A DNA stretch of 64,000 bases, from positions 1 to 64,000 of the forward strand of contig JALEMG010000016.1 of assembly GCA_022768375.1 (NCBI GenBank). The letters are read 5' to 3'. Both the position numbers and the translations under genes were made by a program. Shown here one piece after another: positions 1 to 64,000 of the stretch. This stretch comes from Lentisphaeria bacterium (GTDB lineage: Bacteria > Verrucomicrobiota > Lentisphaeria > Victivallales > Victivallaceae). Under the pieces are notes generated by a model. The model saw only the letters and a program-made list of their open reading frames with translations. It was not told the origin of the DNA and made no database searches. Position 1 is the first letter of the stretch, and the number at the start of each line of letters is the position of its first letter.

Positions 1-60
1 TTTTCGGATGAAAAACAAAGACGCGGCGTCAACCCGTTCCCGCAAAAGAGGAAAAAAAGG

Positions 61-147
61 CGCGGGAAAAAACAGAAGTTTTTTCCTCGGGGTTGCAAGG
101 TTGCGAAACCTTGCCGGGGGAGTTTGAGGGGCGAGGAGCCCCTCAAA
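61..147 (+). repeat. Three-hairpin intergenic element, copy A
   Basis: Three consecutive hairpins: an A-rich/T-rich stem (about 63-88), GCAAGGTT/AACCTTGC (95-102 with 107-114), and TTTGAGGGGC/GCCCCTCAAA (123-132 with 138-147) around the loop GAGGA. The same series recurs inverted at 36181-36268 and in diverged form near 42573-42626. It lies downstream of the minus-strand gene ending at 300. There is no T-tract after the last stem on the plus strand, so it is not a simple plus-strand terminator. The rest of 1-299 holds only a small hairpin, GTCGGC/GCCGAC at 241-256. Confidence 0.75.
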
Positions 148-299
148 AAACACCACGAACAGAATCAATCGTACCACCGCCTCCCGCTCAACCATTGCGG
201 AAAATTGAAATTTCCCGCAACATCGCTCCCGGCAGGAGGTGTCGGCTTGCGCCGACCTGAACGCGAAAAGCGCATCCCGCGTACCGCAAACGCTCCGAC

Positions 300-938
300 T
301 TACCGGACGAATTTCGGCGGGCGATGCCAAACGTTGACGTCAAGCCATGCGGCAACCCGGGCGAAGTATTCCCGGAAGTGGTTGCGGCGGCGGACGCGGT
401 CGCTCACGTTTTCGACGGCGACGAACCCGATCGCGTCGATGCCGTGCTTCCGCGCGATGTAAACCGCCCGGGCCGCGTGAAACCGCTGGGAGACGATCAC
501 GATCCGGTCACAGCCGAAAGCGGTCTTGGCCCGCACCACGGAATCCAGCGTGCGGAATCCGGCATAGTCCAGCGTCATCGCGCTTTCCGGCACGTCCAGT
601 TCCCGGAGCGCCTCGAACATATCCCGCGGTTCGTTGTAATCCCGGCGGCTGTTGTCCCCGGAGATCAGGATGTGCCGGACCTTGCCCGCGTGGTACAATT
701 GCGCCGCGGCGGCCACCCGGCTTTGGAAGTAGCAATTGGGGATGCCCGCCGGCGTGATCCGCGCCGCGCCGGGAACCAATGCCGTTTCCCGCGGCGGCAC
801 GGCGGAGAGGTCGTCGTAACACCGCGCTTCACATCCCGCGATCATCCGGTCGCAGTACCACACGAAAAGCCCCGCCGCCGACAGTATCCCCGCGACAACG
901 GTAACGCATGACAACGTGATTCTGACTTTCTTTTTCAT
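300..938 (-). CDS. SanA/YdcF-like DUF218 membrane protein
   Basis: A 212-residue protein of the DUF218 (SanA/YdcF) family, whose members act at the cell envelope; the exact reaction is not established for the family. One N-terminal membrane segment (about residues 8-28) is followed by the DUF218 domain, with the family-like segments LVPGA, ISGDN and SQRFHAARA visible in order. The start is placed at the MKKK codon rather than further upstream because the upstream extension is unlike the family, overlaps the divergent gene's promoter, and a promoter (TTGCAA, 17 bp, TACATT at 1002-1030) lies just before this start. The ribosome binding site is weak. It is monocistronic and divergent from the acyltransferase gene. 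Function in outer-membrane barrier maintenance is inference from SanA. Confidence 0.8.
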   Translation of the reverse strand: MKKKVRITLSCVTVVAGILSAAGLFVWYCDRMIAGCEARCYDDLSAVPPRETALVPGAARITPAGIPNCYFQSRVAAAAQLYHAGKVRHILISGDNSRRDYNEPRDMFEALRELDVPESAMTLDYAGFRTLDSVVRAKTAFGCDRIVIVSQRFHAARAVYIARKHGIDAIGFVAVENVSDRVRRRNHFREYFARVAAWLDVNVWHRPPKFVR

Positions 939-1001
939 CCGGCATTCCGCGCTTGATTTTTCACGGGAAGCGACAGTTTTCGCGCTCCCTCCACCGGCGA
1001 T

Positions 1002-1030
1002 AATGTACCACGGATCCGAAGTGTTTGCAA
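1002..1030 (-). promoter_or_regulatory. Promoter for the SanA-like gene
   Basis: On the minus strand TTGCAA (1025-1030), 17-bp spacer, TACATT (1002-1007), about 65 bp before the chosen start codon. Confidence 0.6.
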
Positions 1031-1087
1031 CCGGAAAAAACGATTCCCGGCAAAAAAAAAACCGGCCCCCGATCCGCGGCGGAACGC

Positions 1088-1115
1088 TTGCAAAAAACGG
1101 CGGCGGCGGTATATT
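1088..1115 (+). promoter_or_regulatory. Promoter for the acyltransferase gene
   Basis: TTGCAA (1088-1093), 16-bp spacer, TATATT (1110-1115). It sits 44 bp before the ATG at 1159 and shows that the open frame upstream of 1159 is not translated. Confidence 0.65.
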
Positions 1116-1158
1116 AGGGAAATTGTATTTTCGACTCACAGACAAGGAATGGCAATAC

Positions 1159-2334
1159 ATGATCAAATGGATGCAAACGATCGGGATTCCCACGGACGAA
1201 GCGGAGACCAGTCTCTCCACTTGTCCCGGGGACATCTTTTTTCTGCAGGACGACTTCATCCGCAAACACTGGTTCCCCGCGGAACTGCCCCCGGAGCAAC
1301 TCGAACCGACGCTGGCATTCGCGGCGGAGATCCGGCGCGACGAAAAATTCCGGCTGCTGGCGTGGCACCTGCACCGCTACTGTCTTTTCACTCCCCTGTC
1401 CCGGTTTGAAGGCGATCGCATACCGGACCTTCTTCCCGGTCTGGGCGTAAAATCCGGCATGCTGTTTCTGCTTGTCGCGCTCTCGCTGATCCCGACCTAC
1501 CTTGCCCGGGCGGAGCGGGAAGGTTTCCCCGTCCGCTACGGCGAAGCCGGGGCAAAGCGGATCGGTTCGGTGCTGTGTTTCTACGCCCAACTTTTCGACG
1601 GGGCGTTCGGCATCCGGCCCCAGAGTCTGGCATTTCAACTGCACTATCTGGGGACGGCCACGTGGCGGATCGGCCGGTTCGATTTCCAGATCCGGCGGAC
1701 GGACGGGGTGTTCCCGGTGATCTTCCGGCGGGACGGGGAGTTGCTGGCCTTCTGTCCGGACGGGACGCCGCTGACATCCGACGGAGACCGGGCGGCGAAG
1801 GAATCCGTTCCGGCGCGGACGGCGGCGCTGCGGGAGGACGGAACGCGTTTGACCGGCATCCCCATCGACCTGCGGACCGGTTTGGCCCGAAATGAACCGC
1901 TGACCATTGACCGGCAAGCCGGATGGGAACTTCTGGCCGGTCCGGGGGAGTGGACGCTGTACTTTCACATCCCCGGCGGCGGCGGCATGACGCCGGAGCG
2001 GTGCCGGGACTCCTTCCGCGAAGCGCGGGACTTTTTCCGGCAATACGCCCCGGACAAGGATTTCCGGGTCATCTGGAGTTCCTCGTGGATTTTCAATCCG
2101 GTGTGGCGGGAATTTCTGCCCGGTTCCAACATGGCCGCGCTGATCGACCGGGGGAACCTGTTCCCGACCGCAGCCCACACCCCCAATCCGGGGATGTTCT
2201 TCGTTTTCGGCAGGCACGAGGGCGATCCGGCGGAGTTTCCCGCCCGCAACTCCGTGGAGAAGGCCGTACTGCGGGCATACCGGGAACATCGGCTCCGGGC
2301 GTGCGGATTCTTTCTGCCGACGGATCGCGTCTGA
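1159..2334 (+). CDS. GNAT-like acyltransferase domain protein (NAT_N/GNAT_C type)
   Basis: A 391-residue protein resembling the two-domain acyltransferases that have an N-acyltransferase N-terminal domain and a GNAT-like C-terminal domain. The C-terminal part carries the characteristic run around residues 270-330: a hydrophobic strand ending in HIPGGGGMTPERC, then an FREARDFF helix, then a strand with SSWIFNP. The acceptor substrate is unknown for this family. The start is ATG at 1159, preceded by AAGGA at about 10 bp and by a promoter at 1088-1115; an in-frame extension upstream would cross the promoter and is rejected. The gene stands alone, divergent from the SanA-like gene. The fold assignment is fairly secure; no biochemical role can be given. 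Confidence 0.7.
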   Translation: MIKWMQTIGIPTDEAETSLSTCPGDIFFLQDDFIRKHWFPAELPPEQLEPTLAFAAEIRRDEKFRLLAWHLHRYCLFTPLSRFEGDRIPDLLPGLGVKSGMLFLLVALSLIPTYLARAEREGFPVRYGEAGAKRIGSVLCFYAQLFDGAFGIRPQSLAFQLHYLGTATWRIGRFDFQIRRTDGVFPVIFRRDGELLAFCPDGTPLTSDGDRAAKESVPARTAALREDGTRLTGIPIDLRTGLARNEPLTIDRQAGWELLAGPGEWTLYFHIPGGGGMTPERCRDSFREARDFFRQYAPDKDFRVIWSSSWIFNPVWREFLPGSNMAALIDRGNLFPTAAHTPNPGMFFVFGRHEGDPAEFPARNSVEKAVLRAYREHRLRACGFFLPTDRV

Positions 2335-2401
2335 GTGCCGCGCCAAAATCCGTAAACAGCGAAAAAAGCGAGATTTTTTCATTTCATCGCCACATGGAGA
2401 C

Positions 2402-2430
2402 TTGACAAATGCGGCGGATGATGGTATATT
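2402..2430 (+). promoter_or_regulatory. Near-consensus sigma-70 promoter of the small-ORF unit
   Basis: TTGACA (2402-2407), 17-bp spacer, TATATT (2425-2430). The -35 is a perfect consensus. It is placed about 55 bp before the 45-codon ORF at 2486. Confidence 0.75.
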
Positions 2431-2485
2431 CATTCCCGTATAGAAGGCAGGAATACATGGAATTTTAGGAATTCAGGAGAAGGCC

Positions 2486-2623
2486 ATGATGAAGAAATTG
2501 GAGTATGATTATCCGGCTCTGGAGGATGCATCGTTCGGAACGTTCATCTGCGGGGATACGCCTATGACGCCCGGGCCATCCGAGGATGGGGAAACCGATG
2601 ATCTCGGCGGAGGGATCGACTGA
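2486..2623 (+). CDS. 45-residue acidic small protein or leader peptide, unknown
   Basis: Starts MMKKLEYDYPALED and ends DDLGGGID, 45 residues in all, with one cysteine (residue 22) and a strongly acidic C-terminal third. I do not recognise it. It is supported as a gene by its setting: a perfect -35 with TATATT at 2402-2430, a strong AGGAGAAGG ribosome binding site a few bases before the ATG, and an intrinsic terminator at 2654-2687 only 31 bp after the stop. A three-codon ORF (ATG GAA TTT TAG) with its own AGGAA lies at 2458-2469, upstream in the same leader. It may be a free small protein, or a leader peptide controlling read-through into the gene at 2722, which has no clear promoter of its own. 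There is no signal peptide or membrane segment. Confidence 0.6.
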   Translation: MMKKLEYDYPALEDASFGTFICGDTPMTPGPSEDGETDDLGGGID

Positions 2624-2653
2624 TCCCCGCATCGTCCGATTCAGGATCTCGTG

Positions 2654-2687
2654 CCGCTTCGGGAACACATCCCGGGGCGGTCTTTTT
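2654..2687 (+). terminator. Intrinsic terminator after the small ORF
   Basis: An 11-bp stem (2654-2664 with 2670-2680, two T-G wobbles) with a 5-base loop, followed by TCTTTTT. It separates the small ORF from the gene at 2722. Confidence 0.7.
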
Positions 2688-2721
2688 ATGATGTCGTAAT
2701 AGGATAACTTCGGGTGACACC

Positions 2722-3750
2722 ATGCTTCATGCGCTGAAACAAATCGACCCTCAAATCCTGCAACTGCGTTCCGCCGACGGCGCGGTCCTCGTCTCCAACC
2801 ATCTGCAGGGCCGGATCTTTGCCGAAATTGAAGGAGAACTGATCCACAACTTCGTCCCGGAACTGGCCGCGCATCCGTCACCGGACGAATTCAACAATCT
2901 CGGCGGCAATTCCCTGTGGCCCGCGCCGGAGGGGGGAGATTTCGCCTACAATTATCCCACTGGCGGCAACTGGACCGTCCAGCCCGGGATCAATACGATT
3001 CCGACGCATACGGTAAAAGCGGGACCCGCCGCGCTGGAAATCGCCAAAAGCATCTCGCTTTTCAACCGCAAAGGGCACACCATCGAATTGGATTTCTCCC
3101 GTTCCGTGACGCTGATCGAAGAACGCGATCTGCCGGATGAACCCGGTGTCCGGCGCATCGGCTACCGTTCGGTGGACCGGTTGTCGCCCCGCGGTGATTT
3201 TTCCTCCCAGGATTTTCTGCTGGGAGCATGGTCGCTGGAGCAATTGCCGGGAGCCGAAGGCATCGTCGCATTCGGCCGCTGCCTGAATGGTGCGGCGGAG
3301 TGTATCAATGACGACTTCTACGGCAGCGCGGAGGAGCGGATCGTCCGCGACGGGGACACCTTCACCTTTCAGTTGGGCGGGCCGAAACGGCTGCAGGTGG
3401 GAATCCGGGCGGCCGCCGCGCCGGTGATGATCGGTTCGCTGGACCCGGCGCGCGGGGTCATGGTCCTGCGGACCACCCCGTCTCAGGAAGGCGTGTACTT
3501 CAACATCGCGGACAACGACCAGCCCGCCGGACCGTACAGCGCTGCGGACATGTTCAGCATCTTCAACGGTTCCCGGGAACTGAACTTCCACGAATTGGAA
3601 ACCATCGCCCCCATGCGGGTAAATGCGGACGGCAGTCTCGCCGCTTCGGAACTGACTTCCACGACCCTGATCTTCCGCGGTCCCGCGGAAAAACTCCGGC
3701 ATATCCTCGCCTGCTTCGGCTTACTTCTTTTCTCGCGGGAAAAGAAGTAA
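2722..3750 (+). CDS. Aldose-epimerase-like protein (DUF4380/DUF6786-like)
   Basis: A 342-residue cytoplasmic protein without signal peptide. An N-terminal segment GGNSLWPAPEGGDF (about residues 54-67) resembles the conserved glycine/tryptophan/glutamate block of the beta-sandwich families related to galactose mutarotase (DUF4380, DUF6786). The rest is strand-rich, as expected for that fold. A role in binding or epimerising a sugar is inference. The gene begins 35 bp after the terminator at 2654-2687, so it may depend on read-through from the small-ORF unit. The last residues (LLFSREKK) are encoded by interspersed repeat R1, which starts at about 3724, so the ancestral stop was probably lost when the repeat arrived. 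Confidence 0.55.
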   Translation: MLHALKQIDPQILQLRSADGAVLVSNHLQGRIFAEIEGELIHNFVPELAAHPSPDEFNNLGGNSLWPAPEGGDFAYNYPTGGNWTVQPGINTIPTHTVKAGPAALEIAKSISLFNRKGHTIELDFSRSVTLIEERDLPDEPGVRRIGYRSVDRLSPRGDFSSQDFLLGAWSLEQLPGAEGIVAFGRCLNGAAECINDDFYGSAEERIVRDGDTFTFQLGGPKRLQVGIRAAAAPVMIGSLDPARGVMVLRTTPSQEGVYFNIADNDQPAGPYSAADMFSIFNGSRELNFHELETIAPMRVNADGSLAASELTSTTLIFRGPAEKLRHILACFGLLLFSREKK

Positions 3751-3825
3751 GACAAGAAAAGGCGACTGCGTTACTTTCTTTCCGAAAAAGAAAGTAACCA
3801 AAGAAAACGGCGGAATGCAAATCGG
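3724..3825 (+). repeat. Two-hairpin interspersed repeat R1
   Basis: About 102 bp. Hairpin one is ACTTCTTTTC/GAAAAGAAGT near 3723-3748; hairpin two is a perfect 12-bp stem GTTACTTTCTTT/AAAGAAAGTAAC around CCGAA (3770-3798). A second copy follows in the same orientation at 3874-3974. R1 overlaps the 3' end of the preceding gene and supplies its stop codon. Confidence 0.8.
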
Positions 3826-3873
3826 ACCGGCGACAACGGAGCCGGAACGCTGTTTCGCGGCGGCACGTTGCCG

Positions 3874-3974
3874 CTCTTTTCCCGCGGGAAAAGAAGTGGG
3901 ACAGGAAAAGGCGACCTCATTACTTTCTTTCCGAAAAAGGAAGTAACCGAAGAAAACGGCGGAATGCAAACCGG
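3874..3974 (+). repeat. Two-hairpin interspersed repeat R2
   Basis: Direct copy of R1 with roughly 85-90% identity by eye. It keeps both hairpins; the second has one wobble pair. It ends 5 bp from the stop codon of the kinase gene on the other strand. Between R1 and R2 are about 48 bp that I cannot assign. Confidence 0.8.
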
Positions 3975-3979
3975 AAACG

Positions 3980-6253
3980 TCACCGCCGAAGCAGTTCGAG
4001 ACAGTTTTTCCAGAACTCCGACGGCGCGGTCCGCGCCTCGGGCACCTGCCGGTTGAACATGGCAAAATCGAATTCCGAAACCTTCACCACTCGGAAGAAC
4101 GCGTCTTTGCTCCGCGCATCCAGTTCGTTCACCACGATTTTCTCATTCCGGTCGGCGTCATTCCGGCAGATCACCTCGCCGGGACGGATGCTGACCACAG
4201 TCATCCGCTGGCCCTTGATCCGAAACACGAGGTTCTGCTTCGGAGTGATCGCCGTCAGCCGGGCAAACTCCCCGCGCATCCGGTCGGCCTCCCGCGGCAT
4301 GGCATCCAGCACGGCGGAAAATTCCCGCTTCAGTTGGCTCTCCCCGGCGGAAGCGCCGAACAGACTGTCACGGTACAATTTCGCCTGCCGCAGCGCTTCG
4401 TCGAACTCGGCCTGACGCCCGTCCTGAATCGCCGCCAGCATCGCCTGACAACAACTTCGGGTATGGGCGGCGATACGGGATTTCAAGTTGGCCAGATGCT
4501 CTTTTTGCCGCGCTTCCTCCGCCCGGCGGACCTGTTCGATCTCCTGCTGCCGCTTTTCACTCTCCCGGCGCAGACGCTCCCGCTCCGACTGAGCGGCGAG
4601 GCGGGCCCGCGTCTCCGCCTCCAGCGCCCGCCGGTAACGGGAACGCATTTCCTCGCGTTCCGGAGCGCAGCGGGAAACTTCATCCGCAACCGCAAACCGC
4701 CGAATCACCGCCGCCAGCAGCGACGCTTCCTCCCGGCTGGCGGGCGCACGCAGCAGCTGCCAGTCCGCATCGACGAATTCCAGACGGAAGTCGCCATTCA
4801 GAATCCGATCCGCGGCCCGCTGGTACTCCGCACGAACCGCCGGAGGAGTCTCCGGAGAAGCGGCCGGAGTTGCCGCGACCGGAGCCGGGACCGGAGCGGC
4901 GGAAGCGGCTCTTTTCAGCCCCGGGAACACCCGAAGCGCCCAGGGCTTCACCGCCGACGGCAGTTTGTCGTACCGGCCCAGCAGATACACCCCGCCTCCC
5001 AGCAGCAGCGCCGCCGCCGCGACCGCGCCGACGATCTTGAAAAACTTTGCCGACGGCAGGGGAAAACGGAAACGGCGTTCCCCGCCGAAATCCTCCGCCC
5101 CGGACGAATTTGCTGTCGGAACCGGCGGAGGCACGATTTGCGACGGTACCGCCGGCGAAGGGGGCGGCGACGCCGTCGCCGGAGCAGGAGAACCGGGCGT
5201 TTTAAGCTGCGGCACGACCGATTTTTTTCCGCCGCGCGGCACAGCCAGTTTCGGCATGGTCTCCGGCTTTTTCGGCGCGGCGGGTGCTCGCACGGGGACC
5301 TCGGGTTCCCGCTCCGCCCGGCGCAGATACGCCTCCAGATCCTCGATCAGCGGTCCGGGGGTCTGGTACCGGTCCTCCAGTTTCCTTGCCATCATCTTGA
5401 GAATGATCCGGTTCAACGCCTCGGGGACCTGCGGATTCACCGATTTCGGCGGCTCCAGTTTGCCGGCGTCGTGCATGCGCGCAAGTTCCTCCGCCGAGGA
5501 CGCCACATACGGAAATCTGCCGGTGACAAACTGAAAAAACGTCGCCCCGAGACTGTAAATGTCGCTGCGCACATCGGTGGGGACCCCGGTCAACTGCTCC
5601 GGGCTGATGTACTGCGGAGTGCCGAACACCTCGTCCGAATCGTCCTCGGGCGCCTCGATGCCGCCGGTCTTGGCCAGCCCCAGATCCGCGAGTTTGGCCA
5701 ATCCGCTGGTATTGTCCAGCATGATGTTGTCCGGTTTGATATCCTGATGGACCAGTTTCTGCTCCCGCCACGCCACGTCCAGCGCCCGGGCGATGTCGCG
5801 GATCACTTTTGCCGCCTGCACGAAGGGAATGATGCCGTCCCGCTTGAGCACCGCCTTCATCGTATCGCCGCGCACCAGTTCCATGGCAAAGTAGAACACG
5901 CCGTCATCCTCTCCGACGGCGTAGGCCTGCACGATATTCGGATGGTTGATCTTCGCCGCCGCCCGAGCCTCCCGAAAGAGACTGTCCACATACTCCCGGT
6001 CATGGGTGTATTCGCCCTGCAGCACCTTGAGGGCGACCGGGCGGTCCAGCGAGATCTGGCGGGCGACGAAAACCTCGCCCATCCCCCCCCGGCTGATCAG
6101 TTTCTCGATCAGAAAATCCCCGATCACCGCGCCGGGGCCGGGGAATTTCTCCGGCGGTATCACTTCGGTCCCGCAATTCGGACACTTCGCCGGGGCGTTC
6201 CCATCCGCCGGGAACGGCTTCTCGCACTTGGAACAGAACAACTTCATTGCCAT
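3980..6253 (-). CDS. Hanks-type Ser/Thr protein kinase with N-terminal zinc ribbon and one TM segment
   Basis: A 757-residue transmembrane kinase of the PknB/Stk type. A zinc ribbon (C7, C10, C24, C27) precedes the kinase domain (about residues 45-310), with a glycine loop SRGGMGEVF, the ATP lysine K76 in VALKVL, catalytic HQDIKPDN (D171, N176), DLG at 190-192 and SPE at 217-219. The usual HRD arginine is Q, a non-RD variant. A proline-rich linker leads to a membrane helix (about 405-426), then a charged coiled-coil and a C-terminal region with no repeat I can name. ATG at 6253 (or 6247) follows the stop of the SurA-like gene by 9 bp, so the two form an operon. Substrates are unknown. Confidence 0.9.
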   Translation of the reverse strand: MAMKLFCSKCEKPFPADGNAPAKCPNCGTEVIPPEKFPGPGAVIGDFLIEKLISRGGMGEVFVARQISLDRPVALKVLQGEYTHDREYVDSLFREARAAAKINHPNIVQAYAVGEDDGVFYFAMELVRGDTMKAVLKRDGIIPFVQAAKVIRDIARALDVAWREQKLVHQDIKPDNIMLDNTSGLAKLADLGLAKTGGIEAPEDDSDEVFGTPQYISPEQLTGVPTDVRSDIYSLGATFFQFVTGRFPYVASSAEELARMHDAGKLEPPKSVNPQVPEALNRIILKMMARKLEDRYQTPGPLIEDLEAYLRRAEREPEVPVRAPAAPKKPETMPKLAVPRGGKKSVVPQLKTPGSPAPATASPPPSPAVPSQIVPPPVPTANSSGAEDFGGERRFRFPLPSAKFFKIVGAVAAAALLLGGGVYLLGRYDKLPSAVKPWALRVFPGLKRAASAAPVPAPVAATPAASPETPPAVRAEYQRAADRILNGDFRLEFVDADWQLLRAPASREEASLLAAVIRRFAVADEVSRCAPEREEMRSRYRRALEAETRARLAAQSERERLRRESEKRQQEIEQVRRAEEARQKEHLANLKSRIAAHTRSCCQAMLAAIQDGRQAEFDEALRQAKLYRDSLFGASAGESQLKREFSAVLDAMPREADRMRGEFARLTAITPKQNLVFRIKGQRMTVVSIRPGEVICRNDADRNEKIVVNELDARSKDAFFRVVKVSEFDFAMFNRQVPEARTAPSEFWKNCLELLRR

Positions 6254-6262
6254 GTCATCCCA

Positions 6263-7213
6263 TCAAAAATAGTATTCGATCACCGCACGGGAGCGCAGTT
6301 TCCGGAAATACTCGCGCAACACCCGCTCCCGGCGGCTGTTCTCCATATCCTGACGGATCCGGCCCTCCACCGCGGCGAAATCCGCGCCCAGCGGCTGCTT
6401 GTGGGACACCACCTTGAGCCAGACCATGCCGCCGTCGACTTTCAGCGGACCGACGACCTGGCCCGGCGTCACCGTCGGCAGCGCGGCGGCGAACTCCGGG
6501 CGAAGCAGTTTCCGCTCGATCTCGCCCAGATACCCGTCCCCCGCCTCCGGGGTGTACTTCGCCACCAGCGCGGCGAAATCCGCGTCCTTCGCCGACAGCG
6601 CGGCGGAAACTTCCTCCGCGTCCCGCGCCAGTTCCGGCCGGGCGGCGGACAATTTCAGCATGGACAACCCGATCTTCTCCGCTTCGGAATATTTTTTTTC
6701 GTTGGCCTTGAAGTACTCGTACATCTCCCGGGGCGTCGGACTGCCGTCGATTTTCACCTGCCGGAGCACCATCAACTGCACCATCATGCCCTTTTCCACG
6801 TCCTGCCGCATCTGCTCCAGCGTCAGCCCTTCCTTGCGCAGCCGGCGCAGCCACTCCTCCCGGGAACGGCACCCCATATTTTCCGCCACCTCGTCCAGTT
6901 CGCGTTCGATGTCGCGGTTGGATATCCTGAAACTCTGCTTGGCGTACTCCGACTGCACCAGTTTGTGGTCGATCATCCGATCCACCGCCTTGCGGCGCAG
7001 TTCGTGAATCTCCTGCTCCAGCAGTTTCCCCGAATACACCGCCCCGAGTTGGAACTCCTTCTGTACCGTCAACGGCAGCACGTCCATCAAAGAAATCGCC
7101 TCGCCGTTGACCGACGCCAGAATGGAATCCATCTCGCTGTGTCCCGGCGCCGCCGTCAGTTTCAGCGCGCATGGAACCATGAACATCAACGCCAACAGAT
7201 ATTTTCTCAACAT
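6263..7213 (-). CDS. SurA-like periplasmic foldase / parvulin-type peptidyl-prolyl isomerase
   Basis: A 316-residue exported protein with a signal peptide (about 1-21, cut after a TAA/APG region). A SurA-type N-terminal chaperone region (about 30-150) with the typical ASVNGEAIS start is followed by a degenerate parvulin (PpiC-like) domain (about 155-270), including GDGYLGEI and a PGQVVGPLKVDGG segment. Such proteins escort outer-membrane proteins through the periplasm. It is first in an operon with the Ser/Thr kinase. The promoter (TTGCAG, 17 bp, TATATT at 7251-7279) lies inside the 3' end of the upstream tsaC gene. Whether isomerase activity is kept is uncertain. Confidence 0.8.
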   Translation of the reverse strand: MLRKYLLALMFMVPCALKLTAAPGHSEMDSILASVNGEAISLMDVLPLTVQKEFQLGAVYSGKLLEQEIHELRRKAVDRMIDHKLVQSEYAKQSFRISNRDIERELDEVAENMGCRSREEWLRRLRKEGLTLEQMRQDVEKGMMVQLMVLRQVKIDGSPTPREMYEYFKANEKKYSEAEKIGLSMLKLSAARPELARDAEEVSAALSAKDADFAALVAKYTPEAGDGYLGEIERKLLRPEFAAALPTVTPGQVVGPLKVDGGMVWLKVVSHKQPLGADFAAVEGRIRQDMENSRRERVLREYFRKLRSRAVIEYYF

Positions 7214-7250
7214 CCCGTTCTCCCGTTACAGTCCGCCGCCATTGTCCCCT

Positions 7251-7279
7251 AATATACTCCGTCAACTCAAGTTCTGCAA
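7251..7279 (-). promoter_or_regulatory. Promoter for the surA-like/kinase operon
   Basis: Minus strand TTGCAG (7274-7279), 17 bp, TATATT (7251-7256). It overlaps the tsaC stop codon region. Confidence 0.65.
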
Positions 7280-7855
7280 ATCCACCGCGCCCCGCCGCAG
7301 AATCCGTACCCGGTCGCCGCAGGCGTCCACCACCGTCGAACCGCACGCGCCGGGCGGCAGCCCCCCCCCGTCCACGGCGCAATCAACTTCCCCGCGAAGT
7401 TGTTCCAGCGCGGCGTCGCAACTGAGCACATCCGGCATGCCGGACGCGTTGGCGCTGGTCTGAGCCAGCGGTTCCCCCACCCGGCGCAGCAGCGCGGTCA
7501 GCAGAGGATGGTCCGGGACCCGGAATCCCTGTGTGCCTCCGTCCCGACACGGCGCGATAATGGTCAGCGCTCCGGGCGTGAACCCGGCGGCCAGACGCTC
7601 CGGCAGTCCGTCCAGCACGACCCCGTAGGCGGTCAGACGCCGCCAGTCTCCGATGAACCAGCCCAAACGCTTCGCTTCGGGACGGTTCTTCAACTGAAAG
7701 ATTTTCCGGATCGCCGCCGCGTCGTCAAAGCGGGCAACCAGCCCGTAAACGGTTTCAGTCGGCACCAGCACTACCGCCCCGGGATGCGTCAGCACTTCCG
7801 CCACTTGCGCCGCCGCCGCTTCCGCGGCGGTCGTCGTGAGGTCGATCCGGGTCAA
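7262..7855 (-). CDS. tsaC: L-threonylcarbamoyladenylate synthase (Sua5/YciO/YrdC family)
   Basis: A 197-residue enzyme making threonylcarbamoyl-AMP from threonine, bicarbonate and ATP, the first step of tRNA t6A37 synthesis. The signature VPTETVYGL (about residues 31-39), the KNRPEAKRLGW segment (about 56-66) and TSANASG (about 133-139) are all present. The length fits the short TsaC form without a Sua5 C-terminal domain. The ATG overlaps the stop of the upstream symporter gene by 4 bp, so the two are co-transcribed although functionally unrelated. Compare tcdA at 34647-35369, which acts later on the same modified base. Confidence 0.93.
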   Translation of the reverse strand: MTRIDLTTTAAEAAAAQVAEVLTHPGAVVLVPTETVYGLVARFDDAAAIRKIFQLKNRPEAKRLGWFIGDWRRLTAYGVVLDGLPERLAAGFTPGALTIIAPCRDGGTQGFRVPDHPLLTALLRRVGEPLAQTSANASGMPDVLSCDAALEQLRGEVDCAVDGGGLPPGACGSTVVDACGDRVRILRRGAVDLQNLS

Positions 7856-9408
7856 CGCTCCGCCCCCGGTTCCGCGCCGTTCTCCTCGCGGGAAAACCGC
7901 TCCCCGCAGTAGCAGCAGACAAAGGTCAGCAGAGCGGAGACGAAACCGTACACCGCGCCGCAGGTGATCGCCCGGTCGAAACCGTCACTGCCCAGCAGTT
8001 CCGCCAGACTCATGCCGCTGCCGCAACTGGCGACGAATGTGTATCCCAGCCACACCACGGTCCCGACGATCATCGTGGCCCATGCGGTGTTGCGTCCGGC
8101 TTTCGGCACATACAGCGCCGTCATCACCGGGATGAAAATGATCACCAACTGGGAGATCCAACTGTTGATCATCAAATTGTAGATACTTTTGACCTCGATC
8201 GCCAGCACCAGCGCCACCACCGTCAGGATCACCGTGGTCACGCGGGTGCCCGCCAGCAGGATCTTGGCCCGCATGCCGGGGAAAAGCGGAGCGATGACGT
8301 TGTTGCACAGCAGCGAGGCTCCGGCCAAAAGCGAACTGTCCGCCGAACTCATGATCGCCGCCGTCAATGCCGCGATGAAAACGATCAGCAGCAGCGGATA
8401 GGATTTGCCCATGACCAGAATGGCGATCCGGGGCAGGACCTGATTCTCCAGATCGTCGCCCATGACCTCGGCGGTAATGCCGTACTTCGGCAGAATGATC
8501 CGCGCGGCGATGCCGATGGCGATGGGGATGATGCCGATGAACATGTAGAAAAATCCGGACATCACGCTGCTGGCCACCGCCACATTGGCGTTTTTACTGG
8601 CCAGCGACCGCTGGATCAGGTCCTGCCCGACCATACAGCCCAGTCCCATGATGATCCAACTGCCGATATAGTAGACGTAGTCGTTGAGATTCGCCGCCCC
8701 GACCGGCAGCAGCGTGTCGGACGGGCGCAGCGCACGAAGCAGGGCATCCCCTCCCCCGGCCAGTTCCACGGCTCCCGGCAGCAGAAAGATCAGGCCCACG
8801 ACCATGATCCCCACCTGGACCACGTCGGTGAGCGTCACCGCCCACATTCCGCCGGCGCAGGTGTAAAGCAGCACCACCGCAGCCCCGACAAAAGTGCCGG
8901 TATTCACCGAGATCCCGGTCAGCAGATGCAGGATCGTGCCCAGCCCCAGAAGTTGCGCGCCGAGCCAGCCGATGTAAACCGGAACCATCCACAGCGAAGC
9001 GTAGATGCCCGCGCCCTTGCCGTACCGCCGTTCAATGATGTCGGTGACGGTCATGCATCCCTGCCGGCGCAGCATGCCGACGATGAAAACGCCGGCGAGG
9101 ATCAAACTCAGCGACGCTCCGAAGGGGTCCGCGATCACTCCGCCGATCCCGTCGGAGTAGACCGTGGCCGCCACCCCCATGCTCGACCCCGCGCCGAACC
9201 ACGTCGCCAGCAGCGTTGCCGTGGCCATCCACAGCGGCAGCCGGCGGCCGGCGACCAGAAAGTCGCTCATTTCGCTGACTTTGCGGCTGGAAAACCACCC
9301 GATGACCAACATGCCGATCATGTAGACCAGCATCCCGGCGAACAGCATTTTCGTCGTGCCGGGAGACAACTCGAACCCTCCGGCCGCGGCGGCAAGGCAT
9401 ACGCCCAT
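7852..9408 (-). CDS. Sodium:solute symporter family (SSS) transporter
   Basis: A 518-residue polytopic membrane protein with about 13 hydrophobic helices. Family marks include the FLVAGRRLPLW segment near residue 50, ATWFGAGSSMG near 70-80, and TVTDIIERRYG near residue 118. SSS carriers couple Na+ entry to uptake of sugars, amino acids, vitamins or organic acids; the substrate cannot be read from sequence. The start has CAGGAC/GGAAAGG upstream. A promoter (TTGCAA, 16 bp, TATATT at 9497-9524) precedes it. The stop overlaps the tsaC start. Confidence 0.9.
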   Translation of the reverse strand: MGVCLAAAAGGFELSPGTTKMLFAGMLVYMIGMLVIGWFSSRKVSEMSDFLVAGRRLPLWMATATLLATWFGAGSSMGVAATVYSDGIGGVIADPFGASLSLILAGVFIVGMLRRQGCMTVTDIIERRYGKGAGIYASLWMVPVYIGWLGAQLLGLGTILHLLTGISVNTGTFVGAAVVLLYTCAGGMWAVTLTDVVQVGIMVVGLIFLLPGAVELAGGGDALLRALRPSDTLLPVGAANLNDYVYYIGSWIIMGLGCMVGQDLIQRSLASKNANVAVASSVMSGFFYMFIGIIPIAIGIAARIILPKYGITAEVMGDDLENQVLPRIAILVMGKSYPLLLIVFIAALTAAIMSSADSSLLAGASLLCNNVIAPLFPGMRAKILLAGTRVTTVILTVVALVLAIEVKSIYNLMINSWISQLVIIFIPVMTALYVPKAGRNTAWATMIVGTVVWLGYTFVASCGSGMSLAELLGSDGFDRAITCGAVYGFVSALLTFVCCYCGERFSREENGAEPGAER

Positions 9409-9496
9409 TTGTCCTGAAACCTTTCCTGAAGTCGTTGATACAATCGGTCCGGGAGAATACCGACCTTTACGCTCACCCCCCGGACAACCGTTGTAA

Positions 9497-9524
9497 AATA
9501 TAGTTCCCGTCGGCGGAATTGCAA
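9497..9524 (-). promoter_or_regulatory. Promoter for symporter-tsaC
   Basis: Minus strand TTGCAA (9519-9524), 16 bp, TATATT (9497-9502), about 90 bp before the start codon. Confidence 0.65.
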
Positions 9525-9597
9525 CTTCAGCGATAAAAAAAATGCCGTTTTTTCACCAAAACACGGCTTCAAAACGGCGGAATTTGCCCGCGATGCA

Positions 9598-10233
9598 CTA
9601 AAAACAGAAGTTGATGATCGGGAAATGCTTCAGCAGACTGCGGGGGTTGGTATTCCACAGGCCGATCTGCACCCCCCTGCCCTCGGAGTAATTCACCATG
9701 CCGGCCTGAACGCCGAAATCGGATTTTTCCGGAGCCGGTTTCAAATCATAATCCGCGATGATATCCTTCTGGACCTGATTGACCACGCCCAACTGGAGCC
9801 CGCTGTTCTGCTCCGCCATATTCCACAGTCCGATGGAACACCCCCGGTTGCTCACCGAACCGCCGGCCAGAAACAGCGACAGCCCGGAGGACTCCCCGGA
9901 CAACTCCACCACGGACATGCTGACCCCGCGCTTGCGGGCGTTGGCGGAGTGCATCAGCGCCATGCTGACCCCGTCGATGTCGCTCTGCTGGAGAAAATAT
10001 CCCAGCGCCACGCCCCGGATCGGCAGATTCTTGTCCGCCAGAAACCAGTTCGGCCACGGCAGCAACTGCATCTGAAACGGAGTGAACCCCGCCGCGACCG
10101 GCTTCGCCGCCCGCAGTACCCGCCAACTCCAGGTGTCCCGGGGCAGAGCAAATCCGTCCCAGACCAGCAGCCCGCAGAGGAACGTGAACACCGCGAAAAT
10201 ACAGACGCGCAGGATGATTCCCGACCGTTTCAT
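9598..10233 (-). CDS. LA_2272-type surface-repeat protein
   Basis: A 211-residue protein with an N-terminal hydrophobic segment (about 5-27) that is either a signal peptide or an anchor. It is followed by imperfect repeats of the form GxxLGxxN or GxQIGLWN (for example SGLQLGVVN, GVQAGMVN and GVQIGLWN) and ends in a hydrophobic PIINF-type tail. This matches the short surface-repeat families seen in Leptospira (LA_2272) and related beta-rich outer-surface proteins. Function is unknown; surface location is inference. The start at MKRSG has AGGGA upstream; an upstream open frame would run through the divergent gene. Its promoter shares a -10 with the divergent release-factor-like gene. Confidence 0.65.
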   Translation of the reverse strand: MKRSGIILRVCIFAVFTFLCGLLVWDGFALPRDTWSWRVLRAAKPVAAGFTPFQMQLLPWPNWFLADKNLPIRGVALGYFLQQSDIDGVSMALMHSANARKRGVSMSVVELSGESSGLSLFLAGGSVSNRGCSIGLWNMAEQNSGLQLGVVNQVQKDIIADYDLKPAPEKSDFGVQAGMVNYSEGRGVQIGLWNTNPRSLLKHFPIINFCF

Positions 10234-10264
10234 CTCTTTTTCCCTGTTTTTGCTCCCTGTCGGC

Positions 10265-10314
10265 TTGAAAAAACCTTCCGTCGATAATATATTGGCCCAA
10301 AACGAAAAATGCAA
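10265..10314. promoter_or_regulatory. Divergent promoters sharing one -10 box
   Basis: Plus strand: TTGAAA (10265-10270), 17 bp, TATATT (10288-10293). Minus strand: TTGCAT (10309-10314), 17 bp, TATATT (10286-10291). The two -10 boxes occupy the same AATATATT, so polymerase can engage only one direction at a time. Confidence 0.6.
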
Positions 10315-10323
10315 GCGAATATC

Positions 10324-10818
10324 ATGAAAATCGCCGACGAACGGGACACTTTGCTCATGTTGAGCGACGCCGAATTGAGCAGCCGCTGTGACATCGCATT
10401 CACCAAAGGGTCCGGGCCGGGAGGCCAGAAGCGGAACAAGACCTCCAGCGCGGTCAAGGTCACGCTGCCGGATCTCGGCGTCTCGGCGGAGGACTGCTCC
10501 GAACGCAGTCAGTTCCGCAACCGAGCCAACGCGCTGCGGAAACTGCGTCTGGCAATCGCGGCCCGAATCCGGCTCCGTCCGGCGGTCGCGCCGGAGAATC
10601 CGGACTGTTCCGTCTCCTCCCCGGGCTATCCGCTGTTCGCGGCCCGACTGCTGGACGTTTTCACCGATTCGGGGTGCGATCACCATGAAACGGCCCGGCG
10701 GTGCGGGATATCCGCCAGCAAACTGGTGAAAAAGTTCTACCGCGACCCGTGGCTGTGGCAGATCGTTCAGCAGTTGCGCACGGAGGCGGGCCGGGAAAAA
10801 TTCGCCGCCCCCAAATGA
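10324..10818 (+). CDS. Release-factor-like peptidyl-tRNA hydrolase (GGQ domain protein)
   Basis: A 164-residue RF-1-domain protein with the catalytic motif GSGPGGQKRNKTSSAVKV near residues 30-47, where the GGQ glutamine drives hydrolysis of peptidyl-tRNA. It lacks the codon-recognition domain of RF1/RF2, so it resembles small ribosome-rescue factors (ArfB-like) and the short release-factor-like proteins common in PVC bacteria. The C-terminal half is basic and could contact rRNA. An ATG at 10309 is also in frame, but it lies in the -35 of the divergent promoter and only about 9 bp from the predicted transcription start, so 10324 is preferred. A rescue role is inference. Confidence 0.75.
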   Translation: MKIADERDTLLMLSDAELSSRCDIAFTKGSGPGGQKRNKTSSAVKVTLPDLGVSAEDCSERSQFRNRANALRKLRLAIAARIRLRPAVAPENPDCSVSSPGYPLFAARLLDVFTDSGCDHHETARRCGISASKLVKKFYRDPWLWQIVQQLRTEAGREKFAAPK

Positions 10819-11028
10819 CCGGACACATCCCGTCTGCCCTGAAGGGGGCGCGGAAAAAGAAGTTCTCCCTTTCCCGAAGGTCCCCGTCATTTCATCCCCA
10901 CCCATTTTTTGATCGGATCATCATGTTTTTTGATCAAAGAATCACGTTTTTGAAAAATTTTTATGCTATAGTACGTGGCGGACAAAAATTTCACTTGTGA
11001 CGGCATCGGCAGGGAATGAGCACGGAAA

Positions 11029-12660
11029 ATGAAAACGATGATAAAAAATTTTCTCTCCCCGGGCGCGGAATTCCGGGGAGCGCCGTTCTGGGCGTGGAAT
11101 GCGAAACTGGAAAAAGCGGAACTCATCCGCCAGATCCACACCTTCAAAGCCATGGGGATGGGGGGATTTTTCATGCACTCCCGGGTCGGATTGGACACGC
11201 CGTACCTGAGCCGGGAATGGTTCGACTGCGTCAAAACTTGCGTTTCCGAGGCGAAAAAACTCGGACTCCGGGCCTATCTGTACGATGAAGACCGTTGGCC
11301 GTCCGGCTCGGCGGGCGGAATGGTGACGAAGGACGATCAATACAAAAGCCGCTGGTGCGCGGCGGAATTCTACGCGGACGCGGAAACGGCACAAGCGGCG
11401 CAGGGCGAGACGGCCGCATGGTATTCCGCCGTCGTTTCCGGCAATTTTGCCGACAACACGCTTGTCGTCAAAGCCCCGAAACGCCTGAACTCTCCCGCGG
11501 ACTTCCAGCCTTCCCCCGGACGCAAAATCCTGCGGTTCGCCGTCCGACTCATGGAAAACGCCGACTGGTACAACGGGCAAACGTACCTGGACACCCTGAA
11601 TCCCGACGCGGTACGGAAATTTACGGAACTGACCCATGAGGTGTATTTTCGGGAAATCGGGACGGAATTCGGCAAAACCGTCCCCGCGATCTTCTCCGAT
11701 GAGCCGATGTTCTTTTCGCCCCGTTCGCTCTCCACGGTCATTCTGCCGTGGACCGACCGTCTGCCGGAGAGATTTCGGGCGAAATACGGCCGGGACATCC
11801 GGGAGTGTCTGCCGGAGATCTTTTTCGCCTCGCTCCGCCGGAAATCCCTGTGGCGGCTCAGATACGTCGGCCTGATCACGGAGATGTTCTGTCAGGCGTT
11901 CGCCGAAACGATCGGCAACTGGTGCGGCCGGCACCACCTCCGGATGACCGGACATGTCATGTCGGAAGACAGTCTGACTCAGACCCTGACCGCCGGTTCG
12001 GCCATGCGGTTCTATGAATCCATGCAGATGCCCGGCATCGATATGCTGACCGAACGCTGGCGGGTTTTCAATACGGTCAAGCAATGCACCTCCGTCGCGC
12101 ATCAGTTCGGCCGCAAGCGGCGGCTGTCGGAAACCTACGGCGGTACCGGCTGGGACCTTTCGTTTGCCGCGCACAAGGCGCTCGGCGACTGGCAATACGC
12201 GCTGGGGATCAACTTCCGCTGTCAGCACCTTGCCTGGTATTCCGCGGAAGCGGAGGCGAAACGGGACTATCCGGCCAGCATCTCCCATCAGTCGCCGTGG
12301 TGTGACAAATACCGTGTGGTCGAAGATTATTTCGGACGGCTCGGAGCGGTCCTGTCCGAGGGCGGCGCGGCGCTGGAATTTCCCGACTGGAACGGCGTTC
12401 TGCTGGGAGTGCGGCTGGATGACGGAGAAGAAACCCCGCTTCCGTGGCCGCCGTACCGGATGGAACTCCCGGCGGGGGAACACCGATTGTCCGTCACGGT
12501 TTACGGGAGCCGCCGCAACGCACTGGGACCGTTTTACTGCGATCAGCCGTACCTGTTGTGTTCCGGTCCGGCGCAGTTCCGGACTGTTGCGTCGGAGAAA
12601 CGCCGACTGGTCCCCTGCGGACTGCTCCGCGCCCCGACCGTGAGGCGGAAACACCCGTAA
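11029..12660 (+). CDS. GH106-type glycoside hydrolase, internally shortened
   Basis: A 543-residue protein with the N-terminal half of the Glyco_hydro_106 (alpha-L-rhamnosidase-like) family: PFWAWNAKL at the start, GMGGFFMHSRVGL near 45-57, YDEDRWPSGSAGG near 85-97, a FSDEPMFF motif near 222-229 and an ETYGGTGWDLSF motif near 365-376. Family members I know are usually 900-1000 residues. Here, after VLSEG (about residue 445), the sequence jumps to a segment typical of the family's C-terminal beta-sandwich (LPAGEHRLSVTVYGSRRN, ending LVPCGLLRAPT). About 400 residues of the middle appear to be missing without loss of frame. There is no signal peptide. It may be a decaying gene or a minimal paralogue. 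The upstream 210 bp hold two TTTTTTGATC boxes (10905-10950). Confidence 0.7.
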   Translation: MKTMIKNFLSPGAEFRGAPFWAWNAKLEKAELIRQIHTFKAMGMGGFFMHSRVGLDTPYLSREWFDCVKTCVSEAKKLGLRAYLYDEDRWPSGSAGGMVTKDDQYKSRWCAAEFYADAETAQAAQGETAAWYSAVVSGNFADNTLVVKAPKRLNSPADFQPSPGRKILRFAVRLMENADWYNGQTYLDTLNPDAVRKFTELTHEVYFREIGTEFGKTVPAIFSDEPMFFSPRSLSTVILPWTDRLPERFRAKYGRDIRECLPEIFFASLRRKSLWRLRYVGLITEMFCQAFAETIGNWCGRHHLRMTGHVMSEDSLTQTLTAGSAMRFYESMQMPGIDMLTERWRVFNTVKQCTSVAHQFGRKRRLSETYGGTGWDLSFAAHKALGDWQYALGINFRCQHLAWYSAEAEAKRDYPASISHQSPWCDKYRVVEDYFGRLGAVLSEGGAALEFPDWNGVLLGVRLDDGEETPLPWPPYRMELPAGEHRLSVTVYGSRRNALGPFYCDQPYLLCSGPAQFRTVASEKRRLVPCGLLRAPTVRRKHP

Positions 12661-12765
12661 CTTTGTTCCGCCGCCGCAACTGCCGCCACGGGAAAACATT
12701 CACGACACGGTCGGCCGTTTCCCGTCTGTTGCGACGGCGGAAATCCCCCTTCCTGCTCCGGTCGG

Positions 12766-14211
12766 TCAGAACGGCACTCCGTTTTTCTTGAGTGCGGCCT
12801 GAACCTTACGCGGCGCAAGTTGGCGCGGAACACACTGTTCATCCAGCGCGACGGCAGCGGCCGTACCCGCCGCTTCGCCGACGGCAAAGCAAGTCCCGAT
12901 CACCCGGGACGAGGCCATGGCGATGTGCGTGGCGGAAATGCACCGTCCGGAGATCAGCAGGTTGTCGATCTTCCGCGGCACCAGAGCACCGTACGGAATG
13001 TCGTAAAAATCATTTTCCGGCAGGAACGGCGTTTTCGGCAGTTGGTCGGAGCACTTGGACTTCATGATGCACTTGCGGTGCTGGAAGTGTTCCACCATGC
13101 AGTTGGCCGAGCAGAGAGATTCCCGCTGACGGCCCGGATAGATATTGCCGAGCGGACAGTGGATGTCGATCCACCAGCAGCCGCGGGCGACGGTATCGGC
13201 CGGATGTTTGCGGCATTCGATCACATCATCGTCGCTGAGTTGGTAATCACCGACGATCTGCCGGGTCTCACGCACTCCGACCTGGAACGGGAAGTCGATC
13301 AGCCACGATTTTTCAAAGCCGGGGAGATACTTTTTGGCAAAAGTATACATTTCCCAGGTATCCCTGCGGATCTTGAACTCCGCCCGGGTCAGATGCTCCA
13401 TATTGGTTCCGTCGCCCGCGGCGCGGGTCGTATCCGGAGTCACCTCGTCTTCCCGGACAGTGGAACCGATTTCGTCGATCCAGTTGGAACCGCGGCAATG
13501 GAGTTTTCCCGAAGCGATGGCATCCCGGACGATCGCGTTGGAACGGTCGATTTCCTCCTCGGTGCGCGGCCGCACACCGCCGATGCGGAATCTCGTTCCC
13601 ATGGACTGTACCAGACCGTCCGCCTTGCGCCCCTTATTGTAGGGCGCGCCGGAAAATTCGGCGAGGTCGGCATCCCCGGTACCGTCGATGAAAATTTTGC
13701 CGGTGACCGCCTGTCGGCCGGACTTGCTTTCGATGATGACCGCCTGAATCCGGCCGTTTTCCACCACCGTGCCCACCACCCACGAGTGAAGCAACACTCT
13801 GACGCCCGCCTCAAGTACGATTTCGTCGCAGACGTATTTGAAGACCTCGGGATCGAAACTGACCGCGGACCAGTCGATTTTACCGTCCTGCGGCGCGCCG
13901 CCGTAAGCCTGCAGCCGACGCACAAGTTCCATCGGTATCCCGCCAAGAAGAATGTGATCGGCGGGATCGACATGATGGACTTTGCCCGGTGCGTAGCGGC
14001 CCTCCACCGGAGCATAACCGAAAAACGGTCCCATGAGACAGGTGGTGGCCAAACCTCCGAGGACGCCGTAACGTTCGATCAGCACGGTTTTCTTTCCCGC
14101 CCGCGCGGCGGCCACCGCCGCCGGCAGGCCGCCGGGACCGCCGCCGATCACCACGACATCCGCGTCGGCAATGACATCCAGTTCGCGCGGCATTTCTTGA
14201 ATTTTTCTCAT
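12766..14211 (-). CDS. FAD-dependent oxidoreductase (FAD_oxidored/PF12831 type)
   Basis: A 481-residue flavoprotein. A Rossmann dinucleotide motif VVVIGGGPGGLPAA (residues 19-32) ending in the acidic residue of VLIERYG is followed by the GGLATTCLMGPF segment typical of PF12831 proteins and by IDGTGDADLAE near 190, closing with a second FAD contact LISGRCIS near 427. There is no signal peptide. These enzymes are common in PVC genomes near carbohydrate genes; the substrate is unknown. A LacI-type palindrome overlaps its predicted transcription start (14271-14282), and a LacI regulator is encoded just upstream, so negative control by that regulator is likely. It is convergent with the GH106-like gene. 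Confidence 0.85.
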   Translation of the reverse strand: MRKIQEMPRELDVIADADVVVIGGGPGGLPAAVAAARAGKKTVLIERYGVLGGLATTCLMGPFFGYAPVEGRYAPGKVHHVDPADHILLGGIPMELVRRLQAYGGAPQDGKIDWSAVSFDPEVFKYVCDEIVLEAGVRVLLHSWVVGTVVENGRIQAVIIESKSGRQAVTGKIFIDGTGDADLAEFSGAPYNKGRKADGLVQSMGTRFRIGGVRPRTEEEIDRSNAIVRDAIASGKLHCRGSNWIDEIGSTVREDEVTPDTTRAAGDGTNMEHLTRAEFKIRRDTWEMYTFAKKYLPGFEKSWLIDFPFQVGVRETRQIVGDYQLSDDDVIECRKHPADTVARGCWWIDIHCPLGNIYPGRQRESLCSANCMVEHFQHRKCIMKSKCSDQLPKTPFLPENDFYDIPYGALVPRKIDNLLISGRCISATHIAMASSRVIGTCFAVGEAAGTAAAVALDEQCVPRQLAPRKVQAALKKNGVPF

Positions 14212-14270
14212 TTTTTCTCCTTTCCTCCCTTGACTCAGGTCGACCGGAATTGGGCGCCTGATTTTGCAAC

Positions 14271-14282
14271 TAAAGCGCTTTA
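14271..14282. promoter_or_regulatory. LacI-family operator-like palindrome
   Basis: A perfect 12-bp palindrome TAAAGCGCTTTA with a central CG, the usual form of LacI/GalR operators. It covers the predicted transcription start of the FAD oxidoreductase gene (its -10 is at 14289-14294). The probable ligand is the LacI regulator encoded at 14583-15551. Confidence 0.65.
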
Positions 14283-14288
14283 CTAACT

Positions 14289-14317
14289 AAAATAGCACGA
14301 TCTCAAGAAAAATACAA
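14289..14317 (-). promoter_or_regulatory. Promoter of the FAD oxidoreductase gene
   Basis: Minus strand TTGTAT (14312-14317), 17 bp, TATTTT (14289-14294), just upstream of the palindrome. Confidence 0.5.
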
Positions 14318-14582
14318 GGAGGGAAAAATTATTTTTTACATTTTTGTATCCCGTGAGGGTCTTCTCAACGCGCGGAAAGGGGGCTGTGATATTGCCGTGA
14401 AGATCTTACCGGCACCACTGAGGATCGCGCCTTTCGCCCGACGCCGGGATCCGGACTCCGGAATGCTCACACGGCGGCGGCGGACCGGGGATGCCGGTCG
14501 GCCGGCACATCAATTCAAGGTAAATCACGGGGAACTGCCGACTCTCCGTCCGGTCCGGAAGAAAAATCAGCGGGAGACCGCT
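14318..14582. other. Intergenic, nothing recognised
   Basis: About 265 bp between the FAD oxidoreductase promoter and the end of the LacI gene. An AT-rich part (14320-14350) precedes GC-rich sequence without a credible reading frame, terminator or repeat. Confidence 0.5.
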
Positions 14583-15551
14583 TCAATACTCATTCTCCGG
14601 ATCGGTCAGAGGTATGCTGTTCAGTTCACAGTTGCGGTAAAATTTGGCGGGGATGAATTCGATCCGCGGCGGGATGTCATGGTTGCGGATATTTTCCACC
14701 AGCATCCTCACCGCGCTGACGGCAATGCCCCGGACATCGGTGACGACGACGCCCGGCAAGTGCGGATCGGTCAGTTCGCCATTCCAGAAGCCGCAGACCG
14801 GAATGATATCCGGATGATAATGATTGTCCGCGGCGGCCAGTTTGCGCAGGAGATCCCGTGTGGTCAGGTGGCCGTTGATGACCAGCGCGGCCGGACGTTC
14901 CTTTAAGATCTGCACGACGGTCGCCAGCCGGTCATCGCGGGACGAAGTCGGGAGGCCGGACAATTCCGGAACCAGCCCCGCTTCCCTGAATTCCGCGGTA
15001 AATTTCACCGCCTTGCTCACCGCCCGGTCAAATATCCCGCATATTTTTTTATGCCCCCGCTGCTTCATCACCTCCGCCGCGGCCTTCATCGCTCCGGAGA
15101 TATCGTGCAGAACGCAGTTGAATCCGCGCCGCTCGCTGTCGATCAGCACGCACGGTTTGGCAGGTTTCCTTCCCGGCGGCCCCGAACAGCAGATCATCCC
15201 GTCCAGCATATTGCCGGACAGCACACTGCCGCATCGGGAACGGCCGCACTCCTGGGTGACAATGACGTTGAAATCATACCCGGCAGCCTCCTCGATGGCA
15301 AACCCGGCCAAATGCGAAAAGTAGGAGTTGAATATTTCACGGATGTCAATCCCGATGAGGTTGCTGTATCCCGTACTGAGCGCACGGGCAAAGGCGGACG
15401 GACGGTATCCCAATTCCGCCACCACGCGGGAAATGCGCCGCCGGGTTTCTTCCGGGATCTGCCTGGAAACCGGATGGTGGTTAAGGCAAATGGAAACGGT
15501 GGCGCAGGACACCCCCGCCTTTGCCGCCACATCTTTCAGCGTTACCCGCAT
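14583..15551 (-). CDS. LacI-family transcriptional regulator
   Basis: A 322-residue repressor-type regulator. The N-terminal helix-turn-helix (residues 3-30, TLKDVAAKAGVSCATVSICLN) with its hinge region GYRPSAFARAL is followed by a type-1 periplasmic-binding-protein-like sensor domain (about 60-315). Length is normal for the family. Its gene lies upstream of, and in the same direction as, the FAD oxidoreductase gene with a palindromic operator, the best candidate target. The effector is presumably a sugar; nothing in the sequence identifies it. A GATATCATATC near-palindrome at 15564-15574 between promoter and start could serve autoregulation. Confidence 0.9.
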   Translation of the reverse strand: MRVTLKDVAAKAGVSCATVSICLNHHPVSRQIPEETRRRISRVVAELGYRPSAFARALSTGYSNLIGIDIREIFNSYFSHLAGFAIEEAAGYDFNVIVTQECGRSRCGSVLSGNMLDGMICCSGPPGRKPAKPCVLIDSERRGFNCVLHDISGAMKAAAEVMKQRGHKKICGIFDRAVSKAVKFTAEFREAGLVPELSGLPTSSRDDRLATVVQILKERPAALVINGHLTTRDLLRKLAAADNHYHPDIIPVCGFWNGELTDPHLPGVVVTDVRGIAVSAVRMLVENIRNHDIPPRIEFIPAKFYRNCELNSIPLTDPENEY

Positions 15552-15591
15552 CTAAAAAATCCCGATATCATATCCATGCTCCAACGGAGGT

Positions 15592-15620
15592 AATATAACC
15601 TTCTTTGCCGCGGAAGTCAA
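15592..15620 (-). promoter_or_regulatory. Promoter of the lacI-type gene
   Basis: Minus strand TTGACT (15615-15620), 17 bp, TATATT (15592-15597), about 40 bp before the start. Confidence 0.65.
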
Positions 15621-15787
15621 GTCCCGCTCCGATCATCAACGCGGAAGCACGGAAATCATCGTGCGGTTTCGGGGTTGCTTTCATTTCCGCGGAAGCGTTT
15701 TTCCGGGGCATGTCCCCGTTTTGGCACGAGGCGGAAAAAGAAACCGGGAAGCGATCGCAAGGGGTCGAATCCCGGAGAATTTGTAGA

Positions 15788-15864
15788 TGGTGGATCCGCC
15801 CGGACTTGAACCGAGGACCCGGAGATTATGAGTCACCTGCTCTAACCAACTGAGCTACGGATCC
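15788..15864 (-). tRNA. tRNA with anticodon CAT (elongator Met, or Ile2)
   Basis: A 77-nt cloverleaf read from the minus strand. The acceptor stem GGATCCG/CGGATCC is perfect, the anticodon loop is CTCATAA, the T-loop is TTCAAGT, and the terminal CCA is encoded. The anticodon stem has one T-T mismatch. CAT anticodons serve elongator Met, or Ile after lysidine modification. The initiator type is unlikely because the first acceptor pair is a normal G-C. The acceptor and anticodon-stem sequence does not let me decide between Met and Ile2. Confidence 0.9.
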
Positions 15865-15936
15865 AATGCGCAATGCTTTGATAATATAGCGCGGAACCGC
15901 GCGTTTTACAACCCTTCCCCGGGATTTTCCGGGGAT

Positions 15937-17058
15937 TCATTTCCCTTTCGCCACGCGCAGCCGCAGCAGCACGATCTCGGAGTCCCGCCCCAGCCGCACG
16001 GGAAACCCGTTCCACTGACCGGCGCCGTTGGAAACAAAGACCTTCATCCCATGGTAATCGTATTCGCCGGAAACCATACCCATGTTGGCTCCGGCAATAA
16101 TCAGATCCAGCCCCCTCACCATTCCGCCATGGGTATGTCCGGACAGTTGCAGCGACACTCCGGCGGCCCGCGCTTTGGCCGCGACCTTGGGCTGGTGCGC
16201 CAACAGCAGTTTCATACAGGTCGACGGCGCGCCGGCAAACGCCTTCTCCGGATCGGGCTCCTCCATGCCGAACCGTTCCGCCGCCGGGTCGGTGACGCCG
16301 CCCAACGCGATCCGTCCGTCGGCGATCAGCACATGCCGGTTCTCCAGCATGACCACGCCGATGGCGTTGAAAAACTCCATCCACTCCGCATATCCGGCGT
16401 AGTATTCGTGGTTGCCCGGGACGCCGTACACGCCGTATTTCGCGCGCAGGTCCCCCAGCGGCCGCACGGTATCGCCATGCACACGCACCCGGCGGTCCAC
16501 GATATCGCCCACCACCACGGTCAGATCCGGATGCAACGCGTTGACGCGGTCAACAATCGCCTGCACCCGGCGACGGTCCACGATCCGATCCGAATGGATG
16601 TCCGTCAAATGCGCCACCGTCATCCCGTCCAACTCCGGGGGCAGCCCCGCCACGGTCAGGTCGTATTCCCGCACCCGCGGCATGTCGAGCGCGTTCATCA
16701 TGCCGCAGACGGCGATAACCGCCGGAGGGATCAGCAGCACCGCCCGGACCGGACGCCAGAATCGTTCCGGAAACTCGCGCCGACGCAAATGCCACACGCC
16801 CCGCGCCGACCAGTACAGGGCTTCATATCCAATCAGAAAAATATCGTACAGCACCAGAACCGAATAGCCGAACGCAAACGTCAGAATCGCCCACGTCGGC
16901 AGCCATTCCCGGGGAAGCCGCAGTTGAAGCACCAGATTGAACGCCAACAGCACCACCAGCGCGGAGAGCAGAAATTTCGCCCGCCTCGGCAGTTTGAAGC
17001 AGCAGATCCCCCGCCCAATGCATATCGCGGCCAGCGCCGCGCAGAAGACCGTGAACAT
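15937..17058 (-). CDS. Membrane-anchored metallophosphoesterase (YkuE/YaeI-like)
   Basis: A 373-residue protein with several N-terminal hydrophobic helices (about residues 1-130) followed by a calcineurin-like phosphoesterase domain. The metal-binding motifs are visible in order: DIHSD in HLTDIHSD (near 153), GDIVD (near 182), GNHEYY (near 212) and GHTHGG (near 303). YkuE/YaeI relatives remove phosphate from membrane lipids such as UDP-linked lipid A precursors; the substrate here is inferred only to be near the membrane. The start ATG overlaps the stop of nadA by one base. It is last in the operon cysK-nadA-this gene. Confidence 0.85.
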   Translation of the reverse strand: MFTVFCAALAAICIGRGICCFKLPRRAKFLLSALVVLLAFNLVLQLRLPREWLPTWAILTFAFGYSVLVLYDIFLIGYEALYWSARGVWHLRRREFPERFWRPVRAVLLIPPAVIAVCGMMNALDMPRVREYDLTVAGLPPELDGMTVAHLTDIHSDRIVDRRRVQAIVDRVNALHPDLTVVVGDIVDRRVRVHGDTVRPLGDLRAKYGVYGVPGNHEYYAGYAEWMEFFNAIGVVMLENRHVLIADGRIALGGVTDPAAERFGMEEPDPEKAFAGAPSTCMKLLLAHQPKVAAKARAAGVSLQLSGHTHGGMVRGLDLIIAGANMGMVSGEYDYHGMKVFVSNGAGQWNGFPVRLGRDSEIVLLRLRVAKGK

Positions 17059-17969
17059 CAGCGGACCGCCAGCATCTTGCGGATCGGTTCCGCCGCCCGG
17101 CGGATCGTTTCCTCATCCAGTTCGATCCTCGGGCTCAGATCGCGCAGGGCATCCCGGACGCGCGTCAGGGTGATTTTTTTCATATCCGTGCAGACCGGTT
17201 CCGGGTCCAGCGGAAAGAACCGCTTGCCGGGATTCTCCTTTCGCATCCGGTAGAGAATGCCGCTCTCCGTGCCGATGATGAATTCCCTCCCGGGGGATTT
17301 CCGCACAAACTCCAGCATACCGCCGGTACTCAGCGCCTGATCCGCCAGCGTCACCACCTCGGGACGGCACTCCGGGTGGACCAGCACCGGCGCGCCGGGA
17401 TGGGCCCGCCGCGCCCGCATCAGATCGGTCACACTGATCCGGTCGTGGATCGGACAGCATCCGGGCCAGAACTCCATGCGCCGCCCCGATTTGGCCGCCA
17501 CATTGCGCCCGAGATTGCCGTCCGGCAGGAACATGATCCTACGGTCCGCCGGGATCGCGGCGACGATCCGGTCCACGTTGCCGCTGGTGCAGCAGAGATC
17601 GACCTCGCGTTTCGTCGCGGCGGTGGTGTTGACGTAGGCGACCAGCAGCGCGTCGGGATGGGCGGCGCGGTAAGCGGCCACCGCATCCGGGTCCGCCATA
17701 TCCGCCATGGGACAGCCCGCTTCCGGGGCCGGATGGAGCACGATGGAATCCGGGGAGAGAATCTTCGCCGTCTCCGCCATGAACCTCACTCCGCAGAAAA
17801 CAATGACCGCCGCACCGCATTCGGCGGCTTTGCGGGACAATTCCAGCGAGTCGCCGACGTAATCCGCGATATCCTGGATATCCCCGGTGGTATAGTTGTG
17901 CGCCAATATCACCGCCCCCCGGTCGGATTTCAGACGGTCGATCTCCGCAATCACATCCTCATTCATCAT
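17058..17969 (-). CDS. nadA: Quinolinate synthase
   Basis: A 303-residue iron-sulfur enzyme that condenses iminoaspartate with dihydroxyacetone phosphate to quinolinate in NAD synthesis. AHNYTTGDIQDIADYVGDS near the start binds substrate. Three conserved cysteines expected to hold the 4Fe-4S cluster are seen in VFCGVRFMAE, DLCCTSGN and PVCTDMKK. A TTG 24 bp upstream also opens the frame, but the MMNED start has GGGAG upstream. No nadB or nadC is in the window. The gene lies 20 bp after cysK; a link through cysteine supply for Fe-S assembly is speculative. Confidence 0.95.
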   Translation of the reverse strand: MMNEDVIAEIDRLKSDRGAVILAHNYTTGDIQDIADYVGDSLELSRKAAECGAAVIVFCGVRFMAETAKILSPDSIVLHPAPEAGCPMADMADPDAVAAYRAAHPDALLVAYVNTTAATKREVDLCCTSGNVDRIVAAIPADRRIMFLPDGNLGRNVAAKSGRRMEFWPGCCPIHDRISVTDLMRARRAHPGAPVLVHPECRPEVVTLADQALSTGGMLEFVRKSPGREFIIGTESGILYRMRKENPGKRFFPLDPEPVCTDMKKITLTRVRDALRDLSPRIELDEETIRRAAEPIRKMLAVR

Positions 17970-17989
17970 TCCGCGCTTCTCCCTTTCCC

Positions 17990-18910
17990 TCAATCAAACA
18001 GCCACGTGGACAAATAGCGTTCCCCGGTATCCGGCAGCAGAACGACGACGGTTTTGCCGGCGGATTCCGACCGGGCGGCGATCTTCAGCGCGGCGAACAA
18101 CGCCGCCCCGGCGGAAATGCCCGCCAGAATGCCTTCGCGGGCGGCGAGACTCCTTGCCGCCGCGCCCGCGTCCTCCGCCGTCACCGGCATTACTTCGTCG
18201 ATCACGGAGCGGTCCAGCACCGCCGGAACGAACCCCGCGCCGATGCCCTGCAGTTTGTGCGCCCCGGGCTTGCCGCCGGAGAGCACCGCGCTGGTATCCG
18301 GTTCCACGGCGACGATCCGCACCGCCGGATTTTTCTCCTTGAGGTACCGGCCGATCCCGGTCAGCGTCCCCCCCGTTCCGACCCCGGCAACGAAAACATC
18401 CACCTCGCCGCCGGCGTCGGCCCAGATCTCCGGCGCGGTACCGGCGTAATGCGCCGCCGGATTGGCCGGATTGACGAACTGCTGGGGGATGATGGAACCG
18501 GGAATGGATGCGTGCAGTTCCTCGGCTTTGGCGATCGCCCCTTTCATCCCGGCGGCGCCGTCGGTCAGCACGATCTCCGCGCCGTATGCCTGCGCCAGTT
18601 TGCGCCGTTCCATGCTCATGGTCTCCGGCATGGTCAAAATCAGATGGTATCCTTTCACCGCCGCCGCGATCGCCAGCCCGATGCCGGTGTTGCCGCTGGT
18701 AGGCTCGATGATGACGCCGCCGGGAGCCAACTGCCCGGAGGCTTCCGCCGCCGCGATCATCGCCGCGCCGACCCGGTCTTTCACCGATCCGCCGGGATTG
18801 AAGGATTCCACTTTGGCCAGCACCCGGGCCGAACCATGCTCCAGATGACGGAGTTCCACCAGCGGCGTGCCGCCGACGGTGTCCAGAATACTGCGGAATA
18901 TTTTCGCCAT
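17990..18910 (-). CDS. cysK: Cysteine synthase A (O-acetylserine sulfhydrylase)
   Basis: A 306-residue PLP enzyme forming cysteine from O-acetylserine and sulfide. The PLP lysine is in NPGGSVKDR (about K42), the substrate loop is EPTSGNTG (near 69-76) and the phosphate-binding glycine loop is [10 protein letters not shown] (near 176-185). Length is standard. The start ATG at 18910 has GGGGAG upstream; the frame extends further but crosses the promoter (TTGTAT, 17 bp, TATGTT). It is first of an operon with nadA and the phosphoesterase, and divergent from the MFS gene. Confidence 0.95.
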
Positions 18911-18955
18911 AACGATTCGCTCCCCGAAAAAATCCTTGTCCGTTTTTCCGCATAT

Positions 18956-18984
18956 AACATACATTTTCCCGGCGGCAAATACAA
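18956..18984 (-). promoter_or_regulatory. Promoter of cysK-nadA operon
   Basis: Minus strand TTGTAT (18979-18984), 17 bp, TATGTT (18956-18961). Confidence 0.5.
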
Positions 18985-19014
18985 GGTTCCCCGAAAAAAA
19001 GAACGTGGAAACAT

Positions 19015-19043
19015 TTGCGGCTTCCCCCGGGCGGTGGTATATT
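19015..19043 (+). promoter_or_regulatory. Promoter of the MFS-HAD operon
   Basis: TTGCGG (19015-19020), 17 bp, TATATT (19038-19043), 40 bp before the MFS start codon. Confidence 0.65.
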
Positions 19044-19082
19044 ATGGAATCGCCGCCGCAAAAATTTCGGGAGAATGAAACC

Positions 19083-20303
19083 ATGACCGTCCGCCGCTAT
19101 GATCTGGCTTCGTACTGCGGGTTTTCCGCCTACGCGCTCTGTTCGCTGGTGATCCCGGTCCTGCTGGTGGCCATGGGCCGGGACCTGAATTTCCCGCTGG
19201 ACCGGGGCGGAATGTCCTGGGGCGGACTGCTGCACCTGATCCGGTGCCTCGCCATGATGCTGGCGCTGATGGTCTGCGGCGCAGTCGCCGGACGGTTCGG
19301 CAACCGCGTCCCGCTGGGCGACAGCATCCTGCTGATGGGCGCGAGCATATTCTGCTGTGCGTTCGTCCCCGGCTACGGGTGGCTGATCCCGCTGATGCTG
19401 GCCGCCGGATTCGCCGAAGGCATCTGCGAAGGGCTGGCCACCCCGTTCGTCCAGTTCCTCCATCCCGACACGCCCGAAAAACATGTGAACATCGCCCACT
19501 CCTTCTGGTCGGTGGGGATCGGCGTCTGCGTGCTGGCGGCGGGCGCGCTGCTCAGTTGCGAAGTTCCGTGGCGGATCGTGCTCGCCGGAGCGGGGCTTTG
19601 CGGCATACTCGCTTCCCTGCTCTTTCTGTGGCGGGAATCTCCCGGCGGCCGTTATCCGGAACCGCGCCGGCATCCGGGAACCGGTACGTTCCGCCGCGAT
19701 TCCGCGGCCATTTTCCGCACGCCCCGATTCTGGCTGTACTGCGGAGGGATGTTCACCGGCGCGGGCGCCGAATTCTGCCTGACCTTCTGGTCGGCGGCCT
19801 TTCTGCAGTTGACTTTCGGCGCCGCCCCGCTGACCGCCGGGCTGGGAACGGCGGCCATCGCGCTGGGCATGTTCGCCGGGCGCAACCTTTTCGCCCGGAT
19901 CGCCACCGGAAACAACCTGCCCGTCATTCTGCTCGCATCCTCGCTGGGAACGATCCCGCCGACACTGGCGCTGGCGGGACTGAATGCGGACATGTTCGCT
20001 CCGCCGATCCTGTTCCCCGCGCTGATGATCCTGCTGTTTCTCTGCGGCGTCGGCATCGCCCCCTACTGGCCGACCCTTCAGGTCTACGGCGTCAAGCGGC
20101 TGCCGGAACTGAACCCGACGCTTCTCTACATCTATTTCTCCGCTGTCGGTGTCCCCGGATGCGGTTTTTTCACCTGGCTGCTGGGGATTCTGGGCGACCG
20201 ATACCAACTGCGGGGCGCACTGCTGGTGATCCCCTTCACTCTGTTCATCTACGCGGCGATCATCGCCGTCGATCTGCTGTCGGCAAGGAGGAAACGCCAA
20301 TGA
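19083..20303 (+). CDS. Major facilitator superfamily transporter
   Basis: A 406-residue membrane protein with about 12 hydrophobic helices split by a central basic loop (around residue 190-210). Its layout resembles sugar/FucP-like or general MFS permeases. No substrate-specific motif is recognised. ATG at 19083 has GGGAGA upstream and a promoter at 19015-19043; the upstream in-frame extension is rejected because it crosses that promoter. The stop overlaps the start of the HAD gene by 4 bp, so the two are translationally coupled. Confidence 0.88.
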
Positions 20304-20875
20304 ATCATTCTCTGACCATGGCTCTGGACATCGGCAATGTCTGCGTCCGCATCGACCACCTCAACTGCGTCCGGCGTCTCGGACTGAGCGCCATCCCGCC
20401 GCATCTGACGGCGGCGGCGACGGAATTCGAGTGCGGCCGCATCACCGAAACGAAGTTCTTCTCCTCGCTGTACGAAATGCTGGACCGGAAATTCACGGTC
20501 GCGGAGATCCGCGCCGCATTCGACGCCATCCTCATCGAACCGGTTCCCGGCATGACGGAACTGGTGGATTCGCTCCCGGCTCTCGGCATCCGGGCGGTGT
20601 TTTTCTCCGACATCTCCCCCGCCCATCTGCGGCGGACGAGGGAGTTGTTTCCCGCCGCCGCGAACGTGCCGGACGGCGTGTACAGTTTTGAAGCGGGCGC
20701 CCAGAAACCCGCGCCCCGGATGCTGGACGCCTTCGAAGCCCGGTTCGGCCGCCCCGACCTCTACGTGGACGATCGGGAGGAACTCATTCTGGCCGCAAAA
20801 AAACGGAACTGGCACGCCGTGCGCTTCACCGATGCCGCGGCATTGCGGCGGGAATTGGAAATTTTACGCAAATGA
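20300..20875 (+). CDS. HAD-superfamily hydrolase, DxGN variant
   Basis: A 191-residue haloacid-dehalogenase-like protein. The nucleophile motif reads LDIGNVCV (D10), with glycine instead of the second aspartate of DxD, as in the YihX-type sugar phosphatases whose motif is DxGNV. Motif II is FFSDIS and motif IV is YVDDRE. An AAGGAGG lies 8 bp before the ATG. Loss of the general acid in this subgroup still allows phosphatase activity in known relatives. It is coupled to the MFS gene; substrate unknown. Confidence 0.8.
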   Translation: MNHSLTMALDIGNVCVRIDHLNCVRRLGLSAIPPHLTAAATEFECGRITETKFFSSLYEMLDRKFTVAEIRAAFDAILIEPVPGMTELVDSLPALGIRAVFFSDISPAHLRRTRELFPAAANVPDGVYSFEAGAQKPAPRMLDAFEARFGRPDLYVDDREELILAAKKRNWHAVRFTDAAALRRELEILRK

Positions 20876-20888
20876 TCGCGCTCCGGGA

Positions 20889-20917
20889 TTGACATTTGAC
20901 CATTCCGGGGTTATAAT
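20889..20917 (+). promoter_or_regulatory. Perfect-consensus sigma-70 promoter
   Basis: TTGACA (20889-20894), 17 bp, TATAAT (20912-20917): exact consensus in both boxes with ideal spacing. It starts about 50 bp upstream of the exported beta-helix gene and predicts strong, probably constitutive, expression. Confidence 0.85.
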
Positions 20918-20964
20918 AGGGGCACTGTGATTCGGACGGGGATCGAAAATCGGGAAATGGAACC

Positions 20965-22209
20965 ATGCGTCATCTGCTTTTGATCGCGGCGCTGACGACC
21001 GCCGCCGCGGTGTCCGGGAGGGACATCTGCGTAGACTATCAATCCGGCAAAGCCGGCAACCCGGGAACCCGGGAGGCGCCGCTGGCAACGGCGGGACAGG
21101 CGCTGAAACTGGCCGCCCCCGGCGATGTCGTGCGCATTCTGCCTTCGGATCGGCCGATCCGGGACAACATTCGGATCGTCAATCTCCAAGGGACCGCGGA
21201 GAATCCCATCACCATCGACGGCATGAACAACATCTTTCTCGGCACCCTGCCGCTGAGTCCCGATGTCTGGAAAGAGGTCTCCCCCGGACTCTATCAAAAG
21301 GAGATGAAAACCGGCCGGAACTGGACCAGCCGCTTCTATCTCACTTTCAACGGACGCATCAACCGGATGGGGCGTCTGCAGAAAGCCGGAAGCCCCGGAG
21401 CGAAATACAAGAAACCGGAGGAGTTGGTTCCCGGAGAGTGGACGGTCGTGGAAAGGGACATGGTCGATGCGCGCGGTCCGCACAAACAGTTCAACTTCGA
21501 CTTCGTGGTCCGGCTGCCGGAAGGAGCCGAATCGCTGGAAAGTTCCGGAGTCGAGGAGCCGAATATCCGTAAAAACGGCGGCGTCAACCTCCAGGGGAAA
21601 TGCCGTCATCTGATCCTGCGCAATCTCATCGTCAAAAACTTTTTCAACGACGGTTACAATCTTCACGGCGACTGCGAAAACATCCATTTCGAGAACATCG
21701 CGGCGGTGGACTGCGGCGACGACGGCATCAGCGCCCATGAAGCGTGCAAACTGACCGGAAAGAACATGGTTTTCATCGGCTGCTCCACCGCGATCTGCCA
21801 TATCGCCGATGTGACCAGTTCTCAGGAAAACGTTTACGCCGAACGGATCTCCGGACGGGAGTTCTTCTTTCTGGCCAATTCCGACAACACCGTAAAAAAC
21901 GCATGGGTCTTGGCGGACTCTTTCTCCGGATCGCGGTGGCAGGTCCGCAAGGGCAACCATCAGAAAGGACGCATGGAAAACGTCTTCATGCTCAGCAATA
22001 ATCCGAAAAGTGCATTCCTCCTCAATGTTGACAAGGGCGGAAAACTGGACCTCGCCCTCGTCAACGTGCAGTTGGCCGGATTCCGTCAGGTAACGGAATG
22101 CCCGGGGATCGTCAAAGCCGACCCGGACGTCCTGCGCAAGTTCATCGCCGAAAAACGCGCGGAGATGTTCGCCCGGTTCGGCGGCAATTTGGAAAAGGCG
22201 CTCAAGTGA
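20965..22209 (+). CDS. Exported right-handed parallel beta-helix protein
   Basis: A 414-residue protein with a signal peptide (about residues 1-18). The text opens with the GxxGNPGTREAPLATAGQAL pattern usual at the N-terminal cap of pectate-lyase-like right-handed beta-helices, and the middle shows beta-helix ladder sequence (for example LILRNLIVKN, IHFENIAAVDC, DGISAHEA). Such proteins are polysaccharide lyases, epimerases or adhesins; no catalytic set is identified, so the enzymatic role is open. The promoter in front is an exact consensus. The next gene follows 13 bp after the stop, and a ygiQ-like gene overlaps that, so all three may be one transcript. Confidence 0.75.
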   Translation: MRHLLLIAALTTAAAVSGRDICVDYQSGKAGNPGTREAPLATAGQALKLAAPGDVVRILPSDRPIRDNIRIVNLQGTAENPITIDGMNNIFLGTLPLSPDVWKEVSPGLYQKEMKTGRNWTSRFYLTFNGRINRMGRLQKAGSPGAKYKKPEELVPGEWTVVERDMVDARGPHKQFNFDFVVRLPEGAESLESSGVEEPNIRKNGGVNLQGKCRHLILRNLIVKNFFNDGYNLHGDCENIHFENIAAVDCGDDGISAHEACKLTGKNMVFIGCSTAICHIADVTSSQENVYAERISGREFFFLANSDNTVKNAWVLADSFSGSRWQVRKGNHQKGRMENVFMLSNNPKSAFLLNVDKGGKLDLALVNVQLAGFRQVTECPGIVKADPDVLRKFIAEKRAEMFARFGGNLEKALK

Positions 22210-22222
22210 TGCAGCACGGCGT

Positions 22223-22732
22223 ATGAAACATCTGTTGCTTCTTCTTATCGTGTCGGCCCTGCTTCCGGTCGAAGCCGCCGTGCGGCGCTTCCGATCCGGC
22301 GAGATCCTCGCGGCGGAACTCACCTCCTCCGAAGTCCCGGTCCGAGACCTGAATCCGGCCGCGTTCCCCGCCCTGCCCTCCCGGCGGCTCTGCGCGGTGC
22401 TGTCCGTCCGTCTGGATTACGGTCGCAAAATCAGCATTTTCGACTACTCGCTGGAGGTCCAGGGCGTCGCCTACCCGTGCGTGGCGATCAACGACGGAAG
22501 CGGGTTCGTCAGCACGGAGCGGGACTTCTCCGACACGGGGGTGCTGCAACTGCTGTTCATCCTCGACGCCCGGACGCCGCTTCGCCCCGGGCCCCTCACT
22601 CTCAAGTGCAACCTGCCGCCGACCACCGGAGTCTACGACCGAGGGGTCCCCTTCCGCAGCCTCGACCGTTCCGGGGCGACGCCGCCGGACCGGATCCCGG
22701 CATCCGGAGTGATGGAGCCGACCGCCCGATGA
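22223..22732 (+). CDS. Exported protein of unknown function
   Basis: A 169-residue protein with a clear signal peptide (residues 1-18, LLLLLIVSALLPVEA). The mature part is probably beta-rich, with a late proline/arginine-rich tail. I recognise no domain. It begins 13 bp after the beta-helix gene and its stop overlaps the start of the radical SAM gene (ATGA), so it is a genuine operon member. It may work together with the beta-helix protein at the surface. Confidence 0.65.
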   Translation: MKHLLLLLIVSALLPVEAAVRRFRSGEILAAELTSSEVPVRDLNPAAFPALPSRRLCAVLSVRLDYGRKISIFDYSLEVQGVAYPCVAINDGSGFVSTERDFSDTGVLQLLFILDARTPLRPGPLTLKCNLPPTTGVYDRGVPFRSLDRSGATPPDRIPASGVMEPTAR

Positions 22733-24453
22733 ACCGTCCCGCGGCGCCCTTCCTGCCGATGTCCCGGGAGGAGATGGACCGTCTGCACTGGGACACGTTG
22801 GACATTCTGCTGATCACCGGAGACTGTTACGTCGATCATCCCTCCTTCGGCGCGGCGATCATCGGCCGACTGCTGGAGTCGTTCGGCTACCGGGTGGGGA
22901 TCGTGGCTCAGCCGGACTGGAACGCCCCGGAAGCACTGCAGGTCATGGGCACGCCGGAGATCGGCGTCGGCGTCACCAGCGGCAACATGGATTCCATGGT
23001 CAACATCTATACCGCCGGCCGCCGGATGCGCCGGGAGGACATGTTTTCGGAAGACGGCGTCACCGGCAAACGGCCGCCCCACGCCCTGCCGGTCTACGCG
23101 CAACTGGCCCGGCGCGCCTTTCCCGGCAAGCCGGTGATGATCGGCGGTCTGGAAGCCAGTCTGCGCCGGGTCGCCCACTACGATTACTGGCAGGACAAAA
23201 TTCGCCCGTCCATGATGCTGGACACCAAAAGCGACGTCATGGTCTACGGCATGGGCGAACGCCCGACGCCCGAAGTTTTCCGGCGGATGCGCACCGGCGA
23301 AGGATTCGCGGGCATCCGGGGCACGGCCCGGCTGCTGGGCAAAAACGCGGCCGCCGCATTCGACCGTTCCGGGTATGTCGAACTGCCCTCCTACGAGGAT
23401 ATCCTCGCCGACCGGGACGCGCTGATGACCCAGACCAAACTGGTGGAAGCCAATATGAATTACTACAGCGCCAGGGGATTGGTCCAGCGCTACGGCGACC
23501 GGCTGCTGGTCATCGAACCGCCCGCGGAACCGCTCGCGCCGCCGGAACTGGACCGGGTCCATGAACTGCCCTACGCCCGGAAACCCCATCCGCGGTACCG
23601 GCGGCGCATTCCCGCATTCGACGCCATCGCGGACTCCATTCAGGCGGTGCGCGGCTGTCCCGGCGGATGCGCCTTCTGCGGACTGGTGGCCCATCAGGGC
23701 CGGACGGTGATGAGCCGCAGCGAAGCCTCCATCGTCCGGGAAGCGGAGATCATCTCCTCCCGGTCGGATTTCAAGGGGACCATTTCCGACGTGGGCGGCG
23801 CGGCGGGCAATATTTTCGGCAGTGAGTACAACACGGAGAACTGTCGGCGGTGCCGCCGGGTAAGTTGCCTTTTTCCCGTTCCCTGTCCCTCCTACAAGTG
23901 CGACGGACAGGCCATCGTGCACCTGCTGCGGACGTTGCGGCGGATGCCGAAGATCCGGCACCTCTACATCAATTCCGGCATCCGGCTGGACCTGGCCCTG
24001 CGGCAGAAGGAGTTGCTGTACGAGTTGATCGCCCACCACGTCTCCGGCCACATGAAAGTCGCCCCGGAACATCTCCATCCCCGGGTGATGAAACTCATGC
24101 GCAAGGGCACGCCGGAGGAGTTCTACGCCTTCATGCGGGAATTCGAACGCATCAGCAGGGAATGCGGTCTGGAACAGTACCTCATCCCGCTGTTCATCTC
24201 CAACTTCCCCGGCTGTACCGACAAGGAAATGAAAACGGTGGACGATTTCCTGAACCGTCACCACTGGAGTCTCCAGCAGGTCCAGGACTATATCCCGCTG
24301 CCCATGACCATGGGTGCGGCGATGTACTACACCGGCAAGGACCCCGACGGCAACCCCATCGAAGTCAACCGGGGACTGGCGGAACGGCGGGCCCAGATCC
24401 ACGTGCTGAAAAAGCGCCGCACCCCCGTCCGTCGCAACAAAAAACGGGGGTGA
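22729..24453 (+). CDS. YgiQ-family radical SAM protein
   Basis: A 574-residue enzyme with an N-terminal UPF0313 (YgiQ) domain and a radical SAM core. LLITGDCYVDHPSFG near residue 27 is the hallmark YgiQ segment; the CPGGCAFC motif (C-x3-C-x2-C, near 310-317) binds the 4Fe-4S cluster. A cysteine-rich stretch ENCRRCRRVSCLFPVPC (near 370-386) could hold a second cluster. Members are broadly distributed but the reaction is not established. The start is ATG at 22729, overlapping the previous stop by 4 bp; an upstream frame is not used. Confidence 0.92.
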   Translation: MNRPAAPFLPMSREEMDRLHWDTLDILLITGDCYVDHPSFGAAIIGRLLESFGYRVGIVAQPDWNAPEALQVMGTPEIGVGVTSGNMDSMVNIYTAGRRMRREDMFSEDGVTGKRPPHALPVYAQLARRAFPGKPVMIGGLEASLRRVAHYDYWQDKIRPSMMLDTKSDVMVYGMGERPTPEVFRRMRTGEGFAGIRGTARLLGKNAAAAFDRSGYVELPSYEDILADRDALMTQTKLVEANMNYYSARGLVQRYGDRLLVIEPPAEPLAPPELDRVHELPYARKPHPRYRRRIPAFDAIADSIQAVRGCPGGCAFCGLVAHQGRTVMSRSEASIVREAEIISSRSDFKGTISDVGGAAGNIFGSEYNTENCRRCRRVSCLFPVPCPSYKCDGQAIVHLLRTLRRMPKIRHLYINSGIRLDLALRQKELLYELIAHHVSGHMKVAPEHLHPRVMKLMRKGTPEEFYAFMREFERISRECGLEQYLIPLFISNFPGCTDKEMKTVDDFLNRHHWSLQQVQDYIPLPMTMGAAMYYTGKDPDGNPIEVNRGLAERRAQIHVLKKRRTPVRRNKKRG

Positions 24454-24468
24454 CCGCCTCCCCCGGCC

Positions 24469-25188
24469 CTATCGCAGCAGGAAGGCGAGTTTAGACGGCA
24501 AAGTCCGGTAATCGTCGATCTCCACGCAGTCGATGCCGCCCTGTCTGACCGGGGCGTCATTGCCCCCCGGACCGAAATCGTCCCCCGTGTACAGAATCTC
24601 CGCAGGGGAAACGCCGTTTTCCCCGCAGAACTTCAGCAGGGCACGGTATTTGTCGTATCCCGCCGGGGCGATGTCGAACGACGACGAGCCGCCGAGGAAA
24701 ACATGGTATCCGGCAAACGCCGCGCACACCTCGGCGTACATCGCCCGGCGTTTCCGACGGTCGGGATCATAAGCCAGTTTGTCCCCCAGTCCGGCCCCGG
24801 TCCCGAGGATCGGAAACGTGAGCACCCCGGAAGCGTGAAACTCCATCGTGTCGCCGGTGAACTTTTCCAGACGCAGTTTCCGGCGCAATTCCGCGGCCCG
24901 CCGTTCCACCTCGTCCCGGTCCACCGGGCACACCCGGTCCTCCACGATGGTGAATGCTCCATTTCGGATCAACGAGTGCTGCAACCCGTAGTTCCCGATG
25001 ATCTCGATGGGAAAACCGCCCAGTTGGTCGTATATCCGCCGACAGCCCCCGGCACCGATCATGAGCAGACGGTAACGCCCGGCAAGTTGTTCCAGCACGC
25101 GGCGGTTCTCCGGACCCAGCGGTGATTTGTGCTGCGTCAAAGTTCCGTCCAGATCGAATCCCAGCACCTTTTTGACCGGCAATGACAT
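24469..25188 (-). CDS. HAD-IIB hydrolase, phosphomannomutase-like
   Basis: A 239-residue HAD protein. The DxD motif FDLDGTLT is at residues 10-17. Cap-domain segments FHASGVLTFP and SSSFDIAPAGYDK, and the C-terminal YTGDDFGPGGND, closely follow the eukaryote-type (alpha) phosphomannomutase pattern, in which the second aspartate and the cap serine/asparagine handle a mannose bisphosphate. Mutase or phosphatase activity on a hexose phosphate is inferred. The start MSLPVKK has GAGGAGTGAGG upstream; the preceding frame is unlike the family. It is convergent with the YgiQ gene. Confidence 0.75.
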   Translation of the reverse strand: MSLPVKKVLGFDLDGTLTQHKSPLGPENRRVLEQLAGRYRLLMIGAGGCRRIYDQLGGFPIEIIGNYGLQHSLIRNGAFTIVEDRVCPVDRDEVERRAAELRRKLRLEKFTGDTMEFHASGVLTFPILGTGAGLGDKLAYDPDRRKRRAMYAEVCAAFAGYHVFLGGSSSFDIAPAGYDKYRALLKFCGENGVSPAEILYTGDDFGPGGNDAPVRQGGIDCVEIDDYRTLPSKLAFLLR

Positions 25189-25222
25189 GGTTCGCCTCAC
25201 TCCTCTCTTTCGTTCCGGCGTT

Positions 25223-25251
25223 AGTATACCGCGCCGACCGGCCGATTGCAA
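25223..25251 (-). promoter_or_regulatory. Promoter of the PMM-like gene
   Basis: Minus strand TTGCAA (25246-25251), 17 bp, TATACT (25223-25228). Confidence 0.65.
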
Positions 25252-25333
25252 CCGCGCGCGGTCTCAAAATTCCGCGCGTCGAAGCGGGAAAAGGAAAATA
25301 TTTTTACCAAAAAAATTAATGCTTTATTTAATT

Positions 25334-25362
25334 TTGCCCTTGATTTATTTTAGAATCATATT
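25334..25362 (+). promoter_or_regulatory. Candidate promoter in an AT-rich stretch
   Basis: TTGCCC (25334-25339), 17 bp, CATATT (25357-25362). The run from 25290 to 25370 is the most AT-rich part of this section. Confidence 0.4.
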
Positions 25363-25423
25363 AAATTGCACGGAAGACACCCGGAAATGTCGTCTGCAAG
25401 CAAATTCTGTCAAGGAGAGAAGA

Positions 25424-25921
25424 ATGAAGACCTGTTTCCGCAATCTGAAACGATGGCCTTTCGCCACGGTGATGTCCGCCCGCAAATACGGATGCGACAA
25501 CATTTTCGCTCCGCATGGAGCGGAACTGGGTTCCCAACTGTGCATGGCGATCCTGCGCGGCGACAATCTGGAGGTGAAGCGGATGCTCGCCGCGGGTGCG
25601 CCGCCGGATTATCAGGACGAGCCCGACGGCTGGACCCCGCTGATCTACAGCGTATACTACCGCAATCCCGCCGCATGGGAACTCCTGCTGGAACGGGACG
25701 CCGACCCGGGGCGGAGCGATTTCTCCGGGCGGACGCCGCTGATGGTGGCGGCGATCGTCGATGACGACGCCTCGGTGCGCCGGCTGCTTGCGATCGGAGC
25801 GGACGCCGGAAGCCGGGACTGCCGCGGCAAAACCGCGCTGGATTTCGCCCGGGAGTTCCGCAGTCGGAATTGCGCCGTGCTGCTGGAAGCGGCGCGGAAA
25901 ACTCCGGAGGCGAACCGGTGA
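25424..25921 (+). CDS. Ankyrin-repeat protein
   Basis: A 165-residue cytoplasmic protein with about three ankyrin repeats, seen as LCMAILRGDNLEVKRMLAAGA, GWTPLIYSVYYRNPAAWELLLERDAD and GRTPLMVAAIVDDDASVRRLLAIGAD (about residues 38-145). These repeats mediate protein-protein contact; partners are not evident. An AAGGAGAG lies 6-8 bp before the ATG. It is monocistronic by context. An upstream in-frame extension is dropped because it lacks a ribosome site and would read through the promoter region. Confidence 0.85.
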   Translation: MKTCFRNLKRWPFATVMSARKYGCDNIFAPHGAELGSQLCMAILRGDNLEVKRMLAAGAPPDYQDEPDGWTPLIYSVYYRNPAAWELLLERDADPGRSDFSGRTPLMVAAIVDDDASVRRLLAIGADAGSRDCRGKTALDFAREFRSRNCAVLLEAARKTPEANR

Positions 25922-26523
25922 GCGGCAAACTCGGCGTCATCTCCCCGGCAAGGCCCGATGTTGCCGTCGGCATTGATGCGTATGCCGAGGAGGGATTCGC
26001 CGGACCCCGGAGCGCGCGGGCTGACCGGCGGAGCAATCTTTTCGGCAGCGCGGTCTGCGCGGTGCCGGGCCCGTTTCCGAATCAGAACAGTTCCACCATG
26101 ATGGTTGCGCCGCGGGCTTTCATCGGGATTGAAGGCGCCGTTGTAGTCTCCGCCGGAGCCGACAGTCGGAAAGCCGTCGGCCGCGCCACCATGGTGGGTT
26201 TTCCCGACGGTCTCCCCATCGATGTCCCAGTCGGGTCCGCGGCCGTTCGGCCGGATGTCCCGGGGCGGACCGGCGCTCCCGCCCGATCCGTCCGCGACGG
26301 AACTCCCGCGGGACGCGGTGCATACCCGCTGACGGCAAATGCCGGACCGCGGCACGTCGGCGCCGCATCCGATCCGCCTTGCCGCGTCCCCCGCCCGCGC
26401 CGGTAACGCACAACTTGCCCCCACACCCGCGGGGCGGCACTGCAAGGTTTCTCCCCGGAACCGCCGCCCCGCTTTTTTCATGCCTTCCGCCGGAGAAAAA
26501 TCGGGCAACTTTCCGGAAGTGAG
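25922..26523. other. 600 bp without a convincing gene, possible decayed coding region
   Basis: No frame has both a ribosome site and family-like sequence. On the minus strand, an ATG AAA AAA start at about 26480 is followed by a GC-rich run broken by frame changes. In one frame the 26000-26300 part reads GPDWDIDGETVGKTHHGGAADG and GGDYNGAFNPDESP, which looks protein-like, but it is not joined to a usable start. The MKKxGRRF opening resembles type II pseudopilins of Lentisphaerota, yet the usual hydrophobic LIELLV segment is missing. I call it a possible decayed pseudopilin-like gene, low certainty. Confidence 0.3.
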
Positions 26524-26552
26524 TTGATATTCAGGGAAAGACGCTATATATT
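26524..26552 (+). promoter_or_regulatory. Promoter of the XRE-regulator operon
   Basis: TTGATA (26524-26529), 17 bp, TATATT (26547-26552), about 60 bp before the XRE start. Confidence 0.7.
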
Positions 26553-26614
26553 ATGCTTGGCGGGTTTTGGAAATCTTCCCGCATCGGGGCGGCACATTGA
26601 CGGGGAAGGAACAT

Positions 26615-27403
26615 ATGCTTCGGAAGGACTTCGCGGCGAAGTTGCGGGAAATACGCAAAAAATCCGGCGTGCGCCAGAAGGAGATCGCCGCGCGGCTGGG
26701 TCTTTCCTGCGCCTCGATATCCCAGTTCATGAACGGGGTATCCCTGCCGAAAATGGACCAACTCAAAACGATGCTGGAGGTCATGCGCACCCCGGCGGAC
26801 GAAGCCGGAAAAATGCGTTTCATGCTCATGCTCGCCCGTTCCGGCGCCCCCGGACCGGACCCGGCGGCGGATGTGACGCAAGAGCGCTGGCCCCTGTCCG
26901 CCGGGGGGGAATTCCCCGGCATCGGCGCGCTCCCGGGGTGGGGAGACCTTAATACGCCGGACATCGCATTCGCCTCTCCCGGACGGCACGAGGGGGGGGG
27001 CGTGCCGTTGCTCGTTCTGGAGGACATGCGGGAATACTCGCCGGAAGTTCCGCTGGCGGTGTACGCCCGGGAAAGGATGCGGGAGACGGTGATCCGGGAT
27101 TTCGGAGCATTAGGGCCGCCGGTGATCGTGCAGACCACCGGCGAGCGGTTGAATATTCCCTTCGGCCATCTGGTCCGACTGGCGCTGACCGACACGCTGC
27201 CGGAGGATTACACCTCACTGCGGCTGTGCCGGTTTGCGGACGATTCGTACCGGCTGCTGCCGCCGGAGGAACCGCTTGACCGCAAATGGCGGGAGTTTCT
27301 GCCCCCGCCGGCCGACGGCGCGGAACGGTGCTGGCAGTTGCCGGTGCTGGAAATGACCCTCACGCCGGTGTGCCGGACCGGAGCGGAACAAGATCAGGGT
27401 TGA
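26615..27403 (+). CDS. XRE-family helix-turn-helix regulator
   Basis: A 262-residue protein with an N-terminal Cro/C1-type HTH (about residues 6-60: REIRKKSGVRQKEIAARLG, then SISQFMNGVSLPKMDQL). The remaining 200 residues are not a LexA, cupin or TPR domain that I can recognise. ATG at 26615 has AAGGA upstream; an earlier ATG at 26567 is only 15 bp after the -10 and lacks a ribosome site. It heads a run of genes with a small membrane protein, uppP, proC and a glycosyltransferase; the first joint is 4 bp, the second 10 bp, later ones overlap. Confidence 0.8.
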   Translation: MLRKDFAAKLREIRKKSGVRQKEIAARLGLSCASISQFMNGVSLPKMDQLKTMLEVMRTPADEAGKMRFMLMLARSGAPGPDPAADVTQERWPLSAGGEFPGIGALPGWGDLNTPDIAFASPGRHEGGGVPLLVLEDMREYSPEVPLAVYARERMRETVIRDFGALGPPVIVQTTGERLNIPFGHLVRLALTDTLPEDYTSLRLCRFADDSYRLLPPEEPLDRKWREFLPPPADGAERCWQLPVLEMTLTPVCRTGAEQDQG

Positions 27404-27407
27404 CGGA

Positions 27408-27653
27408 ATGAAGTTCTCCTGCTGCTGCGGTCTGGTGACCGGATTCGTACTTGCGCTGCTCTGCGCGGGCGGGGTGTATTACTACTTCTACTGCAAGGAG
27501 CATCCCGGCGCCTCGGCCGAGGGCATGAGGCACGTGGAGCATTCGTGGGAAAAAACCAAGGAGGCCGGAGACAAAGTGATTTCCACGGTGAAACCGTATG
27601 TGGAAACGGATGTGCCGGCGGGACCCGACGCGGAGGACCGGGTCCGAGAGTAA
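27408..27653 (+). CDS. Small membrane protein, unknown
   Basis: An 81-residue protein with one N-terminal hydrophobic segment (about residues 8-27, cysteine-rich at its start: FSCCCG) and a charged amphipathic tail. No family recognised. It starts 4 bp after the XRE stop and is followed after 10 bp by uppP, so it is inside the operon. It could be a membrane-anchored partner of that transcript. Confidence 0.6.
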   Translation: MKFSCCCGLVTGFVLALLCAGGVYYYFYCKEHPGASAEGMRHVEHSWEKTKEAGDKVISTVKPYVETDVPAGPDAEDRVRE

Positions 27654-27663
27654 CGATAAGAAA

Positions 27664-28497
27664 ATGGGTATTGCGATGTCCGAAACGACAACAGTCATTC
27701 TGCTCGCCGTCATTCAGGGATTGACGGAGTTTCTGCCGGTGAGTTCCTCCGGCCATCTGGCGGTCTTAAGCGCGCTCTGCGGCCTCGAATCGGAAACGGG
27801 GCTGTCGCTGGGGATCGTGCTTCATGCCGGATCGCTGCTGGCGATCGCGGCATTCTATTTCCGGCTGCTGCTGGGTTTTTTCCGCAGGGATCAACGGCAT
27901 TTGCTGGGCATGGTGATCGTCGGCTCCATCCCCGCCGGGATCGCGGGGGTCCTGCTGAAAAAGAGCGGGCTCGCCGACGCCATGTTCGGGGATATGATGT
28001 CCGTGGCGCTGGGGTTTCTCATCACGGCGTCGCTGCTCCGACTCACCGGCAAGACGAAACTGGCCGCCGACAGCAAAACCGAAGTGCGGGATATCTCGCT
28101 TCGGCAGGCGCTGACGGCGGGAGCGGCGCAAATGTTCGCCATCGTGCCGGGGATATCCCGCTCCGGCAGCACCATCGCCGCCGGCATCCTGTCGGGGATG
28201 AAATGGGAAGCGGCGGCGGCGTTCTCGTTTCTGCTGGCGCTCCCGGCGATCGCCGGAGCGTCGCTGCTGGAAATGATCGAACTCAAAAAAGGCGGCTTCG
28301 ACATGGGGGGATTTACGCTCTGGCACATGGGGCTGGGCTTCGTCGTCTCCGCGCTGGTGAGTTTCGCGGCGCTGAGTCTGCTGATCCGGTTGATCCGGGG
28401 CGGCAAACTGGCGTGGTTTTCGTGGTATTTGTTCCTGCTGGGCGCGGGAATCATGGTATGGCAGATCGTCTGCATGATGCGGGGGGTGAACGCATGA
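27664..28497 (+). CDS. uppP: Undecaprenyl-diphosphatase
   Basis: A 277-residue polytopic membrane protein of the BacA/UppP family, which removes a phosphate from undecaprenyl diphosphate to recycle the lipid carrier for peptidoglycan and surface polysaccharides. The signatures GLTEFLPVSSSGHL (near residue 19-32) and VPGISRSGSTIAAG (near 161-174) hold the catalytic glutamate, serine and arginine residues. About eight membrane helices. The start is MGIAMSE; an internal methionine (residue 5) is also possible. The stop overlaps the start of proC by 4 bp. Confidence 0.95.
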   Translation: MGIAMSETTTVILLAVIQGLTEFLPVSSSGHLAVLSALCGLESETGLSLGIVLHAGSLLAIAAFYFRLLLGFFRRDQRHLLGMVIVGSIPAGIAGVLLKKSGLADAMFGDMMSVALGFLITASLLRLTGKTKLAADSKTEVRDISLRQALTAGAAQMFAIVPGISRSGSTIAAGILSGMKWEAAAAFSFLLALPAIAGASLLEMIELKKGGFDMGGFTLWHMGLGFVVSALVSFAALSLLIRLIRGGKLAWFSWYLFLLGAGIMVWQIVCMMRGVNA

Positions 28498-29300
28498 AAG
28501 AACTGTATTTGATCGGCGCCGGAAAAATGGCCACCGCCATTGCCGGCGGAGTCGTCGGAGCCGGGGCGTTTCCCGCGTCTCAGTTGGGAGCATTCGATCC
28601 GGACCGCAACGCGGCGGAACTTTTCACCCGGACCACCGGCGTGGCGGCGGATTCGTCGTCGCCCCTCGCCGGGATCGCGGAGAGCAAGGCGGTGCTGATC
28701 GCCGTGAAGCCTCAGGCGCTGGAAACGGCGCTGGAGGGTCTGCGGGAAACGCTGAAAAACAAGGTCGTCCTCTCCATCGCCGCCGGAGTGCCCATCGCCC
28801 GGCTGGAGGAACTCTGCGGCACCCGGAGGATCGTCCGGATCATGCCCAACACCCCGGCGTTGGTGGGGTGCGGCGCGGCGGCGTTCGCGCCGGGGGCCGG
28901 GGCGGAAGCGGCGGACGTGGCGCTGACGGAAAAGATTTTCGCCTCCATCGGCACCGTGTGCAAACTCAAGGAGAGCGATCTGGACGCGGTCACCGCCCTT
29001 TCCGGCAGCGGACCGGCCTACGCGTTCGAATTCATCCAAAGTCTGGCGGACGGCGGCGTGGCCGAGGGTCTGCCCCGGGATGTGGCCACGATGCTGGCGG
29101 CGCAGACGCTGCTCGGCTCCGCCCGGATGGTCCTGCAGACCGGAGAACATCCCGCCTCGCTCAAGGATAAAGTCACCAGCCCCGCCGGGACCACCAGCCG
29201 GGGACTGGAAGTGCTGGCGGAACGGGGCTTTTCCGGCAGCGTCATGCTGGCGGTGCGGGCGGCGGCGAAGCGTTCCCGGGAACTGGGAAAAAAGGCATGA
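28494..29300 (+). CDS. proC: Pyrroline-5-carboxylate reductase
   Basis: A 268-residue NAD(P)H enzyme that reduces pyrroline-5-carboxylate to proline, the last proline step. The N-terminal GAGKMATAI (residues 8-16) is the dinucleotide loop. The C-terminal signature runs from ALSGSGPAYAFEF (near 167) to VTSPAGTTSRGLEVL (near 225), the conserved dimer/active-site segment. Overlaps neighbours by 4 bp on both sides. proA (46988-48250) acts earlier in the same pathway; no proB is in the window. Confidence 0.96.
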   Translation: MKELYLIGAGKMATAIAGGVVGAGAFPASQLGAFDPDRNAAELFTRTTGVAADSSSPLAGIAESKAVLIAVKPQALETALEGLRETLKNKVVLSIAAGVPIARLEELCGTRRIVRIMPNTPALVGCGAAAFAPGAGAEAADVALTEKIFASIGTVCKLKESDLDAVTALSGSGPAYAFEFIQSLADGGVAEGLPRDVATMLAAQTLLGSARMVLQTGEHPASLKDKVTSPAGTTSRGLEVLAERGFSGSVMLAVRAAAKRSRELGKKA

Positions 29301-30067
29301 CGGACGCGGCCATCCCGGAACGCTGCCTGTCGGTGGTGATGCCGGTCTACAACGAGGAAAACACCGTCGAAAGGATCGTCGAATCGGTGCTGGCCCGGCC
29401 GGAGGTCGGGGAGTTGCTGATCGTCGACGACGCGTCGAAAGACGCCAGTTGGGAGAAGTTGCAGCCGTTCGCCGGGAACGACCGGGTGCGGCTGTTCCGC
29501 CAGCGCCGCAATCAGGGCAAGGGCGCGGCGCTGATCCGGGGCTTCGCGGAGGCGAAGTGCCCCTATGTGATCGTGCAGGACGCCGATTTCGAGTACGACC
29601 CGGGAGACTATCCCCTCGTCCTGCGCCCGCTGGTCGAGGGCAAGGCCGAAGCGGTGTACGGGGCGCGGTTCATGAACACGCCGGGACAGGTGCGGTACTT
29701 CAAGCACGAGATGGGCAACAAGTTCCTCACTTTCATGTCCAACGTGTTTTCCGACATCCATCTCTCGGACATGGAGACCTGCTACAAGTGCTTCCGCCGG
29801 GAAGTGATCCAAAACCTGATCCTGACCTCCCGCCGTTTCGGGATCGAGGTGGAACTCACCGCGAAACTGGCCCGGTCGCGCAAACTGCGCATCTGGGAAG
29901 TCCCCATCTCCTACCGTCCCCGCCGTTACGAAGACGGCAAGAAGATCGGGGTCCGGGACGGTTTCGCCGCGCTGTGGCATATCATCCGCTTCAACTGCTT
30001 CACTTGCGACAGCGCGTGTTTCGTCAAACCGTGGGAAAGTGTGCTGCCCGCCTTGATAAATCGGTGA
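29297..30067 (+). CDS. Glycosyltransferase family 2 (DPM1-like)
   Basis: A 256-residue cytoplasmic GT2 enzyme without C-terminal membrane helices. [13 protein letters not shown] at the N-terminus, VDDASKD (near 47), [12 protein letters not shown] (near 72-83) and QDADFEYDP (near 95-103, with the DxD metal site) are all present. It resembles dolichol/undecaprenyl-phosphate sugar transferases, fitting its operon partner uppP, which handles undecaprenyl phosphate. The exact sugar is unknown. Confidence 0.88.
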
Positions 30068-30081
30068 AAACGCGTTATTTT
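30053..30081 (+). promoter_or_regulatory. Promoter of the pfp operon
   Basis: TTGATA (30053-30058), 17 bp, TATTTT (30076-30081), lying over the 3' end of the glycosyltransferase gene. Confidence 0.55.
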
Positions 30082-30128
30082 ATATGAAATGCTTCGCTTC
30101 ATTCAACCCAAACATAAGGAACTTGCAA

Positions 30129-31787
30129 ATGAACAAAATTTCTCCGCTGCAGCAGGCGCGCGCCGCCTATGCTCCGAAACTTCCCGCCGCCTTCCGCAAC
30201 GGCGCCTCCGTGTGCGTGCAGGAGGGCGGCGCGACCTCCGCCGTGGCCGACGTGGACAAAATCCAGGCCCTGTTCCGCAGCACGTTCGGCAGTCCGGTCC
30301 TGACCTTCGCCCCCGGCAAAGGCGAGACCAAACCGGCCATCAACGTCGGCGTCATCCTCTCCGGCGGTCAGGCTCCCGGCGGTCACAACGTCATCGCCGG
30401 ACTTTTCGACGGTCTTAAATCCATGAATCCGGCCAGCCGGCTGTTCGGGTTCCTCAAAGGCCCCGACGGGCTGGTCAAGAATGAGTACATGGAGTTGACG
30501 GCCGGGATCATCGACGCCTACCGGAACACCGGCGGCTTCGACATGATCGGTTCCGGGCGGACCAAACTGGAGGAGGAATCCCAGTTCGTCGCGGCGAAAA
30601 ACAATTGCGAAAAAATCAGCATCTCCGCGCTGGTCATCATCGGCGGCGACGATTCCAACACCAACGCCTGCGTGCTGGCGGAGTATTTCAAGAGCAACGG
30701 CATTCCGATCCAGGTCATCGGCTGTCCCAAGACCATCGACGGCGACCTCAAGAACGAGTGGATCGAGGCCAGTTTCGGCTTCGACACCGCCTGCCGGGTC
30801 TACAGCGAACTGATCGGCAACATCGGCCGGGACGCCAATTCCGCCAAGAAATACTGGCACTTCATCAAACTGATGGGGCGTTCCGCCTCCCATATCGCGC
30901 TGGAGTGCGCGCTGCAGACCCAGCCCAACGCGGCCATCATCTCCGAGGAGGTCGCCGCGAAGAAAATGACGCTGGGACAGATCGTGGATCAACTGACGGC
31001 CATCATCGTCAAGCGGGCCGAGAAAGGCATGAATTTCGGCGTGGCGCTGATCCCCGAGGGACTGGTGGAGTTCATCCCGGAGATCAAGGTCCTCATCGCG
31101 GAACTCAACGACCTTCTGGCCGCCAACGCCGCCGCGGTGGAGAATATGGACAAAGCGGCCAAGGTCGCTTTCGCCGCCGGCAAACTCTCCCCCGCTTCGG
31201 CGCAGGTTTTCCGGAGTCTGCCCTCCGGCATCCAGACCCAGTTGTGCAACGACCGCGATCCCCACGGCAACGTGCAGGTCTCGCTGATCGAAACGGAAAA
31301 AATGCTGGCGGAAATGGTCGGCGCCAAACTCAAGGCGATGAAGGCCGCGGGCACCTACAAGGGCAAGTTCGCCACCCAGACCCACTTTTTCGGCTATGAA
31401 GGCCGGTGCGCCGCGCCGTCCAACTTCGACGCCGACTACTGCTACAGCCTCGGGTACAATGCCGCCGCGCTGATCGGCGCGGGGCGCACCGGGTACATGT
31501 CCAGCATCCGCAACACCATCCAGCCGGCGGCGGAATGGATCGCCGGCGGCATCCCGATCACCATGATGCTCAACATGGAGCGGCGTCACGGCGCGGACAA
31601 GCCGGTCATCCGCAAAGCGCTGGTCGAACTGGACGGAGCGCCTTTCACCACTTTTGCCGCCAACCGCGACCAATGGGCGGTGGAGACGAGTTTCGTCTAT
31701 CCCGGTCCGATCCAGTACTTCGGGCCCTCCAGCGTGTGCGATCTGGTCACCAAGACGCTGACGCTGGAAAAAGGCGGTTCGCTCTGA
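30129..31787 (+). CDS. pfp: Pyrophosphate-dependent 6-phosphofructokinase, long type
   Basis: A 552-residue enzyme phosphorylating fructose 6-phosphate with PPi, reversibly, in place of the ATP enzyme. Key features are [16 protein letters not shown] (near 74-89), [16 protein letters not shown] (near 175-190) and [13 protein letters not shown] (near 201-213), where GDDS and TIDGD mark PPi rather than ATP use. The length matches the long beta-PFP form known from plants and spirochaetes. An AAGGA precedes the ATG by about 10 bp. It heads the operon and suggests PPi-saving glycolysis in a fermentative cell. Confidence 0.95.
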
Positions 31788-32086
31788 TGGATTCGACCAT
31801 CGACATCAAGTATGTGGCCGATCTGGCCCGACTGGAACTCTCCCCGGAACAGTCGGAGAAACTCCAGCGGGAACTGGGCCGGGTGGTGGAATACATCGCG
31901 GAACTGGCGGAACTGGACGTGACCGGCGTTGAGCCGACCGCCCACGCCGCCGCGCTGACCAACGTCTGGCGGGAGGACGCGGCGGAACCGTCGTTCCCCC
32001 GGGCGGAGATGCTGGCCAACGCCCCCGGCACCATCCGCGATGAACTCATCAAAGTGCCCCGGGTCCTGCCCGGCGAGGAGGAGTAG
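31787..32086 (+). CDS. gatC: Asp-tRNA(Asn)/Glu-tRNA(Gln) amidotransferase subunit C
   Basis: A 99-residue GatC, the small chaperone-like subunit that holds GatA and GatB together in the amidotransferase. The family pattern VADLARLELSPEQ, the LGRVVEYIAELAELDVTGVEPT segment and a DEL/KVPRVL tail are all present. Its ATG overlaps the pfp stop by one base. gatA follows 3 bp later; gatB is not in the window, which breaks the usual gatCAB order. Confidence 0.93.
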   Translation: MDSTIDIKYVADLARLELSPEQSEKLQRELGRVVEYIAELAELDVTGVEPTAHAAALTNVWREDAAEPSFPRAEMLANAPGTIRDELIKVPRVLPGEEE

Positions 32087-32089
32087 GAG

Positions 32090-33532
32090 ATGGACATCCG
32101 CAAGGCAACGCTGCATGCGCTGGCCGACGGGCTGGCGAAAAAGGAGTTCTCCTCCCGGGAACTTTGTCAGGCGTATCTGGACCGCATCGACGCGGAAGAC
32201 GGCAAAATCGGAGCGTTTCTGGAGATCGACCGGGAACACATGCTTCAGGCCGCCGATGCCGCCGACGCCCGGCGCGCCGCCGGTCGGGTCCTGAGCGCCT
32301 GCGACGGTCTGCCGGTGGCGGTCAAGGACAACATCGCCGTGAAAGGCGAACGCTGTTCCTGCGCGTCCAAACTGCTGGAACCGGTCAAGTCCCCCTACGA
32401 CGCCACGGCGATCACCGGATTGAAGGCGCGGGGATTCATCCCCTTCGGCCGACTGAACATGGACGAATTCGCCATGGGGTCGAGTTGCGAAAACAGCGCC
32501 TTCCGGCGCACGGTCAATCCGCTGGACCCCGCCCGGGTACCCGGCGGCTCCTCCGGCGGCAGCGCCGCGTGCGTCGCGGCGGACTTCGCTCCGGCGGCGC
32601 TGGGTTCGGACACCGGCGGCTCCATCCGTCAGCCGGCGGCATTCTGCGGCGTGGTCGGAGTGAAACCGACTTACGGCCGGGTCTCCCGGTACGGACTGGT
32701 CGCATTCGCATCCAGTCTGGATCAGATCGGTCCGCTGAGCCATGACGTGGAAGACGCGGGCATGATCTTGGACGCGATCGCGGGCGTGGACCGTCACGAT
32801 TCCACCACGCTGCCGGCGGCGGTGGATTCCTATGCCGCCGCCGCGGTCGAGGGGGCGAAAGCGGGTTCGCTGGCCGGACTTCGTTTCGGTCTGCCGAAAG
32901 AATACTTCACCTCCGGAATGGACGCGTCCGTGGCCAAAATCATGGACGAGAGCATCGCCCGGGTCCGGGCTTTGGGCGGCGAGATCGTCGATGTCTCGCT
33001 GCCTCATACCAAGTACGCGGTGGCGGTATACTATATCATCGCCACGGCGGAAGCCAGTGCCAACTTAGCCCGTTTCGACGGCATCCGTTACGGAGCGCGC
33101 AAGGAGGGCGACGGGCTGGTGGACACCTACTACAAGTCCCGGGGCGCGGGGTTCGGGGACGAGGTCAAGCGGCGGATCCTGCTGGGAACGTATGTGCTGT
33201 CCAGCGGGTATTACGACGCGTACTACCTGCGGGCCCAGCGGGTGCGGACGCTGATCCGGAAGGATTTCGAGGAGGCGTTCACCCGGTGCGATCTGCTGCT
33301 GACGCCGGTGACGCCGAGCGTGGCGTTCCACTTCAACGAAAAAAACGACCCGCTCCAGATGTACCTGTCGGATATTTTCACCATCGCGCTGAATCTTTCC
33401 GGTCACTGCGGCATCAGTCTGCCGGCGGGAACGGACCCGGAATCGGGAATGCCCATCGCCGCCCAGATCATGGCTCCGGCGCTCGGAGAGGCCCGGATGC
33501 TCCGGGCGGCGGCGGCATTCATGCGGAAATAG
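32090..33532 (+). CDS. gatA: Asp-tRNA(Asn)/Glu-tRNA(Gln) amidotransferase subunit A
   Basis: A 480-residue amidase-signature enzyme, the glutaminase half of GatCAB that turns mischarged Glu-tRNA(Gln) or Asp-tRNA(Asn) into the correct amide. The Ser-Ser-Lys triad is read from AVKDNI (about K80), the glycine/serine run VPGGSSGGSAA (near 147-157) and SDTGGSIRQPA (near 172-182). Normal length. Three bp separate it from gatC, and ruvC begins 3 bp later. Confidence 0.96.
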   Translation: MDIRKATLHALADGLAKKEFSSRELCQAYLDRIDAEDGKIGAFLEIDREHMLQAADAADARRAAGRVLSACDGLPVAVKDNIAVKGERCSCASKLLEPVKSPYDATAITGLKARGFIPFGRLNMDEFAMGSSCENSAFRRTVNPLDPARVPGGSSGGSAACVAADFAPAALGSDTGGSIRQPAAFCGVVGVKPTYGRVSRYGLVAFASSLDQIGPLSHDVEDAGMILDAIAGVDRHDSTTLPAAVDSYAAAAVEGAKAGSLAGLRFGLPKEYFTSGMDASVAKIMDESIARVRALGGEIVDVSLPHTKYAVAVYYIIATAEASANLARFDGIRYGARKEGDGLVDTYYKSRGAGFGDEVKRRILLGTYVLSSGYYDAYYLRAQRVRTLIRKDFEEAFTRCDLLLTPVTPSVAFHFNEKNDPLQMYLSDIFTIALNLSGHCGISLPAGTDPESGMPIAAQIMAPALGEARMLRAAAAFMRK

Positions 33533-33535
33533 GTC

Positions 33536-34048
33536 ATGGTCATCCTCGGCATCGACCCGGCGATCCGCACCACCGGGTACGGCGTGATCAGCGCCGACCC
33601 GACGGCCGGAAGCGGCATGGCGATTCTGGATTGCGGCGTGATCCGCAACCGGCCGAACCTGCCGCACACCGAGTGCCTGCGCCGGCTCCACGGCGGCATC
33701 AGCGAACTGATTTCGCTCTACCACCCGGACTGCGCGGTGCTGGAGGACCCGTTCGTGGGACGGAACGCCAAAACCGCGATCATCCTCGGCATGGCCCGGG
33801 GGGGGATCCTGACCGCGCTGGCCGACCACGCGATCCCCTCCTACGCGTATCCGCCCAGCGTGGCGAAACGGGCGGTGACCGGCAGCGGCGGCGCCGACAA
33901 GGACCGGATCGCGTTTCTGCTGGCAGCGGAGTTCAAGATCGAGGTGCAGAACATCCCGCTGGACAGCACCGACGCACTGGCGCTGGCCATGTGTCATTTG
34001 CAACGGCTGCGGTTTCCGTCGCTCTGCGGCACCGGAAAAATGCTCTGA
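33536..34048 (+). CDS. ruvC: Holliday junction endonuclease RuvC
   Basis: A 170-residue RNase H-fold nuclease that cuts Holliday junctions at the end of recombination. The first catalytic aspartate is in ILGIDPAIRTTGYGV (D7). The second acidic residue is in LEDPFVG, and the C-terminal pair is within DSTDALALAMCH. Length is typical. ruvA and ruvB are not nearby. The stop overlaps the start of the next gene (TGATG). Confidence 0.93.
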   Translation: MVILGIDPAIRTTGYGVISADPTAGSGMAILDCGVIRNRPNLPHTECLRRLHGGISELISLYHPDCAVLEDPFVGRNAKTAIILGMARGGILTALADHAIPSYAYPPSVAKRAVTGSGGADKDRIAFLLAAEFKIEVQNIPLDSTDALALAMCHLQRLRFPSLCGTGKML

Positions 34049-34650
34049 TGGCCAGTGATTTTCACACCCACCGCCGTCCCGCGCCCGGGATCGACGCCCT
34101 GATCTCCGCCCCGGAATATCTGCCGGACGCCAAAATCTCATTGCAACTGCACCCGTGGCATCTGCCGGAGAGATTCACGCCGCGACCGGAACTGGCCGGA
34201 GAACTCATGCGCTTCGACGCTCTGGGGGAAGTCGGTCTGGACCGGATGCGCGGCCCGGAACTGCCGGTCCAGCAGCGGTATCTGCTGGAATTCCTGCGTC
34301 TGGCGCAGGAGTTGCGCAAACCGGTGGTCCTGCATGTGGTCCGGTGTTTCCCCGAGTTGTTCGCCGCGCTCCGGCCGCTGAAACTCCGGGTGATGGTGCA
34401 TGGATTCCGAGGCACGCCGGAACTGCTGGACGAATTGTGGCGCCGGGGGATGACCGTCTCCTTCCACCGTTCGGTGCTGGGCCGGGAGGATATCCTCCGG
34501 AAACTGCGCCGCCCGGCGGGGCCGTTCGGCTTCGAAAGCGACGACGACCCGCGGACAACGGTCCGGGAACTGCTGGACACATGCGGCATCCCGAACGCGG
34601 AAGAACGGACCGATCAATATTTTGCGGATTTTCTGGAGGACCGGGCATGA
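34048..34650 (+). CDS. TatD-like metal-dependent hydrolase
   Basis: A 200-residue protein starting with the amidohydrolase HxH metal motif SDFHTHRRP, then LQLHPWHLP, EVGLDR, VLHVVR and VHGFRG, in the order of TatD nucleases/hydrolases. It is shorter than TatD (about 260), lacking part of the N-terminal loop. Compact TatD-like forms exist in many bacteria. It sits between ruvC and tcdA with overlaps on both sides. DNA or other phosphoester substrates are inferred. Confidence 0.85.
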   Translation: MASDFHTHRRPAPGIDALISAPEYLPDAKISLQLHPWHLPERFTPRPELAGELMRFDALGEVGLDRMRGPELPVQQRYLLEFLRLAQELRKPVVLHVVRCFPELFAALRPLKLRVMVHGFRGTPELLDELWRRGMTVSFHRSVLGREDILRKLRRPAGPFGFESDDDPRTTVRELLDTCGIPNAEERTDQYFADFLEDRA

Positions 34651-35369
34651 CCGAAGGATTTCAGGAGAGATTTTCCCGCACCGCGCTGCTGCTGGGCGAA
34701 GCGGCATGGACCGCGCTGACGTGGAAAAACGTGCTGGTCGTCGGTCTCGGCGGCGTCGGCGGCCATGCGGCGGAGGAGATCGCCCGCTGCGGGGTGGGCC
34801 GCATGACGCTGGTGGACGGTGACACGGTGGATGTTTCCAACTGCAACCGGCAGATCATCGCCACCACCCGGGTGATCGGACAATCGAAAGCGTCCCTGCT
34901 GGCGTCCCGCTGCCGGGAGATCAACCCGGACGGAACGTTTCTCGCGGTGGAGAAGTTTCTGCGCACGGCGGACGACATCGCCGCGATGCTGGACGGAGGA
35001 TTCGATTTTGTCGTGGACGCGATCGACGACGTTCCGGTCAAAACCGAACTGCTCCGGCAACTCGTCGCCCGCCGCCTCCCCCACATCAGCGCCATGGGCG
35101 CGGGCGGCAAACTGGACCCTTCGCTGGTGCAACGGGCGGATATCGCCAAAACATCCGGCTGTCCGCTGGCCCGGGTGATGCGGAGCCGACTGCGGGCACT
35201 GGGGATCACCCGGGGGGTCCGGGTGGTGTTTTCTCCGGAAACGCCGCGCCGTACCTTCGCCGACCGGAAAATCGGCAGCATCAGTTACCTCCCGGCGGTC
35301 TTCGGAGGCTTCTGCGCGGCGGAAGCGATCGAAGTTCTGGGCGGTTTTTCGGAAAATTCCGCCCGGTGA
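34647..35369 (+). CDS. tcdA: tRNA cyclic N6-threonylcarbamoyladenosine (ct6A) synthase TcdA
   Basis: A 240-residue E1-like ATP-dependent dehydratase that cyclises t6A37 to ct6A. The nucleotide loop LVVGLGGVGGHAAEEIARCGVG (near residues 30-51) is followed by LVDGDTVDVSNCNRQI (near 55-70), with the arginine and aspartate that bind ATP. The length fits TcdA (CsdL) rather than ThiF or MoeB, and the short C-terminal segment without a zinc site supports this. tsaC in the window works on the same modification. Overlaps the previous stop by 4 bp. Confidence 0.88.
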   Translation: MTEGFQERFSRTALLLGEAAWTALTWKNVLVVGLGGVGGHAAEEIARCGVGRMTLVDGDTVDVSNCNRQIIATTRVIGQSKASLLASRCREINPDGTFLAVEKFLRTADDIAAMLDGGFDFVVDAIDDVPVKTELLRQLVARRLPHISAMGAGGKLDPSLVQRADIAKTSGCPLARVMRSRLRALGITRGVRVVFSPETPRRTFADRKIGSISYLPAVFGGFCAAEAIEVLGGFSENSAR

Positions 35370-35372
35370 AAC

Positions 35373-35401
35373 TTGAAATTTTCCGATTGCGGCGGTATAT
35401 T
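35373..35401 (+). promoter_or_regulatory. Promoter of rpsD
   Basis: TTGAAA (35373-35378), 17 bp, TATATT (35396-35401). The transcript would have about an 80-nt leader that can fold (GGCTT/AAGCC around 35441-35460). Confidence 0.7.
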
Positions 35402-35491
35402 ACTCAATTGCAACGGCGCCCCGGGCCCCACTGATTTTTGAGGCTTGACACCCGGGAAGCCATAAAACATTCATTGAGAAAGGGATTGGTT

Positions 35492-36094
35492 ATGCCAACC
35501 GCAAGTCGAGCGAAACACAAGTTCTGTCGCCGGATCGGCCAGTGTCTCTGGGGCGATCCGAAGTGCCCGAGCGTGAAGCGGCCGTACGCCGCCGGACCGC
35601 ACGGCAAAGGCCGCCGGGTCAAACTCTCCACCTACGGCGAACTGCTGATGGAGAAACAGAAACTCCGCAACTACTACGCGATCAGCGAAAAACAACTCCG
35701 TATCGCTTTTGCCAAAGCCAAAAGCGGCACCGGTCAGACCCATGAAAAACTTTTCCGCAGTCTGGAACAGCGTCTGGATGCGATGGTCTACCGCGCCGGT
35801 TTCGCCCCGACGATCTTCGCGGCGAAGCAGATGGTCAACCACGGGCATATCCTCGTGGACGGCAAGCGGGTCGACCGCGCCAGTTGTCTGGTGAAAGAAG
35901 GTCAGGTCATCACCATCGATGCCGCGAAATCCCCGGCGATCGCGGAGATGGCCAAAAAGAACAACGCGACCGTTCCGGCCTACATGGAAGTCGATCTCGA
36001 CAACCTCAAAGCCACGCTGGTCCGCGCGCCCCAGGTCGAGGAGATCCCCGTCTCCGTCAAGATCATGAGCGTGATTGAGTACTACGCACGGTAA
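35492..36094 (+). CDS. rpsD: 30S ribosomal protein S4
   Basis: A 200-residue S4, which nucleates 16S rRNA folding at the five-way junction and can act as a translational repressor of its own operon. The N-terminal cysteine cluster FCRRIGQCLWGDPKC keeps a C+ zinc-binding type. The S4 RNA-binding motif FAAKQMVNHGHILVDGKRVDRAS (about 115-137) is intact. It is encoded alone, with its own promoter and terminator, rather than with rpsM, rpsK and rpoA. AAAGGG lies upstream of the ATG. Confidence 0.97.
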   Translation: MPTASRAKHKFCRRIGQCLWGDPKCPSVKRPYAAGPHGKGRRVKLSTYGELLMEKQKLRNYYAISEKQLRIAFAKAKSGTGQTHEKLFRSLEQRLDAMVYRAGFAPTIFAAKQMVNHGHILVDGKRVDRASCLVKEGQVITIDAAKSPAIAEMAKKNNATVPAYMEVDLDNLKATLVRAPQVEEIPVSVKIMSVIEYYAR

Positions 36095-36110
36095 GCGATT
36101 CGTAAGCAAA

Positions 36111-36148
36111 AGAAGCGGGCGGGATTCGATTCCGTCCGTTTCTTTTTT
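36111..36148 (+). terminator. Intrinsic terminator of rpsD
   Basis: Stem AGAAGCGGGCGGGA pairing with TTCCGTCCGTTTCT through several wobbles, followed by a T-run near 36141-36148. Confidence 0.75.
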
Positions 36149-36180
36149 CGTTATCTCGGCTTGTTTCGCGGGCGTCTCTC

Positions 36181-36268
36181 TTTTTGAGGGGCTCCTCGCC
36201 CCTCAAGCACCCCCGGCAAGGTTTGTAACCTTGCAACCGCGGAAAAAGTCGCAGGACTTTTCCCGCCT
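36181..36268 (-). repeat. Three-hairpin intergenic element, copy B
   Basis: Inverted relative to copy A. Hairpins TTGAGGGGC/GCCCCTCAA (36184-36192 with 36198-36206, loop TCCTC), GCAAGGTT/AACCTTGC (36216-36223 with 36227-36234), and GCGGAAAAAGTC/GACTTTTCCCGC (36239-36266). It lies downstream of rpsD and, from the other side, of the pyridoxamine kinase gene. Confidence 0.75.
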
Positions 36269-36615
36269 GCTTTTTGGGTCCTTGTTGGCGGGTTGACGGC
36301 GCTGCCGTCCCCTTCCGACGGCAGTCATGCGGAATCGTGCCGACTCGCGTTTGCATGTCGCCCGCCGCAAATCCTGCGCCCTGACCCGCCTTTTCCGGCG
36401 AATCAGGGACTTGTCTTTGCTGTGTAGGCGGTTACCCGTTTCCCCGTCGCTCGTTGCCCCCTCGCACCGTACGCTTGTGACGGCAGCCTGCCATCGTTTG
36501 CACTGAACGCGAGCGAAAAAAGCAGAGTCTGCTACCGTTTGTTTGCAAGTCCATGCGAGGCGGGCGCCACCGGCACATTTGCCTTCGCCGTTTCCATCCC
36601 GCCCGCCGGGAGAGT
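36269..36615. other. Intergenic, structured, no gene seen
   Basis: About 350 bp containing small inverted repeats, for example GACGGC/GCCGTC near 36295-36309 and a CTGAxxCGCC/GGCGAATCAG pair near 36380-36407. A frame in the pyridoxamine-kinase phase reads through this region, but it lies beyond that gene's natural stop and carries no family pattern. No promoter or credible ORF is visible. Confidence 0.5.
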
Positions 36616-37452
36616 TTACTCCGCCAGCAGTTCCAGAAGTTTGGGAGTGGCGGTCTCGAAATCGACCCCGTACCAGTTGTGATCGGGATAGGCGATAGTT
36701 TGCCGAATGGATTCGACGGTGAATTCCACCGCCGTCCGCAATGCTTTGGACAATTCCTGCCCGCGCATCATCGCCGCGAAACACGCGCTGGCGAAAACAT
36801 CCCCCGTCCCGTGGAATGATGTCGGGATCAGTTCGCTGTAATACTCGCAGTATTCGCCGCGGCGCGAATCGTAGGCCATCACGCCGCACCGCCCCGGCGC
36901 GGGACAGACCCCGGTCAGCGCCGCAACCGGAGTTCCGAGGCCGCAAAGCCGCTTGAGCAGGGCCTTGACGTCGTCAACGGTGTAGTCGGCGCCCATGAAC
37001 TCCTCATCCAGCATGAACGCCGCTTCGGTGAGATTCGGCACGATGATGTCCGCCTTGCCGCAGAGTTGTCCCATCCGGCGGGCAAACGGCGCGTCGAAAC
37101 CGGGGTAGAGTTTGCCGTTGTCGCCCATGGCCGGGTCCACGAACCGCAGCATGCCCGGATGGTGAAATTCCGTGAAGATGTTCTCCACCAGTTCGATCTG
37201 CCGGAACGAGCCGAGATACCCGGTATAGATGCCGTCGAATGCGATCTTCTGCTCTTTCCAGTGATCGGCGATGGGCTTGATGTCGTCGGTGAGATCCCGA
37301 AAGGTGAATCCCTTGAACGCGGTGTGGGTGGAGAGCACCGCCGTCGGCAGGATCGCCGTTTCCAGCCCGGCGGCGGAGATGATCGGCAGCGCCACGGTCA
37401 GCGAACACTTTCCCACGCAGGAAATATCTTGGATGGACAACACACGTTTCAT
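36616..37452 (-). CDS. pdxY: Pyridoxamine kinase-like (PfkB/ribokinase-fold)
   Basis: A 278-residue vitamin B6 kinase that phosphorylates pyridoxamine/pyridoxal. The N-terminal IQDISCVGKCSLTVALPI segment and a PTAVLSTHTAFKG segment are typical of the PdxY/PdxK set; the ATP/anion-hole motif FHGTGDVFASACF near residue 219-231 holds the catalytic aspartate. GGGAG lies upstream of the ATG. Divergent from cinA; the two promoters' -35 boxes are 7 bp apart. Confidence 0.85.
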   Translation of the reverse strand: MKRVLSIQDISCVGKCSLTVALPIISAAGLETAILPTAVLSTHTAFKGFTFRDLTDDIKPIADHWKEQKIAFDGIYTGYLGSFRQIELVENIFTEFHHPGMLRFVDPAMGDNGKLYPGFDAPFARRMGQLCGKADIIVPNLTEAAFMLDEEFMGADYTVDDVKALLKRLCGLGTPVAALTGVCPAPGRCGVMAYDSRRGEYCEYYSELIPTSFHGTGDVFASACFAAMMRGQELSKALRTAVEFTVESIRQTIAYPDHNWYGVDFETATPKLLELLAE

Positions 37453-37492
37453 TTCGGCTCCCGGTTGCATTGGGTTGAATGTTACTTCGGAT

Positions 37493-37521
37493 AATATACA
37501 TTTTCCCGCCGGGAATTGCAA
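37493..37521 (-). promoter_or_regulatory. Promoter of the pyridoxamine kinase gene
   Basis: Minus strand TTGCAA (37516-37521), 17 bp, TATATT (37493-37498). Confidence 0.75.
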
Positions 37522-37528
37522 CTTCCGC

Positions 37529-37557
37529 TTGCAAGTAAAATCCCCCGCGGCTATATT
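37529..37557 (+). promoter_or_regulatory. Promoter of cinA-recN
   Basis: TTGCAA (37529-37534), 17 bp, TATATT (37552-37557), 28 bp before the cinA start. It is back to back with the divergent promoter. Confidence 0.75.
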
Positions 37558-37584
37558 ATCCGGGAACAGGAGTTGACCTTTACG

Positions 37585-38823
37585 ATGAATACAGTTTTGA
37601 TCTGCACCGGCACCGAACTGCTCAAGGGCAGTTGCTGCAATACCGATCTGGCGTTCGCGGGAGCGCAACTGACGGGAATCGGCATCCCGCCGACGCTGGA
37701 AATGACCGTGGGCGACCACCCCGGAGAACTCGCCTTCGCCCTCGCCGCCGCGCTCAAACATGCGGACACGGTGATCTTAAGCGGCGGCCTCGGCCCGACC
37801 CGCGACGACATCACACTGGAAACCGCCGCCCGGTTTTTCGGACTGGAGTTGACCGAGGTTCCGGAGTTGCGGGCCAAAGTCGAAACCTGCTGGGCCGAAA
37901 GGCACGGCGGACGCTGCCCCAAACCGCAGTACAAGCAGGCCAGAATCCCCGTCGGCGGCCGGTACTTCCCCAATCCGGCGGGCGTGGCCTCCGGGATCGG
38001 CGTCGATGTGACCTACGCCGGGATCCCGCGCCACGTCTATCTGCTGCCCGGACCGCCGGGAGAATTTGAAGCCGTGCTGACGGCCATGCTGCCCGAACTG
38101 CGCAAACTGGCGGGGGTGAAAACCTTCACCGCCGGATTTCTGGTCTGCGGCATGGGCGAAACGTTCGTGGCCAAAACCGTGGAACCGCTGCTGCAAAACC
38201 TCCCGGTGGAGATCGCCTACACCGCGCAGAGCGGCGGGACGAAACTCTTTCTCTCCGGCGCGGAAACGGATGTCCTGCCGGCGCTGGAGACCTGCCGGAC
38301 CGCGCTGGGCCGAAACGCGCTGCCGACGGGAGAATATTCCCTGCCGGAGCATCTCGTGCGCGTCCTCTCCAAGCGGGGAGAACGATGCGGCTGCGCCGAA
38401 TCCTGCACCGGCGGTCTGGTGGCGAACGCGCTGGTCGAGATCCCCGGAGCGTCGGCATGTTTTCAGGGCGGGATCGTGGCCTATGCCAACGCGGTCAAGC
38501 GTGATCTGCTGCACGTTCCGGACGAGATACTGCGGACATGCGGCGCGGTCAGCGCCCCGTGTGCCGAAGCCATGGCTCTCGGCGCGTGCGCGGCACTGAA
38601 CTGCGACTGCGCGGTCAGCACCACCGGCATCGCCGGGCCGGACGGCGGCACCCCGGAGAAACCGGTGGGACTGGTCTTCGTCGGAGCCGCCCGCCACGGT
38701 CTGGCCGCCGTCAGGGAACTGCGTCTGCACGGCGGTCGGCGGATGATCCGGGAACGGGCCGCGGCGCAGGCGCTGCTGCTGCTGAAGGACCTGCTGGACG
38801 GCGGCGGGGACGACCTATGCTGA
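37585..38823 (+). CDS. cinA: CinA (competence/damage-inducible protein, NMN deamidase-like)
   Basis: A 412-residue two-domain protein. The N-terminal MoaB/MoeA-like domain has LICTGTELLKG (near residue 4-14), SGGLGPTRDDIT (near 69-80) and LLPGPPGEF (near 154-162). The C-terminal NMN amidohydrolase domain has AESCTGGL (near 274-281), VAYANAVKRD and TGIAGPDGGTPEKPVGLVF. CinA proteins deamidate NMN and/or hydrolyse ADP-ribose. An AGGAG lies 12 bp before the ATG. The stop overlaps the recN start by 7 bp. Confidence 0.94.
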   Translation: MNTVLICTGTELLKGSCCNTDLAFAGAQLTGIGIPPTLEMTVGDHPGELAFALAAALKHADTVILSGGLGPTRDDITLETAARFFGLELTEVPELRAKVETCWAERHGGRCPKPQYKQARIPVGGRYFPNPAGVASGIGVDVTYAGIPRHVYLLPGPPGEFEAVLTAMLPELRKLAGVKTFTAGFLVCGMGETFVAKTVEPLLQNLPVEIAYTAQSGGTKLFLSGAETDVLPALETCRTALGRNALPTGEYSLPEHLVRVLSKRGERCGCAESCTGGLVANALVEIPGASACFQGGIVAYANAVKRDLLHVPDEILRTCGAVSAPCAEAMALGACAALNCDCAVSTTGIAGPDGGTPEKPVGLVFVGAARHGLAAVRELRLHGGRRMIRERAAAQALLLLKDLLDGGGDDLC

Positions 38824-40478
38824 ACTATCTGAAAATCTCCAACTTCGCCCTGATCGAAAACGCGGAAGTGGACTTTTCTTCCGGATTCAGCGTTTTTACC
38901 GGCGAATCCGGCGCGGGCAAGTCGATTTTCATGTCCGCCATCGCAATGCTGACCGGCGGGCGGGCGGAAAAAAGCGGCATCCGCACCGGGTGTCGGCAGT
39001 ACACGGTCAGCGGGGAATTTTCCATCCCCCCGGCTCTGCGCGACAGGATCGCAACTCAACTGGAAGCGGCGGGAATCGACTTCGACCCGGCGGATTTCCG
39101 GGTAACCATCCGGCGGGTGGTGGGGACCGGCGGCACCCGGAACTTCCTCAACGACGCGCCCGTCGGAGCGAAACTGCTGGCGGAGATCGGAGAACTGCTC
39201 ATTGACCTCCACGGCGCCAACGAACAGATTTCCCTGCTGCATCCGGCGCATCAGTTGGAGTTGCTGGACAACTACGGCGGCCTGACCGGAATGCGGGAAT
39301 CGTGCCGAAAAATTCAGCAGGAACTCAATGCCCTGGCCGCGGCCCGGGCGGAATTCGACCGCAATCTGCCGGACGCGGACACCGCCGACCGGATGGCGCT
39401 GATCGCGGAGGAGATCGACCGGATCGCCCCCGCGCCCGGCGAGGACCGGGAATTGGGCGCGAAACAGCGCCTGGGCGCCAACGCCAGGGAGGTGCTGGAG
39501 ACGCTGGGGCGGATGTGCAATATACTCACGGAAAACGAGAACGGCGTCGCCGACCAGTTGGGAACAGTCTACCACGACTTGAGCGAACTGGAGAAAATCG
39601 ACCCCTCGCTGACCGGCGATGCGCTGCGCACCTGCGCGGAACTGCAGACCGCCGTGGCGGAGTTATCCGGCAATCTGGCGTCCCTCGGGGATAAAGTGGA
39701 ACTCGACCCGGAAGCCCTCGCCGCCGCGGAAGCCCGCCTGAGCGAACTGCACACCCTCAAACGCCGGTATGGTCCGACGCTGGAACAGGTGCTGACCACC
39801 CGGGATGAGGCCGCGGCCAAAGTGAAGGAATTTCAGCAGGCCCGGGCCCGGCGGGAGGAATTCGACGCGCGGAAAGAGATTCTGCGTCGGCAACTGCGCG
39901 ACGCGGCCGCTGAACTCTCCGCCGCCCGACGCCGGACCGCGACGGAATTTCTGGACAAAACCATGCAAAAACTTGCCGCCATCGGCTTCAACGGAGCGAA
40001 ACTGGAAGCGGACTTCACCGCCGTCGAACCCGGAAGTTCCGGGATGGACCGCATGGAACTGATGTTCAACGCCAATAAGGGCGAGGAACTGCGCCCCCTG
40101 CGCAAAATCGCCAGCAGCGGGGAGTTGTCCCGGCTGATGCTGGCGCTGAAAACGGTTCTTGCCGACGCCGACGCGGTGCCGACGGTCATTTTCGACGAGA
40201 TCGACATGAATATCGGCGGCGAAACCGCCAACAAGGTCGGGCGGGAACTGGCGGCGCTGGGCCGCAGACGGCAGATCCTGTGCATTTCCCATCTCGCTCA
40301 GGTCGCGGCCCGGGCGGATCACCACTTCAAGGTGGAGAAGTCCGATCGGAACGGGCGGACCGTCAGCCGAATCGTCTCCTTGGACGACCCCGTGCCGGAA
40401 CTGGCCCGAATGCTGGGCGGCGGTGCGTCGGCCCTGGACCACGCCGGCGCGCTCCACCGGGAACTTCACTCCCGATAA
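38817..40478 (+). CDS. recN: DNA repair protein RecN
   Basis: A 553-residue SMC-like ATPase in double-strand break repair. Walker A GESGAGKS (near residue 30-37) opens the N-terminal half, a long coiled-coil spans about 155-370, and the C-terminal half has the ABC signature SSGELSRLMLAL (near 430-441) and Walker B TVIFDEIDMNIGG (near 453-465). The family's usual length is 550-560. It overlaps cinA by 7 bp and ogt at its 3' end by 13 bp on the other strand. Confidence 0.94.
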   Translation: MLNYLKISNFALIENAEVDFSSGFSVFTGESGAGKSIFMSAIAMLTGGRAEKSGIRTGCRQYTVSGEFSIPPALRDRIATQLEAAGIDFDPADFRVTIRRVVGTGGTRNFLNDAPVGAKLLAEIGELLIDLHGANEQISLLHPAHQLELLDNYGGLTGMRESCRKIQQELNALAAARAEFDRNLPDADTADRMALIAEEIDRIAPAPGEDRELGAKQRLGANAREVLETLGRMCNILTENENGVADQLGTVYHDLSELEKIDPSLTGDALRTCAELQTAVAELSGNLASLGDKVELDPEALAAAEARLSELHTLKRRYGPTLEQVLTTRDEAAAKVKEFQQARARREEFDARKEILRRQLRDAAAELSAARRRTATEFLDKTMQKLAAIGFNGAKLEADFTAVEPGSSGMDRMELMFNANKGEELRPLRKIASSGELSRLMLALKTVLADADAVPTVIFDEIDMNIGGETANKVGRELAALGRRRQILCISHLAQVAARADHHFKVEKSDRNGRTVSRIVSLDDPVPELARMLGGGASALDHAGALHRELHSR

Positions 40479-40960
40479 CTGATCCGCTCCAGCGCCAGCA
40501 GTCGCCGTTTCACCGCAAGACCGCAGGAAAAACCGCCCAGCCGTCCCCCCGCCGCCAGCACCCGGTGGCAGGGAATGATGATCGGCAGCGAATTGGCGCC
40601 CACCGCGCCGCCCGCCGCCTGCGCGGACATCCGCGGGATCCCGACCCGCCGGGCGTAGGCGGCGGCCAGTTCGCCGTAGGTGATACTGTGACCGTAGGGA
40701 ACTTCCATCAGCAGTTGCAGAATGGTCCGGCGAAACGGCGACCCGGCAATGCGCAGCGGCAGTTCCCGCGGCGAAACCGCTTCTCCGGCGAAATACCGGT
40801 CCAGCCACGCCGCCGCCCGGCCCAGCACGGCATTGGTTCCGGCGGTCGCGGCGGCCGCGGCGAAATCGAACCGCACGGCCAGCAGCGCGTCTTCGTCCGC
40901 CTCCAGTTGCAGTCGCCCCACCGGGGAAACGTAGTCCGCCGTCCAGCGCATGCGCGTCAA
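40466..40960 (-). CDS. ogt: Methylated-DNA--protein-cysteine methyltransferase
   Basis: A 164-residue suicide repair protein that transfers alkyl groups from O6-alkylguanine to its own cysteine in PCHRV (near residue 132-136). VPYGHSITYGELAA (near 87-100) is the helix that flips the base. The C-terminal GGFSCGLAVKRRLLALE follows the family. It is convergent with, and overlaps, recN by 13 bp. It starts in the stop of the DUF1805 gene. Confidence 0.95.
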   Translation of the reverse strand: MTRMRWTADYVSPVGRLQLEADEDALLAVRFDFAAAAATAGTNAVLGRAAAWLDRYFAGEAVSPRELPLRIAGSPFRRTILQLLMEVPYGHSITYGELAAAYARRVGIPRMSAQAAGGAVGANSLPIIIPCHRVLAAGGRLGGFSCGLAVKRRLLALERISYRE

Positions 40961-41238
40961 TTCATCGTTTTCAGCGCTTCGGCCCCGGTCATCCCGGGGA
41001 CCACCCCAAGATTCCGCGCTTCGGACGAGACCTGCTTCACCTCCGCATGCAGCATGTCGTCATAGCACGACACCCCGGTGACGACCGCCAGGGCGTGACC
41101 GAGTTTCTCCGCCGCGGCCACATTGAGATATCCGCACCCCAGCATCCCGCGCCGGGCCTTGACGACCAGCAATTTGGCACCGAACAGCGCGATGGAGTTT
41201 CCCTCAAAGGTCAAACCGTCCCATTCCACCATGTCCAT
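40957..41238 (-). CDS. DUF1805 (YunC-like) protein
   Basis: A 93-residue protein matching the DUF1805/YunC family: FGAKLLVVKARRGMLGCGYLN (near residue 19-39), AEKLGHALAVVTGVSCYDDML and a GMTGAEAL end. A structure exists in the family but no function is known. It shares 4 bp with ogt and follows ybaK with a 19-bp gap, so ybaK-yunC-ogt likely form one transcript. Confidence 0.88.
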   Translation of the reverse strand: MDMVEWDGLTFEGNSIALFGAKLLVVKARRGMLGCGYLNVAAAEKLGHALAVVTGVSCYDDMLHAEVKQVSSEARNLGVVPGMTGAEALKTMN

Positions 41239-41256
41239 TTTCTTTTTTTCCTTCCG

Positions 41257-41736
41257 TCATTTGGCGATGTCGGCGAATTCCGCGCCGGTCAGCCCCGCCA
41301 GATCCTCCGGACCGATGGCCAGATTCAGACCGATCCTCCCGCCGCTTACGCAGATGGTTTCATACAATATCGCGCACTCGTCGATCAGGGTCGGGAACTC
41401 TTTTTTCATCCCCAGCGGCGAACAGCCGCCGTGAACGTAGCCGGTCAGCGGCAGCAATTGCCTCTGCGGGATCATCTCAATACTCTTGCAACCGGCGGCG
41501 CGGGCGGATTTTTTCAAATCCAGTTCCGAGGCCGCCGGTACGAGAAACACGAAATACCGATGCACGGGGGCTTCGGCCACCAGCGTTTTAAACACCTCGT
41601 CCGGCGAACGCCCGATCTTCTCCGCGATGGCGCGGGCATCGATCCTGCCGTCGCGCACGTCGTATTCGTACACGCGGTGCGGCACCCCGGCGCTCTCCAC
41701 CAGCCGAATCGCGTTGGTCTTCGCAGACTTGTTCAT
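41257..41736 (-). CDS. ybaK: Cys-tRNA(Pro)/Cys-tRNA(Cys) deacylase YbaK/EbsC
   Basis: A 159-residue editing enzyme that removes Cys from mischarged tRNA(Pro). The FKTLVAEAPVHRYFVFLVPA (near 49-68), LDLKKSARAAGCKSI (near 73-87) and GYVHGGCSPLGMKKEFPTLID (near 99-119) blocks hold the conserved active-site lysine and histidine. The start is MNKSAKTN; an upstream in-frame section has no ribosome site and crosses the promoter. The promoter is at 41770-41798. Confidence 0.93.
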   Translation of the reverse strand: MNKSAKTNAIRLVESAGVPHRVYEYDVRDGRIDARAIAEKIGRSPDEVFKTLVAEAPVHRYFVFLVPAASELDLKKSARAAGCKSIEMIPQRQLLPLTGYVHGGCSPLGMKKEFPTLIDECAILYETICVSGGRIGLNLAIGPEDLAGLTGAEFADIAK

Positions 41737-41769
41737 CTTTCGATCTTCCTCCCCGACGTAACGCCGCAG

Positions 41770-41798
41770 AATATACCGCTTTTTTCGGAAAAATTCAA
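41770..41798 (-). promoter_or_regulatory. Promoter of ybaK-yunC-ogt
   Basis: Minus strand TTGAAT (41793-41798), 17 bp, TATATT (41770-41775). Confidence 0.7.
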
Positions 41799-41837
41799 GA
41801 TTTTTCATTTTTTTTGCGGATTTTTTTAAAACGGATA

Positions 41838-41866
41838 TTGACATTGAGACAGTTATGGCGTATACT
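41838..41866 (+). promoter_or_regulatory. Promoter of the RRM gene
   Basis: TTGACA (41838-41843), 17 bp, TATACT (41861-41866). About 65 bp of leader separate it from the start codon. Confidence 0.75.
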
Positions 41867-41937
41867 TACTACGTTGAGTCGTTTTCGGAACAGGTCCGAG
41901 GCGGCCAGAGGGGTTCATTTGAAGGAAAGGATTTTTG

Positions 41938-42207
41938 ATGAACATCTACGTTGGCAATCTGCCGTACAGCACTACCCCGGACGATTTGCAGGCTGTTTTC
42001 GCGGCCTATGGAGAAGTCGCCGCCGCCCGCATCGTTAATGACCGGGAAACCGGCAGACCCAAAGGTTTCGGCTTTGTCGAAATGCCCAACGATACTGAAG
42101 CAAAGGCCGCGATCGAGGCCCTCAACGGGAACGACATCGGCGGCCGTAAAGCCGTGGTCAACGAAGCCCGGCCCCGGGAAGCCCGCCCGCCCCGTAAAGA
42201 GTGGTGA
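41938..42207 (+). CDS. RRM-type RNA-binding protein
   Basis: An 89-residue single RNA-recognition motif. RNP2 is read as IYVGNL (residues 3-8), RNP1 as KGFGFVEM (about 43-50), with the usual aromatic residues. The tail is rich in Arg, Pro and Glu. Such proteins occur in cyanobacteria and PVC bacteria and may act like cold-shock or RNA-chaperone proteins. A strong promoter and GAAGGAAAGG ribosome site, plus a clean terminator, indicate a highly expressed single gene. Confidence 0.93.
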   Translation: MNIYVGNLPYSTTPDDLQAVFAAYGEVAAARIVNDRETGRPKGFGFVEMPNDTEAKAAIEALNGNDIGGRKAVVNEARPREARPPRKEW

Positions 42208-42225
42208 GAGATTCCTGACACCCGT

Positions 42226-42254
42226 AACTCCGGCCCATCCCGCCGGAGTTTTTT
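42226..42254 (+). terminator. Intrinsic terminator of the RRM gene
   Basis: Stem AACTCCGG/CCGGAGTT with a 9-base loop (42226-42250), overlapping a T-run at 42249-42254. Confidence 0.85.
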
Positions 42255-42572
42255 ATGCCCTGTTTTGAATGGGATGGAGATTTCCCTCTCCCGAACTTAC
42301 TCCCTTCCCCAAAAAAGCGGTATCCTTTTGTCCCCCCCCCGCCGGCGGGAGGCGGGCGACATCCGTTCGAGGAAGAACTGCGAGACGAAGCGCAAGACCC
42401 CTGACGGGCAACGAAAGGGGGACGAGGGGGAAACCCTTTCCCCCCGGGCGCAACTCGCGATCCCAAGCGTGAAACCTCTTTTCCGCAGAAAAGCGGGGAA
42501 AGGTTTCACGATTGGGGTCGCTCCGGGTGCCATCGCCGACGTCGGCAGTCTCCCGACAAGAGACCTCGGGGT
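42255..42572. other. Non-coding structured stretch
   Basis: No credible reading frame. It contains a C-run next to GGCGGG at about 42331-42355, and a large hairpin at 42468-42510 with outer stem CGTGAAACCT/AGGTTTCACG and inner stem TTTTCCGC/GCGGGGAAA. The GGGCAACGA segment near 42407-42415 is also seen, on the other strand, in the stretch at 36440-36470. Confidence 0.5.
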
Positions 42573-42627
42573 GCAGGGCTCCTGAGTCCTGCCGAGGGGG
42601 TGCCGGGGGCGAGGAGCCCTCCGGCAA
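42573..42627 (+). repeat. Three-hairpin element, diverged copy C
   Basis: Hairpins GCAGGGCT/AGTCCTGC (42573-42580 with 42585-42592) and TGCCGGGGGC/GCCCTCCGGCA (42601-42610 with 42616-42626) around the loop GAGGA. The second has the same loop as copy A but different stem bases that still pair, and both hairpins keep the same order and similar spacing. It lies downstream of the metallophosphoesterase gene. Confidence 0.55.
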
Positions 42628-42687
42628 AAGAGCGACATCCTTTTTGCCCTCGCCGCCGACGACGGGAGGCGAACCGTCTTCCGTCCG

Positions 42688-43494
42688 CTACAAAGCCACT
42701 TCGCGGAACATGAAGACGCGCTTCGCGGTATCGCACTCGATCTCCACCAGCGAGCCGTTGCGGGTGACGCTGCCGGCGCAGCACTCCCCCCTGCCCTGTT
42801 CGTCGACTTTCAGGTACGGCCGGTGAACGTGACCGCACAGAACCAGATCCAGCGTCCGTTTTTTCATCTCGTCCACGATCTTTTTCTGTCCGAAAAGCCG
42901 ATGCCGCAGCCGCAGGATCGGATGGTCTTCGGTCATCGGATAATGCGTGACCAGAATCCGGGGCCGGTCGTGTCCGTCCTCCGCACATGCATCAAGGATG
43001 AAATCCCGTTCTCTCTGACGCAGGAACCCCCAGGAACACAGCAGATTGGAGGGCGCGCTGGTGTTGACCACCAGAAATTCCGCGCCGCAGAGTTCCAGTT
43101 TGGCGGGAAGATCGTCCCAAGTGTATTTGCCCTGACCGAGTTCCGCCACCGCGGCGCGCATCGCCGCCACGCACTTGGGGCGGCGGACGTAACAGTCGTG
43201 GTTCCCCGGGGTGTAAAGCAGGGGAATATCGGAATCGCGCAGCGGCCGCAGGATATCCAGCACCCGGGCGAATTCCCCGGGCTGACCGGCGCTGGTCAGG
43301 TCTCCGGTGCATACCGCCACGTCCGGGCGCGTATCCAGAATGAACTCCACCGCCCGGTTCAGTCGGGACAAATCGTGCCGAAACTTCCTCCGGAAGCGGT
43401 AGTTGAAAACTCCGACCCAGCGCTTGTCCAGATACGCCATGAAGTCCTCGGCCGGACCGCCGCCGTGGGGATCGGAGAAATGAACGATTCTCAT
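42688..43494 (-). CDS. Cytoplasmic metallophosphoesterase
   Basis: A 268-residue calcineurin-like phosphoesterase. Metal-binding motifs in order: FSDPHGG (near residue 6-12), TGDLTSAG (near 63-70), GNHDCY (near 97-102), and GHVHRP (near 220-225). It lacks signal peptide and membrane helices, unlike the one at 15937-17058. The loops resemble 3',5'-cAMP phosphodiesterase or CpdA-like sets, but the substrate cannot be fixed. Promoter at 43528-43555. Confidence 0.85.
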   Translation of the reverse strand: MRIVHFSDPHGGGPAEDFMAYLDKRWVGVFNYRFRRKFRHDLSRLNRAVEFILDTRPDVAVCTGDLTSAGQPGEFARVLDILRPLRDSDIPLLYTPGNHDCYVRRPKCVAAMRAAVAELGQGKYTWDDLPAKLELCGAEFLVVNTSAPSNLLCSWGFLRQRERDFILDACAEDGHDRPRILVTHYPMTEDHPILRLRHRLFGQKKIVDEMKKRTLDLVLCGHVHRPYLKVDEQGRGECCAGSVTRNGSLVEIECDTAKRVFMFREVAL

Positions 43495-43527
43495 TTTTGC
43501 CGTTTTTCCCGTATGTTGATCTTTCCT

Positions 43528-43555
43528 GATATACCCGCGCCCGGGCCGATTGCAA
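43528..43555 (-). promoter_or_regulatory. Promoter of the metallophosphoesterase gene
   Basis: Minus strand TTGCAA (43550-43555), 16 bp, TATATC (43528-43533). Confidence 0.55.
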
Positions 43556-43567
43556 ATTCCGCCGTTC

Positions 43568-44548
43568 TCAAATCCGGAACAGCGAGAGAAACTCCTCCGG
43601 CGTCAGCCCGGAGATGTACCGCTCGATGTCGTTCCCAGCGATCACCGCCGCGATCGCCTTCCGCTCCGGAATGACGCCGTTGAACCGCGCCGCCAGCGCC
43701 GCGACTTCCTCGCTCCCGAAAAAATCTCCGGTGATATTCATATCCGCAATCCGGTTGTCCGTCACATTGAACCGCACTTCCACCCCGCCGCAGGGGAAGC
43801 GCCCCCGCCAGCAGTAGGAATAACTGCCCACCGTCCCGTAATTCCACTCCCACGTCCGGTACCTGGCATCGGCCAGCGCCTCGGCCCGGCGCTGATATTC
43901 CGCCGGGATCTCCCGAAACTCCTCCTGCCCCGTCACCCGCAGCAGCCGTGCCCGCAATTCGGATAGAAACTTCTCCACATCCCATTGCGGCAGAAATTCC
44001 CGGAGGTTGGCCACCCGGGATCGCACCGATGCGATGCCTTTGGCGCGGATCTTGCTCTCATCCGGGGTCAGCGCCGCCCCCAGCACCGAAAGATCGGTGT
44101 CAAAGAGCAACGTTCCGTGAAACAGCGTCCGATCCGCCAGCACCCGCTTGGCGCTCCCGGAGACCTTGCGTCCCTCCACCAGAATATCGTTGCGTCCGTG
44201 AAACTCCGCCGCAACGCCCATGGAGTTCAGCACTTCCACGATGATTCCGGCGTTGCGGGCGAACGCTTCCTGCTCCAACTGGCGTCCGGTGGCGATGATG
44301 GTGTAGTTGACATTGCCGAGATCGTGATAGACCGCGCCGCCGCCGGTCGTCCGACGCACGACGTCGATACGGTGTTCCCGCACGTATTCCGCGTCGATCT
44401 CGGCGGCGGTGTTCTGGTTGCGTCCGACGATGATGGCGTTGTCGTTCCGCCACAGCATGATCGCGCCGCGGGGATAATCCGTCGCAAGCAACTCCTCCAG
44501 CGCCAGATTGTACGTCGCATCGGTCCGGCAATTGAACAGCATGTCCAT
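43568..44548 (-). CDS. lplA: Lipoate--protein ligase
   Basis: A 326-residue enzyme that activates lipoate with ATP and attaches it to lysines of E2 and GcvH proteins. The RRTTGGGAVYHDLGNVNYT motif (near 65-83) and the KVSGSAKR motif (near 127-134, catalytic lysine) are intact; a C-terminal accessory domain is present. GAGGGG lies before the start. A strong terminator lies just 25 bp upstream on the same strand (44573-44606), so the gene may need read-through from the V-ATPase genes or a promoter I cannot see. Confidence 0.93.
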   Translation of the reverse strand: MDMLFNCRTDATYNLALEELLATDYPRGAIMLWRNDNAIIVGRNQNTAAEIDAEYVREHRIDVVRRTTGGGAVYHDLGNVNYTIIATGRQLEQEAFARNAGIIVEVLNSMGVAAEFHGRNDILVEGRKVSGSAKRVLADRTLFHGTLLFDTDLSVLGAALTPDESKIRAKGIASVRSRVANLREFLPQWDVEKFLSELRARLLRVTGQEEFREIPAEYQRRAEALADARYRTWEWNYGTVGSYSYCWRGRFPCGGVEVRFNVTDNRIADMNITGDFFGSEEVAALAARFNGVIPERKAIAAVIAGNDIERYISGLTPEEFLSLFRI

Positions 44549-44565
44549 TTCAACATCCCCTCTCG

Positions 44566-44606
44566 GAAAAAACGGACAGCCTGAAGCGTCGGCCCCAGGC
44601 TGTCCG
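44566..44606 (-). terminator. Intrinsic terminator after V-ATPase subunit K
   Basis: On the minus strand a perfect 11-bp stem CGGACAGCCTG/CAGGCTGTCCG (44596-44606 with 44573-44583), followed by TTTTTT. It ends the V-ATPase pair and sits directly upstream of lplA. Confidence 0.9.
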
Positions 44607-44623
44607 AAACCCCGCATCCCCGC

Positions 44624-45088
44624 TTACGGCATGGCCATGATGGCCATGATCAGCGCAAAAATCGCGCAGGTCTCCACGATGCCCAGCACCATCAGGTAGT
44701 TGGCGAATCCCTTCTCCGTCTCGGAGAACGCCACGCACCCGTTGGCCGCGCACTTGCCCTGCGCGTAAGCCGAAGCCATCTGAGCCAGACCGCCGAAAAT
44801 ACCGATCAGCACATACGCCGGCATATTCTCCGGCGTTTTGGCGATCTTGTCGTTCATCAGCATCATCTGGATGACCGCGTAAATCGTCTGCGACAGCGGC
44901 GCGCTGACCATCGCCAGCAGCAGGAACTGGGCCGACTTGCCCTGCTGATAGCACTTTTTCCACGCGCCGATGGCGGCCTGTCCCGCCGCGCCGATCCCCA
45001 GCGCGGACCCGACCGCCGCCAACACCACCGCCATGTAACTGGCGCCCAAAGCCGCCGCTTTGAAAATTACCTCTGTCGTCACATTCAT
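44624..45088 (-). CDS. atpK: V-type ATP synthase subunit K (proteolipid)
   Basis: A 154-residue rotor-ring subunit with four membrane helices in two tandem hairpins. The ion-binding glutamate is in GIVETCAIF (near residue 136-139). The other Na+-ring ligands of NtpK are conserved or nearly so: PLSQ in helix 2 (Ser/Gln at T64/Q65 positions) and AYAQGK in helix 3 (Gln at Q110). This fits a Na+-driven rotor, though the leucine position is alanine. It follows subunit I by 3 bp. Confidence 0.93.
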   Translation of the reverse strand: MNVTTEVIFKAAALGASYMAVVLAAVGSALGIGAAGQAAIGAWKKCYQQGKSAQFLLLAMVSAPLSQTIYAVIQMMLMNDKIAKTPENMPAYVLIGIFGGLAQMASAYAQGKCAANGCVAFSETEKGFANYLMVLGIVETCAIFALIMAIMAMP

Positions 45089-45091
45089 GAT

Positions 45092-46882
45092 TTATGGTTT
45101 CCCTTCTTGGTTGTTGTGCTTGAAAGGCGTAAACTTCTGGCCGCTCCATGACAGACCGGCATGATTGGAAAATTCCAGTGTATTGAGCCGCACGGCGTGG
45201 ACCAGCACCCCCATCATCGCCAGCGCCAGATTGAGCAGATGACCGCACACGATCACCACTACCCCCAGCAGAAACAGCCACGGATTGCTGCGGATGACAT
45301 CCGTGCCCATGCCGTTGAAACTCTGCGCGATGCACGCTCCGGCCATGCCCACGGCGAACAACCGGATGTAACTCAGCACATCGGTGAAACTGCCGATGAC
45401 GGAGAACGGGAACTGAAAGACCTCCGCCGGATTTTTCCAGTTCAGTCCGCACAGCAGGATGAGCGTCAGACCCACGCCGTAGAATCCGGCCATGAACCGC
45501 CCGGGATGGAACCCCGCCGGTTTCAACAGCAGCAGTACCGTCAGCAGAAAATTGCCCCAGATGACCAGCATCCAGCCGATGTTCGCGCCCGCGTTGCGCC
45601 ACTGACGGTTGCGGAATGCCTGAAACAGCCGTCCCGCCGACAACTGCGCCACCGCGAGAATGAAGCAGAAAAGTTGAATGCTCCGGTCCTTGAGCGCCGG
45701 GTCGGTGAGACACTTCAGCCCGCCCCAGGCAACGCCGAAGTAACTGCCGCACAGCACACCCCAGACGATGGTCGCGGAACTTAAGATCAGCATCAGTTTC
45801 AGCGGCAGTTTCGCCGCCGGACGGTCTTTCAGACGCCGCATGGCAAAAAGCGTTCCCGCCAGAAACAGCGCGCCGTACCCGGCGTCGCCGACGATCATGG
45901 CGTAAAAAATGGTAAAAAACACCATGATGACCGCGGACATGTCCAGTTCCCGGTAGCCGGGGATGATGTCCAGAAAATCGAACAGCGGCCGGATAAACCG
46001 GGAAAACCGGGTCGACGCGATCAGTACCGGCACATTGTCGCTCTCATCCGGGTCGGAAGCCATGAACCCCCACCCGAATCTGCGGGCGGCCGCGGCGATC
46101 TTCTCCATCTCCGGCGCGGGCACGAATCCGCTCAGGGTCACGATCTCGCCGTGCTCCGCCAGCGAATCGCGCACCAGACTGAACTCCAACTGCCCCGTCA
46201 CCTCCTCCGCCGCCGCCTCGATCGCGGCACATTTCCGGATCAGCACCGTCAGCCGACGGCGAATCTGCCGCTGCTCGGAAACGATCACCTCCAGCCGGCG
46301 GGAAAGCCGGCGCGGGTCTTCGTTCCGGCCGATCCGCATGACCGGATACGCGGACACATCCGCATCCGACGGCGCGACCACGGCAAACGCGACCCGACCT
46401 TTCCGGCGGGCCAACTCGTAACATCCGATCGTCTCCGCCGCCTCCGCCGCGCGGGCAAAATCCTCCGCCGTGCCCGAACACACCAGCAGATTCACCCCGT
46501 CGCAGCGCAGTTTCTCCAACAGGGAACTGTCGAAATCGCCCAGCAGAGACAACTCCTCCAACCGACGGCGGATCTCCGTCTCCTCCGCGCTCAATTCGCC
46601 GCGGCGCGTCAGCAGCGCGGCCACCGTCGCGGCCGCATCCCGTCCCGCCGCCGGGTCCGCGGCGGCCGCCGGGACACGGTATCCTCCTTCGGCGGCGAAC
46701 TGCCGCAGGGACGAAGCGGCGCGCCGCATCCCGTCCCGCCGCTCCTGCAAGGTATTGGAACCGTCCGACCGCGCGCCGCTCAGCGTAACCTGCATCACGC
46801 CGAGGTCGCGCAACGCGTCCAGCGCCGCACCCTCGTCGGCACGCAGCGCCAGCAGCGTCACTTTTTTCATCGGCACGATCAT
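45092..46882 (-). CDS. atpI: V-type ATP synthase subunit I
   Basis: A 596-residue stator/ion-channel subunit, with a cytoplasmic N-terminal half of about 310 residues (containing a coiled-coil) and about seven membrane helices after it. VGDAGYGALF (near 349-358) and the conserved LSYIRLFAVGMAGACIA (near 514-530) with the essential arginine of the exit channel are present. It begins with MIVPMKK. A promoter at 46931-46959 drives only I and K. The catalytic and stalk genes (A, B, D, E) are not in the window. Confidence 0.93.
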   Translation of the reverse strand: MIVPMKKVTLLALRADEGAALDALRDLGVMQVTLSGARSDGSNTLQERRDGMRRAASSLRQFAAEGGYRVPAAAADPAAGRDAAATVAALLTRRGELSAEETEIRRRLEELSLLGDFDSSLLEKLRCDGVNLLVCSGTAEDFARAAEAAETIGCYELARRKGRVAFAVVAPSDADVSAYPVMRIGRNEDPRRLSRRLEVIVSEQRQIRRRLTVLIRKCAAIEAAAEEVTGQLEFSLVRDSLAEHGEIVTLSGFVPAPEMEKIAAAARRFGWGFMASDPDESDNVPVLIASTRFSRFIRPLFDFLDIIPGYRELDMSAVIMVFFTIFYAMIVGDAGYGALFLAGTLFAMRRLKDRPAAKLPLKLMLILSSATIVWGVLCGSYFGVAWGGLKCLTDPALKDRSIQLFCFILAVAQLSAGRLFQAFRNRQWRNAGANIGWMLVIWGNFLLTVLLLLKPAGFHPGRFMAGFYGVGLTLILLCGLNWKNPAEVFQFPFSVIGSFTDVLSYIRLFAVGMAGACIAQSFNGMGTDVIRSNPWLFLLGVVVIVCGHLLNLALAMMGVLVHAVRLNTLEFSNHAGLSWSGQKFTPFKHNNQEGKP

Positions 46883-46930
46883 GCGAACACCCTTGTCTCC
46901 TCATCCCGCGGAGTTGAAATCCATCGGATT

Positions 46931-46959
46931 AATGTAGCACGTCTCCGGAGAAAAATCAA
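46931..46959 (-). promoter_or_regulatory. Promoter of the V-ATPase I-K pair
   Basis: Minus strand TTGATT (46954-46959), 17 bp, TACATT (46931-46936). Confidence 0.55.
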
Positions 46960-46987
46960 ACTCCCGCCCGGTGAAACGCCGTTCTTT

Positions 46988-48250
46988 TCAGCGAATCTGC
47001 CCGTTCCCCCGCACGATGTACTTGTAACTGGTCAACTCGTTCGCCCCCATCGGTCCCCGGGCGTGCAGTTTGTCCGTGCTGATGCCGATTTCCGCGCCCA
47101 TGCCGAACTCCCCGCCGTCGGTGAAGCGCGTGGACGCGTTGACGTACACCGTGGAACTGTCCACATTGGCGGTGAAGTAGGCGATGTGTTCGGGAATGCA
47201 ACTCAGAATCCCGTCGCTGTGCCGCGAACCGTAGGTGTTGATATGCTCCACCGCGGCCTCCACGCCGTCCACGATCCGCACCGCCAGGATCAATTTCTGG
47301 TACTCGGCATAATAATCGTCTTCCGTAGCGGCGAGGGATTCGGGCCACAGGGCGCGGAACGCCGCGTCGCCGCGCAGTTCCACCTGCTTTTCCCGCAGCG
47401 CCCGGCCGATCATGGGAACGAACGCGGGCGCAACGGCCCGGTCGATCAGCAATGTCTCCAGCGCGTTGCACACCGCCGGACGGGAACATTTGGCGTTGAT
47501 GATGACTTTCACCGCCATCGCCATGTCGCACTCGGCGTCCACGTAAAGGTGACAGACCCCTTTGTAGTGCTTCAGCACCGGCATGGTCGCTTCCGCGACC
47601 ACGGTCCGGATCAGCCCCTCCCCGCCCCGGGGGATGACCAAATCAATGTAGCGGTCCATTTTCAGCATCAGTTTCACCGCCAGCCGGTCGGTCCACGGAA
47701 TAAGTTGAACGACGCCTTCCGGCAGACCGCAGGCGGAACCGCCGGCATTCAGCGCCGCGGCGATCGCCATGTTGGAGCGGAACGCCTCGCTGCCGCCCCG
47801 CAGGATCACCGCGTTGCCGGCTTTGATGCAGATTCCGGCGGCATCGGCGGTGACGTTGGGACGAGCCTCGAAAATAATGCCGATCACGCCGAACGGCACC
47901 GAAACTTTGGATATCTCCAGTCCGTTGGGCCGGACATCGACGGACAGTACCCTCCCCACCGGGTCGCTCTGGGCGGCCACCTGCCGCAGCCCGTCGGCCA
48001 TCGCCGAGATCCGGGCGTCGGTCAGCGTCAGCCGGTCGATTTTCGCCTCATCCATCCCGGCGCTCCGGGCCGCCGCCACATCCTCTGCGTTGGCCTGAGC
48101 GATCGTCGCCCGCGCGGCGAGGAGGGCGTCCGCCATTTTTTCCAGACAGAGTTGTTTGGCGTCCGACGGCAGCACCGCCAGCGCCGCCGCCGCCCGGCGC
48201 GCCTTGCGCCCGAGGGTCTCCAGAACCGCGCGCATTTCGGTTTCGTTCAT
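46988..48250 (-). CDS. proA: Glutamate-5-semialdehyde dehydrogenase (gamma-glutamyl phosphate reductase)
   Basis: A 420-residue ALDH-fold enzyme for the second proline step. VPFGVIGIIFEARPNVTADAAG (near residue 107-128) and the catalytic cysteine context NAKCSRPAVCNALETLL (near 258-274) are the family marks. Length is standard. It has its own promoter (48290-48318). proC is at 28494; proB is missing from the window. It lies between the V-ATPase pair and the sugar kinase with gaps above 100 bp on both sides, so it is likely monocistronic. Confidence 0.96.
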   Translation of the reverse strand: MNETEMRAVLETLGRKARRAAAALAVLPSDAKQLCLEKMADALLAARATIAQANAEDVAAARSAGMDEAKIDRLTLTDARISAMADGLRQVAAQSDPVGRVLSVDVRPNGLEISKVSVPFGVIGIIFEARPNVTADAAGICIKAGNAVILRGGSEAFRSNMAIAAALNAGGSACGLPEGVVQLIPWTDRLAVKLMLKMDRYIDLVIPRGGEGLIRTVVAEATMPVLKHYKGVCHLYVDAECDMAMAVKVIINAKCSRPAVCNALETLLIDRAVAPAFVPMIGRALREKQVELRGDAAFRALWPESLAATEDDYYAEYQKLILAVRIVDGVEAAVEHINTYGSRHSDGILSCIPEHIAYFTANVDSSTVYVNASTRFTDGGEFGMGAEIGISTDKLHARGPMGANELTSYKYIVRGNGQIR

Positions 48251-48289
48251 GATCTTCTCTCCCGATCCTTTAAGGTTTGTCCATGGTGG

Positions 48290-48318
48290 AATATACCGCT
48301 GTTTCGGGGATTTTTCAA
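48290..48318 (-). promoter_or_regulatory. Promoter of proA
   Basis: Minus strand TTGAAA (48313-48318), 17 bp, TATATT (48290-48295), 4 bp from the terminator of the upstream gene. Confidence 0.7.
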
Positions 48319-48321
48319 CAG

Positions 48322-48360
48322 AAAAAAAGCGCCTTCCGGAACAATTTGTCCGGAAGGCGC
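48322..48360 (-). terminator. Intrinsic terminator of the sugar kinase gene
   Basis: On the minus strand stem GCGCCTTCCGG/CCGGAAGGCGC (48350-48360 with 48329-48339), then TTTTTTT. Confidence 0.92.
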
Positions 48361-48379
48361 GTGAAAACGGCGCCGCGAT

Positions 48380-49459
48380 TCAGCGCTTGACCCGGGCGTT
48401 GCCCTTCCAGATGCTCCAGACCTGATCCTCGTCGGCCGGCTGCGCGTAGTCGGTGAGATGCGTGGTCGCCAGCGCGCCGGTGGCCCAGCCGAACTGCGTC
48501 CACTTCTCCGGCTCCCAGCCCCGCAGAATGCCGTACAGGAACCCGCCGACGAAACCGTCGCCGCCGCCGATCCGGTCCAGCACATGGATCTCCCGGGGTT
48601 CCACCACCTGCCACACGCCGTCCACATTGGTGATGGCGCCCCAGAGGTGGGAGTTGGTGTTGATCACCTGCCGCAGCGTGGTGCCGAAAGCATAGGCGTT
48701 GGGATACGCCGCCTTGACCCGCTCGACCATCTCCTTGAAATTGTCGATCTTGTCGGCAATGCCCTTGCCGCCGGCTTCCGGACCCTGAATCTTGAGGCAG
48801 AGTTGGAAGTCCTCCTCGTTGCCGATCAGGATGTCCGCCAGCGAAGCGATCTCGGCGAAAATCGCGCTGAGTTCCGCTTCCCGCCCCACCCAGAACGAGG
48901 CGCGGTAGTTCAGATCGAAGGAAATTTTGGTCCCGTATTTTTTCGCGGTACGGGCGATGTCCAGACAGAACTTGCTGGTGTCCGGGGACATCGCGGCGAT
49001 CAGACCGGACAGGTGAACGATCTGGACACCCTCCTGACCGAAAATGCGGTCGAGGTCGAAATATTTGGTGCTGAGCAGACGCCCGACTTCTCCGGCGCGG
49101 TCGTTCTGGACCCGGGGTCCGCGGCTGCCGTAGCCGCTGTCGGCCAGATTGAACTGGTGGCGGTACCCCCACGGGCCGCCCTGCTCGATCTCCGGCCCCT
49201 CGTAATCCATGTGCCGTCCGGCGAGATTGTCCTTGATCATCCGGGCGATGGGACTGTCCTTCACGAACGCGGTCAAAACCTTGACCGGAAGTCCGAGAAA
49301 CGACGCGATGCTGGCGACGTTGCTCTCCGCGCTGGTCACCTGCATCTGAAACGTGCTGCTGCAGTGAAACGGCTGACCGTTGAGCGGGGTAAGCCGCACT
49401 CCCATGCTGGTCGGCACCAGAAGCGCGTACTTGGCATCTTTTTTGAGTTCCAAAGCCAT
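48380..49459 (-). CDS. kdgK: PfkB-family sugar kinase, 2-keto-3-deoxygluconate kinase-like
   Basis: A 359-residue PfkB/ribokinase-fold kinase. The glycine pair and sugar-binding segment near the start, SFDLNYRASFW (near residue 190-200), and the anion-hole motif RIGGGDGFVGGFLYG (near 304-318, catalytic aspartate D309) are present. The layout fits KDG kinase or related ketohexonate kinases, which feed the Entner-Doudoroff route from uronates. It has a promoter and a strong terminator, so it is monocistronic. No aldolase is adjacent, so the assignment rests on sequence alone. Confidence 0.8.
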   Translation of the reverse strand: MALELKKDAKYALLVPTSMGVRLTPLNGQPFHCSSTFQMQVTSAESNVASIASFLGLPVKVLTAFVKDSPIARMIKDNLAGRHMDYEGPEIEQGGPWGYRHQFNLADSGYGSRGPRVQNDRAGEVGRLLSTKYFDLDRIFGQEGVQIVHLSGLIAAMSPDTSKFCLDIARTAKKYGTKISFDLNYRASFWVGREAELSAIFAEIASLADILIGNEEDFQLCLKIQGPEAGGKGIADKIDNFKEMVERVKAAYPNAYAFGTTLRQVINTNSHLWGAITNVDGVWQVVEPREIHVLDRIGGGDGFVGGFLYGILRGWEPEKWTQFGWATGALATTHLTDYAQPADEDQVWSIWKGNARVKR

Positions 49460-49511
49460 TTTAGATTCCTTTCATTTGAAGTTCGCGGGGCATCTTCCCC
49501 CTACCTTTGAT

Positions 49512-49539
49512 AATATAACACACAAAGTGAAAAATGCAA
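49512..49539 (-). promoter_or_regulatory. Promoter of the sugar kinase gene
   Basis: Minus strand TTGCAT (49534-49539), 16 bp, TATATT (49512-49517). Confidence 0.65.
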
Positions 49540-49561
49540 CTCCCCGGCGGCGGTTCCCCGC

Positions 49562-50722
49562 TCAGTTTCCGGGCAGCATCCGCACCCGTTTGGTCCCGCT
49601 GGGGAACTTGAGTTGAAAAACCGTGCCCCGCCCCGCGGCGGAAACCACGCCGAATTCCGCGCCGTGTTCCCGGCAGACCCTTTCAATGATCATGGTGCCG
49701 ATGCCGTTGCCGCCGGCCTTGGTGGTCCGGAACGGAATGAACATTTCCCGCAGATCTTCCGGGGACATGCCCCGCCCCGAATCGGAAAACTCCAGCACCT
49801 GAAAATCTCCGGCGGAATAACCGCAAACCTCCAGCACGCCGCCGTTGCTCATCGCCTGCACCGCGTTGCGGACGATGTTGTAGAACGCCTGTTTCAACTG
49901 GTCGGCGTCGCCGCTGATCGGAGGCATCGCCCCGGCCCAGTCGCATTTGACCCGAACCTTGCGCGCCTCGATCTCCGGACGCATGAACGTCAGCACTTCA
50001 AACAGCGTCCCGCGCAGGTCCACCGGCGCGAACCGGGCCTTGCCCGGGCGGATCGCGGTGAGAAAGGAGTGGATGATGCTGTCCAGCCGCTCGACCTCCC
50101 CGCGGCAGCGGCGAAGCATTTTTCCGGCCTGTTCCGGGGTGATCCCCTCGTTCTCCGGATCGTCGCAGGCGCGCTCCAGCAGTTCCAGATTCATGGACAG
50201 GCTGTTGAGCGGATTGCCGATCTCGTGGGCGACGCCGGCGGCCAGTTGGGAGACCGCCTTGACCGTCTCCCGCTCCAGATCGCTGGTCGCCCGGCGGCGG
50301 CTCTCGGTCACGTCGTGCAGAATCACGGTCGCCGCCCCCGAATCCCCGCCCAGCGGAGCGAGGTAGAACTGCAGATAGCGCTCCTCCGGGTAGAGAATCT
50401 GCAACTCCTGCCGGGCCACCCGGGTCCAGGTGTTCTCGTCCGCGCCCAGAATGCGTTCCCACTCCACCCCGGGCAGCAGTTGGGCGATGCGCAGCGCGGA
50501 GGTATCCTCCGGCAGCGCCAGCAGTTCCTTCGCCGCCCGGTTGAAATACCGCAGGCGCAGTTCCCGGTCGATCACCAATATCCCGTCCTCCACCGCGTTG
50601 AACACCGTCTCGAAAAATCCCCTTTCCCGCAGCAGCAGCGCCAGACCGGCCTGCCGGCTGGAGACGTCCAAATCCTCGAACCGGGCGCTCAGGCGGTCGA
50701 AAAAATTTTTTCTGACGGACAT
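49562..50722 (-). CDS. Soluble PAS-domain sensor histidine kinase (NtrB-like)
   Basis: A 386-residue cytoplasmic kinase with no membrane segment. A PAS domain (about residues 37-145) is followed by the dimerisation H-box GVAHEIGNPLNSLSMN (His near 170), then the N-box FYNIVRNAVQAM (near 289-300), G1 FSDSGRGMS and G2 AGGNGIGTMI. Its architecture is like NtrB or AtoS-type kinases. No response regulator is adjacent. The ATG at 50722 has AAGGAGAG upstream; a TTG 6 bp earlier is rejected. Its transcription start falls next to that of the fmdB gene. Confidence 0.9.
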   Translation of the reverse strand: MSVRKNFFDRLSARFEDLDVSSRQAGLALLLRERGFFETVFNAVEDGILVIDRELRLRYFNRAAKELLALPEDTSALRIAQLLPGVEWERILGADENTWTRVARQELQILYPEERYLQFYLAPLGGDSGAATVILHDVTESRRRATSDLERETVKAVSQLAAGVAHEIGNPLNSLSMNLELLERACDDPENEGITPEQAGKMLRRCRGEVERLDSIIHSFLTAIRPGKARFAPVDLRGTLFEVLTFMRPEIEARKVRVKCDWAGAMPPISGDADQLKQAFYNIVRNAVQAMSNGGVLEVCGYSAGDFQVLEFSDSGRGMSPEDLREMFIPFRTTKAGGNGIGTMIIERVCREHGAEFGVVSAAGRGTVFQLKFPSGTKRVRMLPGN

Positions 50723-50750
50723 TTCCAATCTCTCCTTTTCGTGCTATATT
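50722..50750 (+). promoter_or_regulatory. Promoter of the fmdB-rsmA operon
   Basis: TTTCCA (50722-50727), 17 bp, TATATT (50745-50750). The -35 is weak and overlaps the histidine kinase start codon. Confidence 0.5.
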
Positions 50751-50764
50751 ATGTCTCACGATTA

Positions 50765-50793
50765 AATATAGACGTGCGGGAGCGAAAATTCAA
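50765..50793 (-). promoter_or_regulatory. Promoter of the histidine kinase gene
   Basis: Minus strand TTGAAT (50788-50793), 17 bp, TATATT (50765-50770), lying within the leader of the opposite transcript. Confidence 0.65.
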
Positions 50794-50815
50794 CTCCCGG
50801 GAAAGGAGTTCCATC

Positions 50816-51040
50816 ATGCCGCTGTTTCGTTACCACTGTTCCGCCTGCGGAGCCGACTTTGAACTGCTGCTGGCCCGGTTCGATTCCCCGGCGGAGTGTC
50901 CCAAGTGCGGCGCGCCGGACCCGGAACGCCGCCCGAGCCGGATCGGAGCGATCACCTCCGGCAATTCCTGCGCGTCCCGCGAAAGTTGCCCCGCCGCCGG
51001 GGGATGCTGCTGCGGCGGCCACTGCGCCGGGAAGCACTGA
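50816..51040 (+). CDS. FmdB-family zinc-ribbon protein
   Basis: A 74-residue zinc-ribbon protein. CSACG (near residues 8-12) and CPKCG (near 28-32) form the four-cysteine zinc site of the FmdB regulatory-protein family. The tail is unusually cysteine-rich (CCCGGHC), perhaps a second metal site. AAAGGAG lies before the ATG. rsmA follows 3 bp after the stop. Role unknown. Confidence 0.88.
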   Translation: MPLFRYHCSACGADFELLLARFDSPAECPKCGAPDPERRPSRIGAITSGNSCASRESCPAAGGCCCGGHCAGKH

Positions 51041-51043
51041 CCC

Positions 51044-51886
51044 ATGAACAAAGCGCAATTGCTGGCCGCCATGGAATCCCTGGGGATGCGCCCCGGACGG
51101 GGACTGGGCCAGAATTTTCTGCTGGACGGCAATCTGCTGGAGTGGATCGTCCGCAACTCCGGCGCCGAACCGGGCGACCGGGTGCTGGAAGTCGGACCGG
51201 GATTCGGCGCATTGACCGAAAAACTCCTTCAGCACGGGGTCCGGCTCACTGCGATCGAATTCGACCACCGGCTCGCGGAATACCAGCGGCGGAGATTCGC
51301 CGCGGAGCCGAATTTCACGCTGGTGGAATCCGACGCCTGCAAAGTCGATTACGACCGGCTGTTTCCGCCGGGGACAACTTACCGGGCGGTGGCCAATCTG
51401 CCTTACGCCATCAGTTCGGTTTTCATCGCCCGAATGCTTGCCGCCCTCAACCCGCCCCGGAGCATGTTTTTCATGCTTCAGCGGGAAATGGCCGAACGGC
51501 TGGCCGCCGTCCCCGGGACCAAAGCCTACGGCGCCCTCTCGGTGCGTACGCAGTTGATCTACGAGGTCGCGGTGGTGAAAATCGTGCTGCCGCAGGTTTT
51601 CTGTCCGCCGCCGGAGGTGGAATCGGCGCTGGCGGCATTCACGCTGCGCCCGACCCCGCTGTGCGATCCGGACACCGCCGACGTCACCGCGTGGCTGGTC
51701 AAACTCCTGTTCAGTCAGCGGAGAAAGCAACTGGGCAAACTGCTCGGCAACATCATCGGACGGGAAGCGGCGGCGGCGGCGCTGGCCGACGCGGGGTTTT
51801 CCCCGGAACTTCGGCCGGACAAACTGGCGGTCGCGGAATTCGTCGCCCTGACCCGGGCGGTCATGCCTTTTCTGGAGCGGGAATGA
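51044..51886 (+). CDS. rsmA: 16S rRNA (adenine(1518)-N6/adenine(1519)-N6)-dimethyltransferase
   Basis: A 280-residue KsgA/RsmA enzyme that dimethylates two adenines near the 3' end of 16S rRNA. GLGQNFLLD (near residue 19-27), the SAM site LEVGPGFGALTEKL (near 48-61) and the catalytic NLPYAIS (near 118-124) are present. Length is normal. Its stop overlaps the start of the serine hydrolase gene by 4 bp. Confidence 0.96.
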   Translation: MNKAQLLAAMESLGMRPGRGLGQNFLLDGNLLEWIVRNSGAEPGDRVLEVGPGFGALTEKLLQHGVRLTAIEFDHRLAEYQRRRFAAEPNFTLVESDACKVDYDRLFPPGTTYRAVANLPYAISSVFIARMLAALNPPRSMFFMLQREMAERLAAVPGTKAYGALSVRTQLIYEVAVVKIVLPQVFCPPPEVESALAAFTLRPTPLCDPDTADVTAWLVKLLFSQRRKQLGKLLGNIIGREAAAAALADAGFSPELRPDKLAVAEFVALTRAVMPFLERE

Positions 51887-52917
51887 ACCGGGACTGGACG
51901 CAACTGCGGCAACAACTGCGGCGGATTCTTACCGAGGAGATCGCCTCCGGCAACGAAAACGCCTGCCAACTGACCGTCATCCGCCGCGGAGAAACCGTCG
52001 TGGACCTCACCGCCGGAACGGAACCGAACGCCCTGTTCCCGATCTTCTCCGCCGGCAAGCCGATGCTCGCAACGCTGGCGCTGCTGCTGGTCGAGCGGGG
52101 CGTACTGCGTCTGGATACCCGCGTCGCGGAATTGTGGCCGGAATTTGCCGCGCCGGACAAGCGGGAGATCACGCTGGAGCATCTGCTCTCCCACCGGGCC
52201 GGGATGTACCTCCTGCCCCGCAGTACCCGAAGCGAGATCGCCGACTGGGATCGGATGTGCCGCCGGGTGGCGGAGATGTCTCCGCGTACCCCGGCCGGAG
52301 CCCGGTGCCGCTACCATCCGCTGACATTCGCATGGCTGGTGGGACATACGCTGGAACTGGCCGTCGGCCGTCCCCTGCCGGAGATGATGCGCGACGAAAT
52401 CATCCGTCCGCTGGGACTGCAAAGCGAACTTTACTTCGGTACCGACGCCGAAGCCGAAGCCCGGCTGCTCCCGGTCGACGACGCCCTCTCGCCGACCCGC
52501 CCGTCCTGGCTGGCGGAGATGATGGGCGATCCCGTGCTGCGCCGATGCTGTATTCCCTCGTTCAACGCCGTGGCCTCCGCCCGGGGCGTGGCGGGATTCT
52601 ACGCCGGAGTGCGGGGAAAACTGCTCTCCCCGGAGTTTTTCGACTTTGCCACCGGAAAGTTGTTCCGGGCCGCCGGCGATCCGCCCCGGACCGGCAGTTG
52701 GGAAAATTTCGCGCTGGGATTCGTCCTCGGCGGTCCGGAAGCCGACCGGGACATGTTCCGCGGGCACGGCGGAGCCGCCGGTTCGGAAGGTTTTTTCATG
52801 CCGGAAGCGGACCTCGCATACGGGTTCGTCAAAAACCGTCAGCGGACGGATTTCACGTGCCACCCGATCCGCGACCGCATCTCGGAAGCGCTGGGAATCC
52901 CGGCCCGGCACTGGTGA
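51883..52917 (+). CDS. Serine hydrolase of the beta-lactamase/EstB family
   Basis: A 344-residue cytoplasmic protein (no signal peptide) of the class C beta-lactamase/PBP-like fold. The nucleophile motif is SAGK (near residue 51-54, S-x-x-K), LLSHRAGM (near 100-107) follows, a YHPLTFAWL segment (near 142-150) supplies the tyrosine, and HGGAAGSEGFF (near 295-305) matches the HxG strand. Such enzymes are esterases or peptidases rather than true lactamases. It overlaps rsmA by 4 bp. Confidence 0.87.
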   Translation: MNRDWTQLRQQLRRILTEEIASGNENACQLTVIRRGETVVDLTAGTEPNALFPIFSAGKPMLATLALLLVERGVLRLDTRVAELWPEFAAPDKREITLEHLLSHRAGMYLLPRSTRSEIADWDRMCRRVAEMSPRTPAGARCRYHPLTFAWLVGHTLELAVGRPLPEMMRDEIIRPLGLQSELYFGTDAEAEARLLPVDDALSPTRPSWLAEMMGDPVLRRCCIPSFNAVASARGVAGFYAGVRGKLLSPEFFDFATGKLFRAAGDPPRTGSWENFALGFVLGGPEADRDMFRGHGGAAGSEGFFMPEADLAYGFVKNRQRTDFTCHPIRDRISEALGIPARHW

Positions 52918-52921
52918 AAAC

Positions 52922-52950
52922 TTGTCAAATCCCGATTTGCGGAGTATATT
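52922..52950 (+). promoter_or_regulatory. Promoter of the DMT transporter gene
   Basis: TTGTCA (52922-52927), 17 bp, TATATT (52945-52950). Confidence 0.65.
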
Positions 52951-52988
52951 AAGCAAATTTACATCACTTTTGCACGGGGAGAGGTCTC

Positions 52989-53852
52989 ATGGCGATTTTC
53001 TGGGCGGCGGTCAATCTGTTTTTTGCCGCATTCAACGATATGGTGTTCAAGGGGTACGCCCGCAAACCCCGATCGCACGGGCTTTTCGTGACCATCGTCG
53101 GCGTGATCTGGTTCATTTCCGCGGCGTGCTGTGTCACCGACCCGGTAAAAAACTGGCGCGCCACGCTGTTCTGGGGAGCGGTCTCCGGCTTTTTCTCCGT
53201 CGGCGGCAACATGCTGATGCTGGACGCCATGCGCAAGTTGGACGCCGGCATCTGCGCCACCATTTATCGGCTGAACCTGGTCCCGGCGGTGCTTTTGGCC
53301 TATTTCATTCTCGCGGAACCGATCACCCTTTTGCAGTGGGGCGGCATTGTCTGTGCCTGTCTGGCGGTGCTGGCCTTCATTCCCCGAGGCGGGGACACCA
53401 TGCGCCGGGAACTGACGTTGAGCCTCGTTTTCATGATCACCGCTTCGCTGATGCGCGCGGGCATGGGCATCAGTTACCGCTACGGGTTCACCCACTGCGG
53501 GGCCAGCGAGCAAGTGGTACCGGTGATCAACAGCGTGTTCTGGGTGGTCGGCGGACTGGTTTACGCCCTGCTCCGGGAACGGAGCGAATTGAAGGCTCTG
53601 GCCGACCGCAAGGCGTGCCGGAAACTCCTCGGTTACGGAATTCTTTCCGGCGCGCTGGTCGCCGGGATCGTGGTGACAATGGCCAAATCGCTGAGTTTGG
53701 GGCATGCTTCCGTGGTCCTGCCCATCATGCAGATGAGTTTTCTTTTGACCGGGATTCTGAGCGTGATCTTTCTGAAAGAGAAAATCACCTTCATGAAGGT
53801 GCTGGCGCTGCTGCTCGGCGTGGCCGCCGTTCTGCTGTTGAGCATCAAATAA
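52989..53852 (+). CDS. EamA/DMT-family transporter
   Basis: A 287-residue carrier with ten hydrophobic helices in two EamA halves. The first half has AILDAM-like turns near residue 80 and an EPITLLQWGGI segment near 108; the second ends SVIFLKEKITFMKVLALLLGVAAVLLL. DMT carriers export amino acids, nucleosides or other small metabolites; no substrate can be given. GGGGAGAGG lies upstream of the ATG. The next feature is tRNA-Pro, so it is monocistronic. Confidence 0.9.
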   Translation: MAIFWAAVNLFFAAFNDMVFKGYARKPRSHGLFVTIVGVIWFISAACCVTDPVKNWRATLFWGAVSGFFSVGGNMLMLDAMRKLDAGICATIYRLNLVPAVLLAYFILAEPITLLQWGGIVCACLAVLAFIPRGGDTMRRELTLSLVFMITASLMRAGMGISYRYGFTHCGASEQVVPVINSVFWVVGGLVYALLRERSELKALADRKACRKLLGYGILSGALVAGIVVTMAKSLSLGHASVVLPIMQMSFLLTGILSVIFLKEKITFMKVLALLLGVAAVLLLSIK

Positions 53853-53963
53853 AGCGGGCCTCATTCGCTCCCGCTCGGCCACGCGCGAAGCCCGCGAAAC
53901 AGGCAAATCGCCCCGCCGACAGCCGCTTGTCCGGGATTTTTCGCCTTTTCCGCCCTCCGATGC

Positions 53964-53991
53964 TTGCAAAAGCGGAAAATCGTGGTATATT
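53964..53991 (+). promoter_or_regulatory. Promoter of tRNA-Pro
   Basis: TTGCAA (53964-53969), 16 bp, TATATT (53986-53991), 40 bp before the tRNA. Confidence 0.65.
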
Positions 53992-54031
53992 AGTTGAACG
54001 GACCCGGGATACGGATTCGTTTTCTTCCTGT

Positions 54032-54109
54032 CGGGGTGTGGCTCAGTCTGGCTAGAGCGCTGCGTTCGGGACGCAGAGGCCGGAGGTTCAAATCCTCTCA
54101 CCCCGACCA
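54032..54109 (+). tRNA. tRNA-Pro (anticodon CGG)
   Basis: A 78-nt cloverleaf. Acceptor stem CGGGGTG/CACCCCG, anticodon arm CTGCG TTCGGGA CGCAG, T-arm GGAGG TTCAAAT CCTCT, and an encoded CCA. A tract of six T follows. The C1 start and G1-lacking first pair are typical of tRNA-Pro. Confidence 0.95.
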
Positions 54110-54484
54110 TTTTTTGCCTTAAAGCACGAATGCCCTCTCAAAAATGTTTTTCACACTTTCGGCAAATCTCGTTGTGTCAGAAGGTGGTGCAAAGAAAAAC
54201 CCCTCCCCATGATCTCTTTTAAAAGCCGTTTTTAGGAAACTCGTGGCTTCCCCTCGGCGATCCGGGGCAGTAATTCTCCGCTTACCCTTAGGACGGGACT
54301 GACGTCTATGCTGAACTCAAAAGGGGGAGACTCGCGCTGATTTGACGGAATAACCCCCACAAACGGATTTGAACGCGGTCTATGGTTTTTCAACGCTCTC
54401 CACCGCCTCGGCAACCGCCGCGACAGCCTCTTGAAACGAAAACGGCGGCCGGGATCGCTCCTCCAGACCGCCGGTATCTCGCTC
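54110..54484. other. Intergenic sequence after tRNA-Pro, with one arm of a direct repeat
   Basis: About 375 bp with no recognised gene. It contains the first arm of a 46-bp imperfect direct repeat (54295-54340), whose partner is at 56430-56475. A minus-strand frame reads a short VSPPFEFSIDVSP-like peptide through the repeat, but without start signals. Confidence 0.55.
54295..54340 (+). repeat. 46-bp direct repeat, left arm
   Basis: A core of 21 bp (GAACTCAAAAGGGGGAGACTC) is identical in both arms and the flanks match at most positions (about 38 of 46). The right arm is at 56430-56475 in the same orientation. The arms bracket the TetR and metallo-beta-lactamase/rubredoxin genes. Confidence 0.75.
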
Positions 54485-55153
54485 CTATGATCGGTTCCCG
54501 TCCAGCCCCAGCGCAAGGAGGGCGTTGCGCGTGACCGTCGCCTGAAGGCGGCGCAGGAAAGTATGGTTGACCCCGCCGGACTTGCTCATGGTCGTGTAGT
54601 CCAGCATAGAACTCGCGAAAATCATTCCCGGGCTCATGATGGCCATCGCCCAGCAGACGGCGGAGAGGTGGTCGTCATTCTCCGTGACCTTCCGGAAGAT
54701 CCGGCAGAAACACTCCATGCTCTGTCGGGCGATCTCCTCGTGTTCCTTTCCGAGCCACTGCGAGGTCAGCACCGCGCGGAGCAGGAACATACCCACCCAC
54801 ATCGGCTGTCCTTCCGGCATAAGATGGGCGTAGAAGATGTCGATGGCGTCGGCGATCATCTGGCGGCATCCGTCCCGTGTCGCATACAGGCCGTCGTTAT
54901 GGGTGCAATAGTTTTGCAGTTTTCCGTCCCGCCAGGGGGTCAGGGCGAAATCCTCCACCGCCGATACCAGTCCGGCCTTGTCGCCGAAGTGGTATCGGAC
55001 GGCATTGGGGACGGCGTCCGCCTTGTCGGCGATCTCCCGCACCGTCACGGCTTCCGCGCCGCGCAAGGCGAAAAGTTCGCCCGCCGCGTGGATGAGCCGT
55101 GAACGGGTCTCCTCCGAGACCTTGTATGTGCCCTTTGCCGAAGTCATTGCCAT
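54485..55153 (-). CDS. TetR/AcrR-family regulator
   Basis: A 222-residue regulator with an N-terminal HTH (about residues 13-60: RLIHAAGELFALRGAEAVTVREIA, then AVPNAVRYHFGDKAGLVSAV). The C-terminal ligand domain is helical and unspecific. The start MAMTSAKG is coupled to the stop of the preceding gene (TAATG). It is probably the regulator of its own operon with the MBL-rubredoxin gene; no operator is obvious. Confidence 0.88.
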   Translation of the reverse strand: MAMTSAKGTYKVSEETRSRLIHAAGELFALRGAEAVTVREIADKADAVPNAVRYHFGDKAGLVSAVEDFALTPWRDGKLQNYCTHNDGLYATRDGCRQMIADAIDIFYAHLMPEGQPMWVGMFLLRAVLTSQWLGKEHEEIARQSMECFCRIFRKVTENDDHLSAVCWAMAIMSPGMIFASSMLDYTTMSKSGGVNHTFLRRLQATVTRNALLALGLDGNRS

Positions 55154-56112
55154 TACGCCGGGTTGAATTTGCCTTTGACCTGGCGGCAGCGGGGGCATTT
55201 CCAGTCGGCGGGAAGTTTCTCGAAGGGTGTTCCGGCGGGAATGCCGTGATCGGGATCGCCTTCGGCAGGGTCATAGATTTTCCCGCAGACGGAGCAGATG
55301 TATTTTCCCGATGCTTCCCTGAAATGGATCTCGCCGACTGGGAGCGTTTCCGTGGGATGCGCGAGATCGACCGTCCTTTTCGCCTCAAGGTTCTCGTATC
55401 CCAGCGGCGTATGGGTGGAAAGATAGACGGTGGGATGGTGCGCGATGAAGTCGCGGACGCGGTCCAGCGTCTCCCGCGCGGCGGCCTTGTCCTCGAACAC
55501 CACCGAGAGCTTGTTTTCATAGAGCGCCTCGTCCGTGTAAGTCACATCGCCGTGGATCAGGTAGAAGAGACCGTCGCTTTCCACGATGACGATGCTGTTG
55601 CCCATGGTGTGTCCCTTGGCCTTGATGTAGGTGACGCCGTCGACGATTTTCTGACTTTCGGGGAAGTTGTAATAGGCCCCGTCGGTAAAGGAAACGGGCG
55701 TGACGTTCGGGAGGTCTTTCAGTTCGTTCGCACCGCATTCCTCCCGACCGGCGTAGATCGTGGCGTTCGGAAAGGCGGAGAGCCTGCCGGTATGGTCGGC
55801 GTGCTTGTGGGTGATGAGGATCTTCGAAATCTGTTCCGGCTTATATCCCAGGTCGCCCAGAGCCTCCACATAGTCCTTGATGGGGGTGCCCAGGTAGATG
55901 GTCGCGTCGGGCGTGGCGGCGGGTGCGGGAAAATCCGAAGGCAGACCGGTGTCCACCAGAATGACTTCCCTGCCGGCGTCGATCACGTAGTTCTGCAGGC
56001 TGGAACGGTAGCGCACGGATGCGTCGAACTTGTCCATCCCATCCTCGCCGCCGAAGGCGAACGGCTGCGTCATGAAGCCGTTTTCAAAAAACTTGACTGC
56101 TTTGATTTTCAT
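55153..56112 (-). CDS. Metallo-beta-lactamase fold hydrolase fused to a C-terminal rubredoxin
   Basis: A 319-residue fusion. The N-terminal domain has the THKHADHTG metal site (near residue 99-107), an HTMGNS context (near 164) and an HGDVTYTD aspartate (near 182). After about residue 265 comes a rubredoxin: [16 protein letters not shown], then [12 protein letters not shown] with all four iron-binding cysteines. Fusions of an MBL domain with an electron-transfer domain recall flavodiiron and rubredoxin-linked oxygen/NO or peroxide scavenging, but no flavodoxin domain or di-iron ligand set is clear here. The start MKIK is 7 bp after AGGAG. Confidence 0.85.
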
Positions 56113-56149
56113 GGTCATTCTCCTATTGGGGTTCTGAAAGACAAGGCAT

Positions 56150-56177
56150 AATATATTACAAAAAGAATAAAAATCAA
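56150..56177 (-). promoter_or_regulatory. Promoter of the MBL-rubredoxin/tetR operon
   Basis: Minus strand TTGATT (56172-56177), 16 bp, TATATT (56150-56155) in an AT-rich region. Confidence 0.55.
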
Positions 56178-56500
56178 GCACAATTAGACTAAAGCGCACA
56201 AAATAACCGCAACGGAACTTGAGAAAGGGATTTTGCGATAAAACGTTCATTCAGTTGCTTTAAGACTTGCAATGGCGTCTGTATCCTGCATTATCCCCCG
56301 GGGGCCGCGGCGCTGATGTGGCAATGAAATTCAACGAATTCCGTGATGTTGCGAATGTTACGGAACAAAAAATCAAGACGGTATCCAGCAGGAAACCGGA
56401 TCCCGCTGCGTTTTACGAGGATACTGTCCCGGACTAACGACTATTCCGAACTCAAAAGGGGGAGACTCACGCCGAGGGATGTCCCGGGAGGCGGCGCGAT
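56178..56500. other. Intergenic sequence with right arm of the direct repeat
   Basis: About 320 bp. A 37-codon frame (56324-56437) has no ribosome site. The right arm of the 46-bp direct repeat is at 56430-56475. Nothing else recognised. Confidence 0.5.
56430..56475 (+). repeat. 46-bp direct repeat, right arm
   Basis: Partner of 54295-54340, in the same orientation about 2.1 kb away. It lies just downstream of the GntR gene, on the far side of the islet from tRNA-Pro. Confidence 0.75.
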
Positions 56501-57610
56501 CTACAGGGATGCGCAGGGACGGACGGTCGCTATTGCGACGCTCTCCCGCTCAATGAGACTGAACGGCGTCAGAATCTCTTTCGGCGTCTGCTCCGGACGG
56601 AACCAGTTCTCGGCGTCGAGCAGTTCTTTCAACGCCATTGCCGCGCACTCGTGCAACCGGGTGTCGATCGTCGTCAACGCCGGCTGAATCAGTTGACTGC
56701 CGGGAAAATTGGAATATCCCATGAGCGAAACTTCCTCCGGAACGCGTACTTTCATCTCCCGCAGCATCGTGGATACCCGTATGGCGATCCGGTCGGAGTG
56801 ACACAGGATCGCCGTGGGCCTCACCGCGTTTCCCAGCCAGCGGCGGAGTTGCTCGCGGATGACTTCCTGACCGTTGGGCAGGTAGGCGACGAGTTCCTCC
56901 GCCGGATTCAGCCGTCGGGCGGAGATGCACTCCCGCAGTTCCGCCGGGGTGAATCCCCGCATATTTTCGCTGACTTCGCCGGGAAGCCGGACAAACAGCG
57001 ACGCGACATCGCGGTGGCCCCGGGACGCAATGTACTCGTAAGCCCGGGCGAACGCCGTTTTCTCATCGGTGCGCAACACCAGAAATCCGCTGTCCGCCGC
57101 ATCCGAGGGCAGGCCGTGGGGAATGACCGTCGGCAGTGCGAGGTCCCGTACGGCTTCGGCCACGAGCGGATCGATCCGCCGGTGGCCGGTCTCCACGATC
57201 ACTCCGGAAATGGCGCGCCGCCGGACCATTTCCCGGCGTTCTTCGGCAGAAAACGTCAGAAACAAACTGACCGGACACCGCTCCACGGTGATTGCGGACG
57301 CGCGCGCGGCTTCATCCATTCCCGCGGCGATGTATCGGCTGGGAGTCTCAAGGTCTTCGGCTCCGTCCGGGATGATGAAAAGAAAGACCTTGCGGATATT
57401 TCTTTCGCTGACGAACGTCCCCCGGCTCCTGTGCCTTTGGATCAGTCCCTCCCGCTCCAGTCTGGCCAGCGCGCTGCGCAGCGTCACCTGTCCGACCTGA
57501 AGTTCCCGCGCCAGACACACTTCCGGCGGCAGACGGTGACCGGGCGGCAGGCTCCCGTCCATGATGGAACGTCGCAGAAGGTTGTAAATATAATCTTTTT
57601 TCAGTTCCAA
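56501..57610 (-). CDS. GntR-type HTH with LacI-like sensor domain
   Basis: A 369-residue hybrid: a GntR winged helix (about residues 1-68: YIYNLLRRSIMDGSLPPGHRLPPE, then LARELQVGQVTLRSALARLEREGLI) fused to a periplasmic-binding-like domain (about 73-360), as in AraR-type sugar repressors. It starts with TTG, 5 bp after AGGGAG, because the next ATG lies inside the HTH. It is divergent from the nagA-like gene and is the likely controller of the sugar locus through the tandem repeats at 57707-57746. Confidence 0.85.
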   Translation of the reverse strand: MELKKDYIYNLLRRSIMDGSLPPGHRLPPEVCLARELQVGQVTLRSALARLEREGLIQRHRSRGTFVSERNIRKVFLFIIPDGAEDLETPSRYIAAGMDEAARASAITVERCPVSLFLTFSAEERREMVRRRAISGVIVETGHRRIDPLVAEAVRDLALPTVIPHGLPSDAADSGFLVLRTDEKTAFARAYEYIASRGHRDVASLFVRLPGEVSENMRGFTPAELRECISARRLNPAEELVAYLPNGQEVIREQLRRWLGNAVRPTAILCHSDRIAIRVSTMLREMKVRVPEEVSLMGYSNFPGSQLIQPALTTIDTRLHECAAMALKELLDAENWFRPEQTPKEILTPFSLIERESVAIATVRPCASL

Positions 57611-57637
57611 GTCGTCTCCCTTTCGTGTTCGGCTTAT

Positions 57638-57666
57638 AATATATAAAGTTTTTGACTTTTTTTCAA
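57638..57666 (-). promoter_or_regulatory. Promoter of the gntR-type gene
   Basis: Minus strand TTGAAA (57661-57666), 17 bp, TATATT (57638-57643). Confidence 0.7.
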
Positions 57667-57674
57667 CATGGCGC

Positions 57675-57703
57675 TTGTATTTTTATCGTTCCGCGGCTAT
57701 ATT
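57675..57703 (+). promoter_or_regulatory. Promoter of the nagA-like operon
   Basis: TTGTAT (57675-57680), 17 bp, TATATT (57698-57703). The -35 boxes of the two divergent promoters are 8 bp apart. Confidence 0.7.
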
Positions 57704-57706
57704 ACG

Positions 57707-57746
57707 ATAGAAACAAATAGAAACAAATGAAAGTAAATAGAAACAT
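57707..57746 (+). repeat. Four tandem 10-bp repeats at the nagA-like transcription start
   Basis: ATAGAAACAA, ATAGAAACAA, ATGAAAGTAA, ATAGAAACAT in a row, exactly one helical turn each, starting 3 bp after the -10. The spacing suits a regulator binding the same DNA face at each turn, or an RNA leader with repeated sites. The GntR/LacI hybrid encoded divergently is the likely binder. Confidence 0.75.
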
Positions 57747-57756
57747 TCGTGGCGCT

Positions 57757-58908
57757 ATGATGCGAAAATATCAGGGCATCACCCTGGACGGAACCGCCGT
57801 TGAGTTGACCGTGGAGGGCGGGATCATCCGTCGGGTCGGGTCGGTCGCCGCGACACCGGGACTGCCGCGCCTGCTGCCGGTGCTGGTGGATCTGCAGCAC
57901 AACGGGGCGCTGGGGCAGGCGTACAACAACATCACCGCGGACGATGCGGAGGCCCTGCGGCGGATCGCAGGCCATCTTCTGCGGCACGGGGTGGGGCGGG
58001 TGCTGGCCACCTTTACCACAGCGGACTATCCCAGACTGAAACGGGCCGCCGCCGCGCTGCGGGGACATTTCGAGGCCGACGCGCTTCTGAACACGCTCTT
58101 TCCGGGGATCTTTCACGAGGGGGTTTTTATCTCTCCCGACCGGGGGTGGCGCGGAGGTCACGATCCCGAATTCATCCACGACCCGGACTGGGAGGAATTC
58201 CGCAAACTGAACGAACTTTCCGGCGACCGGGTGCGGGTGGTCAATGTCGCCCCGGAGCGTCCCGGCGCGCTGGATTTCATCGCCAAAGCCGCCGCTTCCG
58301 GCATCCGGGTCGCGTTGGGACACTGTCATCCCGACAGCGGAACTATCCACGAAGCCGCGCGCGCGGGAGCGAGCATGGTGACCCATTTCGCCAACGGCGC
58401 GGCGCCGGAGATTCACCGTTTTCACAATCCGCTGTGGGGATTTCTGGACGATCCCGGACTTGCGCCGGGGCTGGTGGGCGACGGTTTTCACCTGCCGCCG
58501 GAGGTGGTTCGTACCGCGCTTCGGAGCAAAGGAGTCGAACACTGCTTCATGGTTTCGGACGCCAACATCTATTCCGGCTGCGAGCCCGGCCTTTACCATC
58601 GAATCGGCGGCCTGGACTGCGTGATTGAGAAAAATGGATTCATCCACGTTGCCGATCAGGAAATTCTGGCCGGGGCGTGGTTTCAGCAGGACCGCTGTGT
58701 GGAATTCCTGACCCGGCGGTGCGGTGCGGATTTCGAAACGGCGTGGAAACTCGCATCGGTCTTTCCCGCCCGGATCGCGGGGATCGACCTGCCGCTGCTG
58801 CGGGAGGGGGACGAGGCCAGTTTCGTGATCTGCGCCGGAGAACGTATTCAGCGTACCGTATTTCGCGGCACGGAATATCTTTACGAGGGGAAAAAAGATG
58901 AGGAGTGA
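57757..58908 (+). CDS. nagA: N-acetylglucosamine-6-phosphate deacetylase-like amidohydrolase
   Basis: A 383-residue metallo-amidohydrolase of the NagA family. The first metal motif is VDLQHNGALG, where E. coli NagA also has Q-x-N instead of H-x-H. The second metal histidines are in GHCHPD (near 188-193) and THFANGAAPEIH (near 209-220), and a VSDAN aspartate (near 267) follows. The start is taken at MMRKYQG (57757) because an earlier ATG (57727) lies inside the tandem repeats and lacks a ribosome site. It overlaps the LamG enzyme gene by 11 bp. N-acetylhexosamine-6-phosphate deacetylation is inferred. Confidence 0.82.
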   Translation: MMRKYQGITLDGTAVELTVEGGIIRRVGSVAATPGLPRLLPVLVDLQHNGALGQAYNNITADDAEALRRIAGHLLRHGVGRVLATFTTADYPRLKRAAAALRGHFEADALLNTLFPGIFHEGVFISPDRGWRGGHDPEFIHDPDWEEFRKLNELSGDRVRVVNVAPERPGALDFIAKAAASGIRVALGHCHPDSGTIHEAARAGASMVTHFANGAAPEIHRFHNPLWGFLDDPGLAPGLVGDGFHLPPEVVRTALRSKGVEHCFMVSDANIYSGCEPGLYHRIGGLDCVIEKNGFIHVADQEILAGAWFQQDRCVEFLTRRCGADFETAWKLASVFPARIAGIDLPLLREGDEASFVICAGERIQRTVFRGTEYLYEGKKDEE

Positions 58909-61900
58909 AACCGTTTTTCGCGTCGTCCTGAAGAATCTTGTCGCCGCCGCGCTGTTGAGCGTCCGGGTGTCGGCCGGTCCGTTTCAGCCCGATCGGGATA
59001 CGCTTTTGCTGGCCGGGTTCGACCGTTCCGTGCGGGAGGCGGACTATGCAGCCGGACCGGTCGGCTTTTATGGTTGCGGTGCGACGTTCGCACCGGGATA
59101 TTACGGCAAGGGCATTGATCTGCGGGGACGGTCGCTGACGCCGGATTTCCAAAAGACCGCGGAGGATGGGCGGTCGGCGATCTTTTCCCACATGGCGCTG
59201 TTCACATTCGGCAATCTGCTGCCGGACGAGGGCACGCTGGAAATGTTCGTCCTGGTGGAAAATTTTCCGAAAAATCCGGAACCCAATCACGGATTTCTGC
59301 TCAATGCGTTCGTCGGCCGCTTCATCGAGGACGGTAAATCCTATCAGGCGGCGCAAATGCGGCTCTCCCGGGGACGGTTGGAGTGGCGCTTCCCCCTGTG
59401 GAGCGGCGACAATCGGGATCAGTGGAGCGGCCGGCTCCGGTTCAAGCCGGCGCTGAAAACCGGCTGGCACCATATCGCGGTGACGTGGGCACAAGGCGAA
59501 GCGGTCCTCTATCTCGACGGACGGGCGGCGGCGTCCTGCGATCTCGGCGGCAAGTACGGTTTGACGATCTTCCATCACCTGAATCACGGCGTCCATCTCG
59601 GCGGTCATGTCATCGACGAACTGCGGATCTCCTCCGTGGCGCGTTACCGGGGCGATTTCGAACCCAACTGGCGGGACGGCCGACGTCCGGCATACGCCTA
59701 CGAAGGCGGCGAGACGGTGAAGCGGTATCCGGCGACGTATCGTCCCTCTCCGGACGGGCGGCTGGAAACCGCATCCGAACTGCCGGGGATCGACGCGGCG
59801 ACAGTCCTGCTGGAGGGGCTGGAACGGCGGCCGATGACCGTGAAGTGGCAAACCGGCGCGGACGGCAAACTACACGGCGACTGTGACGGCAAACTGGCGT
59901 TCAGGGGCGATATCACCCCGCTGGATGGGGGCAACGGCGACCGGATCGACCTCGTCGTCCGCAATACCGGCAAAGCCGACATCGGGCTGGAGTGTCTGCT
60001 GGCCGTCCCGCCGCTGCCCGGAGAGAAACAGGTTTTCGACGGGGCGGATATCAAGGCCGCGCCCGCATTCGCCTCCTACCGGGACAGTTACAACTCCATT
60101 CTGCCGCTGACTGCCGCGGCCGGCGGTTCGGAATACCGCGCAGTCGCGCTGGACCCCGGATTTCCGTACAACGACCTCATCACCGCCCGCACTCCGGGAA
60201 AGGGGAGCGCACAGGGGACCCGTTTCCTCCTCGCGCCCGGAGAGGAGTTCGCGGTGCATTTCGTCACGTTCCGGGGGCGGAGCCGCTTCGGAGTCGCCGC
60301 GGCGCTGGACGAATATTACCGCATCTTCCGCAAATACTATCACATCGACCGGAGCAACACGGTTTACCATTTCCTCCCGCTGACCATGCACTGGCGGGGA
60401 TTTCTGCCCGCCGATCTCCAGCGGCAGGGCTGTGCCGGAGGATACTGGGGCCACGGCCCGTATCACACCAAGGGCGACGAGACGGGGCGTTTCTGGGGCA
60501 AACATCCCGAAGACCCGTCGTTCAAGCACGCGCTGGGCAATGAAAAGACTTTCAAGAGTCCGGAACAACTCCGCGAGGCCATCCGGGTGGAGTACCGCTA
60601 CGAGTACGACAACGGCTACGCCGTGCGCCGCTACCACGCCAATCCCGACCTGACCGCGACGTGGCTCATCCGGGAACTCCTCCCCGCATGGGTCCCGAAA
60701 GACGATCCGCTGAATACCGGACACTACTACAAGCGGAACTCGCATCAGTATTTCGTCAACGAGTACGAAAATCCCTTCTCCCGCTTTTTCGCGGCGGAAC
60801 TGCGCCGTTATTACGAGGCCGGGATGAAGGACTTCTCCACCGGCTGGATCAACGACACCATCTACGCCACCGCCGCCATGCGGTACAACGGACCGGAGAC
60901 CGCGAAAGTGCCGGGCCGGTCGTTCAGCCGGGATTTCGGACCTTTCATCCGGGGCGCGATGGGCAAGCAGCAGCGTTGGGAGTACATCGGAAAACTCACC
61001 AGCCGGGGCTATCCCATGACCATGATCGCCGACGGCGGGTCGTTCTCCTATACGCTGGGAGCGTTCTCCGCGCAGTCGGCGCTGGAATCCGGAAGCATCT
61101 TCGAGTCGCTTCCGGGATGGAATTTCCTGAAAAACGCCCGCTATCTGCACGGGGAAAAGCCGCTGTCCATGCACACCCTGCCGGAGAAGATCGAGACCGC
61201 CCGCCGCATCCGGGCCGACGGCATTGACCCCATGAAACTGCGGGACGCCTACAACATCAACACGGAGCACACGGTGCTTTTCGCGCTGGAACACGCGCTC
61301 TACCTCGACCCGACCGCCTATCTGCCCGGGAAACAGTATCTGGCGGAAATGACCCCGCTCCTCGTGGACGCGGTCCTGCGGGGGCGCAAGGCGGTCCCTG
61401 CGGCGGAATTTTCCGGCAAAGGCTGGGTGCGCCGCAGCGGTTCCGGGGCGGAAACTCTGCTCGTCTGCGGCAATCCCGCGGGGGCGGAAGCGAGGGGAGC
61501 CCTGAAAGTTTTCCGGGAGTGTTTCGACGGCAGGGCACCGCTGTTGGCGCCGTACTTCGGTGGTACGCTCGCGCAGGAGATCACGGCGGAGGCGACCACG
61601 TTTCCGGTCGCCGTCCCGCCCCGGAGAGCGGCGGCGTTTCTGACCGTCGCGCTGGCGGATCATGCGGAACGATCCGCCGCGGAACTGACCGGCGACGGCA
61701 TCGACGTGCGTCTGAAACTGAATGTGGATGCCGCCCGTCCGGGGACGCTGGAACTGGCCGGATTCGGGCCGCTGTACGATCTGGTCGAAGTGCGGGTCAA
61801 CGGCAAAAAGACCGCTGTCGCAAACAGAATCGCTCTCATCGCCGGAAACAGCACGGTGGAGGCCCGCTGGCATTGCCGGACGTTTCTTTTCACGGCGCGG

Positions 61901-62593
61901 GAGTGGGCAAAGGTCCGACTGCTCAACGGGCAGAATCCGCCCGACTTCACACTGGTGGCCGACCGGGGCTGGCGCTACAGAAAACTTTTCTACAACCTCA
62001 CGCTCGGCTATGAACACGGGACCGCCGCCATGTTCGAGGATTTCGTCCGCGCCTACGACGCCGAGGACGGCATTTACCGCAATATGCCTCTGCCGGAGTG
62101 GAGCGACCGGATCGACCCGGCGGAAAAACGGTGGCAGATCGTATTCGACGGACACGCGAAACGGGACGGCGTCGAGCTGGATCTCCAACGCAAACTGATC
62201 CGTATTTCCGGCACGACGCCGGGCAGTTGTCGCAGACAGGCGGTGGTGTTTCTGCGGCTCATGGACCGCCGCCACCCCCACGTCGGCGTACTGCTTCCGT
62301 CCCGGAAACAGCGGTTCGACCGCACGACCGGCATCCAGCCGGGGATGTTCCGGGAGAAGAAAGTGTACGAATTTTTCCGCACACTCTCCGAACCGGACTT
62401 CCTTTTCAAACCGTTGCTGAAATCGGAATCCTACTCGCTGTACGACGGGGGCACGACCGATTTCTCCGGCAAGTATCCCATCGCGGCTCCGCCTTTCATT
62501 TTCGAGCCGACCTATGCCGACGATTTCGTTTACGGATTCTCCGGGGAAACTCCGGAATGGCGGGAATTCATCCGCCGCGTCGGGACGAAATGA
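58898..62593 (+). CDS. Large exported LamG-domain glycoside-hydrolase-like protein
   Basis: A 1231-residue protein with a signal peptide (about residues 1-26). A LamG/concanavalin-like sandwich (about 35-255: ILLAGF-type start, GTLEMFV, GWHHIAVTW, LYLDGRAA, IDELRISSVARYRGDF) is followed by a linker and beta-sandwich section, then a large central domain (about 450-830) of the glycosidase TIM-barrel type, with tryptophan-rich motifs such as GYWGHGPYH and FSTGWIND, and a beta-rich end. No family I can name fits the whole. It is coupled to the nagA-like gene and probably cleaves an aminosugar polymer outside the cytoplasm. Confidence 0.65.
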   Translation: MRSETVFRVVLKNLVAAALLSVRVSAGPFQPDRDTLLLAGFDRSVREADYAAGPVGFYGCGATFAPGYYGKGIDLRGRSLTPDFQKTAEDGRSAIFSHMALFTFGNLLPDEGTLEMFVLVENFPKNPEPNHGFLLNAFVGRFIEDGKSYQAAQMRLSRGRLEWRFPLWSGDNRDQWSGRLRFKPALKTGWHHIAVTWAQGEAVLYLDGRAAASCDLGGKYGLTIFHHLNHGVHLGGHVIDELRISSVARYRGDFEPNWRDGRRPAYAYEGGETVKRYPATYRPSPDGRLETASELPGIDAATVLLEGLERRPMTVKWQTGADGKLHGDCDGKLAFRGDITPLDGGNGDRIDLVVRNTGKADIGLECLLAVPPLPGEKQVFDGADIKAAPAFASYRDSYNSILPLTAAAGGSEYRAVALDPGFPYNDLITARTPGKGSAQGTRFLLAPGEEFAVHFVTFRGRSRFGVAAALDEYYRIFRKYYHIDRSNTVYHFLPLTMHWRGFLPADLQRQGCAGGYWGHGPYHTKGDETGRFWGKHPEDPSFKHALGNEKTFKSPEQLREAIRVEYRYEYDNGYAVRRYHANPDLTATWLIRELLPAWVPKDDPLNTGHYYKRNSHQYFVNEYENPFSRFFAAELRRYYEAGMKDFSTGWINDTIYATAAMRYNGPETAKVPGRSFSRDFGPFIRGAMGKQQRWEYIGKLTSRGYPMTMIADGGSFSYTLGAFSAQSALESGSIFESLPGWNFLKNARYLHGEKPLSMHTLPEKIETARRIRADGIDPMKLRDAYNINTEHTVLFALEHALYLDPTAYLPGKQYLAEMTPLLVDAVLRGRKAVPAAEFSGKGWVRRSGSGAETLLVCGNPAGAEARGALKVFRECFDGRAPLLAPYFGGTLAQEITAEATTFPVAVPPRRAAAFLTVALADHAERSAAELTGDGIDVRLKLNVDAARPGTLELAGFGPLYDLVEVRVNGKKTAVANRIALIAGNSTVEARWHCRTFLFTAREWAKVRLLNGQNPPDFTLVADRGWRYRKLFYNLTLGYEHGTAAMFEDFVRAYDAEDGIYRNMPLPEWSDRIDPAEKRWQIVFDGHAKRDGVELDLQRKLIRISGTTPGSCRRQAVVFLRLMDRRHPHVGVLLPSRKQRFDRTTGIQPGMFREKKVYEFFRTLSEPDFLFKPLLKSESYSLYDGGTTDFSGKYPIAAPPFIFEPTYADDFVYGFSGETPEWREFIRRVGTK

Positions 62594-62622
62594 AATCAAC
62601 ACATCATCAGGGAGATGGAACT

Positions 62623-63867
62623 ATGAAAAAGATCCTTTTGATCGGAGCCAGCGTCCGCGTCAGCCGTCTGGTGCGAGAAGTCATTCAGAAATATCCCGAC
62701 TACGAATTTGCCGGTGTACTGGATTCCGACGCCGCGAAGGCGCGGGATTTCTGCGCTTACAACGGCATCCGGCCCGTGATCTATTCGGAGAAAGAGTTGG
62801 ACAAGGCGATTCGGGAGTTTTCCCCCGCGCTGGCGATCATCACCACCAGCGACTACACCCACGCCGACTACATCGTCCGCTGTCTCGACCGCAAGGTCTC
62901 CTGTCTGGTGGAGAAGCCGCTATGCATCAGCGCGCAGCAGTGTCAGGCGATCTGGGAGGCGCAGAAGCGCAACCCGGAGGTCTATGCCGTCACCATGCAC
63001 AACTCCCGCTATCACAACGTCGCCCGCAAGACCCGCGAACTGGTGCGTTCCGGCGCGATCGGCGAGGTGCGCTCCATCGTCTACAACGAAAAGTTGGATC
63101 ATTTCCACGGCAGCAGTTACTTCCGGCGGTGGAACCGGCACAAGGAATTCTCCGGCGGATTGCAGATCCACAAGTCCAGTCATCACTTCGACCGGGTCAA
63201 CTTCCTGCTGGGCAGACATCCGCTCTGGGTCTCCGCGGACGGGGGTCAGACCGTCTATGGACCGGGCAATCATCCCGCTCCGGCGAAAAACTGCCGCGTG
63301 TGCCCCGAGGCGGACAAGTGCGACTTTTTCCTCGACTACCGCAAGAATCCCGTTTACGAGCGGCTCTACGGTGCGGCCGACCACGTCTATACGCCCGATC
63401 AGTGCGTTTTCGACGCGGAGGCGGACATCGAGGATTTTTTCAACATCTTCGTGATGTACGAGGGGAACATCCCCATGAGTTACACTCTTTTCGCCTGTGC
63501 GAACTACGAGGGCGAGGACTTTGTGGTGGAGGGGACCGAGGGACGGCTGGAGATGAGCCGCCACGCATTCCGCAAACCGGCGAGCCGGGGCGGAGACGCG
63601 CTGACGCTGCGCAAGGAGAACTCCCTGAAGATCTACCGGTTCGGCAACCCGGAACCGGAGTGTTTCAATGCCGATGACGACATCAAGGATTCCGACCACG
63701 GCGGCTGTGACGAACTCATCTACCGCGATCTTTTCGCCAACGGCCGTTCGGAGATGCTGGCCACGCTGGAGGACGGGATATTCGCTGTGCTCATCGGAGC
63801 GGCGGCCAATGTTTCCATGGCCTCCAACGGTGCGCGGGTCGATATCGGCGACATTTTTGTGAAGTGA
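62623..63867 (+). CDS. Gfo/Idh/MocA-family oxidoreductase
   Basis: A 414-residue NAD(P)-dependent sugar dehydrogenase. The Rossmann start KILLIGASVRVSRLVRE, the substrate EKPLC motif (near residue 95-99, catalytic Lys/Pro), and the later GLQIHKSSHHFDRVNFLLG segment with the HxxxH-type catalytic pair are present. A cysteine set CRVCPEADKC (near 225-234) suggests a small metal site in this lineage. CAGGGAG lies upstream of the ATG. It is next in the operon after the LamG enzyme. Confidence 0.88.
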   Translation: MKKILLIGASVRVSRLVREVIQKYPDYEFAGVLDSDAAKARDFCAYNGIRPVIYSEKELDKAIREFSPALAIITTSDYTHADYIVRCLDRKVSCLVEKPLCISAQQCQAIWEAQKRNPEVYAVTMHNSRYHNVARKTRELVRSGAIGEVRSIVYNEKLDHFHGSSYFRRWNRHKEFSGGLQIHKSSHHFDRVNFLLGRHPLWVSADGGQTVYGPGNHPAPAKNCRVCPEADKCDFFLDYRKNPVYERLYGAADHVYTPDQCVFDAEADIEDFFNIFVMYEGNIPMSYTLFACANYEGEDFVVEGTEGRLEMSRHAFRKPASRGGDALTLRKENSLKIYRFGNPEPECFNADDDIKDSDHGGCDELIYRDLFANGRSEMLATLEDGIFAVLIGAAANVSMASNGARVDIGDIFVK

Positions 63868-63876
63868 GGTGATACG

Positions 63877-64000
63877 ATGTTCATGCGCAAGATGATCGGA
63901 TGCTGCGCGGTGCTGGCGGCGCTCGCGGCGGCGGGAAATGACGCACTCTCCATTGCGGCCAGAGCCGAACGGGAGTCCGCGCTCTACGCGCCCGGAGAAA
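63877..64000 (+). CDS. Exported protein, start only (runs off the window)
   Basis: The first 41 codons (MFMRKMIGCCAVLAALAAAG, then NDALSIAARAERESALYAPGE). A signal peptide is clear (a lipobox-like CCAVLAA near residue 9-10 is possible but not convincing). GAGGTGATACG lies before the ATG. It follows the dehydrogenase gene by 9 bp and is probably part of the sugar operon. Confidence 0.6.
   Translation, partial: MFMRKMIGCCAVLAALAAAGNDALSIAARAERESALYAPGE

Follow-up and report, generated by a model that had tools for sequence, protein, structure and literature searches.

The SynChlorMet (Scm) cassette is defined by the NCBIfam models TIGR04248-TIGR04252 (ScmD, ScmC, ScmE, ScmF and ScmA); no paper on it was found in the open PMC literature. 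Lasso peptides with HPr-kinase homologues (paeninodin type) are described, in excerpts of two articles, as having a PqqD-like B1/RRE protein and an HprK-type kinase (PMC8498205, PMC5067487). HprK-type kinases phosphorylate lasso precursors on the C-terminal Ser, according to an excerpt of PMC8498205, and YxxP is the characterised recognition motif of lasso-peptide RREs, according to an excerpt of PMC12710340. Radical SAM/SPASM RiPPs (sactipeptides, ranthipeptides) were also used for comparison. No open PMC paper was found that joins RiPP, type I secretion, adhesin and PqqD, which does not imply absence from print.

The DNA analysed here (the window) is a stretch of 64,000 nucleotides from a Lentisphaeria bacterium. 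A 45-codon ORF in it is likely to encode a RiPP-type precursor of a SynChlorMet-like system free of radical SAM enzyme; phosphorylation of the peptide is probable, as is a tie to giant, presumably secreted proteins. Like SynChlorMet, the system has ScmC- and ScmD-like proteins, a small precursor and, in seven genomes, an ScmE-like protein, and one peptide of the family weakly matches the ScmA leader. Unlike SynChlorMet, every Scm score lies below the curated cut-off (ScmC and ScmE exceed theirs in 0 of 34 genomes), no ScmE was detected in the window's branch (E <= 1e-20), and the peptides exist in multiple copies associated with giant genes. A YxxP leader, a discrete PqqD-like B1/RRE and an HprK-type kinase are shared with paeninodin-type lasso peptides, from which the family peptides differ in having no C-terminal Ser. 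The lasso leader peptidase B2 (PF13471) is missing in all 34 genomes, and the lasso-peptide reading was rejected for this reason. Relatives resemble radical SAM/SPASM RiPPs in pairing cysteine-bearing tails with a radical SAM enzyme, whereas the window's branch has neither tail cysteine nor ScmE-like enzyme. The system was filed neither under SynChlorMet nor under lasso peptides because their defining features were tested and did not hold.

Transcription unit of the window

The features of the unit and of the gene that follows it are:

2402..2430, + strand: putative sigma-70-type promoter, TTGACA (2402-2407), 17-bp spacer, TATATT (2425-2430), with TG before the second hexamer
2457..2468, + strand: 3-codon upstream ORF ATG GAA TTT TAG, read directly
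2475..2479, + strand: Shine-Dalgarno AGGAG, 6 nt ahead of the start codon, read directly
2486..2623, + strand: ORF of a putative RiPP-type precursor of 45 aa; 16 family copies in the genome
2486..2554, + strand: leader part, residues 1-23, Y-x-x-P-x-L-E-x4-F-G-x-F-x2-G, with a presumed leader/core border
2555..2620, + strand: acidic cysteine-free tail (presumed core), residues 24-45, DTPMTPGPSEDGETDDLGGGID
2653..2687, + strand: intrinsic terminator, 12-pair stem followed by a CTTTTTA tail
2722..3750, + strand: DUF6786 gene, by conservation not part of the system

The promoter matches the consensus at 11 of 12 positions and ranked first of three promoter-like sites in bases 1-6000 (mean of 1.2 sites in shuffled sequences). 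The terminator stem (2653-2681) with its T-rich tail forms 12 pairs at -21.7 kcal/mol (z = -4.1); none of 200 shuffles was equally stable. The preliminary description had proposed a complete unit made up of a promoter, a 45-codon ORF with a strong ribosome site and a terminator, and these values together with the AGGAG sequence, a good ribosome site, confirmed it. The 3-codon upstream ORF included in that proposal does exist in the sequence; nothing was found to support a function for it, the other copies of the family mostly following a giant gene directly. Sequence comparison places the 45-codon ORF well above chance as a coding sequence, since the nearest paralogue in the same genome shares 50% identity with it (E = 3e-9).

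The neighbouring gene, formerly called 'epimerase-like', was matched to DUF6786 in Pfam (E 8e-22). It had been described as having no visible promoter, in agreement with a consensus scan that listed none on the + strand at 2431-2722. The 3' end of the DUF6786 ORF passes, at 3721-3960, into a short sequence found there twice (...ttctttccgaaaaagaaagtaacc...) and apparently repeated at other places in the genome; this repeat has probably taken the place of the gene's last residues. Rfam models over the window gave two tRNAs only.

The peptide family

The window's own genome (G000; 2.25 Mb in 64 contigs) holds 16 copies of the family, which were found with the 45-residue query and again, the same 16, in profile searches (E <= 0.001). 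It had been suggested that the ORF might be a small free protein, and that the peptide should be sought in relatives; the suggestion was right as far as it went, as the ORF is a member of a conserved family of peptides, and the search contradicted the case in which no relative has the peptide. Judged by their sequences, the family members are small precursors with a conserved leader and a variable tail. The conserved leader residues of the window peptide are Y7, P10, L12, F17, G18, F20 and G23. P10, F17, G18 and G23 are invariant across 16 aligned peptides, P10 and G23 across 31. The single cysteine of the window peptide, Cys22, lies ahead of the tail, which was defined as starting 17 residues after the Tyr. 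A G-x-[ST] motif is found at the leader/tail border in 20 of 24 cysteine-free peptides (in the pattern window used), and Thr25 within it is the candidate phospho-acceptor of the window peptide.

The window peptide had no match in Pfam or NCBIfam and matched none of the curated RiPP leader families; its profile had no match among PDB sequences. Among 31 peptides scanned against the leader families, none of the window type matched one; the matches seen were weak, namely one to ScmA (E 0.014), one to a sactipeptide family (StsA, E 0.019) and two to the lasso leader L3 (best E 0.099).

The C-terminus of a giant protein is encoded directly upstream of 11 of the other 15 copies in G000 (10 by domain search, plus C9), and the gaps measured between giant gene and peptide were 11-14 nt. 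At the copies on C10, C16 and C41, only the last codons of a giant-type gene are visible before the contig end, which brings the copies just behind giant genes to 14 of the 15; the copy on C15 is truncated where its contig ends. The one copy that clearly stands free is that of the window, which has a promoter and terminator to itself. The giant genes are repeat-rich, and three giant proteins from relatives matched no Pfam family; the giant proteins are presumably secreted.

Some further arrangements were observed. Giant-protein C-terminal domains with no peptide listed behind them occur at G000:C24:116433 and G000:C27:51, the latter cut by the contig end. Peptides of the cysteine type form in-frame N-terminal extensions of large proteins, as fusions, at L192:2400-5816 (G006:C2, 1138 residues), L193:1671-3209 (G026:C34, 512 residues) and L145:1-898 (G009:C111, at least 299 residues). 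Tandem arrays comprise three family peptides at L147:287-983 (G026:C19) and two at L208 (G007:C19).

Distribution among genomes

The genus sample consisted of 34 genomes. PqqD (PF05402) was found in 10 of them, and the ScmC-like HprK-related kinase (TIGR04249) in the same 10 and in 0 of 14 control genomes. At E <= 0.001, the combined peptide profile A6 had members in exactly those 10 genomes and in 0 of the 24 others, an agreement that is not blind because the training peptides of A6 came from these same genomes; one row among them (G033, L064) had first come to notice through its position next to a PqqD gene. Among the profile matches at E 0.03-1 in the 24 Scm-negative genomes, nine places were inspected and none was member-like (a tenth inspected place belongs to G030); the remaining matches in this range lie mostly inside long open frames. 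At L209 (G015), two nearby stretches fit a loose pattern, both without the features of the peptide.

A tree built from the type I secretion ATPase does not unite the 10 positive genomes in a single clade. Their distribution takes 4 changes (bootstrap range 3-4), of which at least 2 are forced by well-supported (starred) branches. The tree contained 29 of the 34 genomes, the other five having weaker or shorter matches only, and long branches were flagged. The ABC/C39 exporter family is present in 34/34 genomes and so does not discriminate; type I secretion was rejected as a marker of the system, and the family served as tree marker only.

Precursor genes adjoin genes for putative modifying enzymes in G194, G128, G186, G159, G161, G023 and G033. 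In G000, the sequence fetched around PqqD and ScmC showed no peptide gene. Near the ScmC/ScmD/ABC/S26 genes of G023:C36, a C39-type ABC exporter and an HlyD-like gene are followed by a TibC-like heptosyltransferase (TibC_1st, Glyco_transf_9; L065:11997-17430), which suggests glycosylation of secreted proteins.

At the class level, 197 genomes were searched with the peptide-only profile A6. Outside the genus, 10 places in 7 genomes were found and all 10 were fetched. The next gene is ScmC- and/or ScmE-like at five of them (G194:C23, G128, G186:C15, G159 and G161:C33). At G186:C1, about 0.3 kb separate the peptide from a stretch resembling ScmD (41 residues, E 1e-7), and at G161:C13 about 4.5 kb separate it from ScmE-like pieces. 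The fetched stretches of G194:C4, G176 and G185 contain no Scm gene; that of G185 has a distant ABC-exporter match. A long ORF ends just upstream of the peptide, with small gaps, at eight of nine outside loci (G194:C4 being left out). The fullest order, in G194, is giant gene, peptide, ScmC, ScmD, ABC transporter and signal-peptidase-like protein. Seven ScmC-, ScmD- and ScmE-like proteins of these loci were scanned against NCBIfam, and their best matches bore the same Scm names, all below cut-off.

Putative kinase, recognition protein and radical SAM enzyme

In G000, the putative kinase and the putative recognition protein are encoded by stand-alone genes. The ScmD-like protein (G000:C35; L061:3179-3430) scored 52.4 bits against TIGR04248, for which the curated cut-off is 100, and its PqqD match (41.4 bits) exceeds the Pfam cut-off. 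The ScmC-like protein (G000:C1; L138:8460-9299) scored 47.6 bits against TIGR04249, for which the cut-off is 125. The predicted structure of the ScmC-like protein (pLDDT 91.7) resembles PEP carboxykinase and HprK structures, with TM-scores by query length of about 0.5 or lower, which indicate no more than the fold class. In this putative kinase, His113, the P-loop and Asp151-Asp152 do not vary among 12 sequences. For the predicted ScmD structure (pLDDT 94.4), the best PDB matches were lasso B1 proteins bound to leader peptides (TM 0.84).

Seven of the 10 genomes (G006, G007, G009, G018, G023, G026 and G030) have ScmE-like matches, which score 129-212 bits; at E <= 1e-20 none was found in G000, G016 or G033. 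The Scm-negative G032 has two weaker ScmE-like matches (about 81 bits). All 26 peptides inspected from the seven ScmE-positive genomes have at least one tail cysteine. Two of the 26 are fusions to large proteins, from G006 and G026, and a third comes from G009; also among them are G030:C56, G006:C8, G026:C40, G026:C28 and G009:C155; G026:C40:81968 was left out. A tail cysteine occurs in 0 of 25 peptides from the genomes without ScmE, namely G000 (16), G016 (7) and G033 (2), the last being 76% complete, so that its missing ScmE may be a gap. Outside the genus, cysteine-bearing peptides lie beside ScmE at G186:C15 and G161:C33, and cysteine-free peptides beside ScmC, with no ScmE nearby, in G194, G128 and G159. 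The exception is G186:C1, where a cysteine-bearing peptide has no ScmE within about 9 kb (the fetched stretch). From these sequences, the pattern mostly holds outside the genus.

A separate RiPP-like locus was seen in the window's genome at 809-8803 of L062 (G000:C24:1-16000). It comprises a cysteine-rich 45-residue peptide (8666-8803, minus strand), two radical SAM/SPASM genes (6738-8192 and 5288-6748), a heptosyltransferase-type glycosyltransferase and an ABC-like gene.

Proposed maturation and alternative explanations

In the proposed pathway, the PqqD/ScmD-like RiPP recognition element (G000:C35), encoded elsewhere in the genome, would bind the YxxP leader, and the stand-alone HprK/ScmC-like kinase (G000:C1) would phosphorylate Ser/Thr in the tail. 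The modified peptide would then be exported. In relatives with an ScmE-like radical SAM enzyme, the tail cysteines probably receive an additional cysteine-based modification. As most copies lie 11-16 nt behind giant genes, the function of the mature peptide is probably exerted together with these presumably secreted proteins.

Another role had been envisaged in the preliminary description, in which translation of the small ORF governs read-through into the DUF6786 gene. It accommodates a promoter, short ORFs and a terminator ahead of a gene without visible promoter, but close DUF6786 homologues (E <= 1.6e-72) were found in 13 other genomes of the genus, four of them with Scm genes, and a family peptide was present in the fetched flanks of 0/13. 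The arrangement of ORF and DUF6786 gene is thus found only in this genome, and the peptide sequence is kept at unrelated places, its paralogues standing behind unrelated giant genes. Over the whole leader no unusual structure was detected (z = -1.0), and no alternative structure stands out beyond the terminator. The attenuator was rejected because the peptide is not conserved with the DUF6786 gene, and hardly any credence is given to it.

A different challenge to the precursor reading comes from the giant genes. The peptide might work unmodified as a partner to the giant secreted proteins, whether as chaperone, secretion pilot, plug or anchoring peptide, the likeness of its YxxP stretch to RiPP leaders being incidental. 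The position of most copies in G000 directly behind a giant gene (11-14 nt) fits such a role, as do the long ORFs at small distances upstream of eight of nine outside places and the N-terminal fusions of peptides to large proteins in G006, G009 and G026. This explanation is nevertheless unlikely: it leaves unaccounted for both the adjacency and co-occurrence with ScmC-, ScmD- and ScmE-like genes and the match between tail cysteines and radical SAM enzyme, and free-standing copies exist (window, G007, G030). It could also be supposed that the family is functional and that the window copy, as a duplicate moved out of place, has ceased to function. This copy differs from the others (50% identity or less) and stands alone among the 16 of G000 in being clearly free-standing, C15 being cut by the contig end; its motif, ribosome site, promoter and terminator are nevertheless all intact, which makes this supposition very improbable. 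The reading as a precursor is preferred, with several of the results above counting against it: Scm scores below the curated cut-offs, no peptide gene in the sequence fetched around PqqD and ScmC of G000, peptides that lack a C-terminal Ser and match the curated RiPP leader families weakly or not at all, three outside places with no Scm gene in the fetched sequence, and the two other radical SAM genes at L062. It draws on comparisons of sequence for the family, the leader motif, the co-occurrence, the adjacency in other genera and the correlation of cysteines with radical SAM enzyme, and on predicted folds for the kinase and the recognition protein.

Significance

A broader proposal is made tentatively, and we regard it as possible rather than probable. 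The system may be an undescribed kind of RiPP of gut Lentisphaeria, with an HprK/ScmC-like kinase and a PqqD-type element and no radical SAM enzyme, in which the multicopy peptide, produced from operons shared with giant secreted proteins, is modified and forms a structural or functional part of the cell-surface protein and not a diffusible product. If so, the N-terminal peptide fusions would represent RiPP-style modification of a protein domain.

If the precursor reading is right, the window peptide family provides candidate substrates for ScmC-like kinases. The natural split between genomes with and without radical SAM enzyme, and between tails with and without cysteine, on a background of the same leader, recognition protein and kinase, would provide a test of the action of each enzyme. 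RiPP-type maturation would then also serve peptides that are encoded with, or fused to, giant and presumably secreted proteins of gut bacteria.
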